The notes under the pieces were generated by a model. That model was not told the origin of the DNA, did no database searches, and was given only the letters and a program-made list of their open reading frames with translations. Shown one piece after another: positions 1-59,817 of a stretch of DNA of 59,817 nt (the stretch's first letter is position 1; every line of letters begins with the position of its first letter). A program made the position numbers and the translations under genes. This DNA is from Salinadaptatus halalkaliphilus (GTDB lineage Archaea > Halobacteriota > Halobacteria > Halobacteriales > Natrialbaceae), in assembly GCF_006543045.1 (NCBI RefSeq), contig NZ_RBZW01000027.1:1-59817 (forward strand), read 5' to 3'.

Positions 1-44
1 AGGTCGTAGAGTTCCTCAAGCGTTACCTCGTCGAGCCGACCCAT
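1..44 (-). CDS. Partial gene start, probably a haloarchaeal IS630-type transposase
   Basis: Only the first 14 or 15 codons lie in the window; the gene runs off the left edge. The readable start is MGRLDEVTLEELYDL. From memory, this resembles the beginning of haloarchaeal IS630-family transposases, whose N-terminal helix-turn-helix region opens with an M-x-x-LDE-x-x-x-EEL pattern. With so few residues the family is an inference. A 3' extension encoding an EGKKPTQR-like helix-turn-helix would confirm it. Confidence 0.4.
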   Translation of the reverse strand, partial: MGRLDEVTLEELYD

Positions 45-80
45 TACCAACCCAACTACGCCTAACAGTAAATAACTTCC

Positions 81-950
81 TTAATCACTATCAGTCGACG
101 ACTGTGGATCGGCGAACCGGTCAGAGAGGGCCGATGCAACGGATTCGACCGCCGCTGTTCGTGTTGGCCGAACCGGGACACGAAGCGGTGAGATGATAGC
201 CTTTCCCTGATCCACGGCATTTCGGTCGATGACTTCGGTTCCGTCGTTGGTGTCGTCCGTGGGGGTTTGGCTCATTGAACGGATCCGAAACGTATCGTCC
301 TCTCGGATTGCGTCCATCCGGTAGTCCGGAGATGGACGCGTTACTTCGACACCTCGAATCGGTTCGTCCGGAGCGGGAAGTGTTACCGTGAGGTAATCGA
401 TGTCGTCGAAGACGTTTTCGTCGGTCGATACCCGAATTAACGCTTCAACAAACCGACCAGCACGTTGGTAATCGGCGACCTCGAGATTACGCCTCCCCAT
501 GGTATCCATGGAGATAGCAATACCCGGTGTTCCAAGGATAGCCGCCTCCATGACGGCGCTCACTGTGCCGGATCGGGAGGCCGTGTGCTGGCCGGTGTTT
601 GGTCCCGGATTGCAGCCGCTGACCACGATATCCGGTGCTGTTTCGAGCGCGTACAGCCCACAGATTACGCACTCACAAGGCGTTCCGTCAATTACGAATC
701 CGTGTTCGTGGTCCGTATAGGGAACTTGAAAGGAGTAACTGTCCCCCGCTTCGGATACGTCGGCGTCAGCCTCGCCTATCGGATCCATCGTTCGACCGAG
801 TGAAATAGATCGGCCTGCGCCACTCATATCCGTTTGTGGGGCAACGACGCGTACCGTGCCACATTCGGTGAGCGATGTTCGAAGTGCTTCTAATCCAGGG
901 GCATCGATTCCATCGTCATTCGTTAACAGAATCGTCGGTGTCTGCGACAT
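81..950 (-). CDS. surE: 5'/3'-nucleotidase SurE
   Basis: Metal-dependent nucleoside monophosphate phosphatase of the SurE family (289 aa, usual range 250-290), expected in the cytoplasm. The metal-binding NDDG motif is at residues 11-14, after a beta strand LLT. An SGAGRSIS loop is at 43-50, SGCNPGPN (the family SGxNxGxN site) at 111-118, and SGTVSAVMEA at 127-136. All active-site blocks are in order, so the gene looks intact. The start is the ATG giving MSQTPTILLTNDDG, the usual distance from the catalytic motif. The C-terminal 25 residues are a low-complexity acidic tail typical of halophiles. It is transcribed alone, divergent from the hydrolase gene to its right. Confidence 0.93.
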   Translation of the reverse strand: MSQTPTILLTNDDGIDAPGLEALRTSLTECGTVRVVAPQTDMSGAGRSISLGRTMDPIGEADADVSEAGDSYSFQVPYTDHEHGFVIDGTPCECVICGLYALETAPDIVVSGCNPGPNTGQHTASRSGTVSAVMEAAILGTPGIAISMDTMGRRNLEVADYQRAGRFVEALIRVSTDENVFDDIDYLTVTLPAPDEPIRGVEVTRPSPDYRMDAIREDDTFRIRSMSQTPTDDTNDGTEVIDRNAVDQGKAIISPLRVPVRPTRTAAVESVASALSDRFADPQSSTDSD

Positions 951-1182
951 AGTCCACCACAGAGTAATTAGCGTAATAGTAATACCGGGTACCAGAAACG
1001 ACCGATAGAAAAATATAGTGAGAAATGGAGCTCAATTGTGAATGATTCCATCGTTGAACTATCGATGTATTAGTGGTTTCTGTACCGAGGATCTCGAGAT
1101 CGGTATCTGGACGAGGATAGTGACCGACTGTAACAACTTGTTTGACATAACTCTTCTTACGAGGGGGCCTCGAGAGTAGAGC

Positions 1183-2088
1183 ATGGATTACGAGCGTGTG
1201 AAACTAGTACAACCTCACTACGGCGCAGTGAACGTCTACCGAATCGGGGCGACACTAGTGGACACTGGCCACGTCGCCGTCGAATCACGGAACCGTCTTC
1301 GAGACGCACTCGAGGGGCAACTCAGCGGTATCGAGAATGTCGTACTGACCCATCCCCACATTGATCATATCGGTGGCACGCTCACGGTCGACGATGTTAC
1401 CCGGCTCCCACACACCGTCTACGAGGGTGCCGATAACCTCCTGCGAGAGTATCCGGACTACATCGAAACGGCCAGAGAGGAGATGGCTGCTCTCTCCGCA
1501 GGCCTCACAGGTGGCGAGTACGAACCCGACACCGAATACTTCCCGCTCGATATCGAGTACGCGACGGAACGGGTCGCTATCGATCGTGTCGTCGGTGATG
1601 GCGACACGGTTCAGATCGGACCGTACGACTGTGAGGTCGTCCACACGCCTGGTCACTCACAACAACACATGTCGTTGTACCACGCTCCGTCGGGCGTGAT
1701 GCTCTCCGGAGACATCGTTTCGACGAACGGCCATTTCATGTACGGTCCGCTACACTGGGATATCGGGGCGTACAAGACTGGGCTAGAACGGATCCGGGAA
1801 CGCGATCCCGATCTCCTACTGCCCGGTCACGGGGAACCGATGGACGATCCAGCCGCCCGGGTCACAGACGCCCTGGAAAAGGCACGACGGACCGAACGAG
1901 CCATCCAGGCTGCCGTCGAAGACCAAGGACCGATCGCGGCCCACGAACTCGCCGTCGAAGCACTCAGCGCAACCGACGAGACCGTTCGGTTTCTGTCGAA
2001 CGTCGCTTCTGCCTACGCCGTCCACCTGGCCGAAATCGGAACGATCGACATCGACCGACGGCCCTACGTGGTCGCGATGCCGGCCTGA
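1183..2088 (+). CDS. Metallo-beta-lactamase-fold hydrolase
   Basis: Soluble 301-aa zinc hydrolase of the metallo-beta-lactamase superfamily. The first zinc motif HPHIDH is at residues 57-62. A second histidine sits in HTPGHSQQH at 154-162, the bridging aspartate in LSGDIVS near 177, and the last histidine in LLPGHGEPM near 217. The C-terminal 80 residues form a small alpha-helical domain like the winged-helix tail of LACTB2/glyoxalase II-like proteins. The substrate cannot be read from sequence; a thioesterase or glyoxalase-like role is possible. It stands alone, with decayed DNA downstream. Confidence 0.88.
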   Translation: MDYERVKLVQPHYGAVNVYRIGATLVDTGHVAVESRNRLRDALEGQLSGIENVVLTHPHIDHIGGTLTVDDVTRLPHTVYEGADNLLREYPDYIETAREEMAALSAGLTGGEYEPDTEYFPLDIEYATERVAIDRVVGDGDTVQIGPYDCEVVHTPGHSQQHMSLYHAPSGVMLSGDIVSTNGHFMYGPLHWDIGAYKTGLERIRERDPDLLLPGHGEPMDDPAARVTDALEKARRTERAIQAAVEDQGPIAAHELAVEALSATDETVRFLSNVASAYAVHLAEIGTIDIDRRPYVVAMPA

Positions 2089-2228
2089 TACGCTCGGTTG
2101 GTACTCGTTGCCGGTGCAACCGATAGACGGTCGCGGGCGCATCTGTACAGCTACCCGTATGAGTCGGGATGATATACACCTCGAGACCGCTTCGGCCCGG
2201 TCCAATCGCTCCTCGGAGCGTCCGCCGC

Positions 2229-2421
2229 AGTGACCGTCGACAGCGACTGTGACGACGGGTACCGGGGATGTTCGAACGAGGCGTTCGCTGCCGCTGCCGA
2301 GCAACGTTCGAGGCTGAGCCGTTTGCCCGGTCGTCGCCACGACGACGATGTCGATATCGCCTTCAGCCGTTGCTCACCCGGCCACGTCCGCTACGGCCCG
2401 CTCGCCGACGTCGAACAGTTG
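2229..2421 (-). pseudogene. Decayed universal stress protein (Usp) remnant
   Basis: Read on the minus strand this encodes a Usp C-terminus with MATTGQTAQPRTLLGS then SERLVRTSPVPVVTVA. It lines up with the intact Usp gene in this window (MATAGRTGPSRELLGS, TERVIRMSPVPVVTVA). Nucleotide matches continue to about 2421 (cccgctcgccgacgtcgaac against cccgctcgccggcgtcgaac), but reading frames break between the two blocks and the N-terminal half is missing. It lies beside a nosD remnant in the same relative order and orientation as the intact usp-nosD pair at 18.4-20.9 kb. Confidence 0.8.
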
Positions 2422-2452
2422 CTCTCGACGTTCTCGTCCAGGTTCGTCGAAG

Positions 2453-2562
2453 GCCGGCGACGATTCAGGACGCACTCGAGGCCGCTCCCGAGATACGACC
2501 GTTCTCGTGCCAGCAGAGACGGACGACAAGACGCTCGAGATCGATCAGTTCGTTACCCGCAG
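2453..2562 (+). pseudogene. Decayed fragment of a nosD-like gene
   Basis: About 110 bases match the start of the beta-helix part of the first intact NosD gene around 19640-19750. Shared runs include gcgacgattcaggacgcact, ctcgaggccgc, cgaccgttctcgtgcc and gacgctcgagatcgatc. Small indels break the frame: the intact protein reads ATIQDALEAAP..TTVLVPAGTY. Nothing of the N-terminal NosL-like region or of the rest of the helix remains. With the adjacent Usp remnant this is a third, internally deleted copy of the usp-nosD unit. Confidence 0.82.
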
Positions 2563-2823
2563 GCGGTCAAAGAAACGGCAGTATCAGAACGTCGTTTTCA
2601 CGGAGATAGCCGAGCAATACGAACAAGTGCAGGCGGTTTTGGACGAAAGCGAGCGGCGGGTACGCCTCTGGATAGGGGGATCTGTCATAGTACTATTGAA
2701 AGTAGGCAGCAGTTTGTTATTTTAGTTGACAGTCGTCGCTGCTACTGTTGGCCGACAACAGAGCGGGAACGAAACTGTGCAGTGTGGACGAGCCGTAGCG
2801 CGTCTCGCCATATAGCAGTTACT
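2563..2823 (+). other. Non-coding stretch after the nosD remnant
   Basis: An open frame continues to a stop at 2725 and would encode a short charged helix (EIAEQYEQVQAVLDESERRV) followed by a hydrophobic stretch ending SSLLF. This could be the tail of a small coiled-coil membrane protein, but it has no start of its own and is joined only to decayed sequence. It is probably a scar. From 2726 to the palindrome at 2824 nothing is recognisable. Confidence 0.35.
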
Positions 2824-2907
2824 CATACGGACCGTTGTAGTTCTTTACGGTGATCACCGACCCTGTCCGGGTGATCACCGGTAAAACGCTACAACAATCC
2901 GTATCAG
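2824..2907. repeat. Family A palindrome, copy 1 (GGTGATCACC-core variant)
   Basis: 84-bp imperfect palindrome. Outer arms are TACGGACCGTTGTAG and CTACAACAATCCGTA; the inner stem is built on GGTGATCACC. It belongs to the GTTGTAG/CTACAAC subfamily with the copy at 43.1 kb. Its last bases, TCA on the plus strand, are the stop codon of the acyl-CoA ligase gene. Confidence 0.9.
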
Positions 2908-4520
2908 GGGTCCCGAACGCGCCTGTCGTCGTCGGTAGGCCACGATTCCACCGCCGGTCGGACGATTTTCCCGGTGGTACTCCGTGGAAAATCGGCTTTC
3001 TGGACGAACTCGACGTAGTGGGGGTGTTTGTAGCGGGCGATACGACCGTCGAGGTGGTCGAGGAGGTCGGGTCCAGAACAGGTGGCACCATCGTAGGTAG
3101 CAACGTAAGCCTTCGGAACTTCGCCCCACCTGTCGTCCGGAACACGAACGACGATCGTCTCCGATACTGCGGGGTGGCTCATCAATGCCTGCTCGACCTC
3201 CGCTGGATAGACGTTCTCCCCGCCGGTTTTGATCAGGTACGTACGCCGGTCGACGAAATCGAGCGTGCCGTCTTCGTTGCGGACGAACATGTCACCCATT
3301 CTGAACCACCCGTCGTCGAAGTCCCCGGCATTGGCTTCGGCGCTGTCGAGATATCCCGAAAAGAGGGTTGGTCCGCGCACGGCCATCTCGCCAACCTCAC
3401 CTTGGTCGACCTCGTTCCACGCCTCGTCGACGAGCTTGACATCGCACATTGGAGACTCGACTTTCGAGAGGTTCTCGTCGTCGACCTCTACGCCCGCCGG
3501 GATCGCGTTCCCCGTGACGGGCGGCGATCCCGTCTCCGTCGAGCCGAAAGAGTTGATGAACTTTGCGCTGAACAGTTCAGTGACGCGAGCAATCTTGTCG
3601 GGTGCAACGAGATCCGGCATCGCCCCGACGTACCTCACCGACTCGTAGTCGTCAACGTTCCACTCGTGGTCCTCAGCGTATTCGATGACCGGCTCGATAG
3701 TGGAAGGGAGCAACTGCATCCGCGGTGCCTCGGCCGCTCGATGACGCGCGAGGATCTCCTCGAGTCGGAACCCGTCGATGACGTGGTACGTGCCACCGTC
3801 GATGGCAGTGCCAAAGAGTGGTTCGACGCTGATCATATGGAACAGCGGACACCACGCCACGTAGTCCGGTCCGTTGTGCGGAAACGGCGATACCTGTCCA
3901 CGAGCGAGGAACGCACGGTGGCTGATGACCGCGCCCTTGGGGAGCCCGGTGGTTCCCGATGTATAGAGCACTGCGAGCCCATCTTCGGGCGTGACCGACG
4001 TCTCAGGGACCGGTTCATCCGTCGTCCCCTCGGTCAGCAGTTTCTCGTACGTGAGGGCTGCACCGCCGTCACCGAACGAAACGACCAGTGGATCGATGTC
4101 GGCGTTGGCTATCCACTCGCGTTTCTCGTCGTGCTCGCTGGAAATGAAGACGACATCTGGATCGGCAACTCCGAGACAGTGGCGTAACTCCGCCTCCTCG
4201 AGGCGCCAGTTCTGCGTCGCGACCAGCGTTCCGGTCTTGGCACCCGCATAGAGGATCTCTGCGTACTCGGTTCGATTCTCCGAAACAATCGCGAGTCGAT
4301 CCCCGTAGTCGATGCCTCGAGACTGGAGTGCCGTTGCCAATCGATTCACCCGTCGATTCAATTCACTGTAGGTGTAGGCATCCTCGCCAACGAGCGCCGT
4401 CTCGCCACCGTGTGCACGCGCCGCCTTCCGCAACACATTGCCCACCGTCAGCCGCCGACTCGAGGACAGATGTCCGTGGAGGTCTTCGACGGGTATCTCG
4501 ACGTTGAGGGTTGTGGTCAT
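2904..4520 (-). CDS. AMP-forming acyl-CoA ligase / synthetase
   Basis: ANL-superfamily enzyme (538 aa) that activates a carboxylic acid with ATP to an acyl-adenylate and transfers it to CoA. The phosphate-binding motif YTSGTTGLPKG is at residues 186-196. A later NSFGSTETG motif contacts the adenylate, GWFRMGD carries the ribose-binding aspartate, and RSTTGKIVR near the C-terminus holds the catalytic lysine. The chosen start gives MTTTLNVEIP; an ATG nine codons upstream (4547) is possible. Length and motif order match medium/long-chain fatty-acid or aryl ligases; the substrate is unknown. The PadR gene upstream on the same strand may regulate it. The stop codon lies inside a family A palindrome. 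Confidence 0.9.
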   Translation of the reverse strand: MTTTLNVEIPVEDLHGHLSSSRRLTVGNVLRKAARAHGGETALVGEDAYTYSELNRRVNRLATALQSRGIDYGDRLAIVSENRTEYAEILYAGAKTGTLVATQNWRLEEAELRHCLGVADPDVVFISSEHDEKREWIANADIDPLVVSFGDGGAALTYEKLLTEGTTDEPVPETSVTPEDGLAVLYTSGTTGLPKGAVISHRAFLARGQVSPFPHNGPDYVAWCPLFHMISVEPLFGTAIDGGTYHVIDGFRLEEILARHRAAEAPRMQLLPSTIEPVIEYAEDHEWNVDDYESVRYVGAMPDLVAPDKIARVTELFSAKFINSFGSTETGSPPVTGNAIPAGVEVDDENLSKVESPMCDVKLVDEAWNEVDQGEVGEMAVRGPTLFSGYLDSAEANAGDFDDGWFRMGDMFVRNEDGTLDFVDRRTYLIKTGGENVYPAEVEQALMSHPAVSETIVVRVPDDRWGEVPKAYVATYDGATCSGPDLLDHLDGRIARYKHPHYVEFVQKADFPRSTTGKIVRPAVESWPTDDDRRVRDP

Positions 4521-4818
4521 GTTTTCCGGAAGTGCACCGTGTAGCATCTAATATGTTTGGCAAAGCCTGGCATACTGCAGTATCTGGTTCGGCCGGAGAG
4601 ACAAGCAGATCCGAGAGCCAGTTCGGATACGGTGTCCGCAGACGGAATTTGGTGACGTAATCGATGACAATTCCGTCTCGATCATCTGGCCACGCCCATC
4701 ATCGAAGTGGCGAAACGGCGGCGGAGAAACAACCGTCCAACGATGACTACTGTGCAGGTCGCGAAGGATATCACTGAAAAGAATCGTCGAAGCGAGAACT
4801 CGTCGCGGAGCGACGCTG

Positions 4819-5367
4819 TCAGTGTTCGGAGATCCGTGGCGGTTCGACGGTAGCCAACCACTCGAGAAGTGCGTCGATGATACGAATGCGTAGGTCGTAC
4901 AGTTCACGTCGGTACCCGGATGCGTCTCGGTCGTCTATTTCCGTAGCGTGCAGATCTTGGAGCGAGCGTACGTTCTCTCGCTCAGACCGTAATTGATCTT
5001 TTAATTGCTGGATTTCTTCTCGTTGTGCTGAGACGGATAGGTGATGGAGATAGCCCAATTTTATCATCAAGACCGGACGAGATGATGGGTCAGAAACATC
5101 CTCAATAGTGGCGGTGAGCAGCGACTGTAAGTGGTCCCGGCCCGGGTCGGTCATTCGATAGGCAACATCAGAACCGTCGACGGAAACCTGTTCGACGTAG
5201 CCGTCCGTTTTGAGCTGGTTCATCGTCGGAACGAGAATGCCGGTACTCGCGCCCCAGTAACGGCCGAAGTTGTGCGTGAGCAGTTTGTGAACCGATTCGA
5301 TCGTTGCCGACTCGGTCTCTGCGAGGACACCGAGGATTCCGAGTTTTGCGAGTTCTCGTTGTTCCAT
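4819..5367 (-). CDS. PadR-family transcriptional regulator
   Basis: 182-aa DNA-binding protein. Residues 1-80 fit a PadR winged helix (AKLGILGVLAE, then STGILVPTMNQLKTDGYVE and YRMTDPGRDHL), with recognition helix and wing in the usual places. Residues 110-150 form a charged helix (REEIQQLKDQLRSERENVRS) expected to be the dimerisation coiled coil of the Vir-like C-terminal domain. It sits upstream of the acyl-CoA ligase on the same strand, about 300 bp away, so control of the ligase is a reasonable inference. No ligand can be predicted. Confidence 0.75.
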   Translation of the reverse strand: MEQRELAKLGILGVLAETESATIESVHKLLTHNFGRYWGASTGILVPTMNQLKTDGYVEQVSVDGSDVAYRMTDPGRDHLQSLLTATIEDVSDPSSRPVLMIKLGYLHHLSVSAQREEIQQLKDQLRSERENVRSLQDLHATEIDDRDASGYRRELYDLRIRIIDALLEWLATVEPPRISEH

Positions 5368-5550
5368 GCTGAGAGCGTCTTCAACTTCATGTGGTAAAAT
5401 GACACGCCCAAACGAAACCCCAGATTGATCGCTATTCGCGACTTTGATACCGAATTCATCTACGGTATCGTGGCAGTAACCCAGTCCGCAGTATGCGAGA
5501 GTAGTGAGTGATGAGTACCACTTTAGGCTGTCGTCGCGTTAACAACCATC

Positions 5551-6672
5551 ATGGAAGATACGTTCGATACGATAGTAATTGGGGGCGGTATCGTGGGTGC
5601 GTCCACCGCGTATCATCTCGCCAGCACGGGCGTCGATACGGTGCTCATCGACCGGAACGACGATGGACGGGCCACCAGTGCGGGTGCAGGAATCCTCTCG
5701 CCGGCCACGAGCAGCCGGACAGCGGACGACGACTGGTTCGCGTTCGCAACGGACGCCGTCGCGTACTATCCGACGTTACAGGAACGACTCGAGCGAGACG
5801 GAGCCAGCGAGACGAGTTACAGACGACAGGGCGCTATCGCGGTCGCAATCGACGACGACGAACTCGAGCCATACGCCGACGCGAGGGCGCGAATACGGGA
5901 TCGTGACCTCGACTATATCGAGGAGATCGATCCGGCGGACGCCGTCAACCGGTTTCCCGCACTCGAGGAGCCGAGACGAGCCTTCTACAATCCAACGGCC
6001 GGGCGGGTCGACGGTCGCGCCTTTGCCGAGTCGCTACTCGAGGCCGGACGAACGCACGGGTTGACGACGATCGACGGCGAAGTCGAGAATCTGCAGATGT
6101 CGTCGGACGGTGTTTCGGGCGTCGAAACTGCCGGTGGCACCCATATCGACGCCGGAAACATCGTGATTGCGGGCGGCGCTTGGTCCCCAGCCTTTGGTGC
6201 ACAACTCGATGTCGAGATTCCGGTCGAACCCCAGCGCGGCCAGGTCGCTCATCTCACGCTCCCGGAGACGGATACGAGCGCGTGGCCGATCGTCGGTGGC
6301 TTCCGTCATCACTATATCGTTCCCTGGCCCGACGGACGGATCGTCCTCGGAGCGACCCGGGAATCCGAGGTCGGGTTCGATCCAACGCTGACCGCACAGG
6401 GCGTCAACGAGGTGCTTACCGAAGGGCTCCGCGTTGCACCGGGGTTAACTGACGCGACGCTGGAAGAGCTTCGCGTCGGACTGCGACCCGTTTCCGCCGA
6501 CGGGTTACCGATTCTCGGTGCCGTACCGAACGTCGACGGTGCGTACGTCGCAACGGGCCACGGTGCGACCGGACTGATGCTCGGGCCCTACAGCGGAAAA
6601 ATTATCAGCGACGCGATCACGGGAACGTCCGCTGCCATCCCGCCGTCGCTGTCTGTCACTCGGCTCGAGTGA
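5551..6672 (+). CDS. FAD-dependent oxidoreductase (DAO / glycine oxidase type)
   Basis: 373-aa flavoenzyme of the D-amino-acid oxidase/DadA family. The ADP-binding motif GGGIVGASTAYH is at residues 11-22. SAGAGILSP near 43 fits the FAD-contact loop, VIAGGAWSP near 205 the second dinucleotide-binding block, and GHGATGLMLGPYSGK near 340 the C-terminal FAD motif. It would oxidise a secondary or primary amine such as glycine, sarcosine or a D-amino acid, passing electrons to oxygen or a carrier. The start ATG is 10 codons before the Rossmann motif, as in the family. It is a single gene, divergent from padR. Confidence 0.88.
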   Translation: MEDTFDTIVIGGGIVGASTAYHLASTGVDTVLIDRNDDGRATSAGAGILSPATSSRTADDDWFAFATDAVAYYPTLQERLERDGASETSYRRQGAIAVAIDDDELEPYADARARIRDRDLDYIEEIDPADAVNRFPALEEPRRAFYNPTAGRVDGRAFAESLLEAGRTHGLTTIDGEVENLQMSSDGVSGVETAGGTHIDAGNIVIAGGAWSPAFGAQLDVEIPVEPQRGQVAHLTLPETDTSAWPIVGGFRHHYIVPWPDGRIVLGATRESEVGFDPTLTAQGVNEVLTEGLRVAPGLTDATLEELRVGLRPVSADGLPILGAVPNVDGAYVATGHGATGLMLGPYSGKIISDAITGTSAAIPPSLSVTRLE

Positions 6673-6770
6673 TTGGCCGGGAAGACGGATTCCAACGGTG
6701 AAATCCGCTCGACCGGCGGTGAGAAGACGACAGCAAAGCGTTTTCGTCACTACCCAGTAAACGGGCACAT

Positions 6771-7022
6771 ATGGACGAGGCAAACGTCGTGATCGAGTGT
6801 CGCGACTGCGAGTTTCGATCGTCGTTCCCACACGTGGGGAGTGCACGCGTCGCGCTCGAGGATCACGAGTCGGCGCTTGGCCACGACGTCGACTGGCAGA
6901 TCAATCGCGTCGATGCCGGCGTCGAACGGGCGGGAGCAGACGCCGGAATCTGCGGCGGTTCCGGCCGTGTGAATGCGGATTCGCCGCTTCTCGAGTGGAG
7001 AGAGGCTGACGACGAGTCGTGA
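6771..7022 (+). CDS. Small haloarchaeal zinc-finger-like protein
   Basis: 83-aa acidic protein of unknown role. It has a C2H2-like ligand set: C10-x2-C13, then H32-x5-H38 (ECRDCEF ... EDHESALGHDVDW). The middle reads as one helix followed by a strand. Similar short CRDC...H...H proteins are common and conserved in haloarchaea, but no function is established. The start ATG follows an upstream AT-poor stretch without a Shine-Dalgarno sequence. Confidence 0.72.
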   Translation: MDEANVVIECRDCEFRSSFPHVGSARVALEDHESALGHDVDWQINRVDAGVERAGADAGICGGSGRVNADSPLLEWREADDES

Positions 7023-7232
7023 CGCGGATGCTCCCCAGACCGTTCGGACGAACTCGATCCCGAGTCGCGATCGTACGACCTCGGGTGGATGGAGGAGGAT
7101 CGCGTGCTGCGGTGTCCCTGCTACACCTGGGAGTTCGACGCGCTCACGGGGGACTGCCTCCACACCGACCGCCACCGGCTGATCGAACACGAGGCGCGGG
7201 TCGAAGACGGCGAGATCGTCGTCGTGTTGTAG
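7023..7232 (+). pseudogene. Truncated Rieske-like [2Fe-2S] protein remnant
   Basis: An open frame directly after the preceding stop codon encodes RVLRCPCYTWEFDALTGDCL then HRLIEHEARVEDGEIVVVL. This is the second half of a Rieske ferredoxin fold, where the family reads RCPWHGWEFD..TG. The histidine of the second cluster motif is replaced (CPCY), and the first CxH half and any start are missing. It is best read as a 3' fragment. The only ATG in frame (7089) would give a 47-aa peptide unable to bind a Rieske cluster. Confidence 0.6.
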
Positions 7233-7295
7233 GTGGCTCGAGGGAGCAGTCGCCTCGTTGCTGTCCGCCGACCGCAGTAACGGTCTCGGCCACGT

Positions 7296-8348
7296 TTATT
7301 TTTGCTTGCCGAGGGGGTCAGCGGCTAGAAGGAACCAGCCTTGTCCGAACGATGCCGTCCCGAGACCGACGCCGGGACCGCCGGGTGGCATCGCGATCCG
7401 TTGTACGTTCCCTTCCGAGTCAACGATTCCCTTACAGACATCTAACCCGCGTTGTGCGGCGTCCAAATACGGATCTTCATCAAGCAGTCCCATCTCGACT
7501 GCCGTCCCGAACGCATATGAAAACATGAGTGTTCCAGACGTTTCCAACGGAGACTGTCGATCATCGAGCACGTTATGCCAGTATCCGCTAGCATCCTGTT
7601 TCGTTACCACGCCACTGCAGAGGTCTCGGAACACGTCTACCAACTGCTCCCTGTCGGGATGATCGTCGGGGAGAATCGATATCGTATCGATGATTCCCGC
7701 CGCGGCCCAGCCGTTGCCGCGTGACCAGAACGTGCTTTCAGGGAACGAATTGGGCTGCTCCCGCCAGATGTGTCGAAACAGCCCTGTATGTGGGTCTTGG
7801 AGGTGATTAGCCTGCACCGTAATATGCGTGATCGCCTCGTCGATTGCGTCGGCGTCGTCTGTGATCGTCCCATACTGGGCGACGAACGGGGGAACCATGT
7901 ACAGTGAGTCGACCCAGAGTTCCGTCACGTGACTGTTGTAGGAGATTCCGCCATCAGCCGTCCGGTCTGCGTCTAGAAGTGCCTCATATTGCCGTTCGGC
8001 AGCGGCAAGATACCGTTGCGTTCCGGTTCGATCATAGAACTCGAGCACGCTCTGGCCGATCGTCGCGCCATTACACTGCCACTGACCGGAATCGTAGTCC
8101 GGCCACTCGGCGGGATCCAACACGCTCGCCGGAACAGGATCGGTGGATCCGTACGAGAGATATCCGGAACTGGTCTGCGTTTCGATCGACCGGTCAACGA
8201 GTCGTTGAGCGGCATCGATACAATTTTTCTGCCCGGTCACAAGGAGTCCATTGATCGCGACCGCCTTCCGCCAGTCTTCGCTCTCCATGTTACGGTCCAG
8301 TGTGCGCTCGGCAACACGGTCCACGAGCTCCGGGAGTGAGTCCGTCAT
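7296..8348 (-). CDS. Glycoside hydrolase family 88/105-like (unsaturated uronyl hydrolase)
   Basis: 350-aa protein with the (alpha/alpha)6-barrel pattern of GH88/GH105: repeated paired helices and the signature FWSRGNGWAAAGI near residues 215-227. This family removes the unsaturated uronic acid from oligosaccharides released by pectin or glycosaminoglycan lyases. Other conserved-looking blocks are DSLYMVPPF and ETSGTLMFSYA. There is no signal peptide, so it acts in the cytoplasm on imported oligosaccharides. No transporter or lyase is adjacent; the nearest sugar-type genes are the ABC importer, isomerase and dehydrogenase at 11-18 kb. Confidence 0.85.
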   Translation of the reverse strand: MTDSLPELVDRVAERTLDRNMESEDWRKAVAINGLLVTGQKNCIDAAQRLVDRSIETQTSSGYLSYGSTDPVPASVLDPAEWPDYDSGQWQCNGATIGQSVLEFYDRTGTQRYLAAAERQYEALLDADRTADGGISYNSHVTELWVDSLYMVPPFVAQYGTITDDADAIDEAITHITVQANHLQDPHTGLFRHIWREQPNSFPESTFWSRGNGWAAAGIIDTISILPDDHPDREQLVDVFRDLCSGVVTKQDASGYWHNVLDDRQSPLETSGTLMFSYAFGTAVEMGLLDEDPYLDAAQRGLDVCKGIVDSEGNVQRIAMPPGGPGVGLGTASFGQGWFLLAADPLGKQK

Positions 8349-8504
8349 AATACAATAATAAGACTAGTCATCGATAAAAGTATACACCGGAGAGAACGTT
8401 GACATCGTGTTCGAGCACGTTTCTGTGGCCCCATTATATCAATCTGATACAGTGTGGTAAAATCATGCTTAGAAGGTTAGAAGGTATACAACCATCCAGG
8501 TGCG

Positions 8505-8700
8505 TTACCGCTGCGTCTCCGCATCCCAACCGTCGTCGGGGATGATCGCCTCGGCGTCGACCTCGACCATCGCGCCCGCCAGGACCAGGCTGTCGACTTC
8601 GACGAGCGTACTCGCTGGGTAGTGTTCCGGATCGTCGTAGAAGTCTTCCCGGCCTGCGCGATAGCTGTCCAGGGCGCCGTCTTCCATCATCATCGACTCC
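8505..8700 (-). pseudogene. C-terminal fragment of a RidA-family protein
   Basis: The minus strand reads MMMEDGALDSYRAGREDFYD then HYPASTLVEVDSLVLAGAMV and EVDAEAIIPDDGW. This is the C-terminal half of a haloarchaeal RidA/YjgF imine deaminase (ASTLVEV..L...GAMVEVDAEAI). The N-terminal half is absent: upstream of about 8700 the sequence becomes the plus-strand Fe-S gene. It is a truncated gene at a rearrangement junction. Confidence 0.72.
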
Positions 8701-8703
8701 CTT

Positions 8704-9501
8704 ATGGACATCCTCGAGAAGCTCGAGTTCGAGGCGGTCGCTCTGGGCGGCTACAACAACTGCTGTGGCATCGAGGACATGAAGCGTGGCAACATCGAAA
8801 CCGCCGAAACGCTCGATGACAACCGCTTCGAGAATATCAGTGCGCTGGATCCCGACTACGCGGTCGCGGAGTGTTCGTCCTGCCATTCGATCACCGAAAC
8901 CGCCTCACTGGGCTACCGGTCGCCGGACTTCGAGTTCCCGTTCATGCCGGAATTTCTCCTTGCACACCGCGAACGGTTCCGAGACGCCATCGAGGTGACA
9001 AACCCCGTCACCGTCACGTTCCACGACCACTTCGACTACCGAGGCTGGATGTCCGACGAACAGATGGACATCATTCGCGACCTCTTCGCCACGCTGCCGG
9101 GCGTCGAGATCGTCGAGATGGAACACACCAAGTCCGACCGCCTGCCGTGTGCCCTGTCTGCTTCACCGGACGAACACCCCTACGACGACATCAACCGCCA
9201 GATCTACCGCGAAGCTGAAGCGGCCGGCGCGGACGTACTTGTAAACATCTGGCACGGCTGTCACCGGTGCCTACTGCCCCAGGAACACGAATTTCCTGTC
9301 ACAACCAAAAACTACTCGACGTTCCTGGCCGAGCGGCTGGGGTTCGAGTACTCCGACACGAACTGTGAGTACCTGCGACTGGCCCGCGAGGAAGATCTAG
9401 ATGCGGTCGTCGAGGCCGCACGATCTATTTTCGAGGCAAATAATCTCTCCGAAGAGAGAGCCCACCAAGTCGTCGAGGCGCATTACTGGTCTTCAGCGTA
9501 G
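8704..9501 (+). pseudogene. CCG-domain (Fe-S) / heterodisulfide reductase B-like protein, 5' truncated
   Basis: 265 aa with two cysteine-rich CCG-like blocks: GGYNNCCGIEDMKRGN with AECSSCHSI in the first half, and NIWHGCHRCL in the second. The family (HdrB/GlpC/LutA-like) binds an unusual Fe-S cluster through CX(n)CCGX(n)CXXC and takes part in thiol-disulfide or electron transfer chemistry. The reading frame stays open upstream into the RidA remnant (codons for IIIDSL before the ATG) and the usual N-terminal block with the first cysteine is missing. The gene has therefore probably lost its 5' end at about 8700. It could still be translated from 8704. Confidence 0.68.
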
Positions 9502-10115
9502 GGTCCATTCCTGTTTTCAGCAGCGTTCAGCACTGTAGTTCTGCTATCGCTTTCGGTGGAGTAGAGTAGCCACTGCAAGTCGATGCACACCTGATCGCAC
9601 GACAGCTGTGCGATCAGCGTGTAACTAGTTGCAGTTGGTCCTATAGCGGAAGTAACCGAACCCAGGAGTGCATCTCGCCGAAGAAGAGCCGCGTATATTT
9701 CGAGAGCAACCCGCTTTGCCAAGGTACGTCGAGACCGTGGTGAATTAGGTGCCACAGAGTACCGATATCAAGCGTTCCACCTTGATCAGACTTATTCTAG
9801 AAGTTACATCAAGACAAAATCAAAGAACGACCTGACGGCCTCCCAGGCGACAACTCGGCGAAGGCGCATCACGATCAAGAAAATCAACGATAATCGTACT
9901 ACTGGCAGTGAAGAGGGAGACGAGGCCACGGCTAACTGCACTCGGAAAAGCTACGTCCAGAGCAGTTTCGATACGTTTTCATAAACATCACAAACAAATC
10001 ATGTTGGAACGTTCGTTTTTACGGGATAAGCGGAATCTCCGTACTGACGGCTGCCAATCGCCTGTGTGGCGTCATACTCGGTAGTGAAGGCTATCGGTGT
10101 CTACCGCGAACCAAT
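9502..10115. other. Gene-poor stretch, no recognised gene
   Basis: Lower GC than the surroundings. On the minus strand a 46-codon open stretch around 9640-9790 reads GTLDIGTLWHLIHHGLDVPW, which looks protein-like, but it is bounded by stops and I cannot name it. It may be a decayed transposase or membrane protein. No RNA gene or repeat is seen before the palindrome at 10116. Confidence 0.4.
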
Positions 10116-10201
10116 CATCCGGTTTACTGTCCGTCAGTTCCGGCGCATCCGCGACCCGTGCGGCGATTACGCCGGTAGATCGGTACAGCAATCCGTCTCA
10201 G
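10116..10201. repeat. Family A palindrome, copy 2
   Basis: 86-bp palindrome. Left arm starts CCGGTTTACTGTCCGTCAGT and right arm ends CGGTACAGCAATCCG. The inner stem is built on CCGGCGCATCCGC / GCGGCGATTACGCCGG and the left half is partly degraded. It lies 120 bp before the HalOD1 gene; copy 3 follows that gene in inverted orientation, so the gene is bracketed by two copies. Confidence 0.88.
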
Positions 10202-10323
10202 TTACCCCCGGTCTGAATACAGGCGTACCATTTCGGGGAGCAGAGAATTGTTCACCCCGTTTTCACGCACTGAGAACCGAATCGTCCGTTTATGTAGTCG
10301 TCGTTCGTGAGTGACTGATAGTG

Positions 10324-10593
10324 ATGGGGAAACGACCTAGTGACGCCGTTGTCGAAACTCTCGCGGCTGCGAACGACACCGACCCAGTCGACCTCGAGCC
10401 GCCGCTTTACGAATCGATCGATCTCGAGGCTCTCGACGCACTCGTCGAGTCGACGAGCCAGTCGTTGACACTCGAATTTACCCACGCTGGCCACACCGTT
10501 CGGGTCGACGAATCGGGAGCCGTAACCCTTGTGTCGGCTGATTATGCGCCCGAAGACGGTGACGAGCCGCCGACCCGAATTTCGACCAGGTAG
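10324..10593 (+). CDS. HalOD1 output-domain protein
   Basis: 89-aa stand-alone HalOD1 domain, a small alpha/beta domain found almost only in haloarchaea, often at the ends of sensory or regulator proteins. Typical blocks are VVETLAAANDTDPVDLEPPL (residues 9-28), LYESIDLEALDAL and LTLEFTHAGHTVRVDESGAV. Its biochemical function is not established; a signalling output role is inferred from its fusions. The ATG at 10324 directly follows a GTG that could also start the frame. Family A repeats flank it on both sides. Confidence 0.82.
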   Translation: MGKRPSDAVVETLAAANDTDPVDLEPPLYESIDLEALDALVESTSQSLTLEFTHAGHTVRVDESGAVTLVSADYAPEDGDEPPTRISTR

Positions 10594-10660
10594 TGTACCG
10601 TCGTTTGCAGACGACCCCCTATGTCGATTTTCCGACACGATACGGGACCGCTCGCGAACC

Positions 10661-10747
10661 CTGATGCGGATTGCCGTACCGATCTACCGGCGTAACCGCC
10701 GCACAGAGCGTGATTGGGCCGGAGATGACGGACAGTAAACCGTATGA
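10661..10747. repeat. Family A palindrome, copy 3 (inverted relative to copy 2)
   Basis: 87-bp palindrome starting CTGATGCGGATTGCCGTACC and ending ACGGACAGTAAACCGTATGA, about 70 bp after the HalOD1 stop codon. The inner stem CCGGCGTAACCGCC is only partly matched on the right, so this copy is diverged. Confidence 0.87.
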
Positions 10748-11033
10748 CGACGAACGGGAGTCCGTGGAGGAGGTGGCGAATCGGCTTTCTCGTCCGGTCC
10801 CACAAAATCACCTGGCCAGACCGACATCTACAGAGAGACACCGAGAGTGCCTCGGGGCTTGACCCCGAGGTGTGTTACCGTGTACTGCGTCGGATTCCTA
10901 TGATAAAGCATATATTCGATAGTGGATGCGAATCCTGAATCAGTACGTGTGTTCGAACAACACCCGTTGTATTCTTCTCGAGCACGTATCGTGTGGTAGA
11001 AGAGACAATGCATAGAAGGAAACACAGAAATGA
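10748..11033. other. Intergenic stretch with one strong hairpin
   Basis: No coding frame is convincing here. The one clear element is the perfect stem-loop described separately at 10850-10870. AT content rises towards the promoter of the next operon. Confidence 0.45.
10850..10870. other. Perfect hairpin CCTCGGGG-CTTGA-CCCCGAGG
   Basis: Eight GC-rich base pairs (CCTCGGGG / CCCCGAGG) around a five-base loop. It could be a transcript-end hairpin for the region to the left or a leftover end of an IS200/IS605-type element; the same CTCGGGG...CCCCGAG pairing forms the outer stem of the structure at 57.2 kb. There is no transposase next to it. Confidence 0.5.
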
Positions 11034-11046
11034 GTAAATATATAAT
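11034..11046 (+). promoter_or_regulatory. TATA box of the BMP-type ABC operon
   Basis: GTAAATATATAAT is a strong archaeal TATA element centred about 29 bases before the ATG at 11069. That spacing predicts a transcript starting at or very near the start codon, i.e. a leaderless message, which is common in haloarchaea. It supports the start at 11069 over the internal GTG at 11114. Confidence 0.6.
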
Positions 11047-11068
11047 GCATCAATAACATGCGTAGATT

Positions 11069-12190
11069 ATGCCAGCAGACAGCACGGGGCCATGTGTGGA
11101 CGAGGGGGAAGTGACTGTGAACCGACGAACCGTTCTCGCGAGTGGTAGTGCTGCCGTTTCCGCTATCGCCGTCGCCGGCTGCCTCGGTGACGAGGACGAG
11201 GGCAACGGGAACGGTAGCGACGACGCCGCCACGGAGGTTGCGATCATCTCGAGTCCGGCCGGGTTCGACGACAACGCGTTCAACGACAACGCCGTCGAGG
11301 GGCTCGAGGCGGCGTCGAACGATTTCGACCTGTCGTACACGACGATCGAAGAGACCGAAGAGGCGCAGTACGAATCGATCCAGGCCGACGCTGCCGAGAG
11401 CGGATACGATCTCATCGTCACCGTCGGTGACAACCACACCGATCCGATGGCGACGAATGCCGAGCAGTATCCGGATCAGAACTGGATGCTTATCAACAAT
11501 ATGATCGACGGCGCCGACAACGTCTCGGGCTGGATCGAAATGAACAACGAGATGTCGTTCCTTGCAGGCGTCGTCGCCGGCGCGATGACCACGGAGGACT
11601 TCGAGCACGCGGATAGCAGTACCGATCCTGGCGAGTCGACCGTGGGGTTCGTCGGCGGTGAGGATATTCCGCTGATCAACGCGTTCGAGGAGTCCTACAT
11701 CGAGGGCGTCGAGTGGGTAAACGACGACGTGGAGGTCCTGACGGGCTATGGAGGGAGCTTCTCCGATACGCAGGCGGCAAACGACGTCGCCGAATCCCAG
11801 ATCGACGACGGTGCGGATATCGTCTGGCACGCAGCCTCGGCGGCGGGTGCCGGCGTCTTCTCGGCAGCACAGGACAACGACCGGTTCGCGATCGGTGTCG
11901 ACGTCGACCAATCCGTCACGGAAGAACAGTATCAGGACGTCATTCTCGGCTCTGCGGTCAAGGCACTCGACGAAGCGACGTATCAAGTGGCTGAAGCCGT
12001 CGTCGATGACGACTTCGAGAGCGTCGTTGGCGAGCAGAACCTGAGCGTCGACGAAGGCGCGATCGACTTCGTGGTCGGGCAGGCCGTCGAAGGAGACCTT
12101 CCAGACACCGTCATGGACAGCCTCGACGAGGCCATCACGAGCTTCGAGAACGACGAGATCGAGCTGACGTGCGGTCCAACTAGCTGTTAA
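11069..12190 (+). CDS. BMP-family substrate-binding lipoprotein of an ABC importer
   Basis: 373-aa extracellular binding protein of the basic membrane protein (Bmp/PnrA/Med) family, whose studied members bind purine nucleosides. A twin-arginine signal NRRTVLASGS (residues 18-27) leads to the lipobox AVAGC with C38 as the lipid-modified cysteine, then an acidic glycine/asparagine linker. Downstream blocks fit the family: FDDNAFNDNAVEGLEA, LIVTVGDN, MSFLAGVVAGAM, TVGFVGGEDIPLINAF, FAIGVDVDQS and VILGSAVKALDEATYQVAEA. It heads an operon with an ATPase and two permeases. Nucleoside uptake is the family expectation; haloarchaeal members can differ. Confidence 0.9.
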   Translation: MPADSTGPCVDEGEVTVNRRTVLASGSAAVSAIAVAGCLGDEDEGNGNGSDDAATEVAIISSPAGFDDNAFNDNAVEGLEAASNDFDLSYTTIEETEEAQYESIQADAAESGYDLIVTVGDNHTDPMATNAEQYPDQNWMLINNMIDGADNVSGWIEMNNEMSFLAGVVAGAMTTEDFEHADSSTDPGESTVGFVGGEDIPLINAFEESYIEGVEWVNDDVEVLTGYGGSFSDTQAANDVAESQIDDGADIVWHAASAAGAGVFSAAQDNDRFAIGVDVDQSVTEEQYQDVILGSAVKALDEATYQVAEAVVDDDFESVVGEQNLSVDEGAIDFVVGQAVEGDLPDTVMDSLDEAITSFENDEIELTCGPTSC

Positions 12191-12242
12191 CCACACATCT
12201 CATTCAGTCTTTTATGAACACGCACGGATCCGATCAGGGACG

Positions 12243-13829
12243 ATGACAGCAAGCCAGACGACGCCCGCAGTTCGGCTCGAGGGGATTACGAAACGGTTTG
12301 GCGACGTCGTCGCGAACGATAGTGTCGACTTTACGCTCGAGCAGGGTTCGATTCACGCCCTGCTTGGCGAAAACGGGTCCGGGAAGACGACCCTGATGAG
12401 TATCCTCTATGGGCTCTACGACCAGAACGAGGGATCGATATCCGTCGACGGCCACGAGCAGACGTTCGACTCCCCTCGAGACGCGATGGAGGCGGGAGTC
12501 GGGATGATCCACCAGCACTTTCAGCTCGTCCCCTCGATGACGGTCTTACAGAACGTCATTCTCGGCCACGAGCCGGTCGACAACGGATTGATAAACGACG
12601 GCGCTGCCCGGGGTCGAATCGAGGACATCTGTTCGCGCTACGAGTTCGACGTGGACCAGTATCTGGACACACGCGTCGAAGAACTCGATCTCGGCGCCCA
12701 ACAGCGCGTCGAGATCGTCAAGAGTCTCTATCGCGGCGCCGACGTTCTCATTCTCGACGAGCCGACCGCGGTGTTGACGCCACAGGAAGTCGAGCGTCTC
12801 ATGGACGTCATGGCCGACCTTCGCGAGGACGGCCAGTCGCTGATTTTCATCTCGCACAAGCTCGACGAAGCACTCGAGATCGCCGACCAGATCACGGTGT
12901 TGCGCGATGGGGAAGCCATCGGCACCGTCGACACCGCGGAGACGACGGAACAGGACCTGGCTCAGATGATGGTCGGGCGGGAGGTGCTGTTCGATCGCTT
13001 AGAACGCGAATCCAGCACCGGCGACCCCGTCCTCGAGGTCGACGGGCTGTGTATGCGTGGCGACCGCGACCGGCGACAGGTCGACGATATCGACCTGACA
13101 CTGCGATCGGGCGAAATCCTCGGTATCGCTGGCGTTCAGGGCAACGGACAAAGCGAACTCGTCGAGGGTATCACCGGCCTCCGGTCGGTCGAGGAGGGAA
13201 CGATTCGACTGGCCGGAGACGACATCACCGGGATGAACCGGCGTCGACGAATCGAGAACGGCATCGCGTACATTCCGGAAGATCGCCAGTCCGAGGGACT
13301 CGTTCAGGACTACTCCCTCGTACGCAACGCGTTGCTTGGCAACCAAACGATCGCCCCGTACGCGAACGGCCAGATCCTCGATTGGGACGAAGTCTCGGAT
13401 CACGCCGCGGAGATCGTCGAGGAGTACGATGTCCAACCACCAAATCCGGATGCGACCGCCGGATCGCTCTCCGGTGGGAATCAACAAAAGTTCATCGTTG
13501 GCCGAGAGATCGGCCACGATCCCGACGTGCTGGTCGCCTCACACCCCACCCGGGGAGTCGATATCGGCTCGGTCGAGTTCATCCACAACCGACTGATCGA
13601 ACTCCGCGAGGAGGGACTCGGGATTCTGGTCGTCTCGTCGAAACTCGAGGAGATCCGGAAACTGTCCGACCGCATCGCGGTCATGTACGAAGGCGAGTTT
13701 ATCGACGTCGTCGATCCCGACGCCGTCACCGAGGAGGATCTCGGACTGCTGATGGCTGGGCATGAACCCACAAACGAACCACCACAGCAGTCAGATCCCC
13801 AGCCTGACGGAGGTGGGTCTCGTGACTGA
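12243..13829 (+). CDS. Sugar/nucleoside-type ABC transporter ATPase (double nucleotide-binding domain)
   Basis: 528-aa fusion of two ATPase domains in the RbsA/YufO arrangement. Domain 1 has Walker A GENGSGKTT near residue 42 and Walker B LILDEPTAVL near 170. Domain 2 (from about 260) has the degenerate Walker A GVQGNGQSE, the signature LSGGNQQKF and a modified Walker B VLVASHPTRGVD. Only domain 1 is expected to hydrolyse ATP normally. It couples ATP use to import through the two permeases that follow. The start is 53 bp after the binding-protein stop, and its last 8 bases overlap the GTG start of the first permease. Confidence 0.92.
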   Translation: MTASQTTPAVRLEGITKRFGDVVANDSVDFTLEQGSIHALLGENGSGKTTLMSILYGLYDQNEGSISVDGHEQTFDSPRDAMEAGVGMIHQHFQLVPSMTVLQNVILGHEPVDNGLINDGAARGRIEDICSRYEFDVDQYLDTRVEELDLGAQQRVEIVKSLYRGADVLILDEPTAVLTPQEVERLMDVMADLREDGQSLIFISHKLDEALEIADQITVLRDGEAIGTVDTAETTEQDLAQMMVGREVLFDRLERESSTGDPVLEVDGLCMRGDRDRRQVDDIDLTLRSGEILGIAGVQGNGQSELVEGITGLRSVEEGTIRLAGDDITGMNRRRRIENGIAYIPEDRQSEGLVQDYSLVRNALLGNQTIAPYANGQILDWDEVSDHAAEIVEEYDVQPPNPDATAGSLSGGNQQKFIVGREIGHDPDVLVASHPTRGVDIGSVEFIHNRLIELREEGLGILVVSSKLEEIRKLSDRIAVMYEGEFIDVVDPDAVTEEDLGLLMAGHEPTNEPPQQSDPQPDGGGSRD

Positions 13830-14955
13830 ATCGGACGCTGGTGGCGCTCGAAGGGCCCTCGATGCGGCCGCCGACCGGATGCTTTCGGCGACGGTGCTCG
13901 AGCGGATCGCGATCGCAATCGCGTCGACGCTGTCGGCGATCCTGATCGGGTTGGTCATCGTCGCCGTGGCGGGATACAATCCGGTTCAGTTCGTGAATCA
14001 ACTCGTCGTTGGCTCGTTCGGTAGCGAGCGTGCGATCGTCCGGACGCTCCGGTACTCGACGTTGTTCATTTTGACTGGCGTCGCCGTCGCCGTCGCGTTC
14101 CGTGCTGGCGTGTTCAACATCGGCGTCCAGGGACAGTTCATCATGGGCGGGTTCGCCACGGTAGTGTCGATCGTGGGGATTGCGCCCCTCCTCCCGGAGA
14201 ACGCCGTGGGTGGGACAATTCTCATCGCCATCGGCACGCTCGCCGCGATCGTTGCGGGTGGACTGTATGCTGCCCTTCCCGGGGTATTGAAGGCTTACGG
14301 TGGCGCTAACGAGATCATCACGACGATCATGTTGAACTTCATCGCGATCGGGTTCGTCGGCTGGCTCGTTGCCGGCCGGTTCAACGATCCCGAGGCGACC
14401 GCAACGCGGACCAGACAGTTGCCGGAGTACGTCGAGTTGCCGTCGCCGATCGTTTCCGACCCGAACTTTTCGCTAGTCGGGCTACTGGTGATGCTCGCGA
14501 CGGTCGCAGCCGTCGCCGTCATCATGGCGCGGACCAGTTTCGGATACGACATGGTGACCAGCGGATATCAGCAGTCGGCAGCGGGCTACGCCGGTGTCGA
14601 TCCCAAACGGATGATCGTCTCGACGATGACGTTTTCTGGCGTCGTCGCGGGACTTGCCGGAGCCGTCTTCGTCATTATGATTCAGGGCTACTACACCGAT
14701 CCATCGGGCGTCGGCAACTACGGCTTCGACGCCATCGCGGTCAGCCTGCTCGCGGCCAACAACCCGGTCGGCGTCGTGCCGGCTGGACTGCTGTTTGGCG
14801 GCCTCGAGTCGGCCGGCTCGCACATCCAGATCAACAGCGACGTGCCGGTGCAGTTGATCGACGGTATCGTCGGGCTAGTCGTGTTGTTCGTCGCCGTGCC
14901 GGAACTGTTCAGGATGATCGCAAAACGGACCGGACTCGGGGGTGAAAACCGATGA
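13822..14955 (+). CDS. ABC transporter permease (BPD_transp_2 type), first subunit
   Basis: 377-aa integral membrane subunit with about ten hydrophobic segments, of the ribose/branched-chain/nucleoside permease type. Family-like blocks are FNIGVQGQFIMGGF near residue 105, YGGANEIITTIMLNFIAI near 160, GYQQSAAGYAGVDPKRM and GFDAIAVSLLAANNPVG. The GTG at 13822 is chosen because it overlaps the ATPase stop (GTGACTGA); an upstream ATG at 13762 lies inside the ATPase gene and would add 20 residues. It pairs with the next permease to form the channel. Confidence 0.88.
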   Translation: MTESDAGGARRALDAAADRMLSATVLERIAIAIASTLSAILIGLVIVAVAGYNPVQFVNQLVVGSFGSERAIVRTLRYSTLFILTGVAVAVAFRAGVFNIGVQGQFIMGGFATVVSIVGIAPLLPENAVGGTILIAIGTLAAIVAGGLYAALPGVLKAYGGANEIITTIMLNFIAIGFVGWLVAGRFNDPEATATRTRQLPEYVELPSPIVSDPNFSLVGLLVMLATVAAVAVIMARTSFGYDMVTSGYQQSAAGYAGVDPKRMIVSTMTFSGVVAGLAGAVFVIMIQGYYTDPSGVGNYGFDAIAVSLLAANNPVGVVPAGLLFGGLESAGSHIQINSDVPVQLIDGIVGLVVLFVAVPELFRMIAKRTGLGGENR

Positions 14956-15965
14956 GCGTCGCCGACTACACCGCCCGGACGAGCGTTCGGCTGGGTGGGC
15001 TCGTGCTGTTCGTCCTGATCGCGTTCGGCGTTGCACTCACGTTCACCGACGAGATCGCACTCGAGCGCCTCGTTACGTTCGGCTTTCTCTCGCGGTCGTT
15101 AGAGATGGCGACGCCGATCGCTCTCGCGGCGGTCGGTGGGCTCTACGCCGAAAAAAGCGGCGTGTTCAATATCGGCCTGGAAGGGTTCATGATCTTCGGC
15201 GCGTTCTCGGCAGCTGCGACGATGTACGCGCTCGGGGGAACATCACCGACGCAAGGTCACGTCTGGGCCGCACTCGTCGCGGCGGTGCTGGTCTCGGTCG
15301 CGCTGACGGTACTCTTTGCCGTGTTGTTGATCCATTTCAAGGCGGATCAGATCGTCGCCGGATTGGCCGTCTGGTTCGTCGGTCTCGGATTCGCACCGTT
15401 TACGGCGGCGGTCATCTGGGGCAGTCGCTCCAGCCCCGGGCTCACGAGCATCGATCCGATCGCGTTCGGCCAATCGCCGTTGATCTTGCTCACGATCGGT
15501 ATCGTCGTCGCGTCGTGGGTGGTCCTCTACCGGACCCGATACGGCAACTGGATCCAGGCCGCCGGCGAAAATCCAGAAGCGCTCGACACCGCTGGTATCG
15601 ATGTCAACCGCGTCCGGTACGCGACGGTGATCTTTTCGGGCGCGATGGCCGGGCTAGGTGGTGCCGTACTGCTCGCACACGCGGGTAACTTCGGCGGCAC
15701 GGGCGAAACGATGGTCGACGGTCGTGGCTGGATCGGGATCGTCGCCTACCTCTTTGGCAACTACAATCCGATCGGCGCTGCCGCCGCAGCGCTGTTGTTC
15801 GGCGCCCTGGACATGCTGAACGTCCAGTTCCAGACGGTCGGCATCGACTTGCCGTCCCGGCTCGTCAACCTCTTGCCCTACGTCGCGGTGATCGTCGTGC
15901 TCACCGCGTGGGGCAAGACCCGCATGCCCGATGCCGTCGGCGAGCCCTACGAGAGCGAAGAGTAA
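14952..15965 (+). CDS. ABC transporter permease (BPD_transp_2 type), second subunit
   Basis: 337-aa membrane protein with eight to ten helices. Family marks are LYAEKSGVFNIGLEGFMIFG near residue 60, HFKADQIVAGLAVWFVGLG, GENPEALDTAGIDVNRVRY and GRGWIGIVAYLFGNYNPIGA. It overlaps the first permease by 4 bases (ATGA), indicating translational coupling. It ends the importer operon; 230 bp without a gene follow before the isomerase. Confidence 0.9.
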   Translation: MSVADYTARTSVRLGGLVLFVLIAFGVALTFTDEIALERLVTFGFLSRSLEMATPIALAAVGGLYAEKSGVFNIGLEGFMIFGAFSAAATMYALGGTSPTQGHVWAALVAAVLVSVALTVLFAVLLIHFKADQIVAGLAVWFVGLGFAPFTAAVIWGSRSSPGLTSIDPIAFGQSPLILLTIGIVVASWVVLYRTRYGNWIQAAGENPEALDTAGIDVNRVRYATVIFSGAMAGLGGAVLLAHAGNFGGTGETMVDGRGWIGIVAYLFGNYNPIGAAAAALLFGALDMLNVQFQTVGIDLPSRLVNLLPYVAVIVVLTAWGKTRMPDAVGEPYESEE

Positions 15966-16195
15966 GCCGCCGGTCGTATTCTGCAGTTCGCTCGTTGAAA
16001 CGGGCGAAGAACGCAGTAGTATCGATGAACAACGGCGCTGGCGTCGTTGACATCCAGACCACGTAGCTGGAGAGAACGTCGTTGGTATCCGTCGCACTCA
16101 TCTCTTCACCCCCCGATACCGCCGACACGTGATTTCGGGACAAACTCATTCGGAATGTAGTAATTCATTTATCGGTCGCTATCCTACGAGCCCGT

Positions 16196-17164
16196 ATGCA
16201 CGTTGGAGTTCACACGCCACCGTTAGCCGACAAATCGCTCGAGGGGGCGCTCGAATATCTCGCCGACCGTGACGTCGACGCCATCGAGCCTGGCGTCGGC
16301 GGCTATCCCGGCGACGATCACCTCTCTCGCGACGCGTACCTCGACGACGAGGACGCACAAGCCGAGCTCGTGGCTCTGCTCGAGGAGTACGAGGTGGGAA
16401 TCAGTGCGCTGGCGACGCACAACAATCCGCTTCATCCCGACGAGGAGCGCGCCGAGCGGGCCGATACCGAGTTGCGCGAGGCGATTCGGCTGGCCGACCA
16501 ACTCGAGGTCGACACGGTGACGTGTTTTTCCGGACTGCCGGCGGGCGCGCCGGGCGACGAGGTGCCAAATTGGATTACGGCGCCGTGGCCGTCCGAACAC
16601 GCCGAGGCCCACGACTACCAGTGGACGGTTGCCACCGACTACTGGTCGGATCTCGCGCAGTTTGCAGACGAACACGGGGTCGACATCGCGATCGAGATGC
16701 ACCCCAATATGCTCGTCTACGAACCACACGGGATGGCACAGTTACGCGAGGCGATCAACGAACGCATCGGCGCGAATTTCGACCCGTCCCATCTCTACTG
16801 GCAGGGTGTTTCGATCACCGACGCGATCCGCTATCTCGGCGAGCGAGATGCGATCCACCACGTCCACGCCAAGGACACTCGAGTCTACGAGGAACAGGCC
16901 CGCGAAAAGGGCGTCCTCGATACGACCGCCTACGACGACGAGCCCAACCGCTCGTGGCTGTTTCGCTCCGTCGGCTACGGCCACGACGAGGCCCACTGGA
17001 AAGACGTCGTCTCGACACTGCGGATGGTCGGCTACGACGGCGCCTTGAGCATCGAGCACGAGGACTCGCTGACCAGCGGCCGGGAGGGTCTCGAGAAGGC
17101 GATCGAACTCCTCCACCGAGCGGTCTTCACGACCGAACCCGGCGACGCTTACTGGGCCGAGTAA
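16196..17164 (+). CDS. Sugar phosphate isomerase/epimerase (xylose-isomerase-like TIM barrel)
   Basis: 322-aa TIM-barrel protein of the AP-endonuclease-2/IolE-type superfamily. Metal and substrate residues expected at strand ends are visible: DAIEPGVGGY (strand 2), ISALATHNNPLHPD (strand 3), VTCFSGLPAG, VDIAIEMHPN with its metal glutamate near residue 162, ANFDPSHLYWQG, IHHVHAKDT and ALSIEHEDS with the final metal glutamate. It probably isomerises or epimerises a keto-sugar or inositol derivative. It lies between the importer and a Gfo/Idh/MocA dehydrogenase, a pairing typical of sugar or polyol catabolism. Confidence 0.88.
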   Translation: MHVGVHTPPLADKSLEGALEYLADRDVDAIEPGVGGYPGDDHLSRDAYLDDEDAQAELVALLEEYEVGISALATHNNPLHPDEERAERADTELREAIRLADQLEVDTVTCFSGLPAGAPGDEVPNWITAPWPSEHAEAHDYQWTVATDYWSDLAQFADEHGVDIAIEMHPNMLVYEPHGMAQLREAINERIGANFDPSHLYWQGVSITDAIRYLGERDAIHHVHAKDTRVYEEQAREKGVLDTTAYDDEPNRSWLFRSVGYGHDEAHWKDVVSTLRMVGYDGALSIEHEDSLTSGREGLEKAIELLHRAVFTTEPGDAYWAE

Positions 17165-17241
17165 GCGGGTGCCACCGCTGTGAACGCCCATCAGAGTTCG
17201 AAGTGGAAAATACTAACTACGGCTATTGTAAATTGAGGTAT

Positions 17242-18360
17242 ATGACGCTCGAGGTTGGTATTCTCGGTTATCGGTTCATGGGAAAGGCTCACGCGAACGC
17301 ACTGGCGCGGCTACCGATGTTTTTCCCGGAGGCGCCCGACGTCGAACGGTCGGTGTTGATCGGCCGCGACGAGTCGGCGCTTGCGGACGCGGCGGATCGA
17401 CTCGGATTCGACTCGACTGCGACCGACTGGGAAGCGGTCGTCGACGATGTCGACGTCTTCTACAATCTCGGACCGAACCATCTCCACGCCGAACCCGCGA
17501 TTGCGGCTCTGGAAGCCGGAACGCCGGTCTTCTGTGAGAAGCCCCTCGCGCCGACGCTCGAAGATGCCACGCGAATGGCCGACGCTGCAGCCGACGCCGA
17601 CGTGCCGGCAGGGTGTGCGTTCAATTATCGGTTCGTGCCGGCGATTCGGTACGCAAAGCGGTTGCTCGAGGCTGGCGAACTGGGCGAGATTCGCCAGGTT
17701 CGGGGCCGGTATCTCCAGGATTGGCTCGTCGACCCCGACGCGCCGTGGTCCTGGCGCAACGATGCGGAGCTGGCGGGCTCAGGCGCGTTAGGCGATCTCG
17801 GCTCCCATACCGTCGATCTGCTCCGGTTCCTGGTCGGCTCGGACGAGCTTGCGGGCGAAATCGAACGGGTAAGCGGCCACCTGCAGACGTTCGTCGACGA
17901 ACGACCACTCGAGAACAGTGACGAAACGCGTGCAGTCACCGTCGACGACGCCTACTCCGCGCAACTGGCCTTCGAAAACGGGGCGATGGGCACCCTCGAG
18001 GGCACCAGGTTCGCAACCGGCCACAAGAACGACCACAGTATCGAGATTCACGGGTCGAAGGGGAGTCTCCGATTCTCCCTCGAACGACTCAACGAACTCG
18101 AGGTCCTCCGGGCGGACGACCGGGGCTACCAGACGATTCTCGTTACCGACGAGGACGATCCCTACGTCGACCACTGGTGGCCGCCAGGACACGTTCTCGG
18201 GTGGGAACACACGTTCGTCCACGAAAACTACGAGTTCCTTTCCGCGGTCGCTGACGGCGATTCGTTCGAGCCGAGTTTCGCGGACGGACTGGCCGCCCAG
18301 CGCGTCCTGTCGGCCGTCGAGGAAAGCGACGACCGTGGCGAGTGGATCACGCTCGAGTGA
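17242..18360 (+). CDS. Gfo/Idh/MocA-family NAD(P)-dependent dehydrogenase
   Basis: 372-aa oxidoreductase acting on a sugar or polyol. The nucleotide-binding loop is GILGYRFMGKAHANAL (residues 6-21) and the catalytic-lysine motif CEKPLA is at 98-103. DLGSHTVDLLRFLVG near 190 holds the substrate-binding histidine/aspartate. The C-terminal beta-sheet domain includes IEIHGSKGSLRFSLERLNEL. The ATG at 17242 is chosen because it sits just before the Rossmann strand; the frame remains open far upstream inside the isomerase gene, but that extension is antisensical there. It is probably co-transcribed with the isomerase 77 bp upstream. Confidence 0.9.
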   Translation: MTLEVGILGYRFMGKAHANALARLPMFFPEAPDVERSVLIGRDESALADAADRLGFDSTATDWEAVVDDVDVFYNLGPNHLHAEPAIAALEAGTPVFCEKPLAPTLEDATRMADAAADADVPAGCAFNYRFVPAIRYAKRLLEAGELGEIRQVRGRYLQDWLVDPDAPWSWRNDAELAGSGALGDLGSHTVDLLRFLVGSDELAGEIERVSGHLQTFVDERPLENSDETRAVTVDDAYSAQLAFENGAMGTLEGTRFATGHKNDHSIEIHGSKGSLRFSLERLNELEVLRADDRGYQTILVTDEDDPYVDHWWPPGHVLGWEHTFVHENYEFLSAVADGDSFEPSFADGLAAQRVLSAVEESDDRGEWITLE

Positions 18361-18435
18361 ACACGTGGGGCCGTCGCCACGACCGCAGCCGGTGGGATGG
18401 TCACACTGTCGAATCGCAACGCCGGTGTGTCTCTG

Positions 18436-18879
18436 TCAGCGACGGTCCTCGGCGACGGTAACGACGGGCACCGGCGACATCCGAATGACGCGTTCGGTGA
18501 CGCTGCCGAGTAACTCTCGAGAGGGGCCCGTGCGGCCGGCAGTCGCCATGACGACGATGTCGATGTCGTTTCGCTCGACGTACTCGAGGATCTCCTCGTG
18601 TGGTTGCCCGCGGTCGACGGCGGTTTCGACATCGGTAAGTCCCGCCGCTGTGGCACGGTCGGCGACGGCGTCGACGGCCCGCTCGCCGGCGTCGAACAGC
18701 GAACCGTAGACGTCGGCCTCGACGTCGTCGTCCAGATCCGACTCGAACGCCGGCGACGACTGGACGACGTACTGCGTGTGCAACGTCGCATCGTAGGTCT
18801 CGGCGAGGTCGATCGCGTGTTCGAGCGCGATATCCGATCGATCGGAGCCGTCTGTCGGTGCGAAGACGGAATCGTACAT
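18436..18879 (-). CDS. Universal stress protein (single UspA domain)
   Basis: 147-aa cytoplasmic nucleotide-binding protein. It starts MYDSVFAPTDGSDRSDIALE, a UspA first strand and helix, and ends with the ATP-binding loop MATAGRTGPSRELLGS and VPVVTVAE (GxxG-x9-GS/T pattern). It is divergent from and close to the first nosD gene, sharing a short intergenic region of about 90 bp. A decayed copy of the same usp-nosD arrangement lies at 2.2-2.6 kb. Confidence 0.9.
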   Translation of the reverse strand: MYDSVFAPTDGSDRSDIALEHAIDLAETYDATLHTQYVVQSSPAFESDLDDDVEADVYGSLFDAGERAVDAVADRATAAGLTDVETAVDRGQPHEEILEYVERNDIDIVVMATAGRTGPSRELLGSVTERVIRMSPVPVVTVAEDRR

Positions 18880-18972
18880 ACACGAGAATGCCAGCCGGCG
18901 TAGGAAATCCTTGTGGCCCGCTTTCGACGGACGGACCAGACGGTATAGATAGCTCCCGTCCAACAGTCACGT

Positions 18973-20913
18973 GTGCTCGAGCGTCAGTGGGGTCGCATCG
19001 TGATCGCGGCAGTCGGTCTCGTGGTCGTCGCCGCGTCCGTCGGCGTGTTCGTCGTCGATGCCGAAACAGCCGAGCCGGAGCCGGTCGTCTTCGAGGAGAC
19101 GGTCTCGACCGGTCTCGCACTCGAGGACGAACTCGCACTCGGTGCAGACGTCCAGTTGCCCAGGGCCCAGGTGTTTTACTCACAGTACGACTACGTCGTC
19201 GGCTACCACGGAATAGAAACGTTCGTCGAGTCGTTCCAGGACGACGGTCATACCGCCCGGTTCGGACATCCACAGGCGGTCTACGTCACCGATTACGCGA
19301 CGGTCGATCCACAGCTTGCGTCCGATGGACACCCGACGGCCGACCGATCGCCCGAGTGGACCGACGCCGAGGATGCCTGGTTCGTCGTCGAGAGCGACGC
19401 CCGAACGCCACGCGGTGAAACGGTACTGCCGTTTTCGGATCGCGACGCTGCAGCGTCGTTCGCCAACCGACGCGGCGGCACGATCCTCGACTGGCCGACA
19501 CTCCTCGAGCGTGCGTTCGACCGCGACGATGCGACCGCCGTCGCCGACCAGCTCGACGATCGCCACGCGGACGCCGACGCACGCGTCGAGTCGATCGGAG
19601 CGTTGCGCGACCGGCCGGTCTCGACCGTCGTCGGCGAGGACGCGGCGACGATTCAGGACGCACTCGAGGCCGCACCCGAGAACACGACCGTTCTCGTGCC
19701 GGCGGGGACGTACAACGAGACGCTCGAGATCGATCGGTCACTTACCCTCCGTGGGGAGGGTGACGTGACGATTCAGGGCGATGGCGACGGCTCGGTCGTC
19801 ACGTCGACGGCGGATCGGTCGGCCGTGATCGGCGTCACCGTCGCTGGCTCGGGGACGGAACAACCGGCGTCGGGTGACCTCCCGGGCGACGACGAGGAAG
19901 CCGGCGACTGGGACGAGGTTTTCGAGCGGAACCACGCCCACAGCGACGCCGGTATCGCGTTGCATACGGCTGCTGACTCGCTGGTCGAGGATGTCACGGT
20001 CGATTCGGACGTTACCGGAATCCTCCTTCGCCGAAGCGAGGGATCCGTCGTCCGAGACGCGACTGTCGACAGTCCACGCGATCGGACGGACGGCCACGCC
20101 GGCATCCTCGCGTTTCGCTCACCGATCGTCATCGAGAATGCGACGGTGACCGACGGCCAAGACGCGATCTACGCCCACCGATCGCCGGAACTGGTCGTCC
20201 GCGATAGCGATCTCGAGGGGAGTCATCTCGGGATCCACCTGATGCACACGTCCGATGCAATACTGGCGAACAACCGACTCCGAAATCAGTCCCATACCGG
20301 GATCTACGTCATGACCGGTCCGGAGCGAATCGCGATCGTCGACAACGACGTACGCGGCGCTGCATACGGTATCGAGGCCGCCGGCAGCGACGCCTACGTC
20401 GCGGACAATCGGCTCACGGAGAGTCAGATCGGACTGCGCATCGGATCGACCGATTCCCGTCTCGAGGGCAACGTCCTCGCGGGGAACGAGGTCGGTGCCG
20501 AAGTTCGGACGGTCGTCCCGACGAACCAGGTGCTGGCCAACGACTTCATCGAGAACGCCGTCCACGCAACTGCAGGTTCGGGCCCACTTCGCATCTGGTC
20601 CCAGAACGGCCAGGGTAACTACTGGCAGGGCGCGACTAGCCTCTCGGGCGACGCCACCGTCGATCGATCCTACTCACCGACGGCACCGGTCGATCAGCGC
20701 CTCCACCGAACCGACGGCACGGTGACGCTCTCCCGCGGACCTGCTCTCGACGCGATCGCTGGCCTCGAGGGGTCCGTTCCGGGGATGCGATCCGGCAGCA
20801 TCGTCGATCTCGCGCCGACCTGCGAACCGAACAACCAGGACGCCCTCGAAGGGACGCCGTGGGACGATCGAGCCTGGTCCTGCGAGTATCCCCTCCAGAC
20901 AGTAGATCCATGA
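18973..20913 (+). CDS. nosD: NosD-like beta-helix protein with N-terminal NosL-like domain (copy 1)
   Basis: 646-aa protein exposed outside the membrane. Residues 9-28 form an N-terminal membrane anchor or signal. Residues about 58-185 resemble NosL: QAVYVTDYATVDP matches GIYLTDYSSVDW of the NosL in this window, and FVVESDARTPRGETVLPFSD matches LVVDSEVLGSMGGSMIGFRD. The metal-binding cysteines of NosL are absent. Residues about 222-560 are a right-handed parallel beta-helix of the NosD/CASH type (ATIQDALEAAPENTTVLVPA, then repeated xxxNxIxxxxxGI rungs). NosD acts with NosF and NosY in maturation of nitrous oxide reductase copper sites. The GTG start is the only one before the anchor. The stop overlaps nosF (ATGA). 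Confidence 0.88.
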   Translation: MLERQWGRIVIAAVGLVVVAASVGVFVVDAETAEPEPVVFEETVSTGLALEDELALGADVQLPRAQVFYSQYDYVVGYHGIETFVESFQDDGHTARFGHPQAVYVTDYATVDPQLASDGHPTADRSPEWTDAEDAWFVVESDARTPRGETVLPFSDRDAAASFANRRGGTILDWPTLLERAFDRDDATAVADQLDDRHADADARVESIGALRDRPVSTVVGEDAATIQDALEAAPENTTVLVPAGTYNETLEIDRSLTLRGEGDVTIQGDGDGSVVTSTADRSAVIGVTVAGSGTEQPASGDLPGDDEEAGDWDEVFERNHAHSDAGIALHTAADSLVEDVTVDSDVTGILLRRSEGSVVRDATVDSPRDRTDGHAGILAFRSPIVIENATVTDGQDAIYAHRSPELVVRDSDLEGSHLGIHLMHTSDAILANNRLRNQSHTGIYVMTGPERIAIVDNDVRGAAYGIEAAGSDAYVADNRLTESQIGLRIGSTDSRLEGNVLAGNEVGAEVRTVVPTNQVLANDFIENAVHATAGSGPLRIWSQNGQGNYWQGATSLSGDATVDRSYSPTAPVDQRLHRTDGTVTLSRGPALDAIAGLEGSVPGMRSGSIVDLAPTCEPNNQDALEGTPWDDRAWSCEYPLQTVDP

Positions 20914-21665
20914 GCGAACACCGCCACCATTCCTCGTCAGAACCGATTCTCCACGCACAGGCACTCGAGCACGACTACGGTTCGATCTCGGTCCTCGAGA
21001 ACGTGACGCTCCCCATCTCTCGCGGGGCGGTGACCGGCCTCATCGGCCCGAACGGCTCGGGGAAGACGACGCTCCTTCGGGTGCTCGCCGGCTTACTCGA
21101 GCCGACGGCCGGAACGGTCACCTACAACGGCGAGGAAACGGCGCGTCGGATCGGCTACCTGCCCCAGCAGCCGGCCTTTCGACCCGGATTTACGGTCGCC
21201 GAGACGCTGTCGTTTTACGCCGCGCTGGTCGGCGAGGACAAATCGACCGCGATGGACCGACTCGAGCAAGTGGGATTGAGCGACGCCAGGAGGCGGCCGG
21301 TGGAGGCACTCTCCGGAGGGATGACGCGGCTCGTCGGAATCGCCCAGGCGACGATCGGTGATCCGCCGGTGATCGTCCTCGACGAACCCGCGAGCGGACT
21401 CGATCCCGGGATGAGCAGCCACGTCTTCGACGTTGCGACAGAACTCGCTGGCGCCGGCACCGCCGTGATCCTCAGCTCCCACGATCTCGAACTCGTCGAC
21501 CAACACGCCGACGAGGTCGTCGTCCTCGACGACGGGTCGATCGCCACTCGCGGCCGGCCAGCGGCCATTCGCCAGTCCCTCGGGGTCGATACCGTACGTG
21601 GCGTCTACGAGGCGTCGATCAGCGGCGAGACGACGACCGTCCGCGTCCAAGGGGTGAGTTCCTAA
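20910..21665 (+). CDS. nosF: NosF-like ABC transporter ATPase
   Basis: 251-aa ATPase with Walker A GPNGSGKTT near residue 47, a short Q-loop segment GYLPQQPAF, signature ALSGGMTRLVGIAQ and Walker B VIVLDEPASGLDPG. In Nos systems NosF energises the NosFY transporter that works with NosD on sulfur/copper delivery to NosZ. The ATG overlaps the nosD stop, and nosY follows after 2 bp, so the three are clearly one operon. Confidence 0.9.
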   Translation: MSEHRHHSSSEPILHAQALEHDYGSISVLENVTLPISRGAVTGLIGPNGSGKTTLLRVLAGLLEPTAGTVTYNGEETARRIGYLPQQPAFRPGFTVAETLSFYAALVGEDKSTAMDRLEQVGLSDARRRPVEALSGGMTRLVGIAQATIGDPPVIVLDEPASGLDPGMSSHVFDVATELAGAGTAVILSSHDLELVDQHADEVVVLDDGSIATRGRPAAIRQSLGVDTVRGVYEASISGETTTVRVQGVSS

Positions 21666-21667
21666 CG

Positions 21668-22534
21668 ATGGCAGCCGACGAATCAGCCGCTGTCGACGCC
21701 GGCGAGCAGACAACCGCGTCCACGGCGCGACGGCGACGCCTCGAGACGATTTTCCGCCGGGAGCTCCGAACCGTCGCTCGGACGCGAACGTTTCTGTTGC
21801 TTGCGGCGGCACTCGCGGCCGTCACACTCGGTGTCACCTGGGTCGGTGGCGGATTCACTGCCGGCTACCTCCCCGCCGTGGTCGACCTTCTCACGCCGAT
21901 GGAGTTGCTCGTCCCGATCGTCGCCATCGCCTTCGGCTACCGGGCAATCCTGGGCGACGAACAGCGGGGCGAACTCGACGTGCTCGAGACGTACCCGGTC
22001 TCGGCCCGCGAACTCGTCGTCGGCGTCTACGCCGGGCGGGCAGTTGGGTTGGCCGCAACCGTCGTCGTTGCACTGGGTCTCGTCGGGATCGCAATTGCCG
22101 TCACCGGTGACGATACCCTCAGGATGTACGCGAGTCACTCGGGGGCGGATTCGCCGATCCTGTTCGCACGGTTTCTCGTGTTGACGGTGGTTTTCGCACT
22201 CGTCGTGCTCGCGGTCGCCATCGCTCTCTCCGCGCTGGTCAGTGAGACCAAAAGCGCACTTGCGGTGGCCGTCGTCGCGCTCGTCGTGTTGCTGATCGGA
22301 CTCGACCTGGCGCTCGTCTACGGACTGGCAGCCGGCCTCATCGGTGACGGTGAACTGATCCACTCGCTTGCGGTGAGTCCACTGAGTGCGTATCGGGGAC
22401 TGGTCCTCGAGACGACGGTCGGCGTCGCGTCGGGGACCGGCCCGCGGATAGCCTCGCCGCTTGCGAGCCTGCTCGGGTTCGCCGTCTGGACCGGGGGATC
22501 GCTGGCCGTCGCAGTCTGGGGCGTCTCGCGCTGA
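21668..22534 (+). CDS. nosY: NosY-like ABC transporter permease
   Basis: 288-aa membrane subunit with six hydrophobic segments, of the ABC-2/NosY type. It begins with a charged cytoplasmic stretch (RRRRLETIFRRELRTVARTR), a typical NosY/ABC-2 entry. The EYRQILGDEQRGELDVLETY-type block appears here as GYRAILGDEQRGELDVLETY near residue 95. It forms the transport partner of NosF. Translation starts 2 bp after nosF. Confidence 0.88.
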   Translation: MAADESAAVDAGEQTTASTARRRRLETIFRRELRTVARTRTFLLLAAALAAVTLGVTWVGGGFTAGYLPAVVDLLTPMELLVPIVAIAFGYRAILGDEQRGELDVLETYPVSARELVVGVYAGRAVGLAATVVVALGLVGIAIAVTGDDTLRMYASHSGADSPILFARFLVLTVVFALVVLAVAIALSALVSETKSALAVAVVALVVLLIGLDLALVYGLAAGLIGDGELIHSLAVSPLSAYRGLVLETTVGVASGTGPRIASPLASLLGFAVWTGGSLAVAVWGVSR

Positions 22535-22566
22535 TGGGGTTTTACGTGTGAGCGTTCGTTGTCCGA

Positions 22567-23265
22567 ATGATGTCGCGTGGAATCGGCGAATTTGACGGTA
22601 TTCAGGGCGCGATCCCCGACTGGCTGGCTATCGGTATTGCCCTGCTCACACAGCTTGGTGATATCTGGTTCATCGCACTCCTTCTCGGTGGGTTGTACTG
22701 GTGGCAAGTAGCCCCTCGAGCGGACATCGCGACCGTCGCTGGTGTGTGGCTCGCCGGGATCGGCCTGTACAGGGGACTCAAAGAGGTGTTTGCCTTTCCG
22801 AGACCGAACGAGCTACTGCTGGATCCAGCGGAACTACCGATCGTCGTCCAGCAGGTGTACGAATCGACTGCGTTCGCGACTGGATACGGGTTCCCCAGCG
22901 GCCATGCAGTCGGTACGACTATCGTGTATTTCGGGCTTGCACACGTCCTTCCAATACGTACGCGACGACGGCGGTTTGTTATCGCGGGGGGATTGGTAGC
23001 GGCCGTCTCCGTCTCTCGTGTCGCACTCGGGTTGCATTACGTGGTCGATGTCGTCGCCGGCGTTGGAGTTGGACTCGTCTTGCTTGTGACGGTCCAAGCG
23101 CTCATATCACGGTCACAGCTAGATCAAGTCATCGTCGCGGGTCTCGTGGCGATCGGGTTCGGTGTCTTCTACGTCGTTACGAGTGCCGGAGCCCCAGCCG
23201 CAATACTCACGCTCACGATAACAGTCGCTGCGGTTGCTGGCTGGCGTTGGCTCGACAGCGGCTGA
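22567..23265 (+). CDS. PAP2-family membrane phosphatase
   Basis: 232-aa membrane protein with about six helices and the three PAP2 motifs: KEVFAFPRPN (motif 1, residues 77-86), PSGHAVGT (motif 2, near 115) and SRVALGLHYVVDVVAG (motif 3, near 155). It would dephosphorylate a lipid phosphate or isoprenoid diphosphate. It lies between nosY and nosL, but nothing ties it to copper handling. ATG codons are present at both 22567 and 22570. Confidence 0.88.
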   Translation: MMSRGIGEFDGIQGAIPDWLAIGIALLTQLGDIWFIALLLGGLYWWQVAPRADIATVAGVWLAGIGLYRGLKEVFAFPRPNELLLDPAELPIVVQQVYESTAFATGYGFPSGHAVGTTIVYFGLAHVLPIRTRRRRFVIAGGLVAAVSVSRVALGLHYVVDVVAGVGVGLVLLVTVQALISRSQLDQVIVAGLVAIGFGVFYVVTSAGAPAAILTLTITVAAVAGWRWLDSG

Positions 23266-23301
23266 TACTGGTTTCGATCCGGCGACGACCTCAAGCCTGT
23301 C

Positions 23302-23886
23302 CTACATCAGCGACATGACCAGCTCCGGGGTGACGTCCTCGTGGTCGTAGCGGTCGCCGCCGTACTCGGCCTGGAAGTCGTCGGCGTCGTCGGCGTCCCG
23401 GAACCCGATCATCGACCCCCCCATCGATCCCAGCACCTCACTGTCGACGACGAGCGCGAGCTCACCCGCCTGCGCGAACGCGTCGCGTTCGAGGTGGTTG
23501 CTGATCTCGAGTTCGCCGTCGTCGGTGCTGACCGACCAGTCGACGCTCGAGTAGTCCGTGAGATAGATCCCCTGTGGCTCCGCGTCCTGCTCGAAGGTGT
23601 GGGTGTACGTACACAGCGAGCTACAGAACTGTGCCGGCCGGTCCTCGCCGACGACATCGGCTGCTTGTTCGTAGTGGGTTTGGCCGACCGGTCCGGGGTG
23701 CTGGCCGATCGCCATCGTACAGTTATCACACGCTTGATCGTCGGCGATCGCAATCGGTTCTGGCACGTCACCATCGTCACCGAGGCAGCCGGCAATCGTG
23801 GCGAGGCCCGCCATCGCCGTTCCACCGAGTACCGTTCGGCGCGTCAGAGCGGTCGTCCGAGCGGCGCTTGCGTTCTCGTAATCCAT
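23302..23886 (-). CDS. nosL: NosL-family copper-binding lipoprotein
   Basis: 194-aa accessory protein anchored outside the cell. A twin-arginine signal TRRTVLGGT (residues 15-23) leads to lipobox TIAGC with C34 as lipid cysteine. The NosL metal motif CDNCTM is at 53-58; further cysteines are C88 and C92 in AQFCSSLCTY. The conserved C-terminal blocks GIYLTDYSSVDW and LVVDSEVLGSMGGSMIGF follow. NosL delivers copper(I) to nitrous oxide reductase or possibly other cuproproteins. The ATG at 23886 gives a normal signal length. It is convergent with the PAP2 gene and divergent from sco. Confidence 0.88.
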   Translation of the reverse strand: MDYENASAARTTALTRRTVLGGTAMAGLATIAGCLGDDGDVPEPIAIADDQACDNCTMAIGQHPGPVGQTHYEQAADVVGEDRPAQFCSSLCTYTHTFEQDAEPQGIYLTDYSSVDWSVSTDDGELEISNHLERDAFAQAGELALVVDSEVLGSMGGSMIGFRDADDADDFQAEYGGDRYDHEDVTPELVMSLM

Positions 23887-24034
23887 ACGAACTACTCCGA
23901 ACTGGGCTAGTAAATCAGATCTGGTACGATCGCCGAAACGGCCCTGGATCGCTTCGAGCACGTACCGATCTCGCCGCCCGTTTTCGACGTTTCGACCAGA
24001 TGGTACTTGGACACCGTCGCCTCACTTTGACGTG

Positions 24035-24709
24035 ATGAACAGACGCCGCGTACTCGGTGTCGGCGCAACGGCTGGACTGGCGACCGTGGCGGGCTGTCTC
24101 ACGGGGGCACTCGAGGACGATACCGCCGCCAGTGTCGTCCTCGAGTCGCCGGGTGACGACATGCGGGGCGATCCGTCCTATCCGACTTACGGCGAGGCGT
24201 TTCCGTCGTTCGAACTCGAGGATCCACTCGCCGAGACAAACGTCGACGTCGGCGCACTCGACGACTGTATCGTCTGTACGATGTTCTTTGCGAGCTGTCC
24301 CGCGGAGTGTGTCCCCCTGTTGAACGCGATCACCACAGTACAGACCAACACGCTCGAGCGTGGCATCGACGACGGGACGCGGTTTCTCGCGATCACGTTC
24401 GATCCGGAACGAGATACGGCCGACTCACTCAGAGACCACGCCGATCTGATGGGCGTCGATCTCGAGGCGGGAAACTGGCACTATCTCCGACCGGCGGATG
24501 CAGACGAAGCGACCGTGGTCGTCGACGAACAACTCGGCGTCCCCTTCGAACGGGAAGAACTCGGCGGCGATGACTACGATTTCCTCCACATTACCGTCAC
24601 GTTTCTGGTCAACCCCGACGGCTACGTCGAGCGAACGTATCGTGGTGACGATCCCGACACCGCACGGATCACGTCCGACCTCGAGACGGTCCTCGAGCGC
24701 TGGGAATGA
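24035..24709 (+). CDS. Sco/SenC-family lipoprotein (copper chaperone or thiol reductase)
   Basis: 224-aa thioredoxin-fold protein outside the membrane. The Tat signal NRRRVLGVGATAG leads to lipobox VAGC with C21. The Sco copper/redox motif CPAEC is at C88 and C92 (FFASCPAECVPLL), and the third copper ligand is likely the histidine in DFLHITVTFLVNPDG near 180. An extra CxxC at 78-81 (DDCIVC) directly before the motif is unusual. Sco proteins load CuA of cytochrome oxidase and sometimes NosZ. A GTG directly upstream (24032) is an alternative start. It overlaps the next gene by 4 bases. Confidence 0.87.
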   Translation: MNRRRVLGVGATAGLATVAGCLTGALEDDTAASVVLESPGDDMRGDPSYPTYGEAFPSFELEDPLAETNVDVGALDDCIVCTMFFASCPAECVPLLNAITTVQTNTLERGIDDGTRFLAITFDPERDTADSLRDHADLMGVDLEAGNWHYLRPADADEATVVVDEQLGVPFEREELGGDDYDFLHITVTFLVNPDGYVERTYRGDDPDTARITSDLETVLERWE

Positions 24710-25557
24710 CCGGGTGGCCAGCCCGTGGACTCCCCGCGCCCGTCCTCGCACAGCAGTGTTACGATCCGGGACTCGATCCGACCGCGTTCGAACCCGTAAG
24801 CCTCGTCGTCTTCGCTCTGATCGGATTGCTTGGCGGGGCCCACTGTCTCGGAATGTGTGGCCCGCTCGTGTCGACGTACTCGGATCGGCTGCGGGCAACC
24901 CGGAACGGCCCCGCCCGACGAGCGGAACTGACCCTTGGGATGGTCCGCCAGCACGCGCTGTTCAACCTCGGACGGGCAGGCAGTTACGCGGTTCTGGGAG
25001 GTCTCTTCGGACTCGCGGGCTCGCTGGTGTTCGTCACGCCCCAGGCGGTCACGGCCGTCGCGACCGACGTCCACGCGATTGCGGGCGTGCTCGTCGGGAC
25101 GGTCATTATCGCGATGGGCGTCCACTACCTCGTCGGCCGCGGACTGCTCGGTGGCTCGCTCTCCCTCCCGGTTGTCGCCTCGCTGGGCGGTCGCCTCCAC
25201 CGGTGGCTACTCGGTAACGTCGACGACTGGGTCGGTACCTACCGAATCGTGGGGCTGGGTGCCGTCCACGGCTTCCTCCCGTGTCCGCTGTTGTACCCTG
25301 CGTTTCTCTATGCGTTCGTCCGCGGCTCGCCACTCGAGGGGGTTCTCGCACTCGCACTCCTCGGCGTCGGGACGATCCCCTCGCTGTTCGTCTACGGGAC
25401 GCTCTTTCAGTCGCTCAGCCTCGAGACCCGCCGCAGGATCCACCGGCTGCTGGGGGTCGCGTTCGTCGTGCTCGGTTACGTGCCCTTGCAACACGGACTC
25501 GCGACGTTCGGTGTCGTGTTACCATCGGTCCCACTGCCACACTACCAACCGCTATGA
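24706..25557 (+). CDS. DsbD_2 / SafE-like transmembrane transporter
   Basis: 283-aa membrane protein with six to seven helices. Its first helix carries LLGGAHCLGMCGPLVSTYS (near residues 38-56), the hallmark of the DsbD_2/TauE-SafE-like branch often found with cbb3-oxidase copper genes. GAVHGFLPCPLLYPAFLYA near 185 is the repeat partner, so a C...C/P pair sits in each half. Family members move thiols, copper or sulfur compounds; a role in copper or reductant supply fits the Sco and NosD neighbours. It overlaps sco (ATGA). Confidence 0.8.
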   Translation: MTGWPARGLPAPVLAQQCYDPGLDPTAFEPVSLVVFALIGLLGGAHCLGMCGPLVSTYSDRLRATRNGPARRAELTLGMVRQHALFNLGRAGSYAVLGGLFGLAGSLVFVTPQAVTAVATDVHAIAGVLVGTVIIAMGVHYLVGRGLLGGSLSLPVVASLGGRLHRWLLGNVDDWVGTYRIVGLGAVHGFLPCPLLYPAFLYAFVRGSPLEGVLALALLGVGTIPSLFVYGTLFQSLSLETRRRIHRLLGVAFVVLGYVPLQHGLATFGVVLPSVPLPHYQPL

Positions 25558-25669
25558 GGACGGCCGTGACTCTCCGCCGTGCCGTCGAGACGGAGATTCT
25601 CGAAACCCAGCGACCGCCTTCGACAACCGCACCAGAGTGGCTATTGAGTGGGGTTCCAGTATAAGACGT

Positions 25670-27580
25670 ATGCTCCCAGGCTCGAGGGGTTCGTTGCTCG
25701 TCATCGTCCTCGTCGTTGGCGCCGGCTGTACGCTCGGCCTGTTCGTGATCGACACGGCGGCGAGCGACCCAGCGCCGGTGCCATTCGGCGATACCGTCAC
25801 GATGGGCGTCTCACTCGAGAGCGACCCGGACCTCGGCGAGGACATCACGATTCCGAAGGCACAGGTGTACTACACGCAGTACGAGTACGTCGTCGGCTAC
25901 CGCGGCGTCGAACGGTTCGTCGACGCCAGCCAACAGCCGAGCCACGAGGATCGCTTTGGCACCCCGATGGCGGTGTCGGTGACGGATTTTAGCGAGACGG
26001 ACCTCGAACTCTCGGCGGCGGGGTATCCGACGACCGACGACGCACCCGATTGGACGAGCGCCGAAGACGCGTTGTACGTCGTCGGGAGTGCGGCCCAAAC
26101 ACCAGCCGGAGCGACCGTCGTGCCGTTCTCTGAACGCGACGACGCCGACGCGTTTGCCGCCGCCCACGGCGGCACCGTCCGCACCTGGAACGGGTTGCTC
26201 GAGGCCGAGTTCGACATCGACGACGCCGAGATGGTACGTGAGCAGGTCGACCGACGCCACCACGAGGTCGACGCGCGGGTGACGGACGCCCAGCAACGAC
26301 GAGACCGCCCCGTCGAGGTCGTCGTCGGCGACGACACAGCGACCGTTCAGGCGGCCATCGAGACGGCACCGCCGGAATCGACCGTCCTCGTGCCAAATGG
26401 AACATACGACGAACACGTCGAGATCGATCGGCCGATCACGCTCGCCGGGGCCGGCGACGCGACGATTCGTGGCAACGGAACCGAGACGGTGGTGACCGTG
26501 ACCGCCGATCGAGCGGCGGTCGCCGATCTGCAAATCGATGGCGTCGGCAACACGACTCAGCCCGAGCCCGAGGACGATCCGGCCGATGCCGAGGACGTTC
26601 TCGAGATGGCGTACGGCCACGGCGACGCTGGAATCGAAGTCGACGACGCGAATCGGCCGCTCGTCGAGAACGTTTCGATCAGAACCCCGGCAACCGGGAT
26701 CTTGCTTCGAGAGAGCCCGAACGCGACCATCCGCACCGCCACCGTCGTCAGTACCGCAGACGACACCGACGGTTCCATGGGTGTCTTGACGATGCGCTCG
26801 CCCGATACTGTCGTCGCCGACGCCACGCTTGCCAACGGGCGGGATGGCGTCTACGCCCACCGATCCGACGGACTCGTCGTCCGACACAGTTCCCTCGAGA
26901 ACCATCGAATCGGCGTCCATCTCATGTACACGTCCGAGGTCATCCTCGCGGACAACGAGATTACGACCGTCCGCTCGAGCGCCATCGACGTGATGACGGC
27001 GCCGGAACACAACGCGATCGTGGGCAACCGCATTCGGGACGCGACTCAAGGTGTGGTGATGGCCGGCAGCCACTCCTACGTCGCCGAGAACGTCATTACC
27101 GACACCGACGTCGGGATAACGACCGGTGCCGGCAACTCGATCTACGAACGCAACGTCGTCGCCGGAAACGCCGACGGAGTGCAGGCTAGCCAGCTGTTGC
27201 CGACCAACGAGGTCGTCGACAACGATTTCGTCGCGAACCACCGCCACGCGACCGCACAGTTGGGCAGCCGTCGACACTGGACCGCCGCGGGCAGTGGCAA
27301 CTACTGGCACGGTGCCGTCGGGGCGAGCGACGGGAGGACGCTCGAGCGATCATACGCACCGACCGACCCGGTCGACGAGCGACTGCACCGTGTCGACGGC
27401 GCAGCGACGCTGACGCGAGCACCCGCGCTCGACGCGCAGGCGAGCGTCGAGGGCGCCGTCGCCGGACTGCGCGGTAGCCAGGTCGTCGATACGGCACCGC
27501 GCTGTGAACCGGCGAACCCCGACCTGCTCGAGGAGGCCGGGTGGGCGTCGGTCGCGAACGGCTGTGGGGACGTTCGGTGA
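25670..27580 (+). CDS. nosD: NosD-like beta-helix protein with N-terminal NosL-like domain (copy 2)
   Basis: 636-aa paralogue of the first NosD with the same layout: N-terminal hydrophobic anchor (SLLVIVLVVGAGCTLGLFVI), NosL-like region at about 55-185 (IPKAQVYYTQYEYVVGYRGV, then LYVVGSAAQTPAGATVVPFS), then the beta-helix from ATVQAAIETAPPESTVLVPN onwards. The two differ throughout, so the duplication is old. An AGC in the anchor could be a lipobox, though no RR is present. The ATG at 25670 is chosen because it immediately precedes the anchor; the frame is open much further upstream inside the previous gene. It closes the sco-SafE-nosD group. Confidence 0.86.
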   Translation: MLPGSRGSLLVIVLVVGAGCTLGLFVIDTAASDPAPVPFGDTVTMGVSLESDPDLGEDITIPKAQVYYTQYEYVVGYRGVERFVDASQQPSHEDRFGTPMAVSVTDFSETDLELSAAGYPTTDDAPDWTSAEDALYVVGSAAQTPAGATVVPFSERDDADAFAAAHGGTVRTWNGLLEAEFDIDDAEMVREQVDRRHHEVDARVTDAQQRRDRPVEVVVGDDTATVQAAIETAPPESTVLVPNGTYDEHVEIDRPITLAGAGDATIRGNGTETVVTVTADRAAVADLQIDGVGNTTQPEPEDDPADAEDVLEMAYGHGDAGIEVDDANRPLVENVSIRTPATGILLRESPNATIRTATVVSTADDTDGSMGVLTMRSPDTVVADATLANGRDGVYAHRSDGLVVRHSSLENHRIGVHLMYTSEVILADNEITTVRSSAIDVMTAPEHNAIVGNRIRDATQGVVMAGSHSYVAENVITDTDVGITTGAGNSIYERNVVAGNADGVQASQLLPTNEVVDNDFVANHRHATAQLGSRRHWTAAGSGNYWHGAVGASDGRTLERSYAPTDPVDERLHRVDGAATLTRAPALDAQASVEGAVAGLRGSQVVDTAPRCEPANPDLLEEAGWASVANGCGDVR

Positions 27581-27830
27581 GCAACGTCGACGGTATGGAT
27601 GTCCCTGATTGGTGTGGCTGGATAGCCGTTCTCGATACCTCGAGTTGGAAAACGACTCGAGATTACTGCGGAAGTGCAAGCGAATGCAAACGACAGGAAT
27701 AGTGCTTCGATATCCGTCTCTATTTTGTAATTCCTGTCTTGGAACCACCGTGTAGTGTACTGCAACAAGCCATAGATCAATGTATTTCTTTATACCTGAC
27801 ATATATCCACTCCAGACCAACATACCAGTA

Positions 27831-27839
27831 TTATATAAG
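27831..27839 (+). promoter_or_regulatory. TATA box of the first ABC importer operon
   Basis: TTATATAAG lies 32 bases before the ATG at 27871. Spacing and sequence fit an archaeal TATA element giving a leaderless or nearly leaderless message. Confidence 0.6.
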
Positions 27840-27870
27840 TTAAATACCGGCGCTTGGCTCGCATCGACCG

Positions 27871-28926
27871 ATGTTACAAAATGCACTGACCCGGAGAAAC
27901 GTGATTCAAAGCGGTGGGGCAATCGGCGCAGTAGGTCTCGCTGGCTGTTTCGGGATCGGTAGTAGCAATGACGAGGATGTCGTCATCCAGTACAACGCCG
28001 TCGACGGCTGGGCTAACTATGAAACCGTTCGAGAGGAATTCACCGATGAGACAGGGATCGACTTCCCAGAAGATACGAAAAACAGCGGACAGACGCTCAA
28101 CGCATTGACGAACGAGGCAGAAAACCCCCAGGCTGATGTCGCGTATATGGGAATCTCCGACGCGATTGTCGCTGAGCAGAACGGTCTGACCGAGTCTTAC
28201 GAACCAGAGGGCTGGGACAACATTCCCGACGATCTCAAACACCCGGACGGAGAGTGGGTCTGTAACCACTACGGCACAGTCGGGTGGGCAGTGAACACGA
28301 ACGAGGTCGAAGAGGTGCCCCAGTCCTGGGAGGACCTCCTCGACGAACAGTTCGAAGATACGATCGCTCTGTACAACCCGGAATCGGCGTACAACGGGTT
28401 CATCAATTTCCTCACCGCGAACTTCGCAATGGGGGGTGACCTGACCGACGTCGATCCAGGGATCGATTTCTTCAATGAACTACAAGAGCGAGGGAACATC
28501 GCAGCGATGCCGGACCAGGGTGTCACGACGAGTTTCTTCCAAGGAGAGGTGCCGATGCTCATGGCGTACGATTTCAACGCCTACGAGGCGAAATATCTGA
28601 GCGATCTTCCCGAAGAGGATGTCGAGGTCGTTGTCCCCGATGACGGCTCGATCATCGTCCCATATATCCTCAACGTCGTTAACGACTGTCCGCGCCGGGA
28701 GAACGCAGAGGTGTGCATCGACTTCCAACTCAGTGAACAGGGACAACAACTGGTGGCAGAAGCGTTCGTAACTCCCTCACGCGAGGACATCAGTATGCCC
28801 GACGACGTTACGGAACTGATGTTGTCCGACGACGAGTACGAAAGTTCGTTCTCGATAGACTACGAGGAGTTGGTCGAACAGCAAGATGCGATCAGAGAGC
28901 AGTTCTCGCGGGAAGTCGCGTCGTAA
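27871..28926 (+). CDS. Substrate-binding lipoprotein of a spermidine/iron/thiamine-type ABC importer (system 1)
   Basis: 351-aa extracellular solute-binding protein (SBP family 1/8). The signal LTRRNVIQSGG (Tat-like) leads to lipobox GLAGC with C25. Blocks such as YNAVDGWANYETVREEFTDE, GWAVNTNEVEEVPQSWEDLL and VPYILNVVNDCPRRENAEVC are typical of Pot/Afu/ThiB-like binding proteins. The ligand is not predictable; iron(III), polyamine, thiamine and phosphonate are all possible in this superfamily. It begins a four-gene operon and is 7 bp from the first permease. A paralogous system follows at 32 kb. Confidence 0.87.
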   Translation: MLQNALTRRNVIQSGGAIGAVGLAGCFGIGSSNDEDVVIQYNAVDGWANYETVREEFTDETGIDFPEDTKNSGQTLNALTNEAENPQADVAYMGISDAIVAEQNGLTESYEPEGWDNIPDDLKHPDGEWVCNHYGTVGWAVNTNEVEEVPQSWEDLLDEQFEDTIALYNPESAYNGFINFLTANFAMGGDLTDVDPGIDFFNELQERGNIAAMPDQGVTTSFFQGEVPMLMAYDFNAYEAKYLSDLPEEDVEVVVPDDGSIIVPYILNVVNDCPRRENAEVCIDFQLSEQGQQLVAEAFVTPSREDISMPDDVTELMLSDDEYESSFSIDYEELVEQQDAIREQFSREVAS

Positions 28927-28932
28927 CGCCGC

Positions 28933-29811
28933 ATGATCGACATGTATCGGTACCTCGCTAAAATACGGCTTCCGACGGTTCGTGGCCGTAGCATCGACGG
29001 ATATCTTCCATGGCTGCTGAGCCTGCCGTTTGTCGCGCTCTTTCTTCTGTTTTTGGGAGTTCCGGTCTACCGACTGGTCGAGTTGAGTGTACAGTCGTCG
29101 ACGGTGTTCGGGAATTACGTGACGGTCTTCGCTGTCGGACGATACCGAAACGCGCTATTGATGAGTTTCGGTATTGCGTTTCTGGTGACGGGGATCTCCA
29201 TCATTCTGGGACTGTTTATGGCGTACTTTCTCGCCCGACGCGAGTTCGCCGGTAAGCGAGTTGTGATCGCCATCATTTCGTTTCCGATCAGTTTTCCTGG
29301 AATTCTCATCGCGTGGGCGATGATCGTGCTGCTCGGACGCAGTGGCGTTCTGTCGCAACTGCTGGCGTTCCTGTCTGGCGAGAGCGCATCGACGTTCGCC
29401 ATCGCATTCAGTTTCTGGGGACTCGTGGCGGGATACACGTACTTTACCCTCCCACGAGTGACGATGGCGATGGTCTCCTCGATCGAAAAGGTAAACCCGA
29501 GCATCGAGGAAGCCGCCCAGAGTCTCGGTGCATCTCGGCTGCAAACGTTCCGGCACGTCACGCTACCGGTTATAGCTCCAGCAATTGCCTCGGCAGTAAC
29601 GCTCGCCTTCAGCGTCTGTATGGCCGCGTTCGGGACGGCATTGCTGCTCGCCAGCGGCGTCATCGACATCCTCCCGCTGATGATCTTCAACGTCGTCATG
29701 GGCCAGCAAAACTACGAGCTAGGCGCGGCGATGGGGATCGTTCTGACGATCATCACCGTCGGCGTCATCTACGGATACCGCAGGAAGTTCGGAGGGAGTG
29801 TCTATGAGTGA
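28933..29811 (+). CDS. ABC importer permease 1 (system 1)
   Basis: 292-aa inner-membrane subunit with about six helices (BPD_transp_1 type). The EAA loop that docks on the ATPase reads EEAAQSLGASRLQTFRHVTL near residues 194-213. It forms the channel with the next gene, which overlaps by 8 bases (ATGAGTGA). Confidence 0.9.
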   Translation: MIDMYRYLAKIRLPTVRGRSIDGYLPWLLSLPFVALFLLFLGVPVYRLVELSVQSSTVFGNYVTVFAVGRYRNALLMSFGIAFLVTGISIILGLFMAYFLARREFAGKRVVIAIISFPISFPGILIAWAMIVLLGRSGVLSQLLAFLSGESASTFAIAFSFWGLVAGYTYFTLPRVTMAMVSSIEKVNPSIEEAAQSLGASRLQTFRHVTLPVIAPAIASAVTLAFSVCMAAFGTALLLASGVIDILPLMIFNVVMGQQNYELGAAMGIVLTIITVGVIYGYRRKFGGSVYE

Positions 29812-30631
29812 TCTCACTCATCGAGTTCGCTCGTTCGACATCGGTTTGCTTACGTTCTACGTCGTCTGCTCATTCGTGCTGGCGTTTATTTTACTTCCCG
29901 TACTCGTCATTTTCTTTTACTCGTTTACTGGGTCCCCGGTCGGAGGGTTCAATTCACCGACACTGACTTACTACGAAGGGGCGCTCTCGTCGAACTTGGA
30001 CGCAATCACTCTGAGCATCCAAATCGCTGTCGTAACCGTCGCGATCAACGTCCTGACCGGGGTTCCGGTGGCGTACACGCTCGTCAGATACGACTTTCCG
30101 TTAAAGGGACTACTGACAGAGGTAACAATTCTCCCCATGGCGATTCCCGGAATCGTCATCGGTGTCGCACTCGTTCGCAGCTGGGGCGCGCCACGGTTCG
30201 GACTCAACCTGGGCGGGACGGTGGAAATCCTGGTGATCGGTCACGTGCTGTTTACGATCCCGTTTATGATCCAAGTGACGATGGCGACGCTCGAATCGAT
30301 CGATTATCAAAAGCTCGAAGAGAGCGCCCGAAGCCTCGGAGCGGGATGGCCACAGACGTTCTTGTTGGTGATTGTACCGAACATCTACAACGGTATCGTC
30401 GCTGGGTCGATCATGACGTTCGCCCTCTCGCTCGGGGAGTTCAACATCAGTTTCTTTCTCCAGACACCGCTTACTACCACGCTGCCGGTTGCACTGTTCG
30501 GTAGCTTTCGAACGGTCGACGCCGGCGAAGCGAGCGCTCTCGCGTCGGTGTTTATTCTGTTGATTGTAGGGCTTCTGGTACTGGTCCAGTTCATCAGCGA
30601 CGAAGGTGTCAAACTCGGTGGAAATGTCTAA
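29804..30631 (+). CDS. ABC importer permease 2 (system 1)
   Basis: 275-aa permease of the same type. The EAA loop is EESARSLGAGWPQTFLLVIV near residues 165-184. The ATG at 29804 overlaps the previous stop; a GTG two codons upstream is possible. Its stop TAA shares one base with the ATPase start (TAATG). Confidence 0.9.
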   Translation: MSDLTHRVRSFDIGLLTFYVVCSFVLAFILLPVLVIFFYSFTGSPVGGFNSPTLTYYEGALSSNLDAITLSIQIAVVTVAINVLTGVPVAYTLVRYDFPLKGLLTEVTILPMAIPGIVIGVALVRSWGAPRFGLNLGGTVEILVIGHVLFTIPFMIQVTMATLESIDYQKLEESARSLGAGWPQTFLLVIVPNIYNGIVAGSIMTFALSLGEFNISFFLQTPLTTTLPVALFGSFRTVDAGEASALASVFILLIVGLLVLVQFISDEGVKLGGNV

Positions 30632-31653
30632 TGACGCAAGTGAAATTGCAGAACGTAACCAAGGAGTATGGATCGGAAACAGCGATCGAAGACGTCTCGT
30701 TGACGGTCGAATCGGGCGAAACGCTCGCCGTCGTCGGCCCGTCCGGTTGTGGAAAGAGTACGACGCTCCGTACTGTGGCTGGATTCGAATCGCCCACCGG
30801 GGGCAGGGTACTGTTCGACGGTGAGGACGTAACCGATGAGCGACCGGAGGAACGGAACGTCGGCATCGTCTTTCAGGACTATGCACTCTTCGAGAACATG
30901 TCTGTGATGGAAAACGTAACGTTTGGGCCAAGAATGAACGGCGTTCAGAAAAACGAACGCGTCAACCGTGCTGAGGAGTTGCTCGAACTACTGGACATCG
31001 GCGAATTGCGTGACAGATCCCCGTCGACGCTCTCGGGCGGACAGCAACAGCGTGTCGGGTTTGCTCGTGCACTCGCAATCGAACCGGAGGTGCTACTGCT
31101 CGACGAGCCGATGACGGGCCTTGACGCGAAACTCAAGCGCCAACTTCGAAGCGAGATCGGCAGCTTGCTGAACGAGATCGGCGTCACGACCGTGTACGTT
31201 ACCCACGACCAGCAGGAGGCAATGGCAATGGGAAACCGTCTCGCCGTATTGAACGACGGTTGGGTCGAACAGATCGGGACGCCGGAAGAAATCTACGAAC
31301 GACCCGTGAATCGTTTTGTAGCCGACTTCGTCGGCGTGTCTAACATGCTTCCTGCGACAGTAACCGACGATGTCATCGATGTCGGCGTCGCCAAATTAAA
31401 GCGCAACGGCCACCCGGCTAACTCGGACGGCACGCTTGTCGTGCGACCAGAAGATTTTACCGTCGGCTCCGGAGCTATCGAAGCAACTGCCGTCGACCTG
31501 TTTTACCTCGGCGATCAGACCCAACTCGAGGCAGAACTCAACAACGGCGAAAGCGTCTCAGTCCGACTCGACCGCACTACAGACGCCATCAAGCCGGGGG
31601 ATTCGATCTCACTCGATATCGATTCCCAAGCAGTGCATCTCATCGATCAGTAA
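30631..31653 (+). CDS. ABC importer ATPase (system 1)
   Basis: 340-aa PotA/FbpC/CysA-type ATPase. It shows Walker A GPSGCGKST near residue 37, signature LSGGQQQRVGFARAL near 133, Walker B VLLLDEPMTGLD near 155 and the H-loop VTHDQQEA. The C-terminal 90 residues are a TOBE regulatory domain (LVVRPEDFTVGSGAIEATAV). It energises uptake through the two preceding permeases. The 3' end is followed by a gene-free stretch with two repeat elements. Confidence 0.92.
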   Translation: MTQVKLQNVTKEYGSETAIEDVSLTVESGETLAVVGPSGCGKSTTLRTVAGFESPTGGRVLFDGEDVTDERPEERNVGIVFQDYALFENMSVMENVTFGPRMNGVQKNERVNRAEELLELLDIGELRDRSPSTLSGGQQQRVGFARALAIEPEVLLLDEPMTGLDAKLKRQLRSEIGSLLNEIGVTTVYVTHDQQEAMAMGNRLAVLNDGWVEQIGTPEEIYERPVNRFVADFVGVSNMLPATVTDDVIDVGVAKLKRNGHPANSDGTLVVRPEDFTVGSGAIEATAVDLFYLGDQTQLEAELNNGESVSVRLDRTTDAIKPGDSISLDIDSQAVHLIDQ

Positions 31654-31794
31654 TATCGAGGGGTGAGCTACAGATGTCAACCGTCCGCCGTTGATTCTCG
31701 AGAAGATAGGTTTGTTCATTCTCCGATACATATATCGGGACAGATAAGGTGTAGGTTGTGCGCTCTATCAAGTGACGAGTTGAGACCGTTACTG

Positions 31795-31896
31795 ATAGGG
31801 ATTATCGTAACCAACCGCTAATGCCGAGGCCCAGTCCTCGGCGTAGTATCTCGGTTCGCCGGAAGAAAACTATGAACGTCTACGATAATCCCTATA
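31795..31896. repeat. Family B element with terminal inverted repeats, copy 1
   Basis: 102 bp bounded by ATAGGGATTATCGTA and its exact reverse complement TACGATAATCCCTAT. Read in reverse complement, its inside aligns with the copy at 37.6 kb (GTTCAT.GTTTT, CCG..GAACCGAGA, CGGTTGG). An inner hairpin CCGAGG-cccagt-CCTCGG is also present. This is a MITE-like shape with no coding capacity. It lies 26 bp before a family A palindrome. Confidence 0.85.
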
Positions 31897-31922
31897 AACG
31901 TTCATTCCTTTGGGTCAGCAAT

Positions 31923-32008
31923 CATACGGTTTACTGTAAGCCATTTCCGGCGCACCCGCGACCCGGGCGGCGGGTGCGCCGGTAAATCGTTACAGTAATC
32001 CGTATCAG
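31923..32008. repeat. Family A palindrome, copy 4 (best-preserved)
   Basis: 86-bp palindrome and the cleanest copy: CATACGGTTTACTGTAA...TTACAGTAATCCGTATCAG outside, CCGGCGCACCCGC/GCGGGTGCGCCGG inside, centred on CCCGGGCGGC. Only a few bases in the 35-bp arms are unpaired. It sits between the two ABC importer operons. Confidence 0.92.
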
Positions 32009-32135
32009 TCACGTGCTGGTACTCGACTGCGCATTATGAACCAAACATAGTCTACGATAACGGCCCGTATGCCACCCCCCAAATATGTACTACAATTATA
32101 ATTTTATTTATAACTACTCTCGATCAACTCTTTCG

Positions 32136-33338
32136 ATGGCAAAGTTCACACGGACAGTATCCAGACGAGGGGTTTTGGCAAGCAGTGCAACTGTGGTTGG
32201 GATGGCGGTTGCTGGTTGTATGAGTGATGACGAAAACGGATCCAGCCAGAACAGCGAGTCCGAGAGCGGATCGGGCAATGGATCCGGTGGTGGATCCACC
32301 GAGGAAACGTACGAGGTCGGATACGGCAACCATCAAACGACAGTAAGCGCGTCGGCGTTTCCGGACGAACTACGAATTTACGCGGTCCAAACTGGCTGGT
32401 CGAACTGGGACGCCGTAATGGAGAACTTCGAAAACGAATACGGGGTTCCTCTTTACGACGCACAGGGGTCGTCAGGCGAGGCTCTCACTGACGCACGGTC
32501 AAACGCCGGTAATCCGACACACTCCGCGTTCAACGGCGGGTATTCTTTCGCCCTCGAGGCGATGAACGACGGCCTGACGACGGACTACAAGCCCGCCAAT
32601 TGGGATGTCGTCCCTGACGAACTCAAGACCGACAATGGTCACGTGGTCTCGACACGACAGATGACGACGGCGGTCGCCTACCGTTCCGACGTCTACGAAG
32701 AGCGCGGCCTCGATGCACCCGAGACCTGGGAAGACCTCAAACACCCTGACATCGCCCAAGATCTGGCCTTCACGCCACCCCACACAGCAAATGGACTTGC
32801 GTCCGCGCTGTCAGTGAATAGAGCCTACGGCGGTTCGATGACAAATCTCGATCCGGTCATCGAGTATCACGAGGAAATCGCCGACCACGGCGCAGACATT
32901 CGTCGAAACATCGAGGGGGACGTTACCAGCGGGGAGATATCGACCGTCGTCGAGTACGATTATTCGGGGTTGAACATGAAGTACAACATGGACGAGATCG
33001 ACGAGGAGCAACTCGAGGTCGCGATACTGACTGGCCCGAACGGAGAGGAGGGTGCGATGAACGTTCCGTACGGATTCGGATTGCTCGAGGGTGCACCAAA
33101 TCCCGAGGCAGCGAAACTGTTCATGGACTACGTGCTTTCCCTGGAGGGCCAGGAACTGTTTTTCGACGCGTTTGTCCGACCGATTCGGGCCGACGAACTC
33201 GAGCAACCCGAGGAATTCCCCGATCAGTCCGACTACGACGCTGCCGAGTTCGCCCTCGATCAGGAGGAACTGGTCGCAAACCAGGAGTCGATCCAGCAAG
33301 AACTCACCGACCGAACCCCGCTTCCGGGCGCTCAGTAG
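32136..33338 (+). CDS. Substrate-binding lipoprotein of an ABC importer (system 2)
   Basis: 400-aa extracellular solute-binding protein, paralogous in type to the one at 27.9 kb but longer. A Tat signal SRRGVLASSATVVG (residues 8-21) leads to lipobox AVAGC with C27, followed by a serine/glycine/aspartate-rich linker to about 65. TFTPPHTANGLASALSVNRA and APNPEAAKLFMDYVLSLEGQ are typical binding-protein blocks. The ATG at 32136 places the signal correctly; an ATG at 32085 would add 17 mostly aromatic residues in AT-rich leader DNA and is less likely. It starts a five-reading-frame operon. Confidence 0.86.
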   Translation: MAKFTRTVSRRGVLASSATVVGMAVAGCMSDDENGSSQNSESESGSGNGSGGGSTEETYEVGYGNHQTTVSASAFPDELRIYAVQTGWSNWDAVMENFENEYGVPLYDAQGSSGEALTDARSNAGNPTHSAFNGGYSFALEAMNDGLTTDYKPANWDVVPDELKTDNGHVVSTRQMTTAVAYRSDVYEERGLDAPETWEDLKHPDIAQDLAFTPPHTANGLASALSVNRAYGGSMTNLDPVIEYHEEIADHGADIRRNIEGDVTSGEISTVVEYDYSGLNMKYNMDEIDEEQLEVAILTGPNGEEGAMNVPYGFGLLEGAPNPEAAKLFMDYVLSLEGQELFFDAFVRPIRADELEQPEEFPDQSDYDAAEFALDQEELVANQESIQQELTDRTPLPGAQ

Positions 33339-33341
33339 GCG

Positions 33342-34262
33342 ATGTCGATACGATTTCCGAGTCGTGACCAACTTTGCCAATCGATCGTGTCCGCTCGATC
33401 GATGGCGTTCCCGACGACAGAGCGTGAGCGCGAGCGTCGACGGATAGTTATCATGTGTCTCCCATTTTTTGTGCTCGCGACGTTCGCCGGGTTCGTGCCA
33501 CTGATCGTGATGGCTCGAATGAGCCTCTCGGCGGAGAACCTGGAGAACGCCGGCTGGAGTTTCGCGGCGTGGGAGGCCCTCGTCACGGAGCCGGTGTACC
33601 GTGAAATTGCCTGGAACACCCTCTGGTTCGCGACCGCTGCCACTGTCGTAAGCGTTGCGCTCGGGGTGGTGATTTCACACGTACTCGAAAAGTACTCGCT
33701 ACCGTTCGAGAACGTCCTCGTCGCAGTAGTCTCGTTCCCCATCGCACTCCCGGGAATCGTCGTCGCGTTTATGGCCATCGTGTTGTTGGGTCGGCAGGGA
33801 CTCGTGACCAATGCGGTCGCCGTGTTCACCGGCTCGAGCGCGATCGATCTCGCGTCGGCGACCTCCGTCTTTGGGCTCTTTCTTGGGTACGTGTACTCGC
33901 TGGTACCTCGGGCGACAATGGTGTTACGAGGAACGTACGCCGAAGTCGATACGCGCGCGGAAGAAGCCGCCCGATCGTTGGGTGCGACGCCGTTCGAGAC
34001 GTTCTATCATGTTACCCTCCCCGAGATCCGTCCCGGAATCGTCGCGGCGTTCATCCTCACGTTTCGGTCCGCCCTCGCGATCTTCGGCACCGTGTTGATA
34101 CTGCAGGCACTTGCCGTCGTTACGCTCCGGATCGATTACGAGATCGGAGTCGGATTCAACACCCAGATAGCCGGGGCAATCGGGCTGGTGTATGCACTGT
34201 TCCTGATCGCGTTCACGTTTGTCGGACTGCGGTTTGTATCGAACAAAACAGTGGAGATCTGA
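33342..34262 (+). CDS. ABC importer permease 1 (system 2)
   Basis: 306-aa membrane subunit with six helices. EAA loop EEAARSLGATPFETFYHVTL is near residues 207-226. It starts 3 bp after the binding-protein stop; an internal ATG at residue 21 (MAFPTTERER) is another possible start. It pairs with the following permease. Confidence 0.9.
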   Translation: MSIRFPSRDQLCQSIVSARSMAFPTTERERERRRIVIMCLPFFVLATFAGFVPLIVMARMSLSAENLENAGWSFAAWEALVTEPVYREIAWNTLWFATAATVVSVALGVVISHVLEKYSLPFENVLVAVVSFPIALPGIVVAFMAIVLLGRQGLVTNAVAVFTGSSAIDLASATSVFGLFLGYVYSLVPRATMVLRGTYAEVDTRAEEAARSLGATPFETFYHVTLPEIRPGIVAAFILTFRSALAIFGTVLILQALAVVTLRIDYEIGVGFNTQIAGAIGLVYALFLIAFTFVGLRFVSNKTVEI

Positions 34263-34268
34263 TAACGG

Positions 34269-35183
34269 ATGACTGACTACTATACTGACTCGAAAGCGGA
34301 GGCGGAGACGGGATCGAAGGAATTGCGATCGGGGACCGAATCCAAGTGGACGTCGGCTCGGCGTTCGGCGTCGGAACGGATCGGACGACCCACGCTCGTC
34401 TGGATCGTCTACCTGGTTGTGGCGATTCTCGTGGTTCCGATCCTGATGACCTTCATCTCTTCGTTCGCGAGTACGGCGACGGGAGTTCTCCCACGCGGAT
34501 TCGTCACGTTCGAACACTGGCGACACGTCCTCGGGTTCGGCGATTACGGCGTCCGCGCGAACGCCATCCCGGGACTGACGTTCAGCGTGCTGGTCGCGAC
34601 GGGTGGAATGATCTTGAATGTAATCATCGGCATTCCGATCGCGTACGCGCTCTCTCGGTACGACTTCGCCGCTCATAATTGGGTGAACACCCTCGCAATC
34701 CTCCCGATCGTCCCGGGCGTCATCCTCGGGATCGCGTTCCTGCGTACCTATCCCGATTACCGGGGCTCGGCGCTCGTCTTGATCGTCGGTTATTGTTTGC
34801 TCAAGTCGCCGTACATGGTCCTTACGGTCCAGAGCTCGTTTCAATCGATAGACATCGTGAAACTCGAGGAGAGTGCCAGATCACTCGGCGCATCCTGGCC
34901 CCGGGCCTTTCTGACGATCATCGTTCCGCACGCGAAACGTGGGATTCTCGCGGGCTGTATCATTACTTGGACCTTGGCCGCTGCGGAGTTCAACTTCACC
35001 TACATGGTTCATACTGGCGACCCGGAACCGTTCTCGATGTTCCTGTTCAGAAATATCTCGAACGCCCCGTATCTTCAGTCCGCCGCGGCTATCTCAATTT
35101 ACTTCTCCATCGTCGTCTGTGCGATCCTCATACTACAACTCCTCGGCAATCGCGGCTTCACGACTCTCAACGACGATCGATGA
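34269..35183 (+). CDS. ABC importer permease 2 (system 2)
   Basis: 304-aa permease with a longer hydrophilic N-terminus (about 40 residues) before the first helix. EAA loop EESARSLGASWPRAFLTIIV is near residues 200-219. Its stop overlaps (ATGA) a tiny reading frame that bridges to the ATPase gene. Confidence 0.9.
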   Translation: MTDYYTDSKAEAETGSKELRSGTESKWTSARRSASERIGRPTLVWIVYLVVAILVVPILMTFISSFASTATGVLPRGFVTFEHWRHVLGFGDYGVRANAIPGLTFSVLVATGGMILNVIIGIPIAYALSRYDFAAHNWVNTLAILPIVPGVILGIAFLRTYPDYRGSALVLIVGYCLLKSPYMVLTVQSSFQSIDIVKLEESARSLGASWPRAFLTIIVPHAKRGILAGCIITWTLAAAEFNFTYMVHTGDPEPFSMFLFRNISNAPYLQSAAAISIYFSIVVCAILILQLLGNRGFTTLNDDR

Positions 35184-35272
35184 GTACAATCATGAGTTCC
35201 GATACCGATGATCGAATCCGCTGTACCGAACGGACAACTGCCTGCTGTATCTGGAGGGGTGATCGCCTGTGA
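35180..35272 (+). CDS. Possible 30-aa microprotein bridging permease and ATPase genes
   Basis: MSTIMSSDTDDRIRCTERTT then ACCIWRGDRL and a stop. It starts on ATGA shared with the permease stop and ends on GTGA shared with the ATPase start, exactly filling the gap. Three cysteines and one tryptophan lie in its second half. It may be a real small protein, or a coupling frame that carries ribosomes to the ATPase start. The first importer lacks an equivalent: there the genes overlap directly. Confidence 0.45.
   Translation: MSTIMSSDTDDRIRCTERTTACCIWRGDRL
35253..35264 (+). promoter_or_regulatory. Strong Shine-Dalgarno site of the system 2 ATPase
   Basis: GGAGGGGTGATC closely matches the complement of the archaeal 16S rRNA 3' end (GGAGGTGATC) and ends 4 bases before the GTG at 35269. 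Such a clear site is rare in this window and decides the GTG start. Confidence 0.7.
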
Positions 35273-36312
35273 GCACCGTCCGCTTGGAGTCGATCCGAAA
35301 GGTCTACGGTGAGGAAGTCGCCGTCGACGGGGTCGACCTCGAGATTCGGGACGGCGAAACGCTCGGTATCGTCGGGCCCTCCGGCTGTGGCAAGACGACC
35401 ACGCTACGGACGATCGCTGGATTCGAAACGCCGACCGACGGCCGAGTCACCTTCGACGGAACCGACGTAACACACGTCCCACCGGAGAAGCGAAATGTCG
35501 GACTGGTGTTCCAGTCGTACGCGCTGTTCGAGACGAAAACTGTTCGCAAGAACGTCACGTTCGGCCTGAAAATGCGTGACGTGTCAAAAACGGAACGACG
35601 AAAACGGGCGGACGAACTGCTCGAATTGCTCGATATCGCCGATCTGGCAGACCGAAATCCCGCGACGTTGTCGGGTGGGCAACAGCAACGCGTCGGACTG
35701 GCCCGCGCCCTCGCAATCGAGCCACACGTTCTTTTGCTAGACGAGCCGATGACTGGACTCGACGCGGAACTGAAACTCAGGCTTCGTGATGAGATCGGTT
35801 CACTACTCGACGAGCTAGACGTGACTGCACTGTACGTGACCCACGATCAGGAAGAAGCGATGGCGATGTGCGATCGAATCGCCGTGCTCAACGACGGCCG
35901 AGTTGAACAGGTCGGGACGGCAGAGAGCATCTATCGACAGCCGACCAATGAGTTCGTAGCCACGTTCGTTGGAACGTCGAACCTGCTGACCGGTGTCGCA
36001 CGAGACGATCGAATCGATCTTGGGTTCACCGAACTCGCGGATGATATGCGGACGACCGGCGAGGTCACGGTTGCCGCTCGGCCTGAAGATTTCTCGCTTG
36101 GCGGGCCGGTTGATGCGACTGTCCTCGAGACGACGTACCTCGGCCAGCGAAAGGATCTCCAAGTGGAGCTCCCAGATGGGAGTACAATCACTATGCAGGT
36201 CGACGGCGATGCCGATTACCGGGCTGGTGATGTGGTTGGTGTCGAAATCGATCCTGAGAACGTGCAGATCTTCCCGACAGGCATTCGCGAGCGGACCACT
36301 GCGTTGCTGTAG
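35269..36312 (+). CDS. ABC importer ATPase (system 2)
   Basis: 347-aa PotA/FbpC-type ATPase, closely similar to the system 1 subunit. It shows Walker A GPSGCGKTT near residue 38, signature LSGGQQQRVGLARAL, Walker B VLLLDEPMTGLD and H-loop VTHDQEEA. A C-terminal TOBE region contains VAARPEDFSLGGPVDATVLE. The GTG start is supported by the preceding Shine-Dalgarno site. Last gene of the operon. Confidence 0.92.
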   Translation: MSTVRLESIRKVYGEEVAVDGVDLEIRDGETLGIVGPSGCGKTTTLRTIAGFETPTDGRVTFDGTDVTHVPPEKRNVGLVFQSYALFETKTVRKNVTFGLKMRDVSKTERRKRADELLELLDIADLADRNPATLSGGQQQRVGLARALAIEPHVLLLDEPMTGLDAELKLRLRDEIGSLLDELDVTALYVTHDQEEAMAMCDRIAVLNDGRVEQVGTAESIYRQPTNEFVATFVGTSNLLTGVARDDRIDLGFTELADDMRTTGEVTVAARPEDFSLGGPVDATVLETTYLGQRKDLQVELPDGSTITMQVDGDADYRAGDVVGVEIDPENVQIFPTGIRERTTALL

Positions 36313-36620
36313 CCAAACTATCGGGGCCAACCGACACACGAAGAGACCTACGTTCGTTTTCCGCTCAGAGACCGTATAGTCAGGCCCTGAACCAAACGCT
36401 AGATCGGACTTTGGGGTCGTCACGTCAGACTTCCCGTCGGTGTTTCTGAGACGGATTACTGTACCGATGTACAGAATCCGTATGAGAGTCGCGCTCGCGT
36501 GGCCTCTCTACACGCAGACATGGATCGTATCGCGGTGACAAGCCACCGAGTTTCGCTGATCGCAGGGCTGGATAGCGGTACGGTGCCGTGGGAAGTCTCG
36601 CAGTTACGGCGAGGAAGAGG
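36313..36620. other. Intergenic stretch with a mini palindrome
   Basis: About 300 bp between the ATPase stop and the converging toxin gene. The only structured element is the short family A copy at 36446-36486. Nothing else is recognised. Confidence 0.45.
36446..36486. repeat. Family A palindrome, copy 5 (41-bp mini form)
   Basis: CTGAGACGGATTACTGTACC and GATGTACAGAATCCGTATGAG: the two outer arms without the inner GC-rich stem. The arms still pair (ACGGATT.CTGTAC / GTACAG.AATCCGT). It looks like an internal deletion derivative. Confidence 0.78.
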
Positions 36621-37115
36621 TCACCCATCAATCAGTGTTAATTTTTCACGTTTGTCGGTCGGGATCGGATTGACATACGTCACAGCTTCATCGTCACAAA
36701 GGTCGTCGAAATCATTGTCAGTCGTAATCAAGTAATCGGCGTCGTATGCTCGTGCAAGCGCGGCGATGAACGAATCGTACACGTCGTGGTTTTTCTCAGC
36801 ACTGATCTCGTACGCCTCGAGAAGCGTCGTCTCTGTGGCACTGACGATTCGTGCAGGGCTACGGACGAGTGATTGGATAGCGTTTCGAGCAGCGACTGCG
36901 TCGACCCCAAAGTTGCTCGTCATCAGATACTGCGCTCGCAACGGATAGTAATCGAACACGAGCAAGACGTTTGGGCCATCGATTGCGTTCTGGATCCACG
37001 GATACACATCGTCGTGTGCAGGATGATCGTCGGTGAGTGCGATCGCTAGCACGTTCACGTCAGTGAGAACCGTCACTTCAGTCGGGAGCGAATCGGTCAT
37101 CGGATGGTCGGTCAC
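36621..37115 (-). CDS. PIN-domain protein, probable VapC-type toxin
   Basis: 164-aa PIN-fold ribonuclease candidate. Acidic metal ligands are in LTDVNVLAIAL near the N-terminus, in NHDVYDSFIAALARAYDADY and in LITTDNDFDDL. VapC toxins cut tRNA, rRNA or mRNA and are held in check by a co-encoded antitoxin. The GTG start at 37115 overlaps the antitoxin stop (GTGA); an in-frame ATG five codons later gives MTDSLPTEV. Genes are in the antitoxin-first order usual for such pairs. Confidence 0.83.
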   Translation of the reverse strand: MTDHPMTDSLPTEVTVLTDVNVLAIALTDDHPAHDDVYPWIQNAIDGPNVLLVFDYYPLRAQYLMTSNFGVDAVAARNAIQSLVRSPARIVSATETTLLEAYEISAEKNHDVYDSFIAALARAYDADYLITTDNDFDDLCDDEAVTYVNPIPTDKREKLTLIDG

Positions 37116-37381
37116 TGGTTCATCGGCCCGAAGAGCGTTTCTCCGGCATCAGTTGGTGTCGTGTGCTCCCAGTTCTTCCGACCGGCTGTTGCTGTCTCTA
37201 ATTTCGAACTCGGGGTGGGGTTGACTTCGAGGACTGACCCGACGAGGGTTGCCGAAATTTCGTCGTTCGATTCGATTCCTAATCGGTCCCGAACCTCTTT
37301 TGGGAGTGTTACCCGTCCTCTATCGTCCACTGTGAGCGTAATTTCTTCCCCGTTGTTCGCTTCAGAGGAGGTCTTTCCCAT
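37112..37381 (-). CDS. AbrB/MazE-type (SpoVT fold) antitoxin
   Basis: 89-aa protein with a swapped-hairpin AbrB DNA-binding domain: ITLTVDDRGRVTLPKEVRDR then LGIESNDEI at residues 14-42. The C-terminal 40 residues would wrap the PIN toxin. The ATG at 37381 gives a compact protein; the frame is open upstream but the extra residues are unlike the family. It would repress its own operon and neutralise the toxin. Confidence 0.85.
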   Translation of the reverse strand: MGKTSSEANNGEEITLTVDDRGRVTLPKEVRDRLGIESNDEISATLVGSVLEVNPTPSSKLETATAGRKNWEHTTPTDAGETLFGPMNQ

Positions 37382-37565
37382 ATTATACCACCTAATACCC
37401 ACTACACTACTGACATACAAAACGCTTGCGCCACTCGAAGTACCGAACGGTTCGCAGGTGTAGTGAACGGATAGAGACGACTTGGTCGCTGTCCGTGACC
37501 CGCTCACCCGCGCTCAAGACGCCTTCGAGATGGTCGGTCCGACGAGTGGCGTTCGAGGCTGGGAT
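37382..37565. other. Intergenic stretch upstream of the toxin-antitoxin pair
   Basis: Contains the promoter region of the antitoxin (AT-rich stretch tattataccacctaataccc at 37381-37400, read on the minus strand). Between 37480 and 37560 a short frame reads VAVRDPLTRAQDAFEMVGPT, possibly the tail of a lost enzyme gene. I cannot identify it. Confidence 0.35.
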
Positions 37566-37668
37566 TATAGGAATTATCGTCGGAGTTCATCGTTTTTCAC
37601 CGAAGAACCGAGAAACGTCGTTACAGATCACACTTCGAACCCGCCGGTTGGCGACGATAATCCCTATA
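37566..37668. repeat. Family B element with terminal inverted repeats, copy 2
   Basis: 103 bp bounded by TATAGGAATTATCGTCG and CGACGATAATCCCTATA (one mismatch in 17). It aligns over its full length with the reverse complement of the copy at 31.8 kb, so it is in the opposite orientation. It lies 59 bp before a family A palindrome, as does the other copy at 26 bp. Confidence 0.85.
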
Positions 37669-37727
37669 GTTGGAACGACGATCGGGAACCCCAGCCGACG
37701 AAGCCGTTCCAGAAAGAGAGCGAGTCT

Positions 37728-37813
37728 CATACGGTTTACTGGAAGTCAGTTCCGGCCCAGCCGCGACCCGGGCGGCGGCTGGGCCGGTACATCGGTACAG
37801 TAATCCGTATCAG
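37728..37813. repeat. Family A palindrome, copy 6
   Basis: 86 bp: CATACGGTTTACTGGAAGTC ... CGGTACAGTAATCCGTATCAG, inner stem CCGGCCCAGCCGC/GCGGCTGGGCCGG around CCCGGG. The terminal TCA supplies the stop codon of ccdA on the minus strand. Confidence 0.92.
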
Positions 37814-38502
37814 CGCCCCGGAACGAGCTGGAAGACGACGACGAGATAGTACGACGAAACGACGAGTAACACGACGCCGACGAACCGATTGATCGGATCG
37901 CTGTAGGCCGCGAGCGCCCGCGTCAGCCGTCGACCGAACGACTGTGAGAGGAGTGCGAACGCGAGCAGCGGGGTACCGATTCCGAGACCAAAGGCCACAA
38001 AACCCGCGAGCACCTCGAGCTGGGAGTCGAAGGCCGGAAACGCGACCGTCGACCGGCTCACAAATAGCGTAATGAGTCCCGGGTTGCAGGGGATCACGAT
38101 GGCACCGAAAAAGAAGCCGTAGCCAAACGCCGACGCCGTCGGTCGCGACGTGTGGGGTGGCTCGATCGTCGGAATCCGCGAGAACCCCGACGGATCGACG
38201 ACGAGTACGATGCCGACGCCCAATAACAGCGTAAAGGCGATCGGCGAGAGCACTTCGACGGCGTTGGTCATCGCCGCGCCGAAGACGACCGTCCACACGA
38301 CACCGACGACTGCCAGAAACGAAACGACGCCGGCGACGACGAGGAGCCCGAGGAGGGGAACAGGTGCTGCCCGCTCGTCGCCTTCGACGGCCGCCAGATA
38401 GCTGAGAAAAGACGGATACAAGGGAATAACACAGGCCGCGGTCAACGGTGTTGCCACGCCGAGGACGAAAAACTCGAGGAGTGCTGCAGTCGTCGAGCTC
38501 AT
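37810..38502 (-). CDS. ccdA: CcdA/DsbD-type transmembrane electron carrier
   Basis: 230-aa membrane protein with six helices, passing reducing equivalents from cytoplasmic thioredoxin to extracytoplasmic thiol proteins. The two redox cysteines are in TAACVIPLYPSFLSYL (C24) and IVIPCNPGLITLF (near 136), each in the first helix of a half. It follows a TlpA-like thioredoxin lipoprotein on the same strand, the usual CcdA-partner arrangement. The stop codon belongs to the adjacent palindrome. Confidence 0.88.
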   Translation of the reverse strand: MSSTTAALLEFFVLGVATPLTAACVIPLYPSFLSYLAAVEGDERAAPVPLLGLLVVAGVVSFLAVVGVVWTVVFGAAMTNAVEVLSPIAFTLLLGVGIVLVVDPSGFSRIPTIEPPHTSRPTASAFGYGFFFGAIVIPCNPGLITLFVSRSTVAFPAFDSQLEVLAGFVAFGLGIGTPLLAFALLSQSFGRRLTRALAAYSDPINRFVGVVLLVVSSYYLVVVFQLVPGR

Positions 38503-38532
38503 CGACGGATCACCGGCAAATTCGAGTCTCCA

Positions 38533-39111
38533 TCAACACGTCGTCTCGAGAACACCGTCGAGCGCCTCGGCGTCGGCGATTTTCTCGAGGCGATACGTCT
38601 GCCCATCCGGGCAACTGACGACGACCGGTGACGCGGAGCTACGGGTTATGGCGTTGCCGTAGTCGCTCGAGAGACTGCCGATTACGTCCTCGCTGGCGAC
38701 CGCAAACCGCCAGTCGTAGCCCTCGTCAGCGGCGTACTCGCGGATCGTCGCCGGCTCCGCGTTCACGTCGATCGTCAGGTCGACGATCTCGACCCCAGCG
38801 GTAGTGGTCCACAGGGATTCGAACTCGGAGTGTTGTGCGTGACAGACCGCACAGCCGACGCCGAACGTGTGTATCACGACCGGCCGGTCGAACGAACCGA
38901 GTCGAAACGTCTCGTCGGTGCGTACGTCCGTCAGTTCCGTCGTTCGCCAAGTCGCATCCGCCCCAACCGAGACCGGTTCCGGATCGACCTCGGCTCCCTC
39001 CTCGGCGTCGGGCTCGTCTTCGTCGCCGAGACAGCCGGCTATTACGGCGAGCGAGCCGCCACCGAGTCCCCGGAGGAACTGGCGTCGATCGAACCGTCTA
39101 TCGTCGGCCAT
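38533..39111 (-). CDS. TlpA/ResA-like thioredoxin lipoprotein
   Basis: 192-aa secreted redox protein. The Tat signal DRRQFLRGLGGGS leads to lipobox VIAGC with C27, followed by an acidic linker. The redox site CAVC is at 87-90 within HTFGVGCAVCHAQHSEFESL. A terminal ETTC adds a further cysteine. It is expected to reduce disulfides such as apocytochrome c CxxCH, and to be re-reduced by the CcdA encoded 30 bp downstream. The ATG at 39111 is chosen for signal length. Confidence 0.86.
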   Translation of the reverse strand: MADDRRFDRRQFLRGLGGGSLAVIAGCLGDEDEPDAEEGAEVDPEPVSVGADATWRTTELTDVRTDETFRLGSFDRPVVIHTFGVGCAVCHAQHSEFESLWTTTAGVEIVDLTIDVNAEPATIREYAADEGYDWRFAVASEDVIGSLSSDYGNAITRSSASPVVVSCPDGQTYRLEKIADAEALDGVLETTC

Positions 39112-39229
39112 CGTCCTACGACGATCGTTGGGAGCCTCGCATAACAATGGTTCTGGTACGACTCTCGAGTGGCGACCCACTATAGACGGTGTCGCCGAAC
39201 TACCCCACCTTGCGTGGGTGTGGCGGATG

Positions 39230-40135
39230 TCAACTGTCGTCGTGTGGCTCGTCGGGCCGAACGGTGAGGACGGGCACCGACGCCGTTCTGATAACCGTAT
39301 CGGTCACGCTCCCGACGAGTGCACGTTCGAATCCACCGCGGCCAGCAGTTCCCATTGCAATCAGATCGATACCGTCCGTGTCGGCGTACGCGACAATTTC
39401 TTCGGCTGGCTCACCATTTCTCGTCGCCGTCTCGACCTCGAAATTGCGCTCCTGTCCGTGACTGGCGAGCGTCTCGAGGTGCGTCTCGGCCCGTTCGTGG
39501 AGGCCACTCAAGGGATCACCGTCGTCGTTCGTGAGTGCAACGACCCGATCCCCGAGATCACTGTCGATCACCGAGAGGAAGTGCACGGCCGCCTCGAGTT
39601 GGTCCGCCACCGAGAGACTGTGATGGGTCGCCGTCGTCGCGGACTCACTGCCGTCGGTCGGACACAGGATCGACTCGATTGTCGATGTCGTCTCGGTGGC
39701 TGCCTCCGGCGTGATCGTGACGACGGGAACGGTGGCAGTGCGGACGACTTTGTCCGCGACACTCCCGACGAGTGCACGCGTGATACCGCTCCGACCGGCC
39801 GTTCCGATAACGATGCCGTCGATCCCGTGTTCGTCGGCGTAGCCCACGATTTCGTTGGCTGGAATCCCTTCACGGACCGCCGCCGTCGCATCGAGGCCGC
39901 GTTCCTCGGCGTCCGCCTGGAGGGCGGTTGCGCGAGCGCTAGCCCGTTCGCGAAGCCGCGAGCGAATCGACGCCGAGTCGCCAGCGTATCCGGCGCCCGT
40001 CGCGACGGAGCTATCTGCAACCGAGAGGACGTGGACGCTTGCCTGGAGCTGGGCTGCGAGGTCGAAGCCACGAGCTGCGGCGGCTTCGGCCGGATCGCTT
40101 CCGTCGGTTGGAATCAGAAGTGTGTCGACTGTCAT
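39230..40135 (-). CDS. Tandem universal stress protein (two UspA domains)
   Basis: 301-aa protein with duplicated Usp domains. Domain 1 spans residues 1-145 (VDTLLIPTDGSDPAEAAAAR ... GTAGRSGITRALVGSVADKV), domain 2 spans 150-292 (ESILCPTDGSESATTATHHS ... GTAGRGGFERALVGSVTDTV). Both ATP-binding G-x2-G-x9-GS loops are intact. It follows the arsenite transporter by 6 bp on the same strand and is likely in its operon. Confidence 0.9.
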   Translation of the reverse strand: MTVDTLLIPTDGSDPAEAAAARGFDLAAQLQASVHVLSVADSSVATGAGYAGDSASIRSRLRERASARATALQADAEERGLDATAAVREGIPANEIVGYADEHGIDGIVIGTAGRSGITRALVGSVADKVVRTATVPVVTITPEAATETTSTIESILCPTDGSESATTATHHSLSVADQLEAAVHFLSVIDSDLGDRVVALTNDDGDPLSGLHERAETHLETLASHGQERNFEVETATRNGEPAEEIVAYADTDGIDLIAMGTAGRGGFERALVGSVTDTVIRTASVPVLTVRPDEPHDDS

Positions 40136-40141
40136 GGGTTG

Positions 40142-41323
40142 TTAGTCGTCATCCGTCTTCGATGATGCCACGTCCTCGCCTGCGGGCGTCGTACTCTCGA
40201 GTTGGCCAGTTTCGTAGCCACCCCAGTCGAACTTCTGCTGGAAGTAGATGGCCACGTTGACCAAGGCTAACAGGACCGGTACTTCGATCAGCGGGCCGAC
40301 GACGGTGGCGAATGCGACGCCGGAGCCGACGCCGAAGACGGCGACGGCGACGGCGATCGCGAGTTCGAAGTTGTTCGACGCCGCGGTAAAGCCGATTGCA
40401 GTCGTCGTCGAGTAGTCCGCACCGATACCGCGTCCCATCGCGAAGCTCACGAGGAACATGACGACGAAGTAGATCGTCAGCGGGACGGCGATCCAGAGGA
40501 CGTCGGTCGGCTGAGCGAGGATGTTCTCTCCCTGCGTCGCGAACATCACGACCACGGTAAACAGGAGCGCGATCAGCGTAACGGGACTGATCGCCGGGAC
40601 GAACTCCTCTTCGTACCACTCCTCACCTTTCGAACGGACGCCACCGACGCGAGTCAGGATCCCGCCGGCGAAGGGAATACCGAGGAAGATCGCGATCGCC
40701 CAGAACACCTGTTCGATCGTGATATCGAACGTGCCGATGCCGGCGACCAGCGCGTCCATTCCCAGCAGTGGCGGCAGGAACAGCGCGAAAAACCAGATGT
40801 ACACTCCGTAGGTGATAATCTGGAAGACGCTGTTGAACGCGACCAGCCCCGCGGCGTACTCGTTCGAGCCGTCGGCGAGGTCGTTCCAGACGAGCACCAT
40901 CGCGATACAGCGAGCCATGCCGATAAAGATCAACCCAAGGAAGTACTCGGGATGGGCGGGAAACGGCGGGGCGAGCCCGCTGAAGAAGACGACCGCCAAC
41001 AAGAACATCAGCGTCGGCCCGATCAGCCAGTTCTGGATCAGACTCAGGCTGAGCACGCGCCACGCGCTAAACACTCGCGGCAGCTGCCCGTAATTGACCT
41101 TCGCCAGCGGCGGGTACATCATCGCGATCAGGCCGATTTCGACGAGGTAGTACTCCTGAATCGGATCGACGATACCCGGCGAGACGTACCCCAGGCCGAC
41201 ACCCAGCCCCATCGCAAGGAAGATCCAGACGGTCAGATACTTATCGAGAAAGTCCATCGACCGCGGATCACCACAGTCCGGACAGTCACAGTCCGGCCCG
41301 TGGTCGTGCTCGAGGTCATTCAT
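40142..41323 (-). CDS. acr3: ACR3-family arsenite efflux transporter
   Basis: 393-aa membrane protein with ten helices that exports arsenite, driven by the membrane potential. The conserved cysteine in helix 4 is in GMARCIAMVLVWNDLADGSN, and the helix 9 block AIGFTAASNNFELAIAVAVA is the family signature. The N-terminus carries an extra Cys-rich motif DCDCPDCGDP that could bind arsenite or metal before transport. It lies downstream of arsR and a RidA-type gene on the same strand. Confidence 0.92.
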   Translation of the reverse strand: MNDLEHDHGPDCDCPDCGDPRSMDFLDKYLTVWIFLAMGLGVGLGYVSPGIVDPIQEYYLVEIGLIAMMYPPLAKVNYGQLPRVFSAWRVLSLSLIQNWLIGPTLMFLLAVVFFSGLAPPFPAHPEYFLGLIFIGMARCIAMVLVWNDLADGSNEYAAGLVAFNSVFQIITYGVYIWFFALFLPPLLGMDALVAGIGTFDITIEQVFWAIAIFLGIPFAGGILTRVGGVRSKGEEWYEEEFVPAISPVTLIALLFTVVVMFATQGENILAQPTDVLWIAVPLTIYFVVMFLVSFAMGRGIGADYSTTTAIGFTAASNNFELAIAVAVAVFGVGSGVAFATVVGPLIEVPVLLALVNVAIYFQQKFDWGGYETGQLESTTPAGEDVASSKTDDD

Positions 41324-41407
41324 CGACTCTCACCACGTCGATACCCGTTCGTGCAACTCGTGATCGTCCCAGTAGCGCTAGACTGTGAGTGGTCATTCGT
41401 GGCACCG

Positions 41408-41827
41408 TTATTCCACAGCAGCGATAACGTCGAGCTGGACGGCCGCACCAGCGGGAAGCGAACAGACGCCCATCGTCGTTCGTGGCGGATACTCCCCATC
41501 GAACCGAGCCCGATACACGTCGTCGACGACGTCTCGATCGGCCGTATCGGTCAGTTGTACCGTCACTTTCATGACGTTGCTCAGGTCCAATCCCCGCGAA
41601 GCGAGGACCGCCTCGAGTCTGTCGAAACAAGCCGACATCTGCGCTTCGATTGAACGGTCGTTCACTATTGTCCCCGACGCTTCCGGAAGCATTCCCTCGA
41701 GAAAGACGAGATCTGAGCGACCGGTTCGCGTTCCGAACGCACCGACGTGATCCGTCCCCTCGCGCTGGCGCTTGCTCGTACGACTCAATCGCACGGTTTG
41801 GGCCGACTCGTCGATCGATTGGGCCAT
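41408..41827 (-). CDS. RidA/YjgF-family protein
   Basis: 139-aa protein of the reactive-imine deaminase family. It has VFLEGMLPEASGTIV, IEAQMSACFDRLEAVLASRG, VMKVTVQLTDTADRDVV, YPPRTTMGVCSLPAGAAVQL and ends DVIAAVE. The usual arginine of the active site is in PPRTTMGV. It lies between arsR and acr3; whether it has any arsenic-related role is unknown. The ATG at 41827 is the family-typical start. Confidence 0.82.
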   Translation of the reverse strand: MAQSIDESAQTVRLSRTSKRQREGTDHVGAFGTRTGRSDLVFLEGMLPEASGTIVNDRSIEAQMSACFDRLEAVLASRGLDLSNVMKVTVQLTDTADRDVVDDVYRARFDGEYPPRTTMGVCSLPAGAAVQLDVIAAVE

Positions 41828-41901
41828 GATACACTTGAAAGGTTGATCAAGTATAAATGTGTCTATCGACGCACTCGTTCGGTGGATCGTTGGGCGACGC
41901 T

Positions 41902-41987
41902 CGTACGGATGACTGTACGTCATTGCCGGCACAACCACCGTCCGGGTCGCGGTTGCGCTGGTCAATCGGTACAGTAATCCGTCTCAG
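41902..41987. repeat. Family A palindrome, copy 7
   Basis: 86 bp: CGTACGGATGACTGTACGTC ... CGGTACAGTAATCCGTCTCAG, inner stem CCGGCACAACC.CCGTCCGGGTCGCGG. It lies between arsR and ridA, just before the ridA promoter region. Confidence 0.88.
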
Positions 41988-42021
41988 ACGAAACGAGAAC
42001 AGGGGAGAGCCGATTATGTTT

Positions 42022-42411
42022 TCAGCGAGAGCCGTCGAGAACAGTAAGGAGCGCACTCGCTCGGCCGGTTGCTCGATACTTTCGCCACCGCCCGTCCTTG
42101 CGTTTCGTCACGAGACCTGCCCCAGCGAGGGTCGATAGCGCGTGGCTCACGGCGCTGTCGCTGACGTCGACGAGCGGTGTGATTTCACAGACACACAGCG
42201 GTTCGTCGGCTTCGACGAGCAGTCGAACGAGTTGATATCGTGTCTCGTTACCGAGTGCAGACAACGTTTGCACGTCGCTCGAAACGACATCCTCGTCGAG
42301 TACTGCTTCCAGATCGTCGAGTTCTGCGAGGCGCTCTTGCAGGTCCTCGTTTCGACACTCGCCGAGTTCGTCCTCGAGATAGCGACGGAGGCGATCGGCT
42401 GTTTCTGCCAT
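42022..42411 (-). CDS. arsR: ArsR-type arsenic-responsive repressor
   Basis: 129-aa winged-helix repressor. The metalloid-sensing motif LCVCEI (C73, C75) lies in the helix before the recognition helix, which reads DVSDSAVSHALSTLAGAGLV, followed by the wing KRKDGRWRKYRAT. Arsenite binding would release DNA. A perfect 6+6 inverted repeat lies 18 bases before the start codon. The N-terminal 45 residues form an acidic helix (ELGECRNEDLQERLAELDDL) that is longer than in bacterial ArsR. Confidence 0.9.
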   Translation of the reverse strand: MAETADRLRRYLEDELGECRNEDLQERLAELDDLEAVLDEDVVSSDVQTLSALGNETRYQLVRLLVEADEPLCVCEITPLVDVSDSAVSHALSTLAGAGLVTKRKDGRWRKYRATGRASALLTVLDGSR

Positions 42412-42428
42412 GCGTTACTAGTTGAGGG

Positions 42429-42446
42429 AACTCTCAAATAAGAGTT
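42429..42446 (-). promoter_or_regulatory. Candidate ArsR operator
   Basis: AACTCT-6 bases-AGAGTT, a perfect inverted repeat 18-35 bases before the arsR start codon, overlapping the AT-rich core-promoter position (CTTATTT on the minus strand). Position and symmetry fit autorepression by ArsR. Confidence 0.6.
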
Positions 42447-42452
42447 TGTGTC

Positions 42453-42605
42453 GTGGTCCCGGAACATCTCGATCCCCTTTCGAACGTCGTCGAGCGCAAC
42501 GTCTTCGGGCGTCATGACGACCACGGAGCCGGTCACCGGGAGCGTCTGAAGCAGCGTGAGCTGGGCGTCACCAGTTTCCGGCGGGAGGTCGGCGACGATC
42601 TTGGA
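42453..42605 (-). pseudogene. Truncated Mrp/NBP35-type P-loop ATPase remnant
   Basis: The minus strand reads IVADLPPETGDAQLTLLQTL, then TGSVVVMTPEDVALDDVRKG and IEMFRDHDT. This is the middle of an Mrp/ApbC iron-sulfur carrier ATPase (family: D.PPGTGD..LTL.Q..P..G.V.VTTPQ..AL.D..K...MF). Neither the Walker A end nor the C-terminus is present; the fragment stops at the arsR promoter. It shares its strand with the Fe-S remnant to the right. Confidence 0.72.
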
Positions 42606-42710
42606 AGCTGTGATTCGGAGACGGTCATCCTCTCCACACCTCGAGGGCCGTCCCGTCGCCGTCGATCACCGTTCAACCCGTCGTCGATTGGGTAGTCGGA
42701 TCGGTTAGCG

Positions 42711-43025
42711 TCACGATTTGAAAACAAGGTCGCCCTTGCAGTCGCTGCAGTATTCGGCCATGTGGCCGTCGACGCTGTCCATCTGCCCATCCGGGAGCCG
42801 TGCTTTCAAATCCTCGACGGTCGAGACGCTCGCGACAACCGCGCCACAGCTTCGACACTCGAACAGCGCTTCCTCATGGACGGTCGTCCAGACGTTGCCG
42901 TCGTTGTACTCGGGCAACAGCCTGAGATCGAGACAGTGTCCATCCTGATCGCGCTTTCGAGACAGCCGGTCGCACAGAGGCCACAGTCGACGCATCGCTC
43001 GTGGCTGAACTCGAGATTGACAAAT
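42711..43025 (-). pseudogene. Frameshifted 4Fe-4S / zinc-ribbon protein remnant
   Basis: On the minus strand one frame encodes SHERCVDCGLCATGCLESAI, a 4Fe-4S ferredoxin motif. A shifted frame then continues LRLLPEYNDGNVWTTVHEEA, LFECRSCGAVVASVSTVEDL and ends with a second pair in AEYCSDCKGDLVF. Four cysteines in CRSC...CSDC make a zinc ribbon. The two parts belong together only after a frameshift at about 42940-42955. No start codon fits upstream, where the DNA becomes AT-rich. Confidence 0.62.
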
Positions 43026-43134
43026 CATATATGAAGTTATAGTATACAATCATACCAATACTATTAACAATATACTCATCGAACTGACAAAGTAATGACC
43101 ACCGCGTTCAGCGACCACAGCCAAGCGAGGCCTT

Positions 43135-43220
43135 CATACGGACTGTTGTAGTTTGGTACCGGTGATTGCCCGAAACGGGATCGGTGATCACCGGTAAAAC
43201 GCTACAATAATCCGTATTAG
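43135..43220. repeat. Family A palindrome, copy 8 (GGTGATCACC-core variant)
   Basis: 86 bp with arms TACGGACTGTTGTAG / CTACAATAATCCGTA and inner stem ACCGGTGATTGCCC / GGTGATCACCGGT. Same subfamily as copy 1, about 40 kb away. Confidence 0.9.
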
Positions 43221-43772
43221 TCGTACAGACCGATACTTCGGCAGAGACAACGTCCCATTCGGATTATACGCGGTACGCAGCTCGATGTGGGTGGTTGTAT
43301 CGGTTGCGCACCTCGGCAATTGTCACATCCGTGCTGGCAGACCACAACAAACTCACTCGAGCGATCTTGGGGAGCTCTTTGATTTTATTTTTCTGATTAT
43401 TTTTAATTCCTACTGGATTTATGGCCATTAGTGACGGTCTACTCGAGCAACGCATTGGTGGCGAGTTGCTCGCGCCAGCTACCGATCGCCATCGGTCAAC
43501 GACATGTTACTCACTGTACTCATAGCGTCTGGTATCCGTTGGGTTTGGGACACCCACGGTGGGATCGGTCGTCGCTTTGCCGCCGGCGTTCCGTTGTAAG
43601 ACAGGGTAATCGTCGCCTCGCCAGCGGGTCCCGTGATCCAGCAGGTTTCGACGGTAGCAAGGGAATCACGGACGGTGGTCCGACCTGTTTTTCCGGTTTC
43701 AACGACTCAATACGTGACGGTCAAACCGACCTCGTTCCGTGGTAGGGGGAAAACCTCGCACGATCGACGACA
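43221..43772. other. Gene-poor stretch, one doubtful small frame
   Basis: On the minus strand 43264-43428 could encode 54 residues starting MAINPVGIKNNQKNKIKELP. The lysine/asparagine-rich start is unlike neighbouring haloarchaeal proteins and may be foreign or spurious. Between 43560 and 43740 the minus strand reads a protein-like but stop-interrupted stretch (TTVRDSLATVETCWITGPAG). Neither could be identified. Confidence 0.35.
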
Positions 43773-44228
43773 TCAGTTGTCATCAGAAGCGCCATCTTCG
43801 TCGAAGCCGCCACGTCGATGTCGGTCCTCCCGGATAGTTTTGAGCTCCCGAGTTAACTCGCCGTAGTGATCGATCAGATCCTGTGTCGTCACGATACCTG
43901 CCATCTCGAGTCCGTCGACGACTGCGAGCTTCTTGATCCGCTCGTCTTGCATCCGCTTGACGACCAGCCGCACCGACTGCTCGGGTTCGACAGTGACCAG
44001 TGGATGGCTGGCGACGGCTCGAGTCGGAATCGCCTCGAGCGAACGACCGCTCCGGTAGGTCGCTAGAATGATGTCGGTCTCGGTAACGATCCCGTACGGC
44101 GAACCGTCGTTCGTGATGATGACGCTTCCGACATCGTTTTTCAACAGCCGTTCTGCCACGGTCTCGAGCGCCGTCGTATTCTCGGCGGTGACGACGTCTT
44201 CGGTCATTACGTCGCGAACGCGAGCCAT
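43773..44228 (-). CDS. Two-CBS-domain protein
   Basis: 151-aa cytoplasmic protein made of a pair of CBS motifs (Bateman module), which binds adenine nucleotides. CBS1 is VRDVMTEDVVTAENTTALET to IVTETDIILATYRS; CBS2 is VASHPLVTVEPEQSVRLVVK to GIVTTQDLIDHYGE. An acidic/basic tail follows (TIREDRHRRGGFDEDGASDD). Such stand-alone modules regulate partner enzymes or channels in response to energy state; the partner is unknown. The ATG at 44228 gives the usual MARVRDVM start. Confidence 0.9.
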   Translation of the reverse strand: MARVRDVMTEDVVTAENTTALETVAERLLKNDVGSVIITNDGSPYGIVTETDIILATYRSGRSLEAIPTRAVASHPLVTVEPEQSVRLVVKRMQDERIKKLAVVDGLEMAGIVTTQDLIDHYGELTRELKTIREDRHRRGGFDEDGASDDN

Positions 44229-44443
44229 ACGAAACGCGTGACAGTCAACATCGATAACTGTTCCGTCCGAGCGATAGACGATGCCGATCACCGTCCGGTG
44301 ATGCGATTACGCTGTCGTCTAGCGTCCGGTTCCCGTCTCTCTAGGTCGTGGTACAGAGGGACAACAGGTCGTATCAGATGGGACGACAGTCTCGATAAAG
44401 AGAGCGGCCGGGAAGGTATGTAATCCGACGCGTAGCGGTTCCA
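44229..44443. other. Intergenic stretch, nothing recognised
   Basis: No coding frame, RNA gene or repeat is convincing between the CBS gene and the Usp fragment. Confidence 0.4.
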
Positions 44444-44520
44444 GTGGCTGTGTGTGGTACGATCCTCGCTCCAACAGACCGTAGCGAGCCGACGGACCGA
44501 GCGGTCGACCACACACTCAT
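44444..44520 (+). pseudogene. Usp N-terminal fragment cut off by a family A palindrome
   Basis: Encodes VAVCGTILAPTDRSEPTDRA then VDHTL, the first strand and helix of a universal stress protein (compare VDTLLIPTDGSDPAEAA in this window). Homology stops exactly where the palindrome at 44518 begins, and no continuation is seen after the repeat. This suggests the repeat marks, or caused, the break. Confidence 0.6.
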
Positions 44521-44603
44521 ACGGTCTGCCGTACGTCATTTCCGGCGCAACCGCGAGCCATCCTGCGGTTCCACCGGTAAATCGTTAGAGCAGTCCGTAT
44601 CAA
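44518..44603. repeat. Family A palindrome, copy 9
   Basis: 86 bp: CATACGGTCTGCCGTACGTC ... TCGTTAGAGCAGTCCGTATCAA, inner stem CCGGCGCAACCGC / GCGGTTCCACCGG. It immediately follows the broken Usp fragment. Confidence 0.88.
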
Positions 44604-44994
44604 TCTGGCTGTTAGATATACAATAGTAGGATATCGGCGGCTGGCAACGGCCGTCCCGCAACTATCGGTCCACCGATACCGGCCTCACCGACCGTACAGT
44701 CGGCCGTGATCAGGTGTGTAGTACTGCAGTGGCTCCTCTCAATCCTATGGCCCTGTTCAGTCGGCAGATCACAGGCGGTATTGCCACCCCCAGTAATAAC
44801 ACCTTCATTTGAGGGTTACATTAGTACCAGTGTAAATATGTGGAAACGGACGGGAGACGACGCACTACTGTCGTGCAGGAACTCGCGATCGCACCCCCGA
44901 ATGACACCTGCAATCGGACCGCTTCGAGCGCGACAGAGCCATCCGCTGGGAGTCAGCAGGCAGCTTTTTGAAGACTGAGAGATTACCCGAGCGT
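44604..44994. other. Intergenic stretch before the ccmC-like gene
   Basis: Nearly 400 bp with no gene. AT-rich patches near 44800-44840 (CTTCATTTGAGGGTTACATT, TGTAAATATG) may include the promoter of the ccmC-ccmD unit. A TTG at 44968 in frame with ccmC is a possible alternative start. Confidence 0.4.
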
Positions 44995-45741
44995 ATGGAT
45001 TCGTACGAGCAACGGGTGATCGGGGCCTGTCGACGGCTGTTCTCCAGTTCGATCCCCGGATATTTGACGCTAGTATTCGGTCTCGGTTCGATTGCACTGA
45101 TCTTTGGCTACGCGTCGGCATCGATGTATGGCGTGGATCACGGAATCAATCTAGTCGCGTACTGGCACGTTCCACTCGCTCTCGTTGGCGGCGTCGCCCT
45201 GACGGTAACGTTTCTGGGTTGTGTTACGTATCTGCTCACCGGCACCCGATTCTGGGAACACGTTGGGCATGCATCGGGTGAAATCGGCTTCATCTTCGCG
45301 ACGCTAACGCTGATCACGGGCAGCGCCTGGGGGCGGGTTATCTGGAACACGTGGTGGGACTGGTCCGATATCCGGCTCGTGACGTTTCTGTTCGTCTGGT
45401 TCATCTACGCCGGCTACTTGCTCATTTACTCGAGTGCCGGCGGGAGCGGGCGGGTCTCACGACTCGCATCGGTATACGGGGTCGTCGGCTTCGTGACGGT
45501 CCCGATCTCGTATGCATCGACGCGACTGTGGACGGCACGGTTACACGCCCCGTCGATCGGGAACCCGGACGCTGAGGCGGCGATTTCCGGGGAAGTCCTT
45601 TTGGTCTCGTTGCTAGCGCTCTTTTTCCTGTATCTCTACTTGCTCGGCAGTCGGGTCAGGCTCCACTCACTGGCGAGTCGTATCGACGCTGTAAAACACC
45701 GCAGGCAGAGAGAAACGTACAAACCGACGGAGGCTGAGTGA
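44995..45741 (+). CDS. ccmC: CcmC-like heme handling protein of cytochrome c maturation
   Basis: 248-aa membrane protein with six helices, of the heme-handling family. The tryptophan-rich WWD motif WGRVIWNTWWDWSDIRL is at residues 112-128. The two expected heme-ligand histidines flank it: H58 in YWHVPLALVGG and H184 in LWTARLHAPS. CcmC presents heme to CcmE on the outer face. It is followed 6 bp later by a CcmD-size gene; ccmE, ccmA/B and ccmF lie 3-10 kb further on. Confidence 0.87.
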   Translation: MDSYEQRVIGACRRLFSSSIPGYLTLVFGLGSIALIFGYASASMYGVDHGINLVAYWHVPLALVGGVALTVTFLGCVTYLLTGTRFWEHVGHASGEIGFIFATLTLITGSAWGRVIWNTWWDWSDIRLVTFLFVWFIYAGYLLIYSSAGGSGRVSRLASVYGVVGFVTVPISYASTRLWTARLHAPSIGNPDAEAAISGEVLLVSLLALFFLYLYLLGSRVRLHSLASRIDAVKHRRQRETYKPTEAE

Positions 45742-45747
45742 TTCCCC

Positions 45748-45891
45748 ATGGAATTCTTACTTCCATTCGCCTACGGAGCGATATTCCTGGCGCTGGTCGT
45801 CTACGTCTTGCATCTGCGAAGTCGTCTCGGGGAACTCGAGCAACGACTCGAGGACGTTGCGACCGAACAGCGGACGAATAGCGACGACTGA
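45748..45891 (+). CDS. ccmD: Small CcmD-like membrane protein
   Basis: 47-aa protein with one helix (residues 3-22, LLPFAYGAIFLALVVYVLHL) followed by a charged tail (RSRLGELEQRLEDVATEQRT). Size, topology and position right after ccmC match CcmD, which holds CcmC, CcmE and the CcmAB complex together. Sequence similarity in this family is weak, so position carries most of the weight. Its TGA stop is the first bases of the palindrome that follows (TGATACGG). Confidence 0.72.
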   Translation: MEFLLPFAYGAIFLALVVYVLHLRSRLGELEQRLEDVATEQRTNSDD

Positions 45892-45963
45892 TACGGTTTC
45901 CTGTCCGTCAGTTCCGGCCCAGCCGCGACCCGGGCGGCGGGTCGCAGTTGGGTCGGAAATGGC
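45888..45963. repeat. Family A palindrome, copy 10 (right arm lost)
   Basis: CTGATACGGTTTCCTGTCCG and the inner stem CCGGCCCAGCCGCGACCCGGGCGGCGGGTCGCAGTTGGGTCGG are present. The outer right arm (TACAGTAATCCGTA) is missing. The left end supplies the ccmD stop codon. Confidence 0.82.
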
Positions 45964-46081
45964 GTTCAAGAGTCCCGATGAGACGGACTGCAGCGACCGT
46001 ATACCGGCACCACCGCCGACCGTTGCGACACACCGGTACTGCATGCCAGCAGTCCGTGTGGGGCGATCGACCGACGACCCG

Positions 46082-47584
46082 TTACGAAATGTCGATCGAT
46101 CGATGAACCCAGCCAGTTGCACCGTCGGGGAACGGATCAGTCCGTTCTTCCGGTTGGGTCGTTCCGTCACCGTCGATATTTCGCGCGTAGACCTCGAGTT
46201 GGTCCTGTGCTGTGTCGGCTGGGTCGATCTCGAAGCGCCACTGTCGAATCGTATCGGCATCCGGCAACGGATCGCTAAGTGTGGCATCCGACCAGGTTTC
46301 GCCACCGTCGATCGAGAGTTCGACCGTCTCGATACCGCGATCGCCGGCATAGGCGTGTCCGACGAGCTGAATACGTCCGTCGGGTCGGTTGATACGGTCG
46401 ATCTTCGTGACGGCGTTTACTGGCCCCATTCCGTGCCAGCCCCGCTCCTCCCAGTAGCCGCCGGCTTCGTCGTCGATGATCTCGATTTCGGTGAGCCACT
46501 TGACCTGTAGCTTCCCCCATCGGTCGGGAACGAGTATCCGAACTGGGTAGCCGTGTGCCTCGGGTAACTCGAGGCCGTTCATGCCGTAGGCGAGCATCGA
46601 CTCCTCGAGTTGTTCGAGCGGAATCGAGTAGTAGTAGTCGTCGGCCCCGGTCACCATTGCGTACTCGCCGTTGGGTTCGGCTTCGGCCAACAGATCGCCC
46701 AGACGACAACCCGTCCAGACTGCCGCGTCGAGTTGGTCGCTCTCGATCCCGTCGCTAAGACAGCGGATCGCTTTGTATTCGTGTCTCGTCGTGTACGTTT
46801 GTACGTCGTCGTACCCGAGTTCGAGTTCGTCTTCTACGTCGCCGGTAATCGATAGTGACCACGAGGCAGTGTCGACCGTCGGCGGACTGGGATTGATGTC
46901 GACCGTAAAGAAGTCCCCGACCTCACTAACGAGCGGTTGCACGCCGTCGGCGTCTAGTTCGGCGTCTTCGGACGTGGACAGTAGATGATCGACTTCGGCG
47001 CGCGAGGCCTGTTCCTGTAGCTCCTGTTCGCTACGCCGCGTTTGATCTCGGCGGACCAGTCCCAGCGCGTGTGCGACGATATTGAACGCGGCGACAGCCG
47101 ACAGTGACGTGACGACGGCACGTCGCTCGGCGTCGACATCCGAGGGTGCTGGTACGGCGTCACTGAACCAGGTGACGATCACACCGCCGACGAGTGCTGG
47201 AAGCACCGCCGGGACGAGTTCGCCGACGATTACTGCCGTGGCCACCGCGATCGAGCCGCTCGAGACGAGAAAGCCGACGAGTGGTGCAGCAGGGGTTTCG
47301 ACACGACTGCCCACGCGGTAGCCACCGAATGCGATGGTCCCCACGACCACCGAGAGAACCACGCCGGAAAAAAGTAGACTCAACTCGAGTGCCACGTCTC
47401 CGAACCGCTGGATGATAGCCGAAATAAACCAGCCGGGCAGATACTCGAGGAGCAGGTGATTGAACGACGAAACGACGAATCGGGCCGACGTGGCGTAGAT
47501 AGCAAACGACGTCGCGACGGCCGAGATCCCAGTGGCGAGTATCGTCACGGCCGCCATCAGTCTCCGATCGGTCACGCGGACCAC
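46082..47584 (-). CDS. Membrane-anchored sulfite oxidase-type molybdopterin enzyme
   Basis: 500-aa protein. Residues 10-140 contain about four hydrophobic helices, an unusual membrane front end. Residues 225-390 form the oxidoreductase molybdopterin domain with the molybdenum-ligand cysteine C275 in YKAIRCLSDGIESD and a substrate-site block DRWGKLQVKWLTEIEI. Residues 395-500 are the Mo-co dimerisation domain (VELSIDGGETWSDATLSD). It could oxidise sulfite or act as another sulfite-oxidase-like dehydrogenase, giving electrons to a c-type cytochrome or copper protein. A GTG start is taken; an ATG at residue 10 is an alternative. Confidence 0.88.
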   Translation of the reverse strand: MVRVTDRRLMAAVTILATGISAVATSFAIYATSARFVVSSFNHLLLEYLPGWFISAIIQRFGDVALELSLLFSGVVLSVVVGTIAFGGYRVGSRVETPAAPLVGFLVSSGSIAVATAVIVGELVPAVLPALVGGVIVTWFSDAVPAPSDVDAERRAVVTSLSAVAAFNIVAHALGLVRRDQTRRSEQELQEQASRAEVDHLLSTSEDAELDADGVQPLVSEVGDFFTVDINPSPPTVDTASWSLSITGDVEDELELGYDDVQTYTTRHEYKAIRCLSDGIESDQLDAAVWTGCRLGDLLAEAEPNGEYAMVTGADDYYYSIPLEQLEESMLAYGMNGLELPEAHGYPVRILVPDRWGKLQVKWLTEIEIIDDEAGGYWEERGWHGMGPVNAVTKIDRINRPDGRIQLVGHAYAGDRGIETVELSIDGGETWSDATLSDPLPDADTIRQWRFEIDPADTAQDQLEVYARNIDGDGTTQPEERTDPFPDGATGWVHRSIDIS

Positions 47585-47707
47585 CCCCTGGCGGTCCGAA
47601 CGACCAGGCGAGACGGTCCCGTGGCGTCGAAAGCGTTGGTCATACGCGGTACTCAGCGTGGTGGACAGTTAAATATCGTCCCCGTTACCTCACACCGGGA
47701 ACCACCA

Positions 47708-47794
47708 CTGATACGGATTGCTGTAACGATTTACCGGCGCAACCGCCGCCCGGGTCGCGGTTGCGCCGGTAACGACTTACGGCAGTCCGTCTGA
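47708..47794. repeat. Family A palindrome, copy 11
   Basis: 87 bp: CTGATACGGATTGCTGTAAC ... ACTTACGGCAGTCCGTCTGA, inner stem CCGGCGCAACCGCCGCCCGGGTCGCGGTTGCGCCGG, a perfect 13-base arm. It lies 5 bp from the stop codon of the next minus-strand gene. Confidence 0.9.
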
Positions 47795-47798
47795 CTCT

Positions 47799-48503
47799 CT
47801 ACGGCAAGCCATCGAACGCGAGGATCTCGTATGAGGCCGGTTGTGCGTTCCCGACTGGGGTCCGAAACCCGTCCGAATCGGCATTGAACTCGATCGGTGC
47901 TGACAGGTTCGGATCGGTCTTGATATCGGTCCCGGTCCCACGGAACTGGCCCTCCTCATCGTAGACGAGTGCGACGACGAACAGCCGACTGAGTTCGGTC
48001 GCATCGACCTCGAGTTCGCCGGTGACGCTGACGAGGGAGCTGCCGGCGGAAAAATTCGTGCGTTCGACTGTCGGTTCGAGTTGCGTACTGTCTATCTGTG
48101 GCGTTGCATCGGTGATGTCGGTGGTCACGTCGTCGAACTCGTCGAACTCGAGGTTCGTTCTGACGTAGTATCGTAGCGTCGTTTCCGGCGGCACGTAACT
48201 CACGAACCGCTGGTGAGACTCGACGGCGGCTTCGGTCGTCGAGTCGACCGTCGAGACGACCTCGAGTCGTCCGTGTGGCGCCGTCGCCTCGTTCGTGATC
48301 TCGAGTCGTATCCACGGAACATCCACACCGGCCGGGGGCCGATAGGGTGCCGCGACGACCGTCGAGGAACTGATGTCAGCACTCGCTGTCTCGGCGGTAT
48401 CCTCCCCAGTGGACTGGTGGTCCTCGGTCGACCGATCCGTCCACGTACACCCTGCAATCGCGAGCACCCCCCCTGTCGCAACGAGAGCCTGTCGTCGTTG
48501 CAT
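47799..48503 (-). CDS. Secreted lipoprotein of unknown function
   Basis: 234 aa. The signal MQRRQALVATGGVLAIAGC has a lipobox with C19. The mature part is acidic and beta-rich with an immunoglobulin-like feel (WIRLEITNEATAPHGRLEVV, VVALVYDEEGQFRGTGTDIK), resembling FxLYD-type extracellular domains. I do not recognise the family. It lies between the sulfite oxidase-like gene and ccmE. Confidence 0.75.
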   Translation of the reverse strand: MQRRQALVATGGVLAIAGCTWTDRSTEDHQSTGEDTAETASADISSSTVVAAPYRPPAGVDVPWIRLEITNEATAPHGRLEVVSTVDSTTEAAVESHQRFVSYVPPETTLRYYVRTNLEFDEFDDVTTDITDATPQIDSTQLEPTVERTNFSAGSSLVSVTGELEVDATELSRLFVVALVYDEEGQFRGTGTDIKTDPNLSAPIEFNADSDGFRTPVGNAQPASYEILAFDGLP

Positions 48504-48570
48504 ACGTCTCCATCGCGCTGTCCCCATATCAAAGGTACTGGGTTGTGTCCGCGACCGGCCTGTGAGTACA

Positions 48571-48599
48571 CCGGGATGGCGGTACAGCAACCCGTCTGG
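48571..48599. repeat. Family A palindrome, copy 12 (right arm only)
   Basis: CCGGGATGGCGGTACAGCAACCCGTCTGG resembles the right half-end (CCGGTAGATCGGTACAGCAATCCGTCTCAG in copy 2). The left arm and most of the core are missing. It lies just beyond the ccmE stop codon. Confidence 0.6.
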
Positions 48600-48612
48600 G
48601 GCCAGTCCACGA

Positions 48613-49083
48613 TCACTGCGGCGATGCGGACGGCCCGCCGTCGGCGTACTCGTCGGTCGTCGACCCACCCTCGTAGTCGTCACCATCGTAATCGGGGTGG
48701 TCGTACGACGATTCGTTTGCGTCGTCGGGATGTTCACCTTCGTGTGCGCGGACGGTGAGATCGTCGGCCGTGAGCTGGTCGCCGTCGTAGTGGCCCTCCG
48801 CAACCACGAGCCGCCCTTCGGACATCGTCTCGGGGCGCTCCCCGTCGTAGCTGACCGCCACCGTGTGGTTTTCATCGACGACGTCGAACTCGAGGTCGTC
48901 GCCGTCCTCGAGGTCGACGACCCGGCCCTCGAGCTTCACGAGATCGTCCTCGTGGTCGTCGGTTTCGACGAGATCGGTCGGCGTAACGAATTCCGCAGCT
49001 GACCCCATCGTCGTCGTCGCCAGAATCGCCAGCAGAACGACGATTCCGATACCGCCAACGACCACTTTCGTCTTCCGATCCAT
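48613..49083 (-). CDS. ccmE: CcmE-like heme chaperone with variant heme-site motif
   Basis: 156-aa protein with one N-terminal membrane anchor (residues 7-28) and an OB-fold (40-112): LVKLEGRVVDLEDGDDLEFD, VAVSYDGERPETMSEGRLVV and DGDQLTADDLTV match CcmE strands. Where bacterial CcmE has HxxxY and most archaeal CcmE has CxxxY at the heme site, this one reads VRAHEGEHPDD (111-121). H114 and H118 are the nearest candidates and the exact ligand position aligns with A113 or H114. The C-terminal tail is rich in Asp, Tyr, Gly and His. It carries heme from CcmC to CcmF. Confidence 0.84.
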   Translation of the reverse strand: MDRKTKVVVGGIGIVVLLAILATTTMGSAAEFVTPTDLVETDDHEDDLVKLEGRVVDLEDGDDLEFDVVDENHTVAVSYDGERPETMSEGRLVVAEGHYDGDQLTADDLTVRAHEGEHPDDANESSYDHPDYDGDDYEGGSTTDEYADGGPSASPQ

Positions 49084-49207
49084 TACGGATTGCTTCCGTC
49101 TGTATTCACATCAAAGCTTCGTCGATTCCTGTACGGCGGCGGTATCGAACTCCCACGGAGTGACAACGACCGGGTCGTATAACAGGTAGCCACCTCCAAT
49201 CCCACCC

Positions 49208-49735
49208 ATGACTCTCAGCCGGCGACGGATCTGCACGCTCGGCGGCCTCATCGCGACAACCGGCCTCAGCGGCTGTCTCGGCGGTGGGGACGACGAACCG
49301 GTGGTAGAGGGGAGCGAAGAAACCGACACCGATATCGACGACTGGGCGTGGGACGGTACCCTGTCAGTCACGTCGGCTCACCAGTATCACGACCCCGACT
49401 GTGGGTGTTGTAGCGAGTACGTGGCCTACCTCCGGGCCCACGACATCGACGTCGCGGTCACGGAAGTCGACAATCTCGGCGAGGTAAAGACGGATCTCGG
49501 CGTTCCGAACGAAATTCGAAGCTGTCACACGCTCGAGCTCGAGGGGTACCTGATCGAGGGACACGTCCCACTGGAAGCGATCGACGACCTCCTCACGGAC
49601 GAGCCGGCGGTTCGGGGAATCGGGATTCCCGGCATGCCCCAGTATTCGCCGGGAATGGGGCCACGAGGTGACGAAGCGCTGCAGGTCTATGCGTTCGATG
49701 CTGGAGCCGAACCCGTCGCCTACACCACCGTTTAG
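49208..49735 (+). CDS. DUF411 metal-binding lipoprotein
   Basis: 175-aa secreted protein. The Tat-type signal SRRRICTLGG leads to lipobox LSGC with C23. The DUF411 core begins HQYHDPDCGCCSEYVAYLRA, with the CGCC metal site, and continues VPNEIRSCHTLELEGYLIEG and GIPGMPQYSPGM. Homologues bind copper or other soft metals and accompany copper resistance or cuproenzyme genes. It is convergent with the CcdA-like gene (4-base overlap). Confidence 0.85.
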   Translation: MTLSRRRICTLGGLIATTGLSGCLGGGDDEPVVEGSEETDTDIDDWAWDGTLSVTSAHQYHDPDCGCCSEYVAYLRAHDIDVAVTEVDNLGEVKTDLGVPNEIRSCHTLELEGYLIEGHVPLEAIDDLLTDEPAVRGIGIPGMPQYSPGMGPRGDEALQVYAFDAGAEPVAYTTV

Positions 49736-50412
49736 GAGAGGGCCGACAGCAGGATTCGGTCGAGTTCGAACAGCAACGCAATCCCCGTCCCCAGCAAGAT
49801 GAGGCCGACGACGCGCCGGACCGCGTCACCGCGCCCGAGAATACCGACTCGAGTGGCGATCGATCGCCCCGTGATCGTTCCACCGTAGGCCACACCGAGC
49901 AGCGGCACGGAAAAGCCAAGCCCGTAGACGAACAGGAACACGCCACTCTCGAGTGCCGTCCCCGCAGTCGCCGCGTACGCGAGTACCGCCCCGAGCACCG
50001 GGCCGACACAGGGGAGCCAGATGACGCCGAGTAGCGTGCCAAGCGAGAACGCCGAGGCGAGCGGTCGATCGCCCTCGTCGAAAATCGATGCCTGACGGCT
50101 GGCGACACTCGAGAGACGGGAGGCGGCGTTCGAGTACGTTCGGTGGAGGTCGTCGTCGACCATCACGGCACCGAACGCAGCGATCGCGAGAAACGCCGGC
50201 GCACGGAGCGTTTCGGGGGAGAACGAGGTCACTGATCCCACCAAGACGCCGAGTGCGGTAAACGAGAGAAGACTCCCTGAGACGATTGCGATGGGGCGAA
50301 ATCGATGCCCGACGCTCCCCGACAGCAACGGCGGGAGCACGGGGAGACAACACGGCGTCAGTATCGTCGCCATCCCGGCGACGAACACCACGGATAGCGT
50401 CGGAATTTCCAT
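49732..50412 (-). CDS. ccdA: CcdA/DsbD-type transmembrane electron carrier (second copy)
   Basis: 226-aa six-helix membrane protein. Its redox cysteines are in TILTPCCLPVLPPLLSGSVG (C21 or C22) and VIWLPCVGPVLGAVLAYAAT (near 122). The double cysteine CC in the first half is unusual. It would feed reductant to the extracytoplasmic thioredoxin encoded beside ccmF. Only 16% or so of the residues obviously match the first CcdA, so they are separate lineages. The ATG at 50412 is chosen because it directly precedes the first helix; it diverges from ccmA. Confidence 0.84.
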   Translation of the reverse strand: MEIPTLSVVFVAGMATILTPCCLPVLPPLLSGSVGHRFRPIAIVSGSLLSFTALGVLVGSVTSFSPETLRAPAFLAIAAFGAVMVDDDLHRTYSNAASRLSSVASRQASIFDEGDRPLASAFSLGTLLGVIWLPCVGPVLGAVLAYAATAGTALESGVFLFVYGLGFSVPLLGVAYGGTITGRSIATRVGILGRGDAVRRVVGLILLGTGIALLFELDRILLSALS

Positions 50413-50468
50413 TACGTGGGCGTTGGGAATTACAACGCTTAAGTCATACGTCCGCCAACGAGTGATCG

Positions 50469-51209
50469 ATGTCACTCGTTTCTGTCGACGGCGTCTCGAA
50501 ACACTTCGGGACCCACGTCGGTGTGAACGACATCTCTTTCGACCTCGAGACAGGCGAGACCGCGGTCGTGGTCGGCGCAAACGGTGCCGGAAAGTCGACG
50601 CTCATTCGCCTGCTCGCGTCACTGTCTCGGCCGACGAGCGGCCGCCTCGAGCTCGACGGCACGTCCCTGACCGACGGCAACGCTGCGGTTCGCGCTCGCC
50701 TCGGCGTCGTGACGCACGCGACGATGCTGTACGACGAACTGACGGCCCGGGAAAATCTCCGTCTCCACGCCCGTCTCCACGGCGTCGATCCGAAGCGGTG
50801 CGAGCAGCTCTTAGAGACCGTCGGCCTCGCCGAGCGCGGGGGCGAACGGGTCGCCGGCTTCTCGCATGGGATGAGCAAACGCGTCTCGCTCGCACGCGCA
50901 CTCGTCCACGATCCCGATCTCTTGCTGTTCGACGAGCCTTACACGGGGCTCGATCAAACCTCGCTGCGACGAATCACGTCCGTACTCGAGGGGATCGACG
51001 ACCGGACGGTGCTCGTCTCGACGCACGATCTGGCACGCGGGTTCGAGCTTGCGGATCGCCTGCTGTTTCTAAACGACGGACGGCTGGTCGGCGATCTCGA
51101 GGCGCGGGCGGTCGACGATGTCGAAGACGTCCTCGAGGCGTACGAGACGCGCTGTCGTGGTCGACCCGGCGAGAATCAGCCCGCGGATCGAACTGGGATC
51201 CACCGATGA
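50469..51209 (+). CDS. ccmA: CcmA-like ABC transporter ATPase of cytochrome c maturation
   Basis: 246-aa ATPase with Walker A GANGAGKST near residue 38, a CcmA-like signature FSHGMSKRVSLARAL near 132, and Walker B LLLFDEPYTGLD near 155. ATP use by CcmAB frees holo-CcmE from CcmC. It overlaps ccmB by 4 bases (ATGA), which fixes the pairing and the assignment. Confidence 0.87.
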   Translation: MSLVSVDGVSKHFGTHVGVNDISFDLETGETAVVVGANGAGKSTLIRLLASLSRPTSGRLELDGTSLTDGNAAVRARLGVVTHATMLYDELTARENLRLHARLHGVDPKRCEQLLETVGLAERGGERVAGFSHGMSKRVSLARALVHDPDLLLFDEPYTGLDQTSLRRITSVLEGIDDRTVLVSTHDLARGFELADRLLFLNDGRLVGDLEARAVDDVEDVLEAYETRCRGRPGENQPADRTGIHR

Positions 51210-51883
51210 ACCGCCGGTATCTCCGAGCCGTCTACGAGGTTGCACGGAAAGACCTCGTCGTCGAATCCCGGAGCAAACAGACGATCAACGCCGCGTTCGT
51301 CTTCTCGTTGCTCATTATCGTGGTGTTCTCGTTCGTCTTCGGCGAGCAGGTCGGCCAGCGGGAGGTGCTCGCGAGAGGCGCGCTCTGGCTCGCCGTCGTC
51401 TTCGGCGGTGCCGTCGGCATGAGCCACGCCGTCGCACAGGAAGGCAGAAACGAAGCGCTCGATGGGTTGTTGCTCGCGCCGGTCGATCGGTCCGCGATCT
51501 ACCTCGGCAAAGTCGTGAGTTCGACGCTTTTTATCGCCGGAATCGCACTGTTGAGCCTCGCCTTCGTCGTCGTCTTTCTGGATTACGCCCTCGAGCTCGA
51601 GTCGCTGTGGCCAATTCTCGGCGTCATTCTGCTCGCAGCGGTCGGGTTCAGTGCCGTCGGGGTGTTGCTCTCGATTCTCATGTTACACTCCCAACTGCAG
51701 GAATCGTTGTTGCCAGTGTTGCTCGTGCCACTCGTCGTTCCGATCATCCTCGCAGGGACGGCGTTGACCCAGCCGGACCTCTCCGATGGGATGACCGCCG
51801 CGTGGTTTCGGATTTTGCTCACCTACGACGCGCTCGTCCTCGTGGCCGGGTGGATGACATTCGAGTACGTCGTCGAGGAATAA
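51206..51883 (+). CDS. ccmB: CcmB-like ABC transporter permease of cytochrome c maturation
   Basis: 225-aa membrane protein with six helices and no large loops, matching CcmB length (about 220). The N-terminus AVYEVARKDLVVESRSKQTI and the block GRNEALDGLLLAPVDRSAIY, YLGKVVSSTLF are typical. It is convergent with ccmF, 36 bp away. Confidence 0.88.
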   Translation: MNRRYLRAVYEVARKDLVVESRSKQTINAAFVFSLLIIVVFSFVFGEQVGQREVLARGALWLAVVFGGAVGMSHAVAQEGRNEALDGLLLAPVDRSAIYLGKVVSSTLFIAGIALLSLAFVVVFLDYALELESLWPILGVILLAAVGFSAVGVLLSILMLHSQLQESLLPVLLVPLVVPIILAGTALTQPDLSDGMTAAWFRILLTYDALVLVAGWMTFEYVVEE

Positions 51884-51919
51884 GCACTGCAGAGTCTCGA
51901 GTCGCCTCGCTGCCGGGCG

Positions 51920-54262
51920 CTATCCGTCTTGCAATCGCGTATCGGCGACGGTGACGGCGGTGAGTCCGGCGAGCATCATGGCGACGCCGAGCCAGATCTG
52001 GTTCGCGAGCGGATACGTATCGATCGACACCGATGCGCCGCCCTCGGTGATCGAGCCGACGACGTAGGTGTCGCCGGTCACGCCGCGTTCGATGACGGCG
52101 TCGTTGGTGTTCATCTCCGAGCGGAGATACTCCTGTTCGGCGATGGTTCCCGTGGCAACTCGGTCGTCGCCGTCGTAGACATCGATATCGACTTCGTGGG
52201 AGATCACACGCGGCGTGTGGACGTCCCGCGGCGGGTCGTCGATGGTCCCCGCGTTCTCGCTGTCGGTGTAGACGTAGGCTGTCGCGTCGTCTGCAGCCGT
52301 GTCGTCGCCAAAGACCGTCCCGCGGGCGATGACCTCCGTACCGACCTCGAACGGAACGTCGTCGTCGACACTGGCGAGCCACACGTCACTGCCATCGAGT
52401 TGTGCGACGGCCGTCCCCTCTATCGTTTCCGTCTGGGTTATCTCACCGCTGACGATCGATGCCTCTTCGTGTACCTCGAGTACTTCGGCGGGCGTCCGGG
52501 CGGCCTCCTCGATCGTCGGTTCTTCGACGGTGTCGTAGTTGGTTACGGCGACGGTGTACTCGGAGTCCGGCACCTCCTCGACGATCGGTTCCGGATCGTT
52601 CTCGGCGTCGTCGAGGCCGACGATCGTCACCGAGGCTGCCGTCGAGAAGAGATAGACGAACGAGATAGCCACGATCAACAGAGCACCACCGACGTGAACG
52701 AGGACGATACCCGTCTCTCGGAGCTGGAACGCTCGATCGGGGACGCCCCGAACTCGCGACACGTACCGTGCGATCCAGGCCGAGGCGAAAAAGACGGCGG
52801 GGGGAACGATCGAGAGCACGCTCAGGTTCCCGACGAGTCGATAGACGAGCGGATCGTGTGCGCTCGGATCGCTCAGATACCACTGCGAGGACGGCGCGAC
52901 GAACGCCGCAAGGATCGTCGCGATAGCCACGATTGCCGTCGTACAGATCGCCAGCCGTCGGCGGCGCAGATCAAGCAGCGCGTACAACCCGCCAGCGAGC
53001 AGTCCGAAGACGACGACGGGGTAGCTCCACAGGTTGTAGTGGTCCTGTCCGACGCTGACCTCGACGCCCGTCGCCGCGTTCCGAAGGACCGGAAAGGACA
53101 GCCCCCAGATCGAAATGAACGCGAGGACGGCAAAGGAGAGGACGGCACCGTGATAGACGGTTCGGCGCGTGATCCAGGCATCGTCACTCGAGCGAGTGGT
53201 TGTCTCGTCGGCCTCGAGCAGCCAGTAAAGTACCGGCAACGCGATGGCGGCGGTCCCGGTCACGGCGAGCAAAAAGAGGACGCCGGTCCCGATACCACCA
53301 GCCGCGAACGAGTGGACGCTCCGGAAGACGCCGCTTCGGACCACCGTCGTCGCGAAAATGACGAGCGGGAACGCGAGTGCCGCGGCGGCTGGCGCGAAGA
53401 TTGGATACTCTCCGGTTTTCCCGTATCGATTGATCGCGTGCAACGTCGCCGTCAGTGCGAGCCACGGGATCAGAACGGCGGTTTCGACGGGGTCCCACGA
53501 CCAGAACCCGCCCCATCCCAGCACGCCGTAGGCCCAGATACCGCCGAAGACGATGGCGGCAGTAAGCAACAACCAGGAGACGCGCAGCCACTGGACCATA
53601 CTCTCGAGCCACTCGTCGAAGACGCTCGCTTCACCTCGAAACAGCGACACGAAGTGAGTGATCCCGAGGGCGAACGGGACGATCAACAGCGCGTAGGAGG
53701 CGAACGTGATCGGTGGATGGATCGCCATCCAGGGATCGATCAACAGGGGATTGATCCCGTCGCCATCCGGCGGGACGAAGCCGGCTGGCGTGTCCGGAAA
53801 CGCGGCCTCGATAGGTGTAAACGGGCTCTGTGAGACCAACATCGTCGCAAAGACAGCGACGATACCGAGCGATATCGCCTGGACGAGACGCGACCCGCGA
53901 CCCTGGAACCGACTCGAGTAGACGGTCCAAGTTGCGACGATGGCAGTGAGTGTCGCCCACAGCAAGATCGAGCCCTCGTGGTTAGCGTAAACACCAGTGA
54001 GACGATACAGCAGGGAGAGGTAGTCCGCGGAGTTTTCCCACACGTAGGCGTAGGTGTAATCGCCGACCACGAACAGATAGGTGAGATAGCTGTGTGCAAC
54101 GACCAGTGCGAGCGTCGACACGCCAGAAGCGCCGAGAATGAGATGTCGAAACTCGTCAGTTCGGGTCAGGTAACTATACAGCAACAACACTCCCGCAACG
54201 CTGCTCGCAAACGCAGCAATAGCGATGAGAAGGGTTCCAACGGTTAGGGTGTCCGGTATCAT
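51920..54262 (-). CDS. ccmF: CcmF-like heme lyase of cytochrome c maturation
   Basis: 780-aa membrane protein, longer than bacterial CcmF (about 650). ANHEGSILLW is at 93-102, DPWMAIHPPITFASY with a heme-ligand histidine at 176-190, and the WWD motif GWGGFWSWDPVETAVLIPWL at 249-268. It attaches heme carried by CcmE to apocytochrome CxxCH sites. Between the last two membrane helices there is a long extracytoplasmic domain (about 550-750); residues 590-670 read like a small beta barrel (EGTAVAQLDGSDVWLASVDD, VGTEVIARGTVFGDD). It overlaps the thioredoxin gene upstream by 4 bases. Confidence 0.9.
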   Translation of the reverse strand: MIPDTLTVGTLLIAIAAFASSVAGVLLLYSYLTRTDEFRHLILGASGVSTLALVVAHSYLTYLFVVGDYTYAYVWENSADYLSLLYRLTGVYANHEGSILLWATLTAIVATWTVYSSRFQGRGSRLVQAISLGIVAVFATMLVSQSPFTPIEAAFPDTPAGFVPPDGDGINPLLIDPWMAIHPPITFASYALLIVPFALGITHFVSLFRGEASVFDEWLESMVQWLRVSWLLLTAAIVFGGIWAYGVLGWGGFWSWDPVETAVLIPWLALTATLHAINRYGKTGEYPIFAPAAAALAFPLVIFATTVVRSGVFRSVHSFAAGGIGTGVLFLLAVTGTAAIALPVLYWLLEADETTTRSSDDAWITRRTVYHGAVLSFAVLAFISIWGLSFPVLRNAATGVEVSVGQDHYNLWSYPVVVFGLLAGGLYALLDLRRRRLAICTTAIVAIATILAAFVAPSSQWYLSDPSAHDPLVYRLVGNLSVLSIVPPAVFFASAWIARYVSRVRGVPDRAFQLRETGIVLVHVGGALLIVAISFVYLFSTAASVTIVGLDDAENDPEPIVEEVPDSEYTVAVTNYDTVEEPTIEEAARTPAEVLEVHEEASIVSGEITQTETIEGTAVAQLDGSDVWLASVDDDVPFEVGTEVIARGTVFGDDTAADDATAYVYTDSENAGTIDDPPRDVHTPRVISHEVDIDVYDGDDRVATGTIAEQEYLRSEMNTNDAVIERGVTGDTYVVGSITEGGASVSIDTYPLANQIWLGVAMMLAGLTAVTVADTRLQDG

Positions 54263-54729
54263 TGATTTGTCGTCGAATCGAGTCCGTTCTCAAGTTCCTC
54301 GAGGAACCGATCACGCTCGACGTAGCCGCCGAGTTCCGAAATCGGTTCTTCATCGGCGGTCATCAACACGTGTTGGGGCGGGTAACTCGCACCGTGGTCC
54401 TGTGCCAGGCCCATTCCCGGGCCAGGGTCGTCGAGGTTGATCGCGAGCAAGACGTATTCCTCGAGTGCGTCACGCACGTCGTCGTCCTGGTAGTGGTCGT
54501 CCTCGTACTGCTGACAGTACGTACACCACGTCGTCCAGTAGTAGACGAGGACCGGTTTGTCGGCTTGCTCGGCGACCTCGAGGGCCTCGTCAGGATCCTC
54601 GTGCCACTCGATACCCCCCTGATAGGTGTAGTCGTGGTCGCTCAACACCGGTGCCGCCTGCATCGAGTAGTAGCCAAATCCAAGGACGGCTAGCAGAACG
54701 ACTATCGTCAGGAGCTTCCGCGGAGTCAT
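54259..54729 (-). CDS. Membrane-anchored thioredoxin (CcmG/CcmH-like role)
   Basis: 156-aa protein with an N-terminal anchor (residues 5-25) and a thioredoxin fold whose redox site is CTYC at 69-72 (VLVYYWTTWCTYCQQYEDDH). The cis-proline block is ASYPPQHVLMTADEEPISEL. It belongs to the DsbD-gamma/thioredoxin_7 type and is expected to keep apocytochrome cysteines reduced. It sits between the cytochrome c peroxidase and ccmF genes, overlapping ccmF. Confidence 0.87.
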   Translation of the reverse strand: MTPRKLLTIVVLLAVLGFGYYSMQAAPVLSDHDYTYQGGIEWHEDPDEALEVAEQADKPVLVYYWTTWCTYCQQYEDDHYQDDDVRDALEEYVLLAINLDDPGPGMGLAQDHGASYPPQHVLMTADEEPISELGGYVERDRFLEELENGLDSTTNQ

Positions 54730-54805
54730 TGGGACTGAATTGGCGTTTGGACTGCGTGCTGAAAGGGATATCGTTCGGAAAACGCGTCGCCGACGGACCG
54801 GAGGA

Positions 54806-56191
54806 CTAGTCGTTCCGGCGACGACTGTAGCCGATGAGGGCAGTCGCCGTCACGAGTGCGATCGCGACGACCGCGCCACCGAAGGTGAGCCCGGGGATCG
54901 TGTCGTCGCCGTCGTCCGTGTCGCCTGTGTCGTCGACGCCGTTGTCGTCCGCTGGCTCTTCTTCGATGTCCTGCAGGTCACCGTCTGCATCCATCGGGAT
55001 CATCGATTCGCCGCTCGGGTTCGGCAGTCGAGGCATCTCCTGATCGGGATACTCGCCGGTCAGGGTCGTCATGAACGCGGCAATGTCCTCGACTTCGTCA
55101 TCGGATGGCTCCTCGTCGAGTTGACAGGCCGCCATCACGCGGATCGACTCCTCGAGCGTCGGCACCTGGCCCGTATGCATGTATGGAGCAGTGTGTTCGA
55201 CGTTACGAAGGGTTGGAACCTTGTAGGAGTATTCGTCGGCCTCGTCGTCAGTGACGCCCATTCGGCCCGGGTTCTCCATCAGGTCGTACTCCTCGACGTA
55301 CTCCTGACACTGGGCGTTATCCTCGAACGTTGGGTGGGGCTGGTAGAAGCCCTCACCGGATTCGGGTTCGTCCCACTGCCCGCTGAACATCGGTCCGGAG
55401 TGACAGCTCTGACAGCCAAGTTCCTGGAAGGACTCCATGCCGTCGAGTTCCTGCTCGGAGAGCGCGTCTTCGTCACCCTCGACGTACTGGTCGTACGGAC
55501 TATCCGGGGTCACGAGCGTGCGTTCGTAGGCCGCGATCGCGTCGACGGTGTGCTCGAGTGTGACGAGATCCTCGGGGTCGTCGCTGTCGACCTCGTCACC
55601 GTAGACCGCCTCGTACTGCTCGACGTAGCCATCGACCGCACGGACGCGGTCGAGTGCGGCCTCGTGGTCGGGCATGCCCATCTCGACGTCAGCGACGATC
55701 GGGCCTTCGGCCTGTTCGGCGAGCGTGTCGGCGCGACCGTCCCAGAACTGGGTATGGTGGAATCCGGAGTTCCAGACCGTCGGCGACGAGACCGGACCGG
55801 TCTGGCCGTGGACACCCATCGCCGTCGGACGGCTGTCGTCACCGCCTTCCATCACGTTGTGACAGGTATTACACGAGATCGTTCCCGTTTCGGAAATACG
55901 CGGATCGAAATAGAGTTGCTCACCGAGTTCGATCTTTTCCTCGGTGTCATCTTCCCGTTGTATGTATTCGTATCCAGGATGCGATTCCTCAGTCGGTGGC
56001 TCGACTGGAAGGTCGTCAGTGTCGGCGTCCGTCTCGTTGTTCTCCTGGACGTTCAAGACGGTATCACCGCTTCCCACCGATTCGACTTCCTCGCCAGCTG
56101 CTGTCTCTGCCGCGGAGGCGGCCCCTGTAGCAACGAGTACTAGGAGACAAACTCCAGCGCTAAGCAGCAGTATTCGCTGAGCTCTTCCCAT
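54806..56191 (-). CDS. Di-heme cytochrome c peroxidase / MauG-type protein with C-terminal anchor
   Basis: 461-aa secreted protein. A signal peptide covers residues 1-28. Two c-type heme sites are CNTCH (107-111) and CQSCH (260-264), as in CcpA/MauG. ELGEQLYFDPRISETGTISC and DGRADTLAEQAEGPI are typical peroxidase blocks. An acidic Asp/Asn/Gly/Thr linker (about 405-430) leads to DTIPGLTFGGAVVAIALVTA and a terminal RRR, resembling a PGF-CTERM archaeosortase sorting signal. It is the only clear c-type cytochrome in the window and the likely client of the Ccm genes, and is probably co-transcribed with the thioredoxin gene and ccmF. Confidence 0.9.
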   Translation of the reverse strand: MGRAQRILLLSAGVCLLVLVATGAASAAETAAGEEVESVGSGDTVLNVQENNETDADTDDLPVEPPTEESHPGYEYIQREDDTEEKIELGEQLYFDPRISETGTISCNTCHNVMEGGDDSRPTAMGVHGQTGPVSSPTVWNSGFHHTQFWDGRADTLAEQAEGPIVADVEMGMPDHEAALDRVRAVDGYVEQYEAVYGDEVDSDDPEDLVTLEHTVDAIAAYERTLVTPDSPYDQYVEGDEDALSEQELDGMESFQELGCQSCHSGPMFSGQWDEPESGEGFYQPHPTFEDNAQCQEYVEEYDLMENPGRMGVTDDEADEYSYKVPTLRNVEHTAPYMHTGQVPTLEESIRVMAACQLDEEPSDDEVEDIAAFMTTLTGEYPDQEMPRLPNPSGESMIPMDADGDLQDIEEEPADDNGVDDTGDTDDGDDTIPGLTFGGAVVAIALVTATALIGYSRRRND

Positions 56192-56377
56192 GCGGGTGAC
56201 CTTTCTCTCGATATCGTATAAACGTTCGGGGAAACAGCCGCGAGATAGGAACGGACCAGCCCTGCATATGGCGGATTTGGCTGTTTGACCGCTGGCGATT
56301 TCGCTCTCGTAGTGGGCGTCCCAAATCCAGGAACTGACAGAAAGATTTAGAAGAACTCGGACGAAGCATCACCTATA

Positions 56378-57118
56378 GTGGGAGCTACAAAGTGGACGCT
56401 TCTGGGTGGCGTCGTGGTATGCCTGCTCGTAGCTGGCTGTACGGGCGTTTCCACCCCGCTTACCGAGGAATCAACCGACCAGCGGATCGATCCTGACGAA
56501 CTCACAGCCACCGCTAGCGATGTCGAGACGTACGAGCTCGAGGTAACGCGGACGCTCCAATCATCGGCCGTCAACGAAACGACGACGATCGACGGTGTCG
56601 TCGACCGAAGCGAGCAACGGGCCAAACTGACACGGACGGTCGAGACGAACGTCGGCACTGACCAACGGCGGACGACGACGGATCAGTACGTCATCGACGG
56701 GACACAGTATACCACTGATGGCAACGAGTGGCAACAAACACCACTGAACGCCTGGAACGACATCGACCGACTCGAGAACGAAGTAACGATGCTCGAGGGC
56801 ACCGAACCTGCCGATTTCGAGCGCATCCGTACACAATCCATTGGTGACATCGAGACGACGATGTACGAGGTTACCCTCGGGGAGGATGTCGAGGCCGACC
56901 GCTTCGAAGGTGACGGTGGCGGGCACGTTCCGCTCTCGGTCGAGGAGTACGTGTACTACGTTCTCGTCGACACAGAGACGGACACGCTGTACGGAACCGA
57001 CCTCCGCATGGAAGTGAACCAGGGTGGCAATCCGGCAGTAATCACGATCGAAACGATCGTCTCCGATACCGACGAGCCGGTCGATATTACGCTTCCCGAA
57101 GACCCAACGGACGCGTAA
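56378..57118 (+). CDS. Secreted lipoprotein, LolA/LppX-like beta fold (unknown function)
   Basis: 246 aa. A lipoprotein signal (VVVCLLVAGC) gives C21 as the lipid cysteine. The mature part is beta-rich: YELEVTRTLQSSAVNETTTI, QYVIDGTQYTTDGNEWQQTP and VVDTETDTLYGTDLRMEVNQ. This pattern fits haloarchaeal DUF-type outer-surface lipoproteins resembling LolA/LppX. No ligand can be named. A GTG start is taken (GTGGGAGCTACAAAGTGG). It diverges from the peroxidase gene. Confidence 0.72.
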   Translation: MGATKWTLLGGVVVCLLVAGCTGVSTPLTEESTDQRIDPDELTATASDVETYELEVTRTLQSSAVNETTTIDGVVDRSEQRAKLTRTVETNVGTDQRRTTTDQYVIDGTQYTTDGNEWQQTPLNAWNDIDRLENEVTMLEGTEPADFERIRTQSIGDIETTMYEVTLGEDVEADRFEGDGGGHVPLSVEEYVYYVLVDTETDTLYGTDLRMEVNQGGNPAVITIETIVSDTDEPVDITLPEDPTDA

Positions 57119-57209
57119 CACGATCATGCTGTGCCGACGTTTCGATCCAACTGCAGGAGGGTCGACAATTGCCGACCGCAGGATAGTTGATACGAAGGTA
57201 CGTAGCCGT

Positions 57210-57295
57210 CCGTGAACCGCTCGGGGTCAAGTGGTTCGAGACGCCAGGCGTCTCGTCATCACGGAAGACTTCGTCTTCCGTACGACCCCGAGGCA
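57210..57295 (+). ncRNA. Multi-branched structured element (possible IS200/IS605 end or small RNA)
   Basis: An outer stem CTCGGGGTC / GACCCCGAG encloses two perfect hairpins: GAGACGC-ca-GGCGTCTC and ACGGAAGAC-ttc-GTCTTCCGT. The arrangement is a closed three-way junction. No transposase or tnpB gene is adjacent. The same outer pairing (CTCGGGG/CCCCGAG) occurs in the hairpin at 10.85 kb. I recall similar structures at the right ends of haloarchaeal TnpB elements, so a solo element end is the leading reading; a stand-alone RNA is also possible. Confidence 0.5.
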
Positions 57296-57331
57296 CTCGG
57301 CCTGCCCCGCCTGTAGAACGGCGCCGAACGA

Positions 57332-57883
57332 TTATCCCTGGCCGATCGGTAACGCCTCGTTATCGCCGTCGCCTGCCACCCGTTGTTGGGCCGCCTCGAA
57401 CCGCTCGGGGGAAAGAATGGCACTAATTGCGGGCATCTCGAGGAGATCGAGGACGGTTCCGGACGGTCCATCGACGAGTAGGGTCCCCTCGCTTTCGACC
57501 GTGTCACGATGCTGTGCGCCACTCCGGTCGATGAAATCACTCGCATCCTCGATCGCAGCGGCGATCAACTCCTGTTCCCGTTCGGCGAGTTCCTGTTCGG
57601 CTTCCGCACGATCGATCTCGCCCTCCTCAAGCGCCGTCGAGACGTTGGCCTGTGCTTCGCGTAACGCGGTTGGATCGGGCTGGACGATCACAGAGACCGT
57701 ACGGATATCGTTGCCGGTAGACGGAGTCGGATCGGATTGGGTCGCCTGCTCGTTTCCGCTGGTGGGTTGTGGACCCGATTCGGCGTCGCGTTCGGACTGC
57801 TCCGTACAGCCAGCCAGTCCGGCTGCGCCGACACCCGTCATCACGAGAAATTGGCGTCGGTCTGCCGTAGAGTACGGTTGCAT
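57332..57883 (-). CDS. Secreted lipoprotein with helical core, unknown function
   Basis: 183 aa. The Tat signal DRRQFLVMTGVG leads to lipobox GLAGC with C26, then a Ser/Thr/Gln/Asp linker to about 60. The mature part is helical and charged: TALREAQANVSTALEEGEID and RAEAEQELAEREQELIAAAI suggest a coiled-coil hairpin. No family recognised. It is convergent with the lipoprotein at 56.4 kb. Confidence 0.72.
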   Translation of the reverse strand: MQPYSTADRRQFLVMTGVGAAGLAGCTEQSERDAESGPQPTSGNEQATQSDPTPSTGNDIRTVSVIVQPDPTALREAQANVSTALEEGEIDRAEAEQELAEREQELIAAAIEDASDFIDRSGAQHRDTVESEGTLLVDGPSGTVLDLLEMPAISAILSPERFEAAQQRVAGDGDNEALPIGQG

Positions 57884-58001
57884 CGTCTATCGCTTCGGGT
57901 CGACGCGAAAAAGCTGCTAGGGTCGTTCCGAGACTGTGGTAGTAACCCCTCCGTGTTTCTCGAGCGCCGAGGGCGACGTGTTTCCGCGGTTTGTCGAGCG
58001 G

Positions 58002-58463
58002 TTACTGGGTGGTTCGAACGACGAGAGTTGTGGCAATCCACTTGCAACCCACGAAAAATAATCCAAAGAGAACACCGAGAACGGCACCGATCCCGATACC
58101 AGCCAGAGCGGCCCGAAAAACCGGAAGCGTCGCCGGATCGAGGACGGCAGAAACTGGTGCGACGAACCCAATCACGAGAACGACTGTGAGATAGATGATC
58201 GAGATGACGATGCCGGCGCCGGCTGCATCGCCCAGTGCAACCACCGGACGTTTCGTTGCCGGGTCGAGTACGCGAAACTGACTGGCGACGACGACGACCA
58301 GCAACCAGAGATAACCAAAAAGCACTGCCGATGGGATGGTCCCCAGTTCCTGAAGCGTCGTGGCTAGCTGTCCGGTGACATGGCCACCGAGCGAGAGTCC
58401 GACGACACAGATTACGAGGGTGGCAGTTCCGACGGCGATGGTCTCGAGCCTGCGGTCAACCAC
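58002..58463 (-). CDS. Four-helix membrane protein, unknown function
   Basis: 153 aa with four hydrophobic segments (about residues 10-30, 42-62, 80-105 and 115-145) and short loops. Not recognised. It overlaps the end of the CopD-like gene by 8 bases, so the two are co-translated and probably work together at the membrane. Confidence 0.75.
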   Translation of the reverse strand: MVDRRLETIAVGTATLVICVVGLSLGGHVTGQLATTLQELGTIPSAVLFGYLWLLVVVVASQFRVLDPATKRPVVALGDAAGAGIVISIIYLTVVLVIGFVAPVSAVLDPATLPVFRAALAGIGIGAVLGVLFGLFFVGCKWIATTLVVRTTQ

Positions 58464-58878
58464 GGACGATCACCCTCGCAACGACGACGAGGCCGCCCAG
58501 GAGCCACGCGGTCCCAGCATAGAGCCACCGGAGTCGCGGATTCGAGGCCGGGATACAATCGCACTGTTGTGTGCGGACGACGGCAAACGTCCGGACGACC
58601 GAGCCCATCGCTACGGCGAGAATACACCCGAACTTGACCGTCAACACCGTCCCGCGATCGGTTCCCGCCGGTGGTGTCCCGAAAGCGACGAGATTGCCGA
58701 GTCCAGTAAACACGACGAGCGCGAAAATCGGCCAAAACAGCCCTTCGAACCACGAAAGCAATCGAACCGAGACATCGTCCGTTCGAAACGCTACCCACAA
58801 CACACTCGCCCCGCCAAGTACGGTTCCGACACCGAGGAGGTGGAGCGTTCGGACCACGAAATACTGCGACCCGACCAT
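58456..58878 (-). CDS. CopD-like membrane protein
   Basis: 140 aa with four helices. It starts YFVVRTLHLLGVGTVLGGAS, the CopD-family first helix with its heme- or copper-ligand-like histidine, and has GLFWPIFALVVFTGLGNLVA and GTVLTVKFGCILAVAMGSVV. Single-domain CopD proteins occur in haloarchaea near copper or cytochrome genes; their exact function is open. It is first of a two-gene unit. Confidence 0.72.
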   Translation of the reverse strand: MVGSQYFVVRTLHLLGVGTVLGGASVLWVAFRTDDVSVRLLSWFEGLFWPIFALVVFTGLGNLVAFGTPPAGTDRGTVLTVKFGCILAVAMGSVVRTFAVVRTQQCDCIPASNPRLRWLYAGTAWLLGGLVVVARVIVRG

Positions 58879-59016
58879 CGTCAGCGTGTTCAGACTGCAA
58901 CGCTAAGTACGTCGTGGTACGGTGTGGACTGCTTCATCAATTGCCGCCGGTCACTGCAGGTGCCAAAACAGTAAGTTCCGTAAATCTCTTGTCTCATATA
59001 TCAGATGCAAATTAAG

Positions 59017-59713
59017 GGTAGTGTTCAGATAAGCTGATTCCATACGAAGCTAAACGATCTGATCCAGTCGTCGGCAGTTTCTGCTTCGGCATTGCTAAAG
59101 GAGTTTGAGAAACAGAGAGTTCGTCGTTTTATATCTCTAAAAATACGTTCAACAGCATTCCTATTTCCATGTTTTTCGTATCTGAAATCGAAGCCGTGAC
59201 GCTGACATGCATCTTGTAACGAGTGCGATCCATCAACGAGAAACACGGCGTCGGAGACGTCGTGTTTCTCGGAGAGTTCCGTAAGAAACGAATGAGCGAG
59301 AACCTTCGTTGTTGTCGGCTCAAGCTTTGTATGGAGTAATTCGTTTGTCTCGGGATCAACTGCGGCGTACAGCCAATACTGCTCATTATTCAGTTGGATC
59401 ACAGTCTCGTCAACCGCAACGTGATCTGGACACCGGGCAGATTCAGGCTGTGGATCGGCCTTGTGAACCCAATTGTGAACGGTTGATCGAGCACGTTCGA
59501 CACCGAATACCTCAATAATAGACACAGTATTTGAAAGCGAGAGTCCAGCGAGATGCAGCTGAATACTGAGCTTCATCAGCAATCGCGGTGTCGCTTCTCG
59601 TTCAACAAACTCTACGTTGATCTCGTCTAAAAAACCATTGAGGCGGTCGTTTTCGGGCATAGATCACTCAGAAAACGAACCGCCTCATCCTTCATCCTTA
59701 TCTGAACACCGCC
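59017..59713. mobile_element. Complete IS6-family insertion sequence with 8-bp target duplication
   Basis: 697 bp with terminal inverted repeats GGTAGTGTTCAGATAAG (left) and CTTATCTGAACACCGCC (right), 15 of 17 bases matching. It is flanked on both sides by AAATTAAG (59009-59016 and 59714-59721), the 8-bp duplication typical of IS6. One transposase fills it. Intact ends, duplication and gene imply a recent insertion. Confidence 0.93.
59025..59660 (-). CDS. IS6-family transposase (haloarchaeal type)
   Basis: 211-aa DDE transposase. It starts with a helix-turn-helix region (LSLSNTVSIIEVFGVERARS). The catalytic residues fit HVAVDETVIQL (first D), DAVFLVDGSHSLQDAC (second D) and NRNAVERIFRDIKRRT (E). 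Length is normal for the short haloarchaeal ISH15/ISH29-like members. Its stop codon TGA lies inside the left terminal repeat. Confidence 0.93.
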   Translation of the reverse strand: MPENDRLNGFLDEINVEFVEREATPRLLMKLSIQLHLAGLSLSNTVSIIEVFGVERARSTVHNWVHKADPQPESARCPDHVAVDETVIQLNNEQYWLYAAVDPETNELLHTKLEPTTTKVLAHSFLTELSEKHDVSDAVFLVDGSHSLQDACQRHGFDFRYEKHGNRNAVERIFRDIKRRTLCFSNSFSNAEAETADDWIRSFSFVWNQLI

Positions 59714-59817
59714 AAATTAAGGATAGCCCGTTGCACGCTTTCGAAATTAGCTGCGACCTATCATGGTGTGGGCACTAGCGTCTAAAATAGTCACTTTAAC
59801 TAGACTAGAAGTCGGAT

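Follow-up and report, generated by a model that had tools for sequence, protein, structure and literature searches.

A haloarchaeal CcmE with neither HxxxY nor CxxxY at the heme site keeps one invariant histidine, a candidate heme ligand, one residue further on

CcmE has been regarded as having a one-of-a-kind heme-histidine bond at a set position. An HxxxHxxxH pattern was reportedly noted in the CcmE of two halobacteria in the abstract of Allen et al. 2006; in the papers that we searched by text for this pattern, or for HxxxH in connection with CcmE, there was no match. The bacterial type of CcmE (System I; E. coli, structures 1SR3 and 8ce8) carries HxxxY, and the type of archaea and Desulfovibrio (System I*, 2KCT) carries CxxxY. 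All archaeal CcmE considered by Stevens 2011 had the Cys (PMC3601427), and a 2022 M. acetivorans paper gives archaeal CcmE as universally CXXXY, its figure legend saying almost all (PMC9084895). The haloarchaeal exception is thus probably already on record but overlooked; the present work narrows it to a single invariant His and adds the intact partner proteins and the lineage of the C-terminal tail.

The window studied here, a stretch of 59,817 nucleotides from Salinadaptatus halalkaliphilus, contains a complete ccm cluster (Table 1): ccmA, ccmB, ccmC and ccmF and the ccdA-like and thioredoxin-like genes accompany ccmE, the company in which a member of the CcmE family is expected. The CcmE translation, read from 49083 down to 48613, contains no Cys at all, and its residues 31-115 match the Pfam family at 48.6 bits against a curated cut-off of 24.6. 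A whole-genome search found one intact copy in the 4.5-Mb genome, which rules out a decaying or second CcmE.

Table 1. Features of the ccm cluster and of the ccmE gene, in window coordinates
Feature	Position	Strand	Basis or remark
ccmC	44968..45741	+	PF01578; H60/H184 and WWD equivalents kept
47-aa single-helix ORF after ccmC, CcmD-like by position	45748..45891	+	sequence; annotated CcmD counterparts
ccmE, haloarchaeal type	48613..49083	-	156 aa; PF03100 E 1.1e-12; sole CcmE in genome
N-terminal membrane anchor of CcmE, residues 7-27	49003..49065	-	hydrophobic stretch in translation, by inspection
OB-fold core of CcmE, residues 31-111	48751..48993	-	Pfam match 31-115; predicted strands stop at 111; matches 1SR3, 2KCT, 8ce8_E
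Codon of A113, column of E. coli H130 and archaeal Cys	48745..48747	-	alignments
Codon of H114, invariant, proposed heme ligand	48742..48744	-	46/46 haloarchaeal sequences
Codon of H118, not conserved	48730..48732	-	12/46
Acidic His/Tyr-rich tail of CcmE, residues 115-156	48616..48741	-	specific to MauG-linked clade
ccdA-like DsbD_TM protein, start codon uncertain	49732..50580	-	PF02683
ccmA-like ABC ATPase	50469..51209	+	
ccmB	51197..51883	+	PF03379 E 1.1e-20
ccmF, 780 aa	51920..54262	-	H173/H261/H303/H491 equivalents kept
Thioredoxin-like, CcmG-like protein	54259..54729	-	
MauG-type diheme cytochrome c, likely substrate	54806..56191	-	PF03150 E 2.2e-54, two CxxCH

This CcmE shares the OB fold with both described types and the N-terminal anchor with the bacterial one, but its heme site departs from both, as an earlier note on this DNA had proposed from the letters VRAHEGEHPDD, which the translation confirms. 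The note had placed A113 in the ligand column of CxxxY, and this placement stands: four MAFFT strategies, hhalign and a HMMER profile alignment to the PDB structures of CcmE all set A113 against H130 of E. coli, the Cys of CPSKY in archaea, or both, and H114 follows one residue C-terminal of that column in each of these sequence alignments. Position +4 from the His, where HxxxY would call for Tyr or Phe, is occupied by H118. A structure model of modest quality, built from two sequences only (mean pLDDT 53, core about 70-77, tail unmodelled), has 8ce8_E and 2KCT among its best Foldseek hits; the VIA-align spans 27..113 on 1SR3 30..130 and 40..116 on 2KCT 46..130 both fit the A113 register, while the span 32..116 on 8ce8_E 35..134 differs in its end register and is ambiguous. 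The OB fold itself is identified by the profile match to CcmE structures, with VIA Z-scores of 9.5-10.4 that unrelated OB folds nevertheless equal. The last predicted strand of this modest-confidence model ends at residue 111, so H114 would be placed, like H130, where the flexible tail begins. Alternatively, a one-residue gap would put H114 on H130, a reading suggested by the Glu/Asp and, often, the Pro 5-6 residues on that come after the His, as they do in bacteria; the Tyr is missing under either register. The bacterial sites compared read HDENY and HDEKY, and Deinococcus has HSEEY with its Glu one residue later; the acidic residue after the haloarchaeal His resembles bacterial H-D/E, unlike the C-P of archaea.

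These features extend across the haloarchaea. We assembled 46 distinct CcmE sequences from whole genomes and from Natronorubrum bangense, the only addition from a scan of genome contigs. H114 is invariant in all of them and is the sole conserved His, no other His column reaching 50%; the core identity has a median of 55% and a minimum of 36%, and invariance over a tree spanning about 26 substitutions per site (a quick tree, indicative only) is not chance. V111-R112-A113-H114 is conserved as a block, with Arg at 112 in 45/46, Ala at 113 in 45 and Ser in one, and Glu or Asp directly after H114 in 45/46, whereas the residue at His+4 is E, H, G, D, K, R or absent. We looked among the 46 homologues for a Cys or Tyr that is conserved and could act as ligand instead, named by the earlier note as the finding that would contradict it, and found none near the site: no sequence has a Cys within residues 30-115, and the only near-invariant Tyr, Y79 (44/46), is far from the heme site in sequence. 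CPSKY is absent from all haloarchaeal CcmE examined, whereas all 50 non-haloarchaeal CcmE examined from the same phylum, to which most of the archaeal CxxxY members examined belong, have the Cys at the site, mostly as CPSKY.

We consider it fairly probable that haloarchaea have a third type of CcmE, in which heme would be bound covalently to a His shifted by one residue, H114, without a Tyr ligand. CcmC would load exported heme onto CcmE, with H114, where the flexible tail begins, as the ligand; as in bacteria, the bond would probably involve a heme vinyl, and in most members nothing would replace the Tyr. CcmE would then pass the heme to CcmF, where it would be attached to CxxCH proteins (MauG in this genome). 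The sequence, its register, its conservation and the gene content of the cluster are observed directly, and from them we infer the covalency, the bonding atom and the order of transfer. Heme in E. coli CcmE is on H130 of the flexible tail and makes contacts with that tail only, the folded core offering no site for it (PMC6204919), which makes a one-residue shift plausible: by analogy, a tail His one position later could plausibly come within range of the vinyl group that CcmC holds. Two observations count against the proposal. E. coli Tyr134, a nearly invariant residue, contributes to efficient formation of holo-CcmE, although it is not essential (PMC6204919), and the systems examined did not accept a His/Cys swap at this position (PMC3601427, PMC9084895), a constraint that may limit how freely the site can vary.

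Conservation alone cannot tell a covalent from an axial role of H114, and the main rival, next after the covalent H114 adduct, is a non-covalent carrier: with Ala (or Ser) in the bonding column of all 46 proteins no adduct would form, and H114 would serve as axial ligand while heme passes briefly from CcmC to CcmF. This is not without parallel, as a review describes non-covalent binding of ferric heme by D. vulgaris CcmE via C127 (PMC3884852), but we regard it as doubtful, given the bacterial-like invariant His followed by Glu/Asp and given that the Cys of M. acetivorans CcmE is required both for covalent heme and for holocytochromes (PMC9084895). The earlier note had left the choice between a shifted His and non-covalent binding; of the two, the shifted His is the best candidate. 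That H114 is instead kept for a non-heme reason, for example an interface with CcmC or CcmF, with the heme held elsewhere, appears very improbable: Y79 and the V111-H114 block are conserved too, but H114 directly adjoins the established ligand column and no other His or Cys is conserved.

The earlier note had also proposed an HxxxH pattern formed by H114 and H118, and its suggested check, a haloarchaeal alignment, upholds only the first of the two: H118 is present in 12 of the 46 sequences, and HxxxH is rejected as a conserved motif. The 12 proteins belong to the 15 whose ccm islands are linked to MauG, and some have a third His at +8; the full HxxxHxxxH is confined to close relatives, as in HEGEHPDDH, which fits the pattern reported for two halobacteria of the same organism group, although wider sampling leaves one invariant His. 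In the protein of the window, residue 122 is Ala and the three-His spacing is broken. A working HxxxH or HxxxHxxxH motif, in which H118 and, where present, the third His would replace Tyr as axial ligand, gains some credit from the C-terminal His6 tag that interacts with the heme of E. coli CcmE and speeds its attachment (PMC6204919), but it is improbable with H118 absent in 34/46 and could hold as a subclade feature only.

Similarly, the His-, Tyr- and Asp-rich tail that had been offered as a source of axial ligands cannot be a general one, because 25 of the 46 proteins have no His, Tyr or Cys beyond H114; one ends HEQ-stop, so that nothing past the next two residues is needed in that protein. 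The long tail marks one subclade, whose ccm island contains a MauG-type cytochrome: the tails of MauG-linked CcmE have 25-62 residues with His and, usually, Tyr in every member, whereas all others have 2-20 residues and nearly always lack both. The two tail types are split perfectly by MauG linkage (Mann-Whitney p 4e-8 for tail length, a p-value that counts relatives and not independent cases). In a tree built without the trait columns, however, the MauG group is a single clade (96/88) and the trait a single change. Repeated co-evolution of tail and MauG is thereby rejected; the association rests on one evolutionary event, and the tail therefore marks a cluster lineage, as one event cannot prove a functional link. 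A combined reading, in which haloarchaeal CcmE carries heme without a covalent bond and the added tail of this one lineage supplies heme ligands along with the MauG-type diheme cytochrome, seems rather unlikely.

The departure is confined to the CcmE site, as judged from the partner sequences. CcmC and CcmF were found in 41/41 haloarchaeal genomes with CcmE and in 0/24 without it (first search). The laboratory species Haloferax volcanii is reported to be without ccm genes (PMC4429474). Equivalents of H60, H184 and the WWD Trp residues of CcmC are kept in 24/24 (21/24 for one Trp), and those of H173, H261, H303 and H491 of CcmF in 35/35. Because these ligand histidines are kept and both proteins are always present, the haloarchaeal cytochrome c maturation pathway looks functional. 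CcmH (PF03918) occurs in 0/41 CcmE genomes, with controls detected, a difference from bacterial System I and a likeness to System I*, of which its absence is not strictly characteristic (PMC3601427). As to substrates, MauG-type cytochromes are encoded in 15/41 genomes and TsdA/SoxA-like ones in 26, with one genome counted in both groups; 40/41 have a MauG- or TsdA-like cytochrome c, and the remaining genome has multiheme cytochromes beside its ccm genes.

In a tree with His-type and Cys-type CcmE, the haloarchaeal proteins form one separate branch (99/95) beside both. The alignment is short, and the tree has long branches and is unrooted; descent from CPSKY archaea is supported neither way by such a tree. 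With a whole archaeal class departing from CxxxY, it becomes directly testable whether moving heme requires the covalent adduct, a precise position for it and the Tyr ligand, or no more than a reactive residue on a flexible tail. Screens based on H/CxxxY would misjudge the haloarchaeal systems.

The genomes also yielded several minor observations. The cytochrome ORFs adjoining the ccm cluster of the exceptional genome (G347; L044, L179) have four and two CxxCH motifs, and its CcmE is the most divergent, ending VKSHEQ; a 2015 survey reported none of the multiheme kind from haloarchaea. The genome with both cytochrome types (G037) has two CcmF genes and a single CcmE match, which suggests that one CcmE may serve two CcmF. 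The 47-aa ORF after ccmC gave no Pfam CcmD match, and annotated CcmD family proteins lie at this position, directly after ccmC, in N. bangense and H. noricense; archaea are said to be without CcmD. Inside the cluster of the window are also a DUF411 protein (49208-49735, plus strand) and a molybdopterin oxidoreductase (46082-47584, minus strand), the latter adjoining ccmE in N. bangense as well. The plasmid ccm island of N. bangense (L147, 13630-17101) includes annotated hemE, hemH and hemG, placing heme synthesis beside heme attachment.
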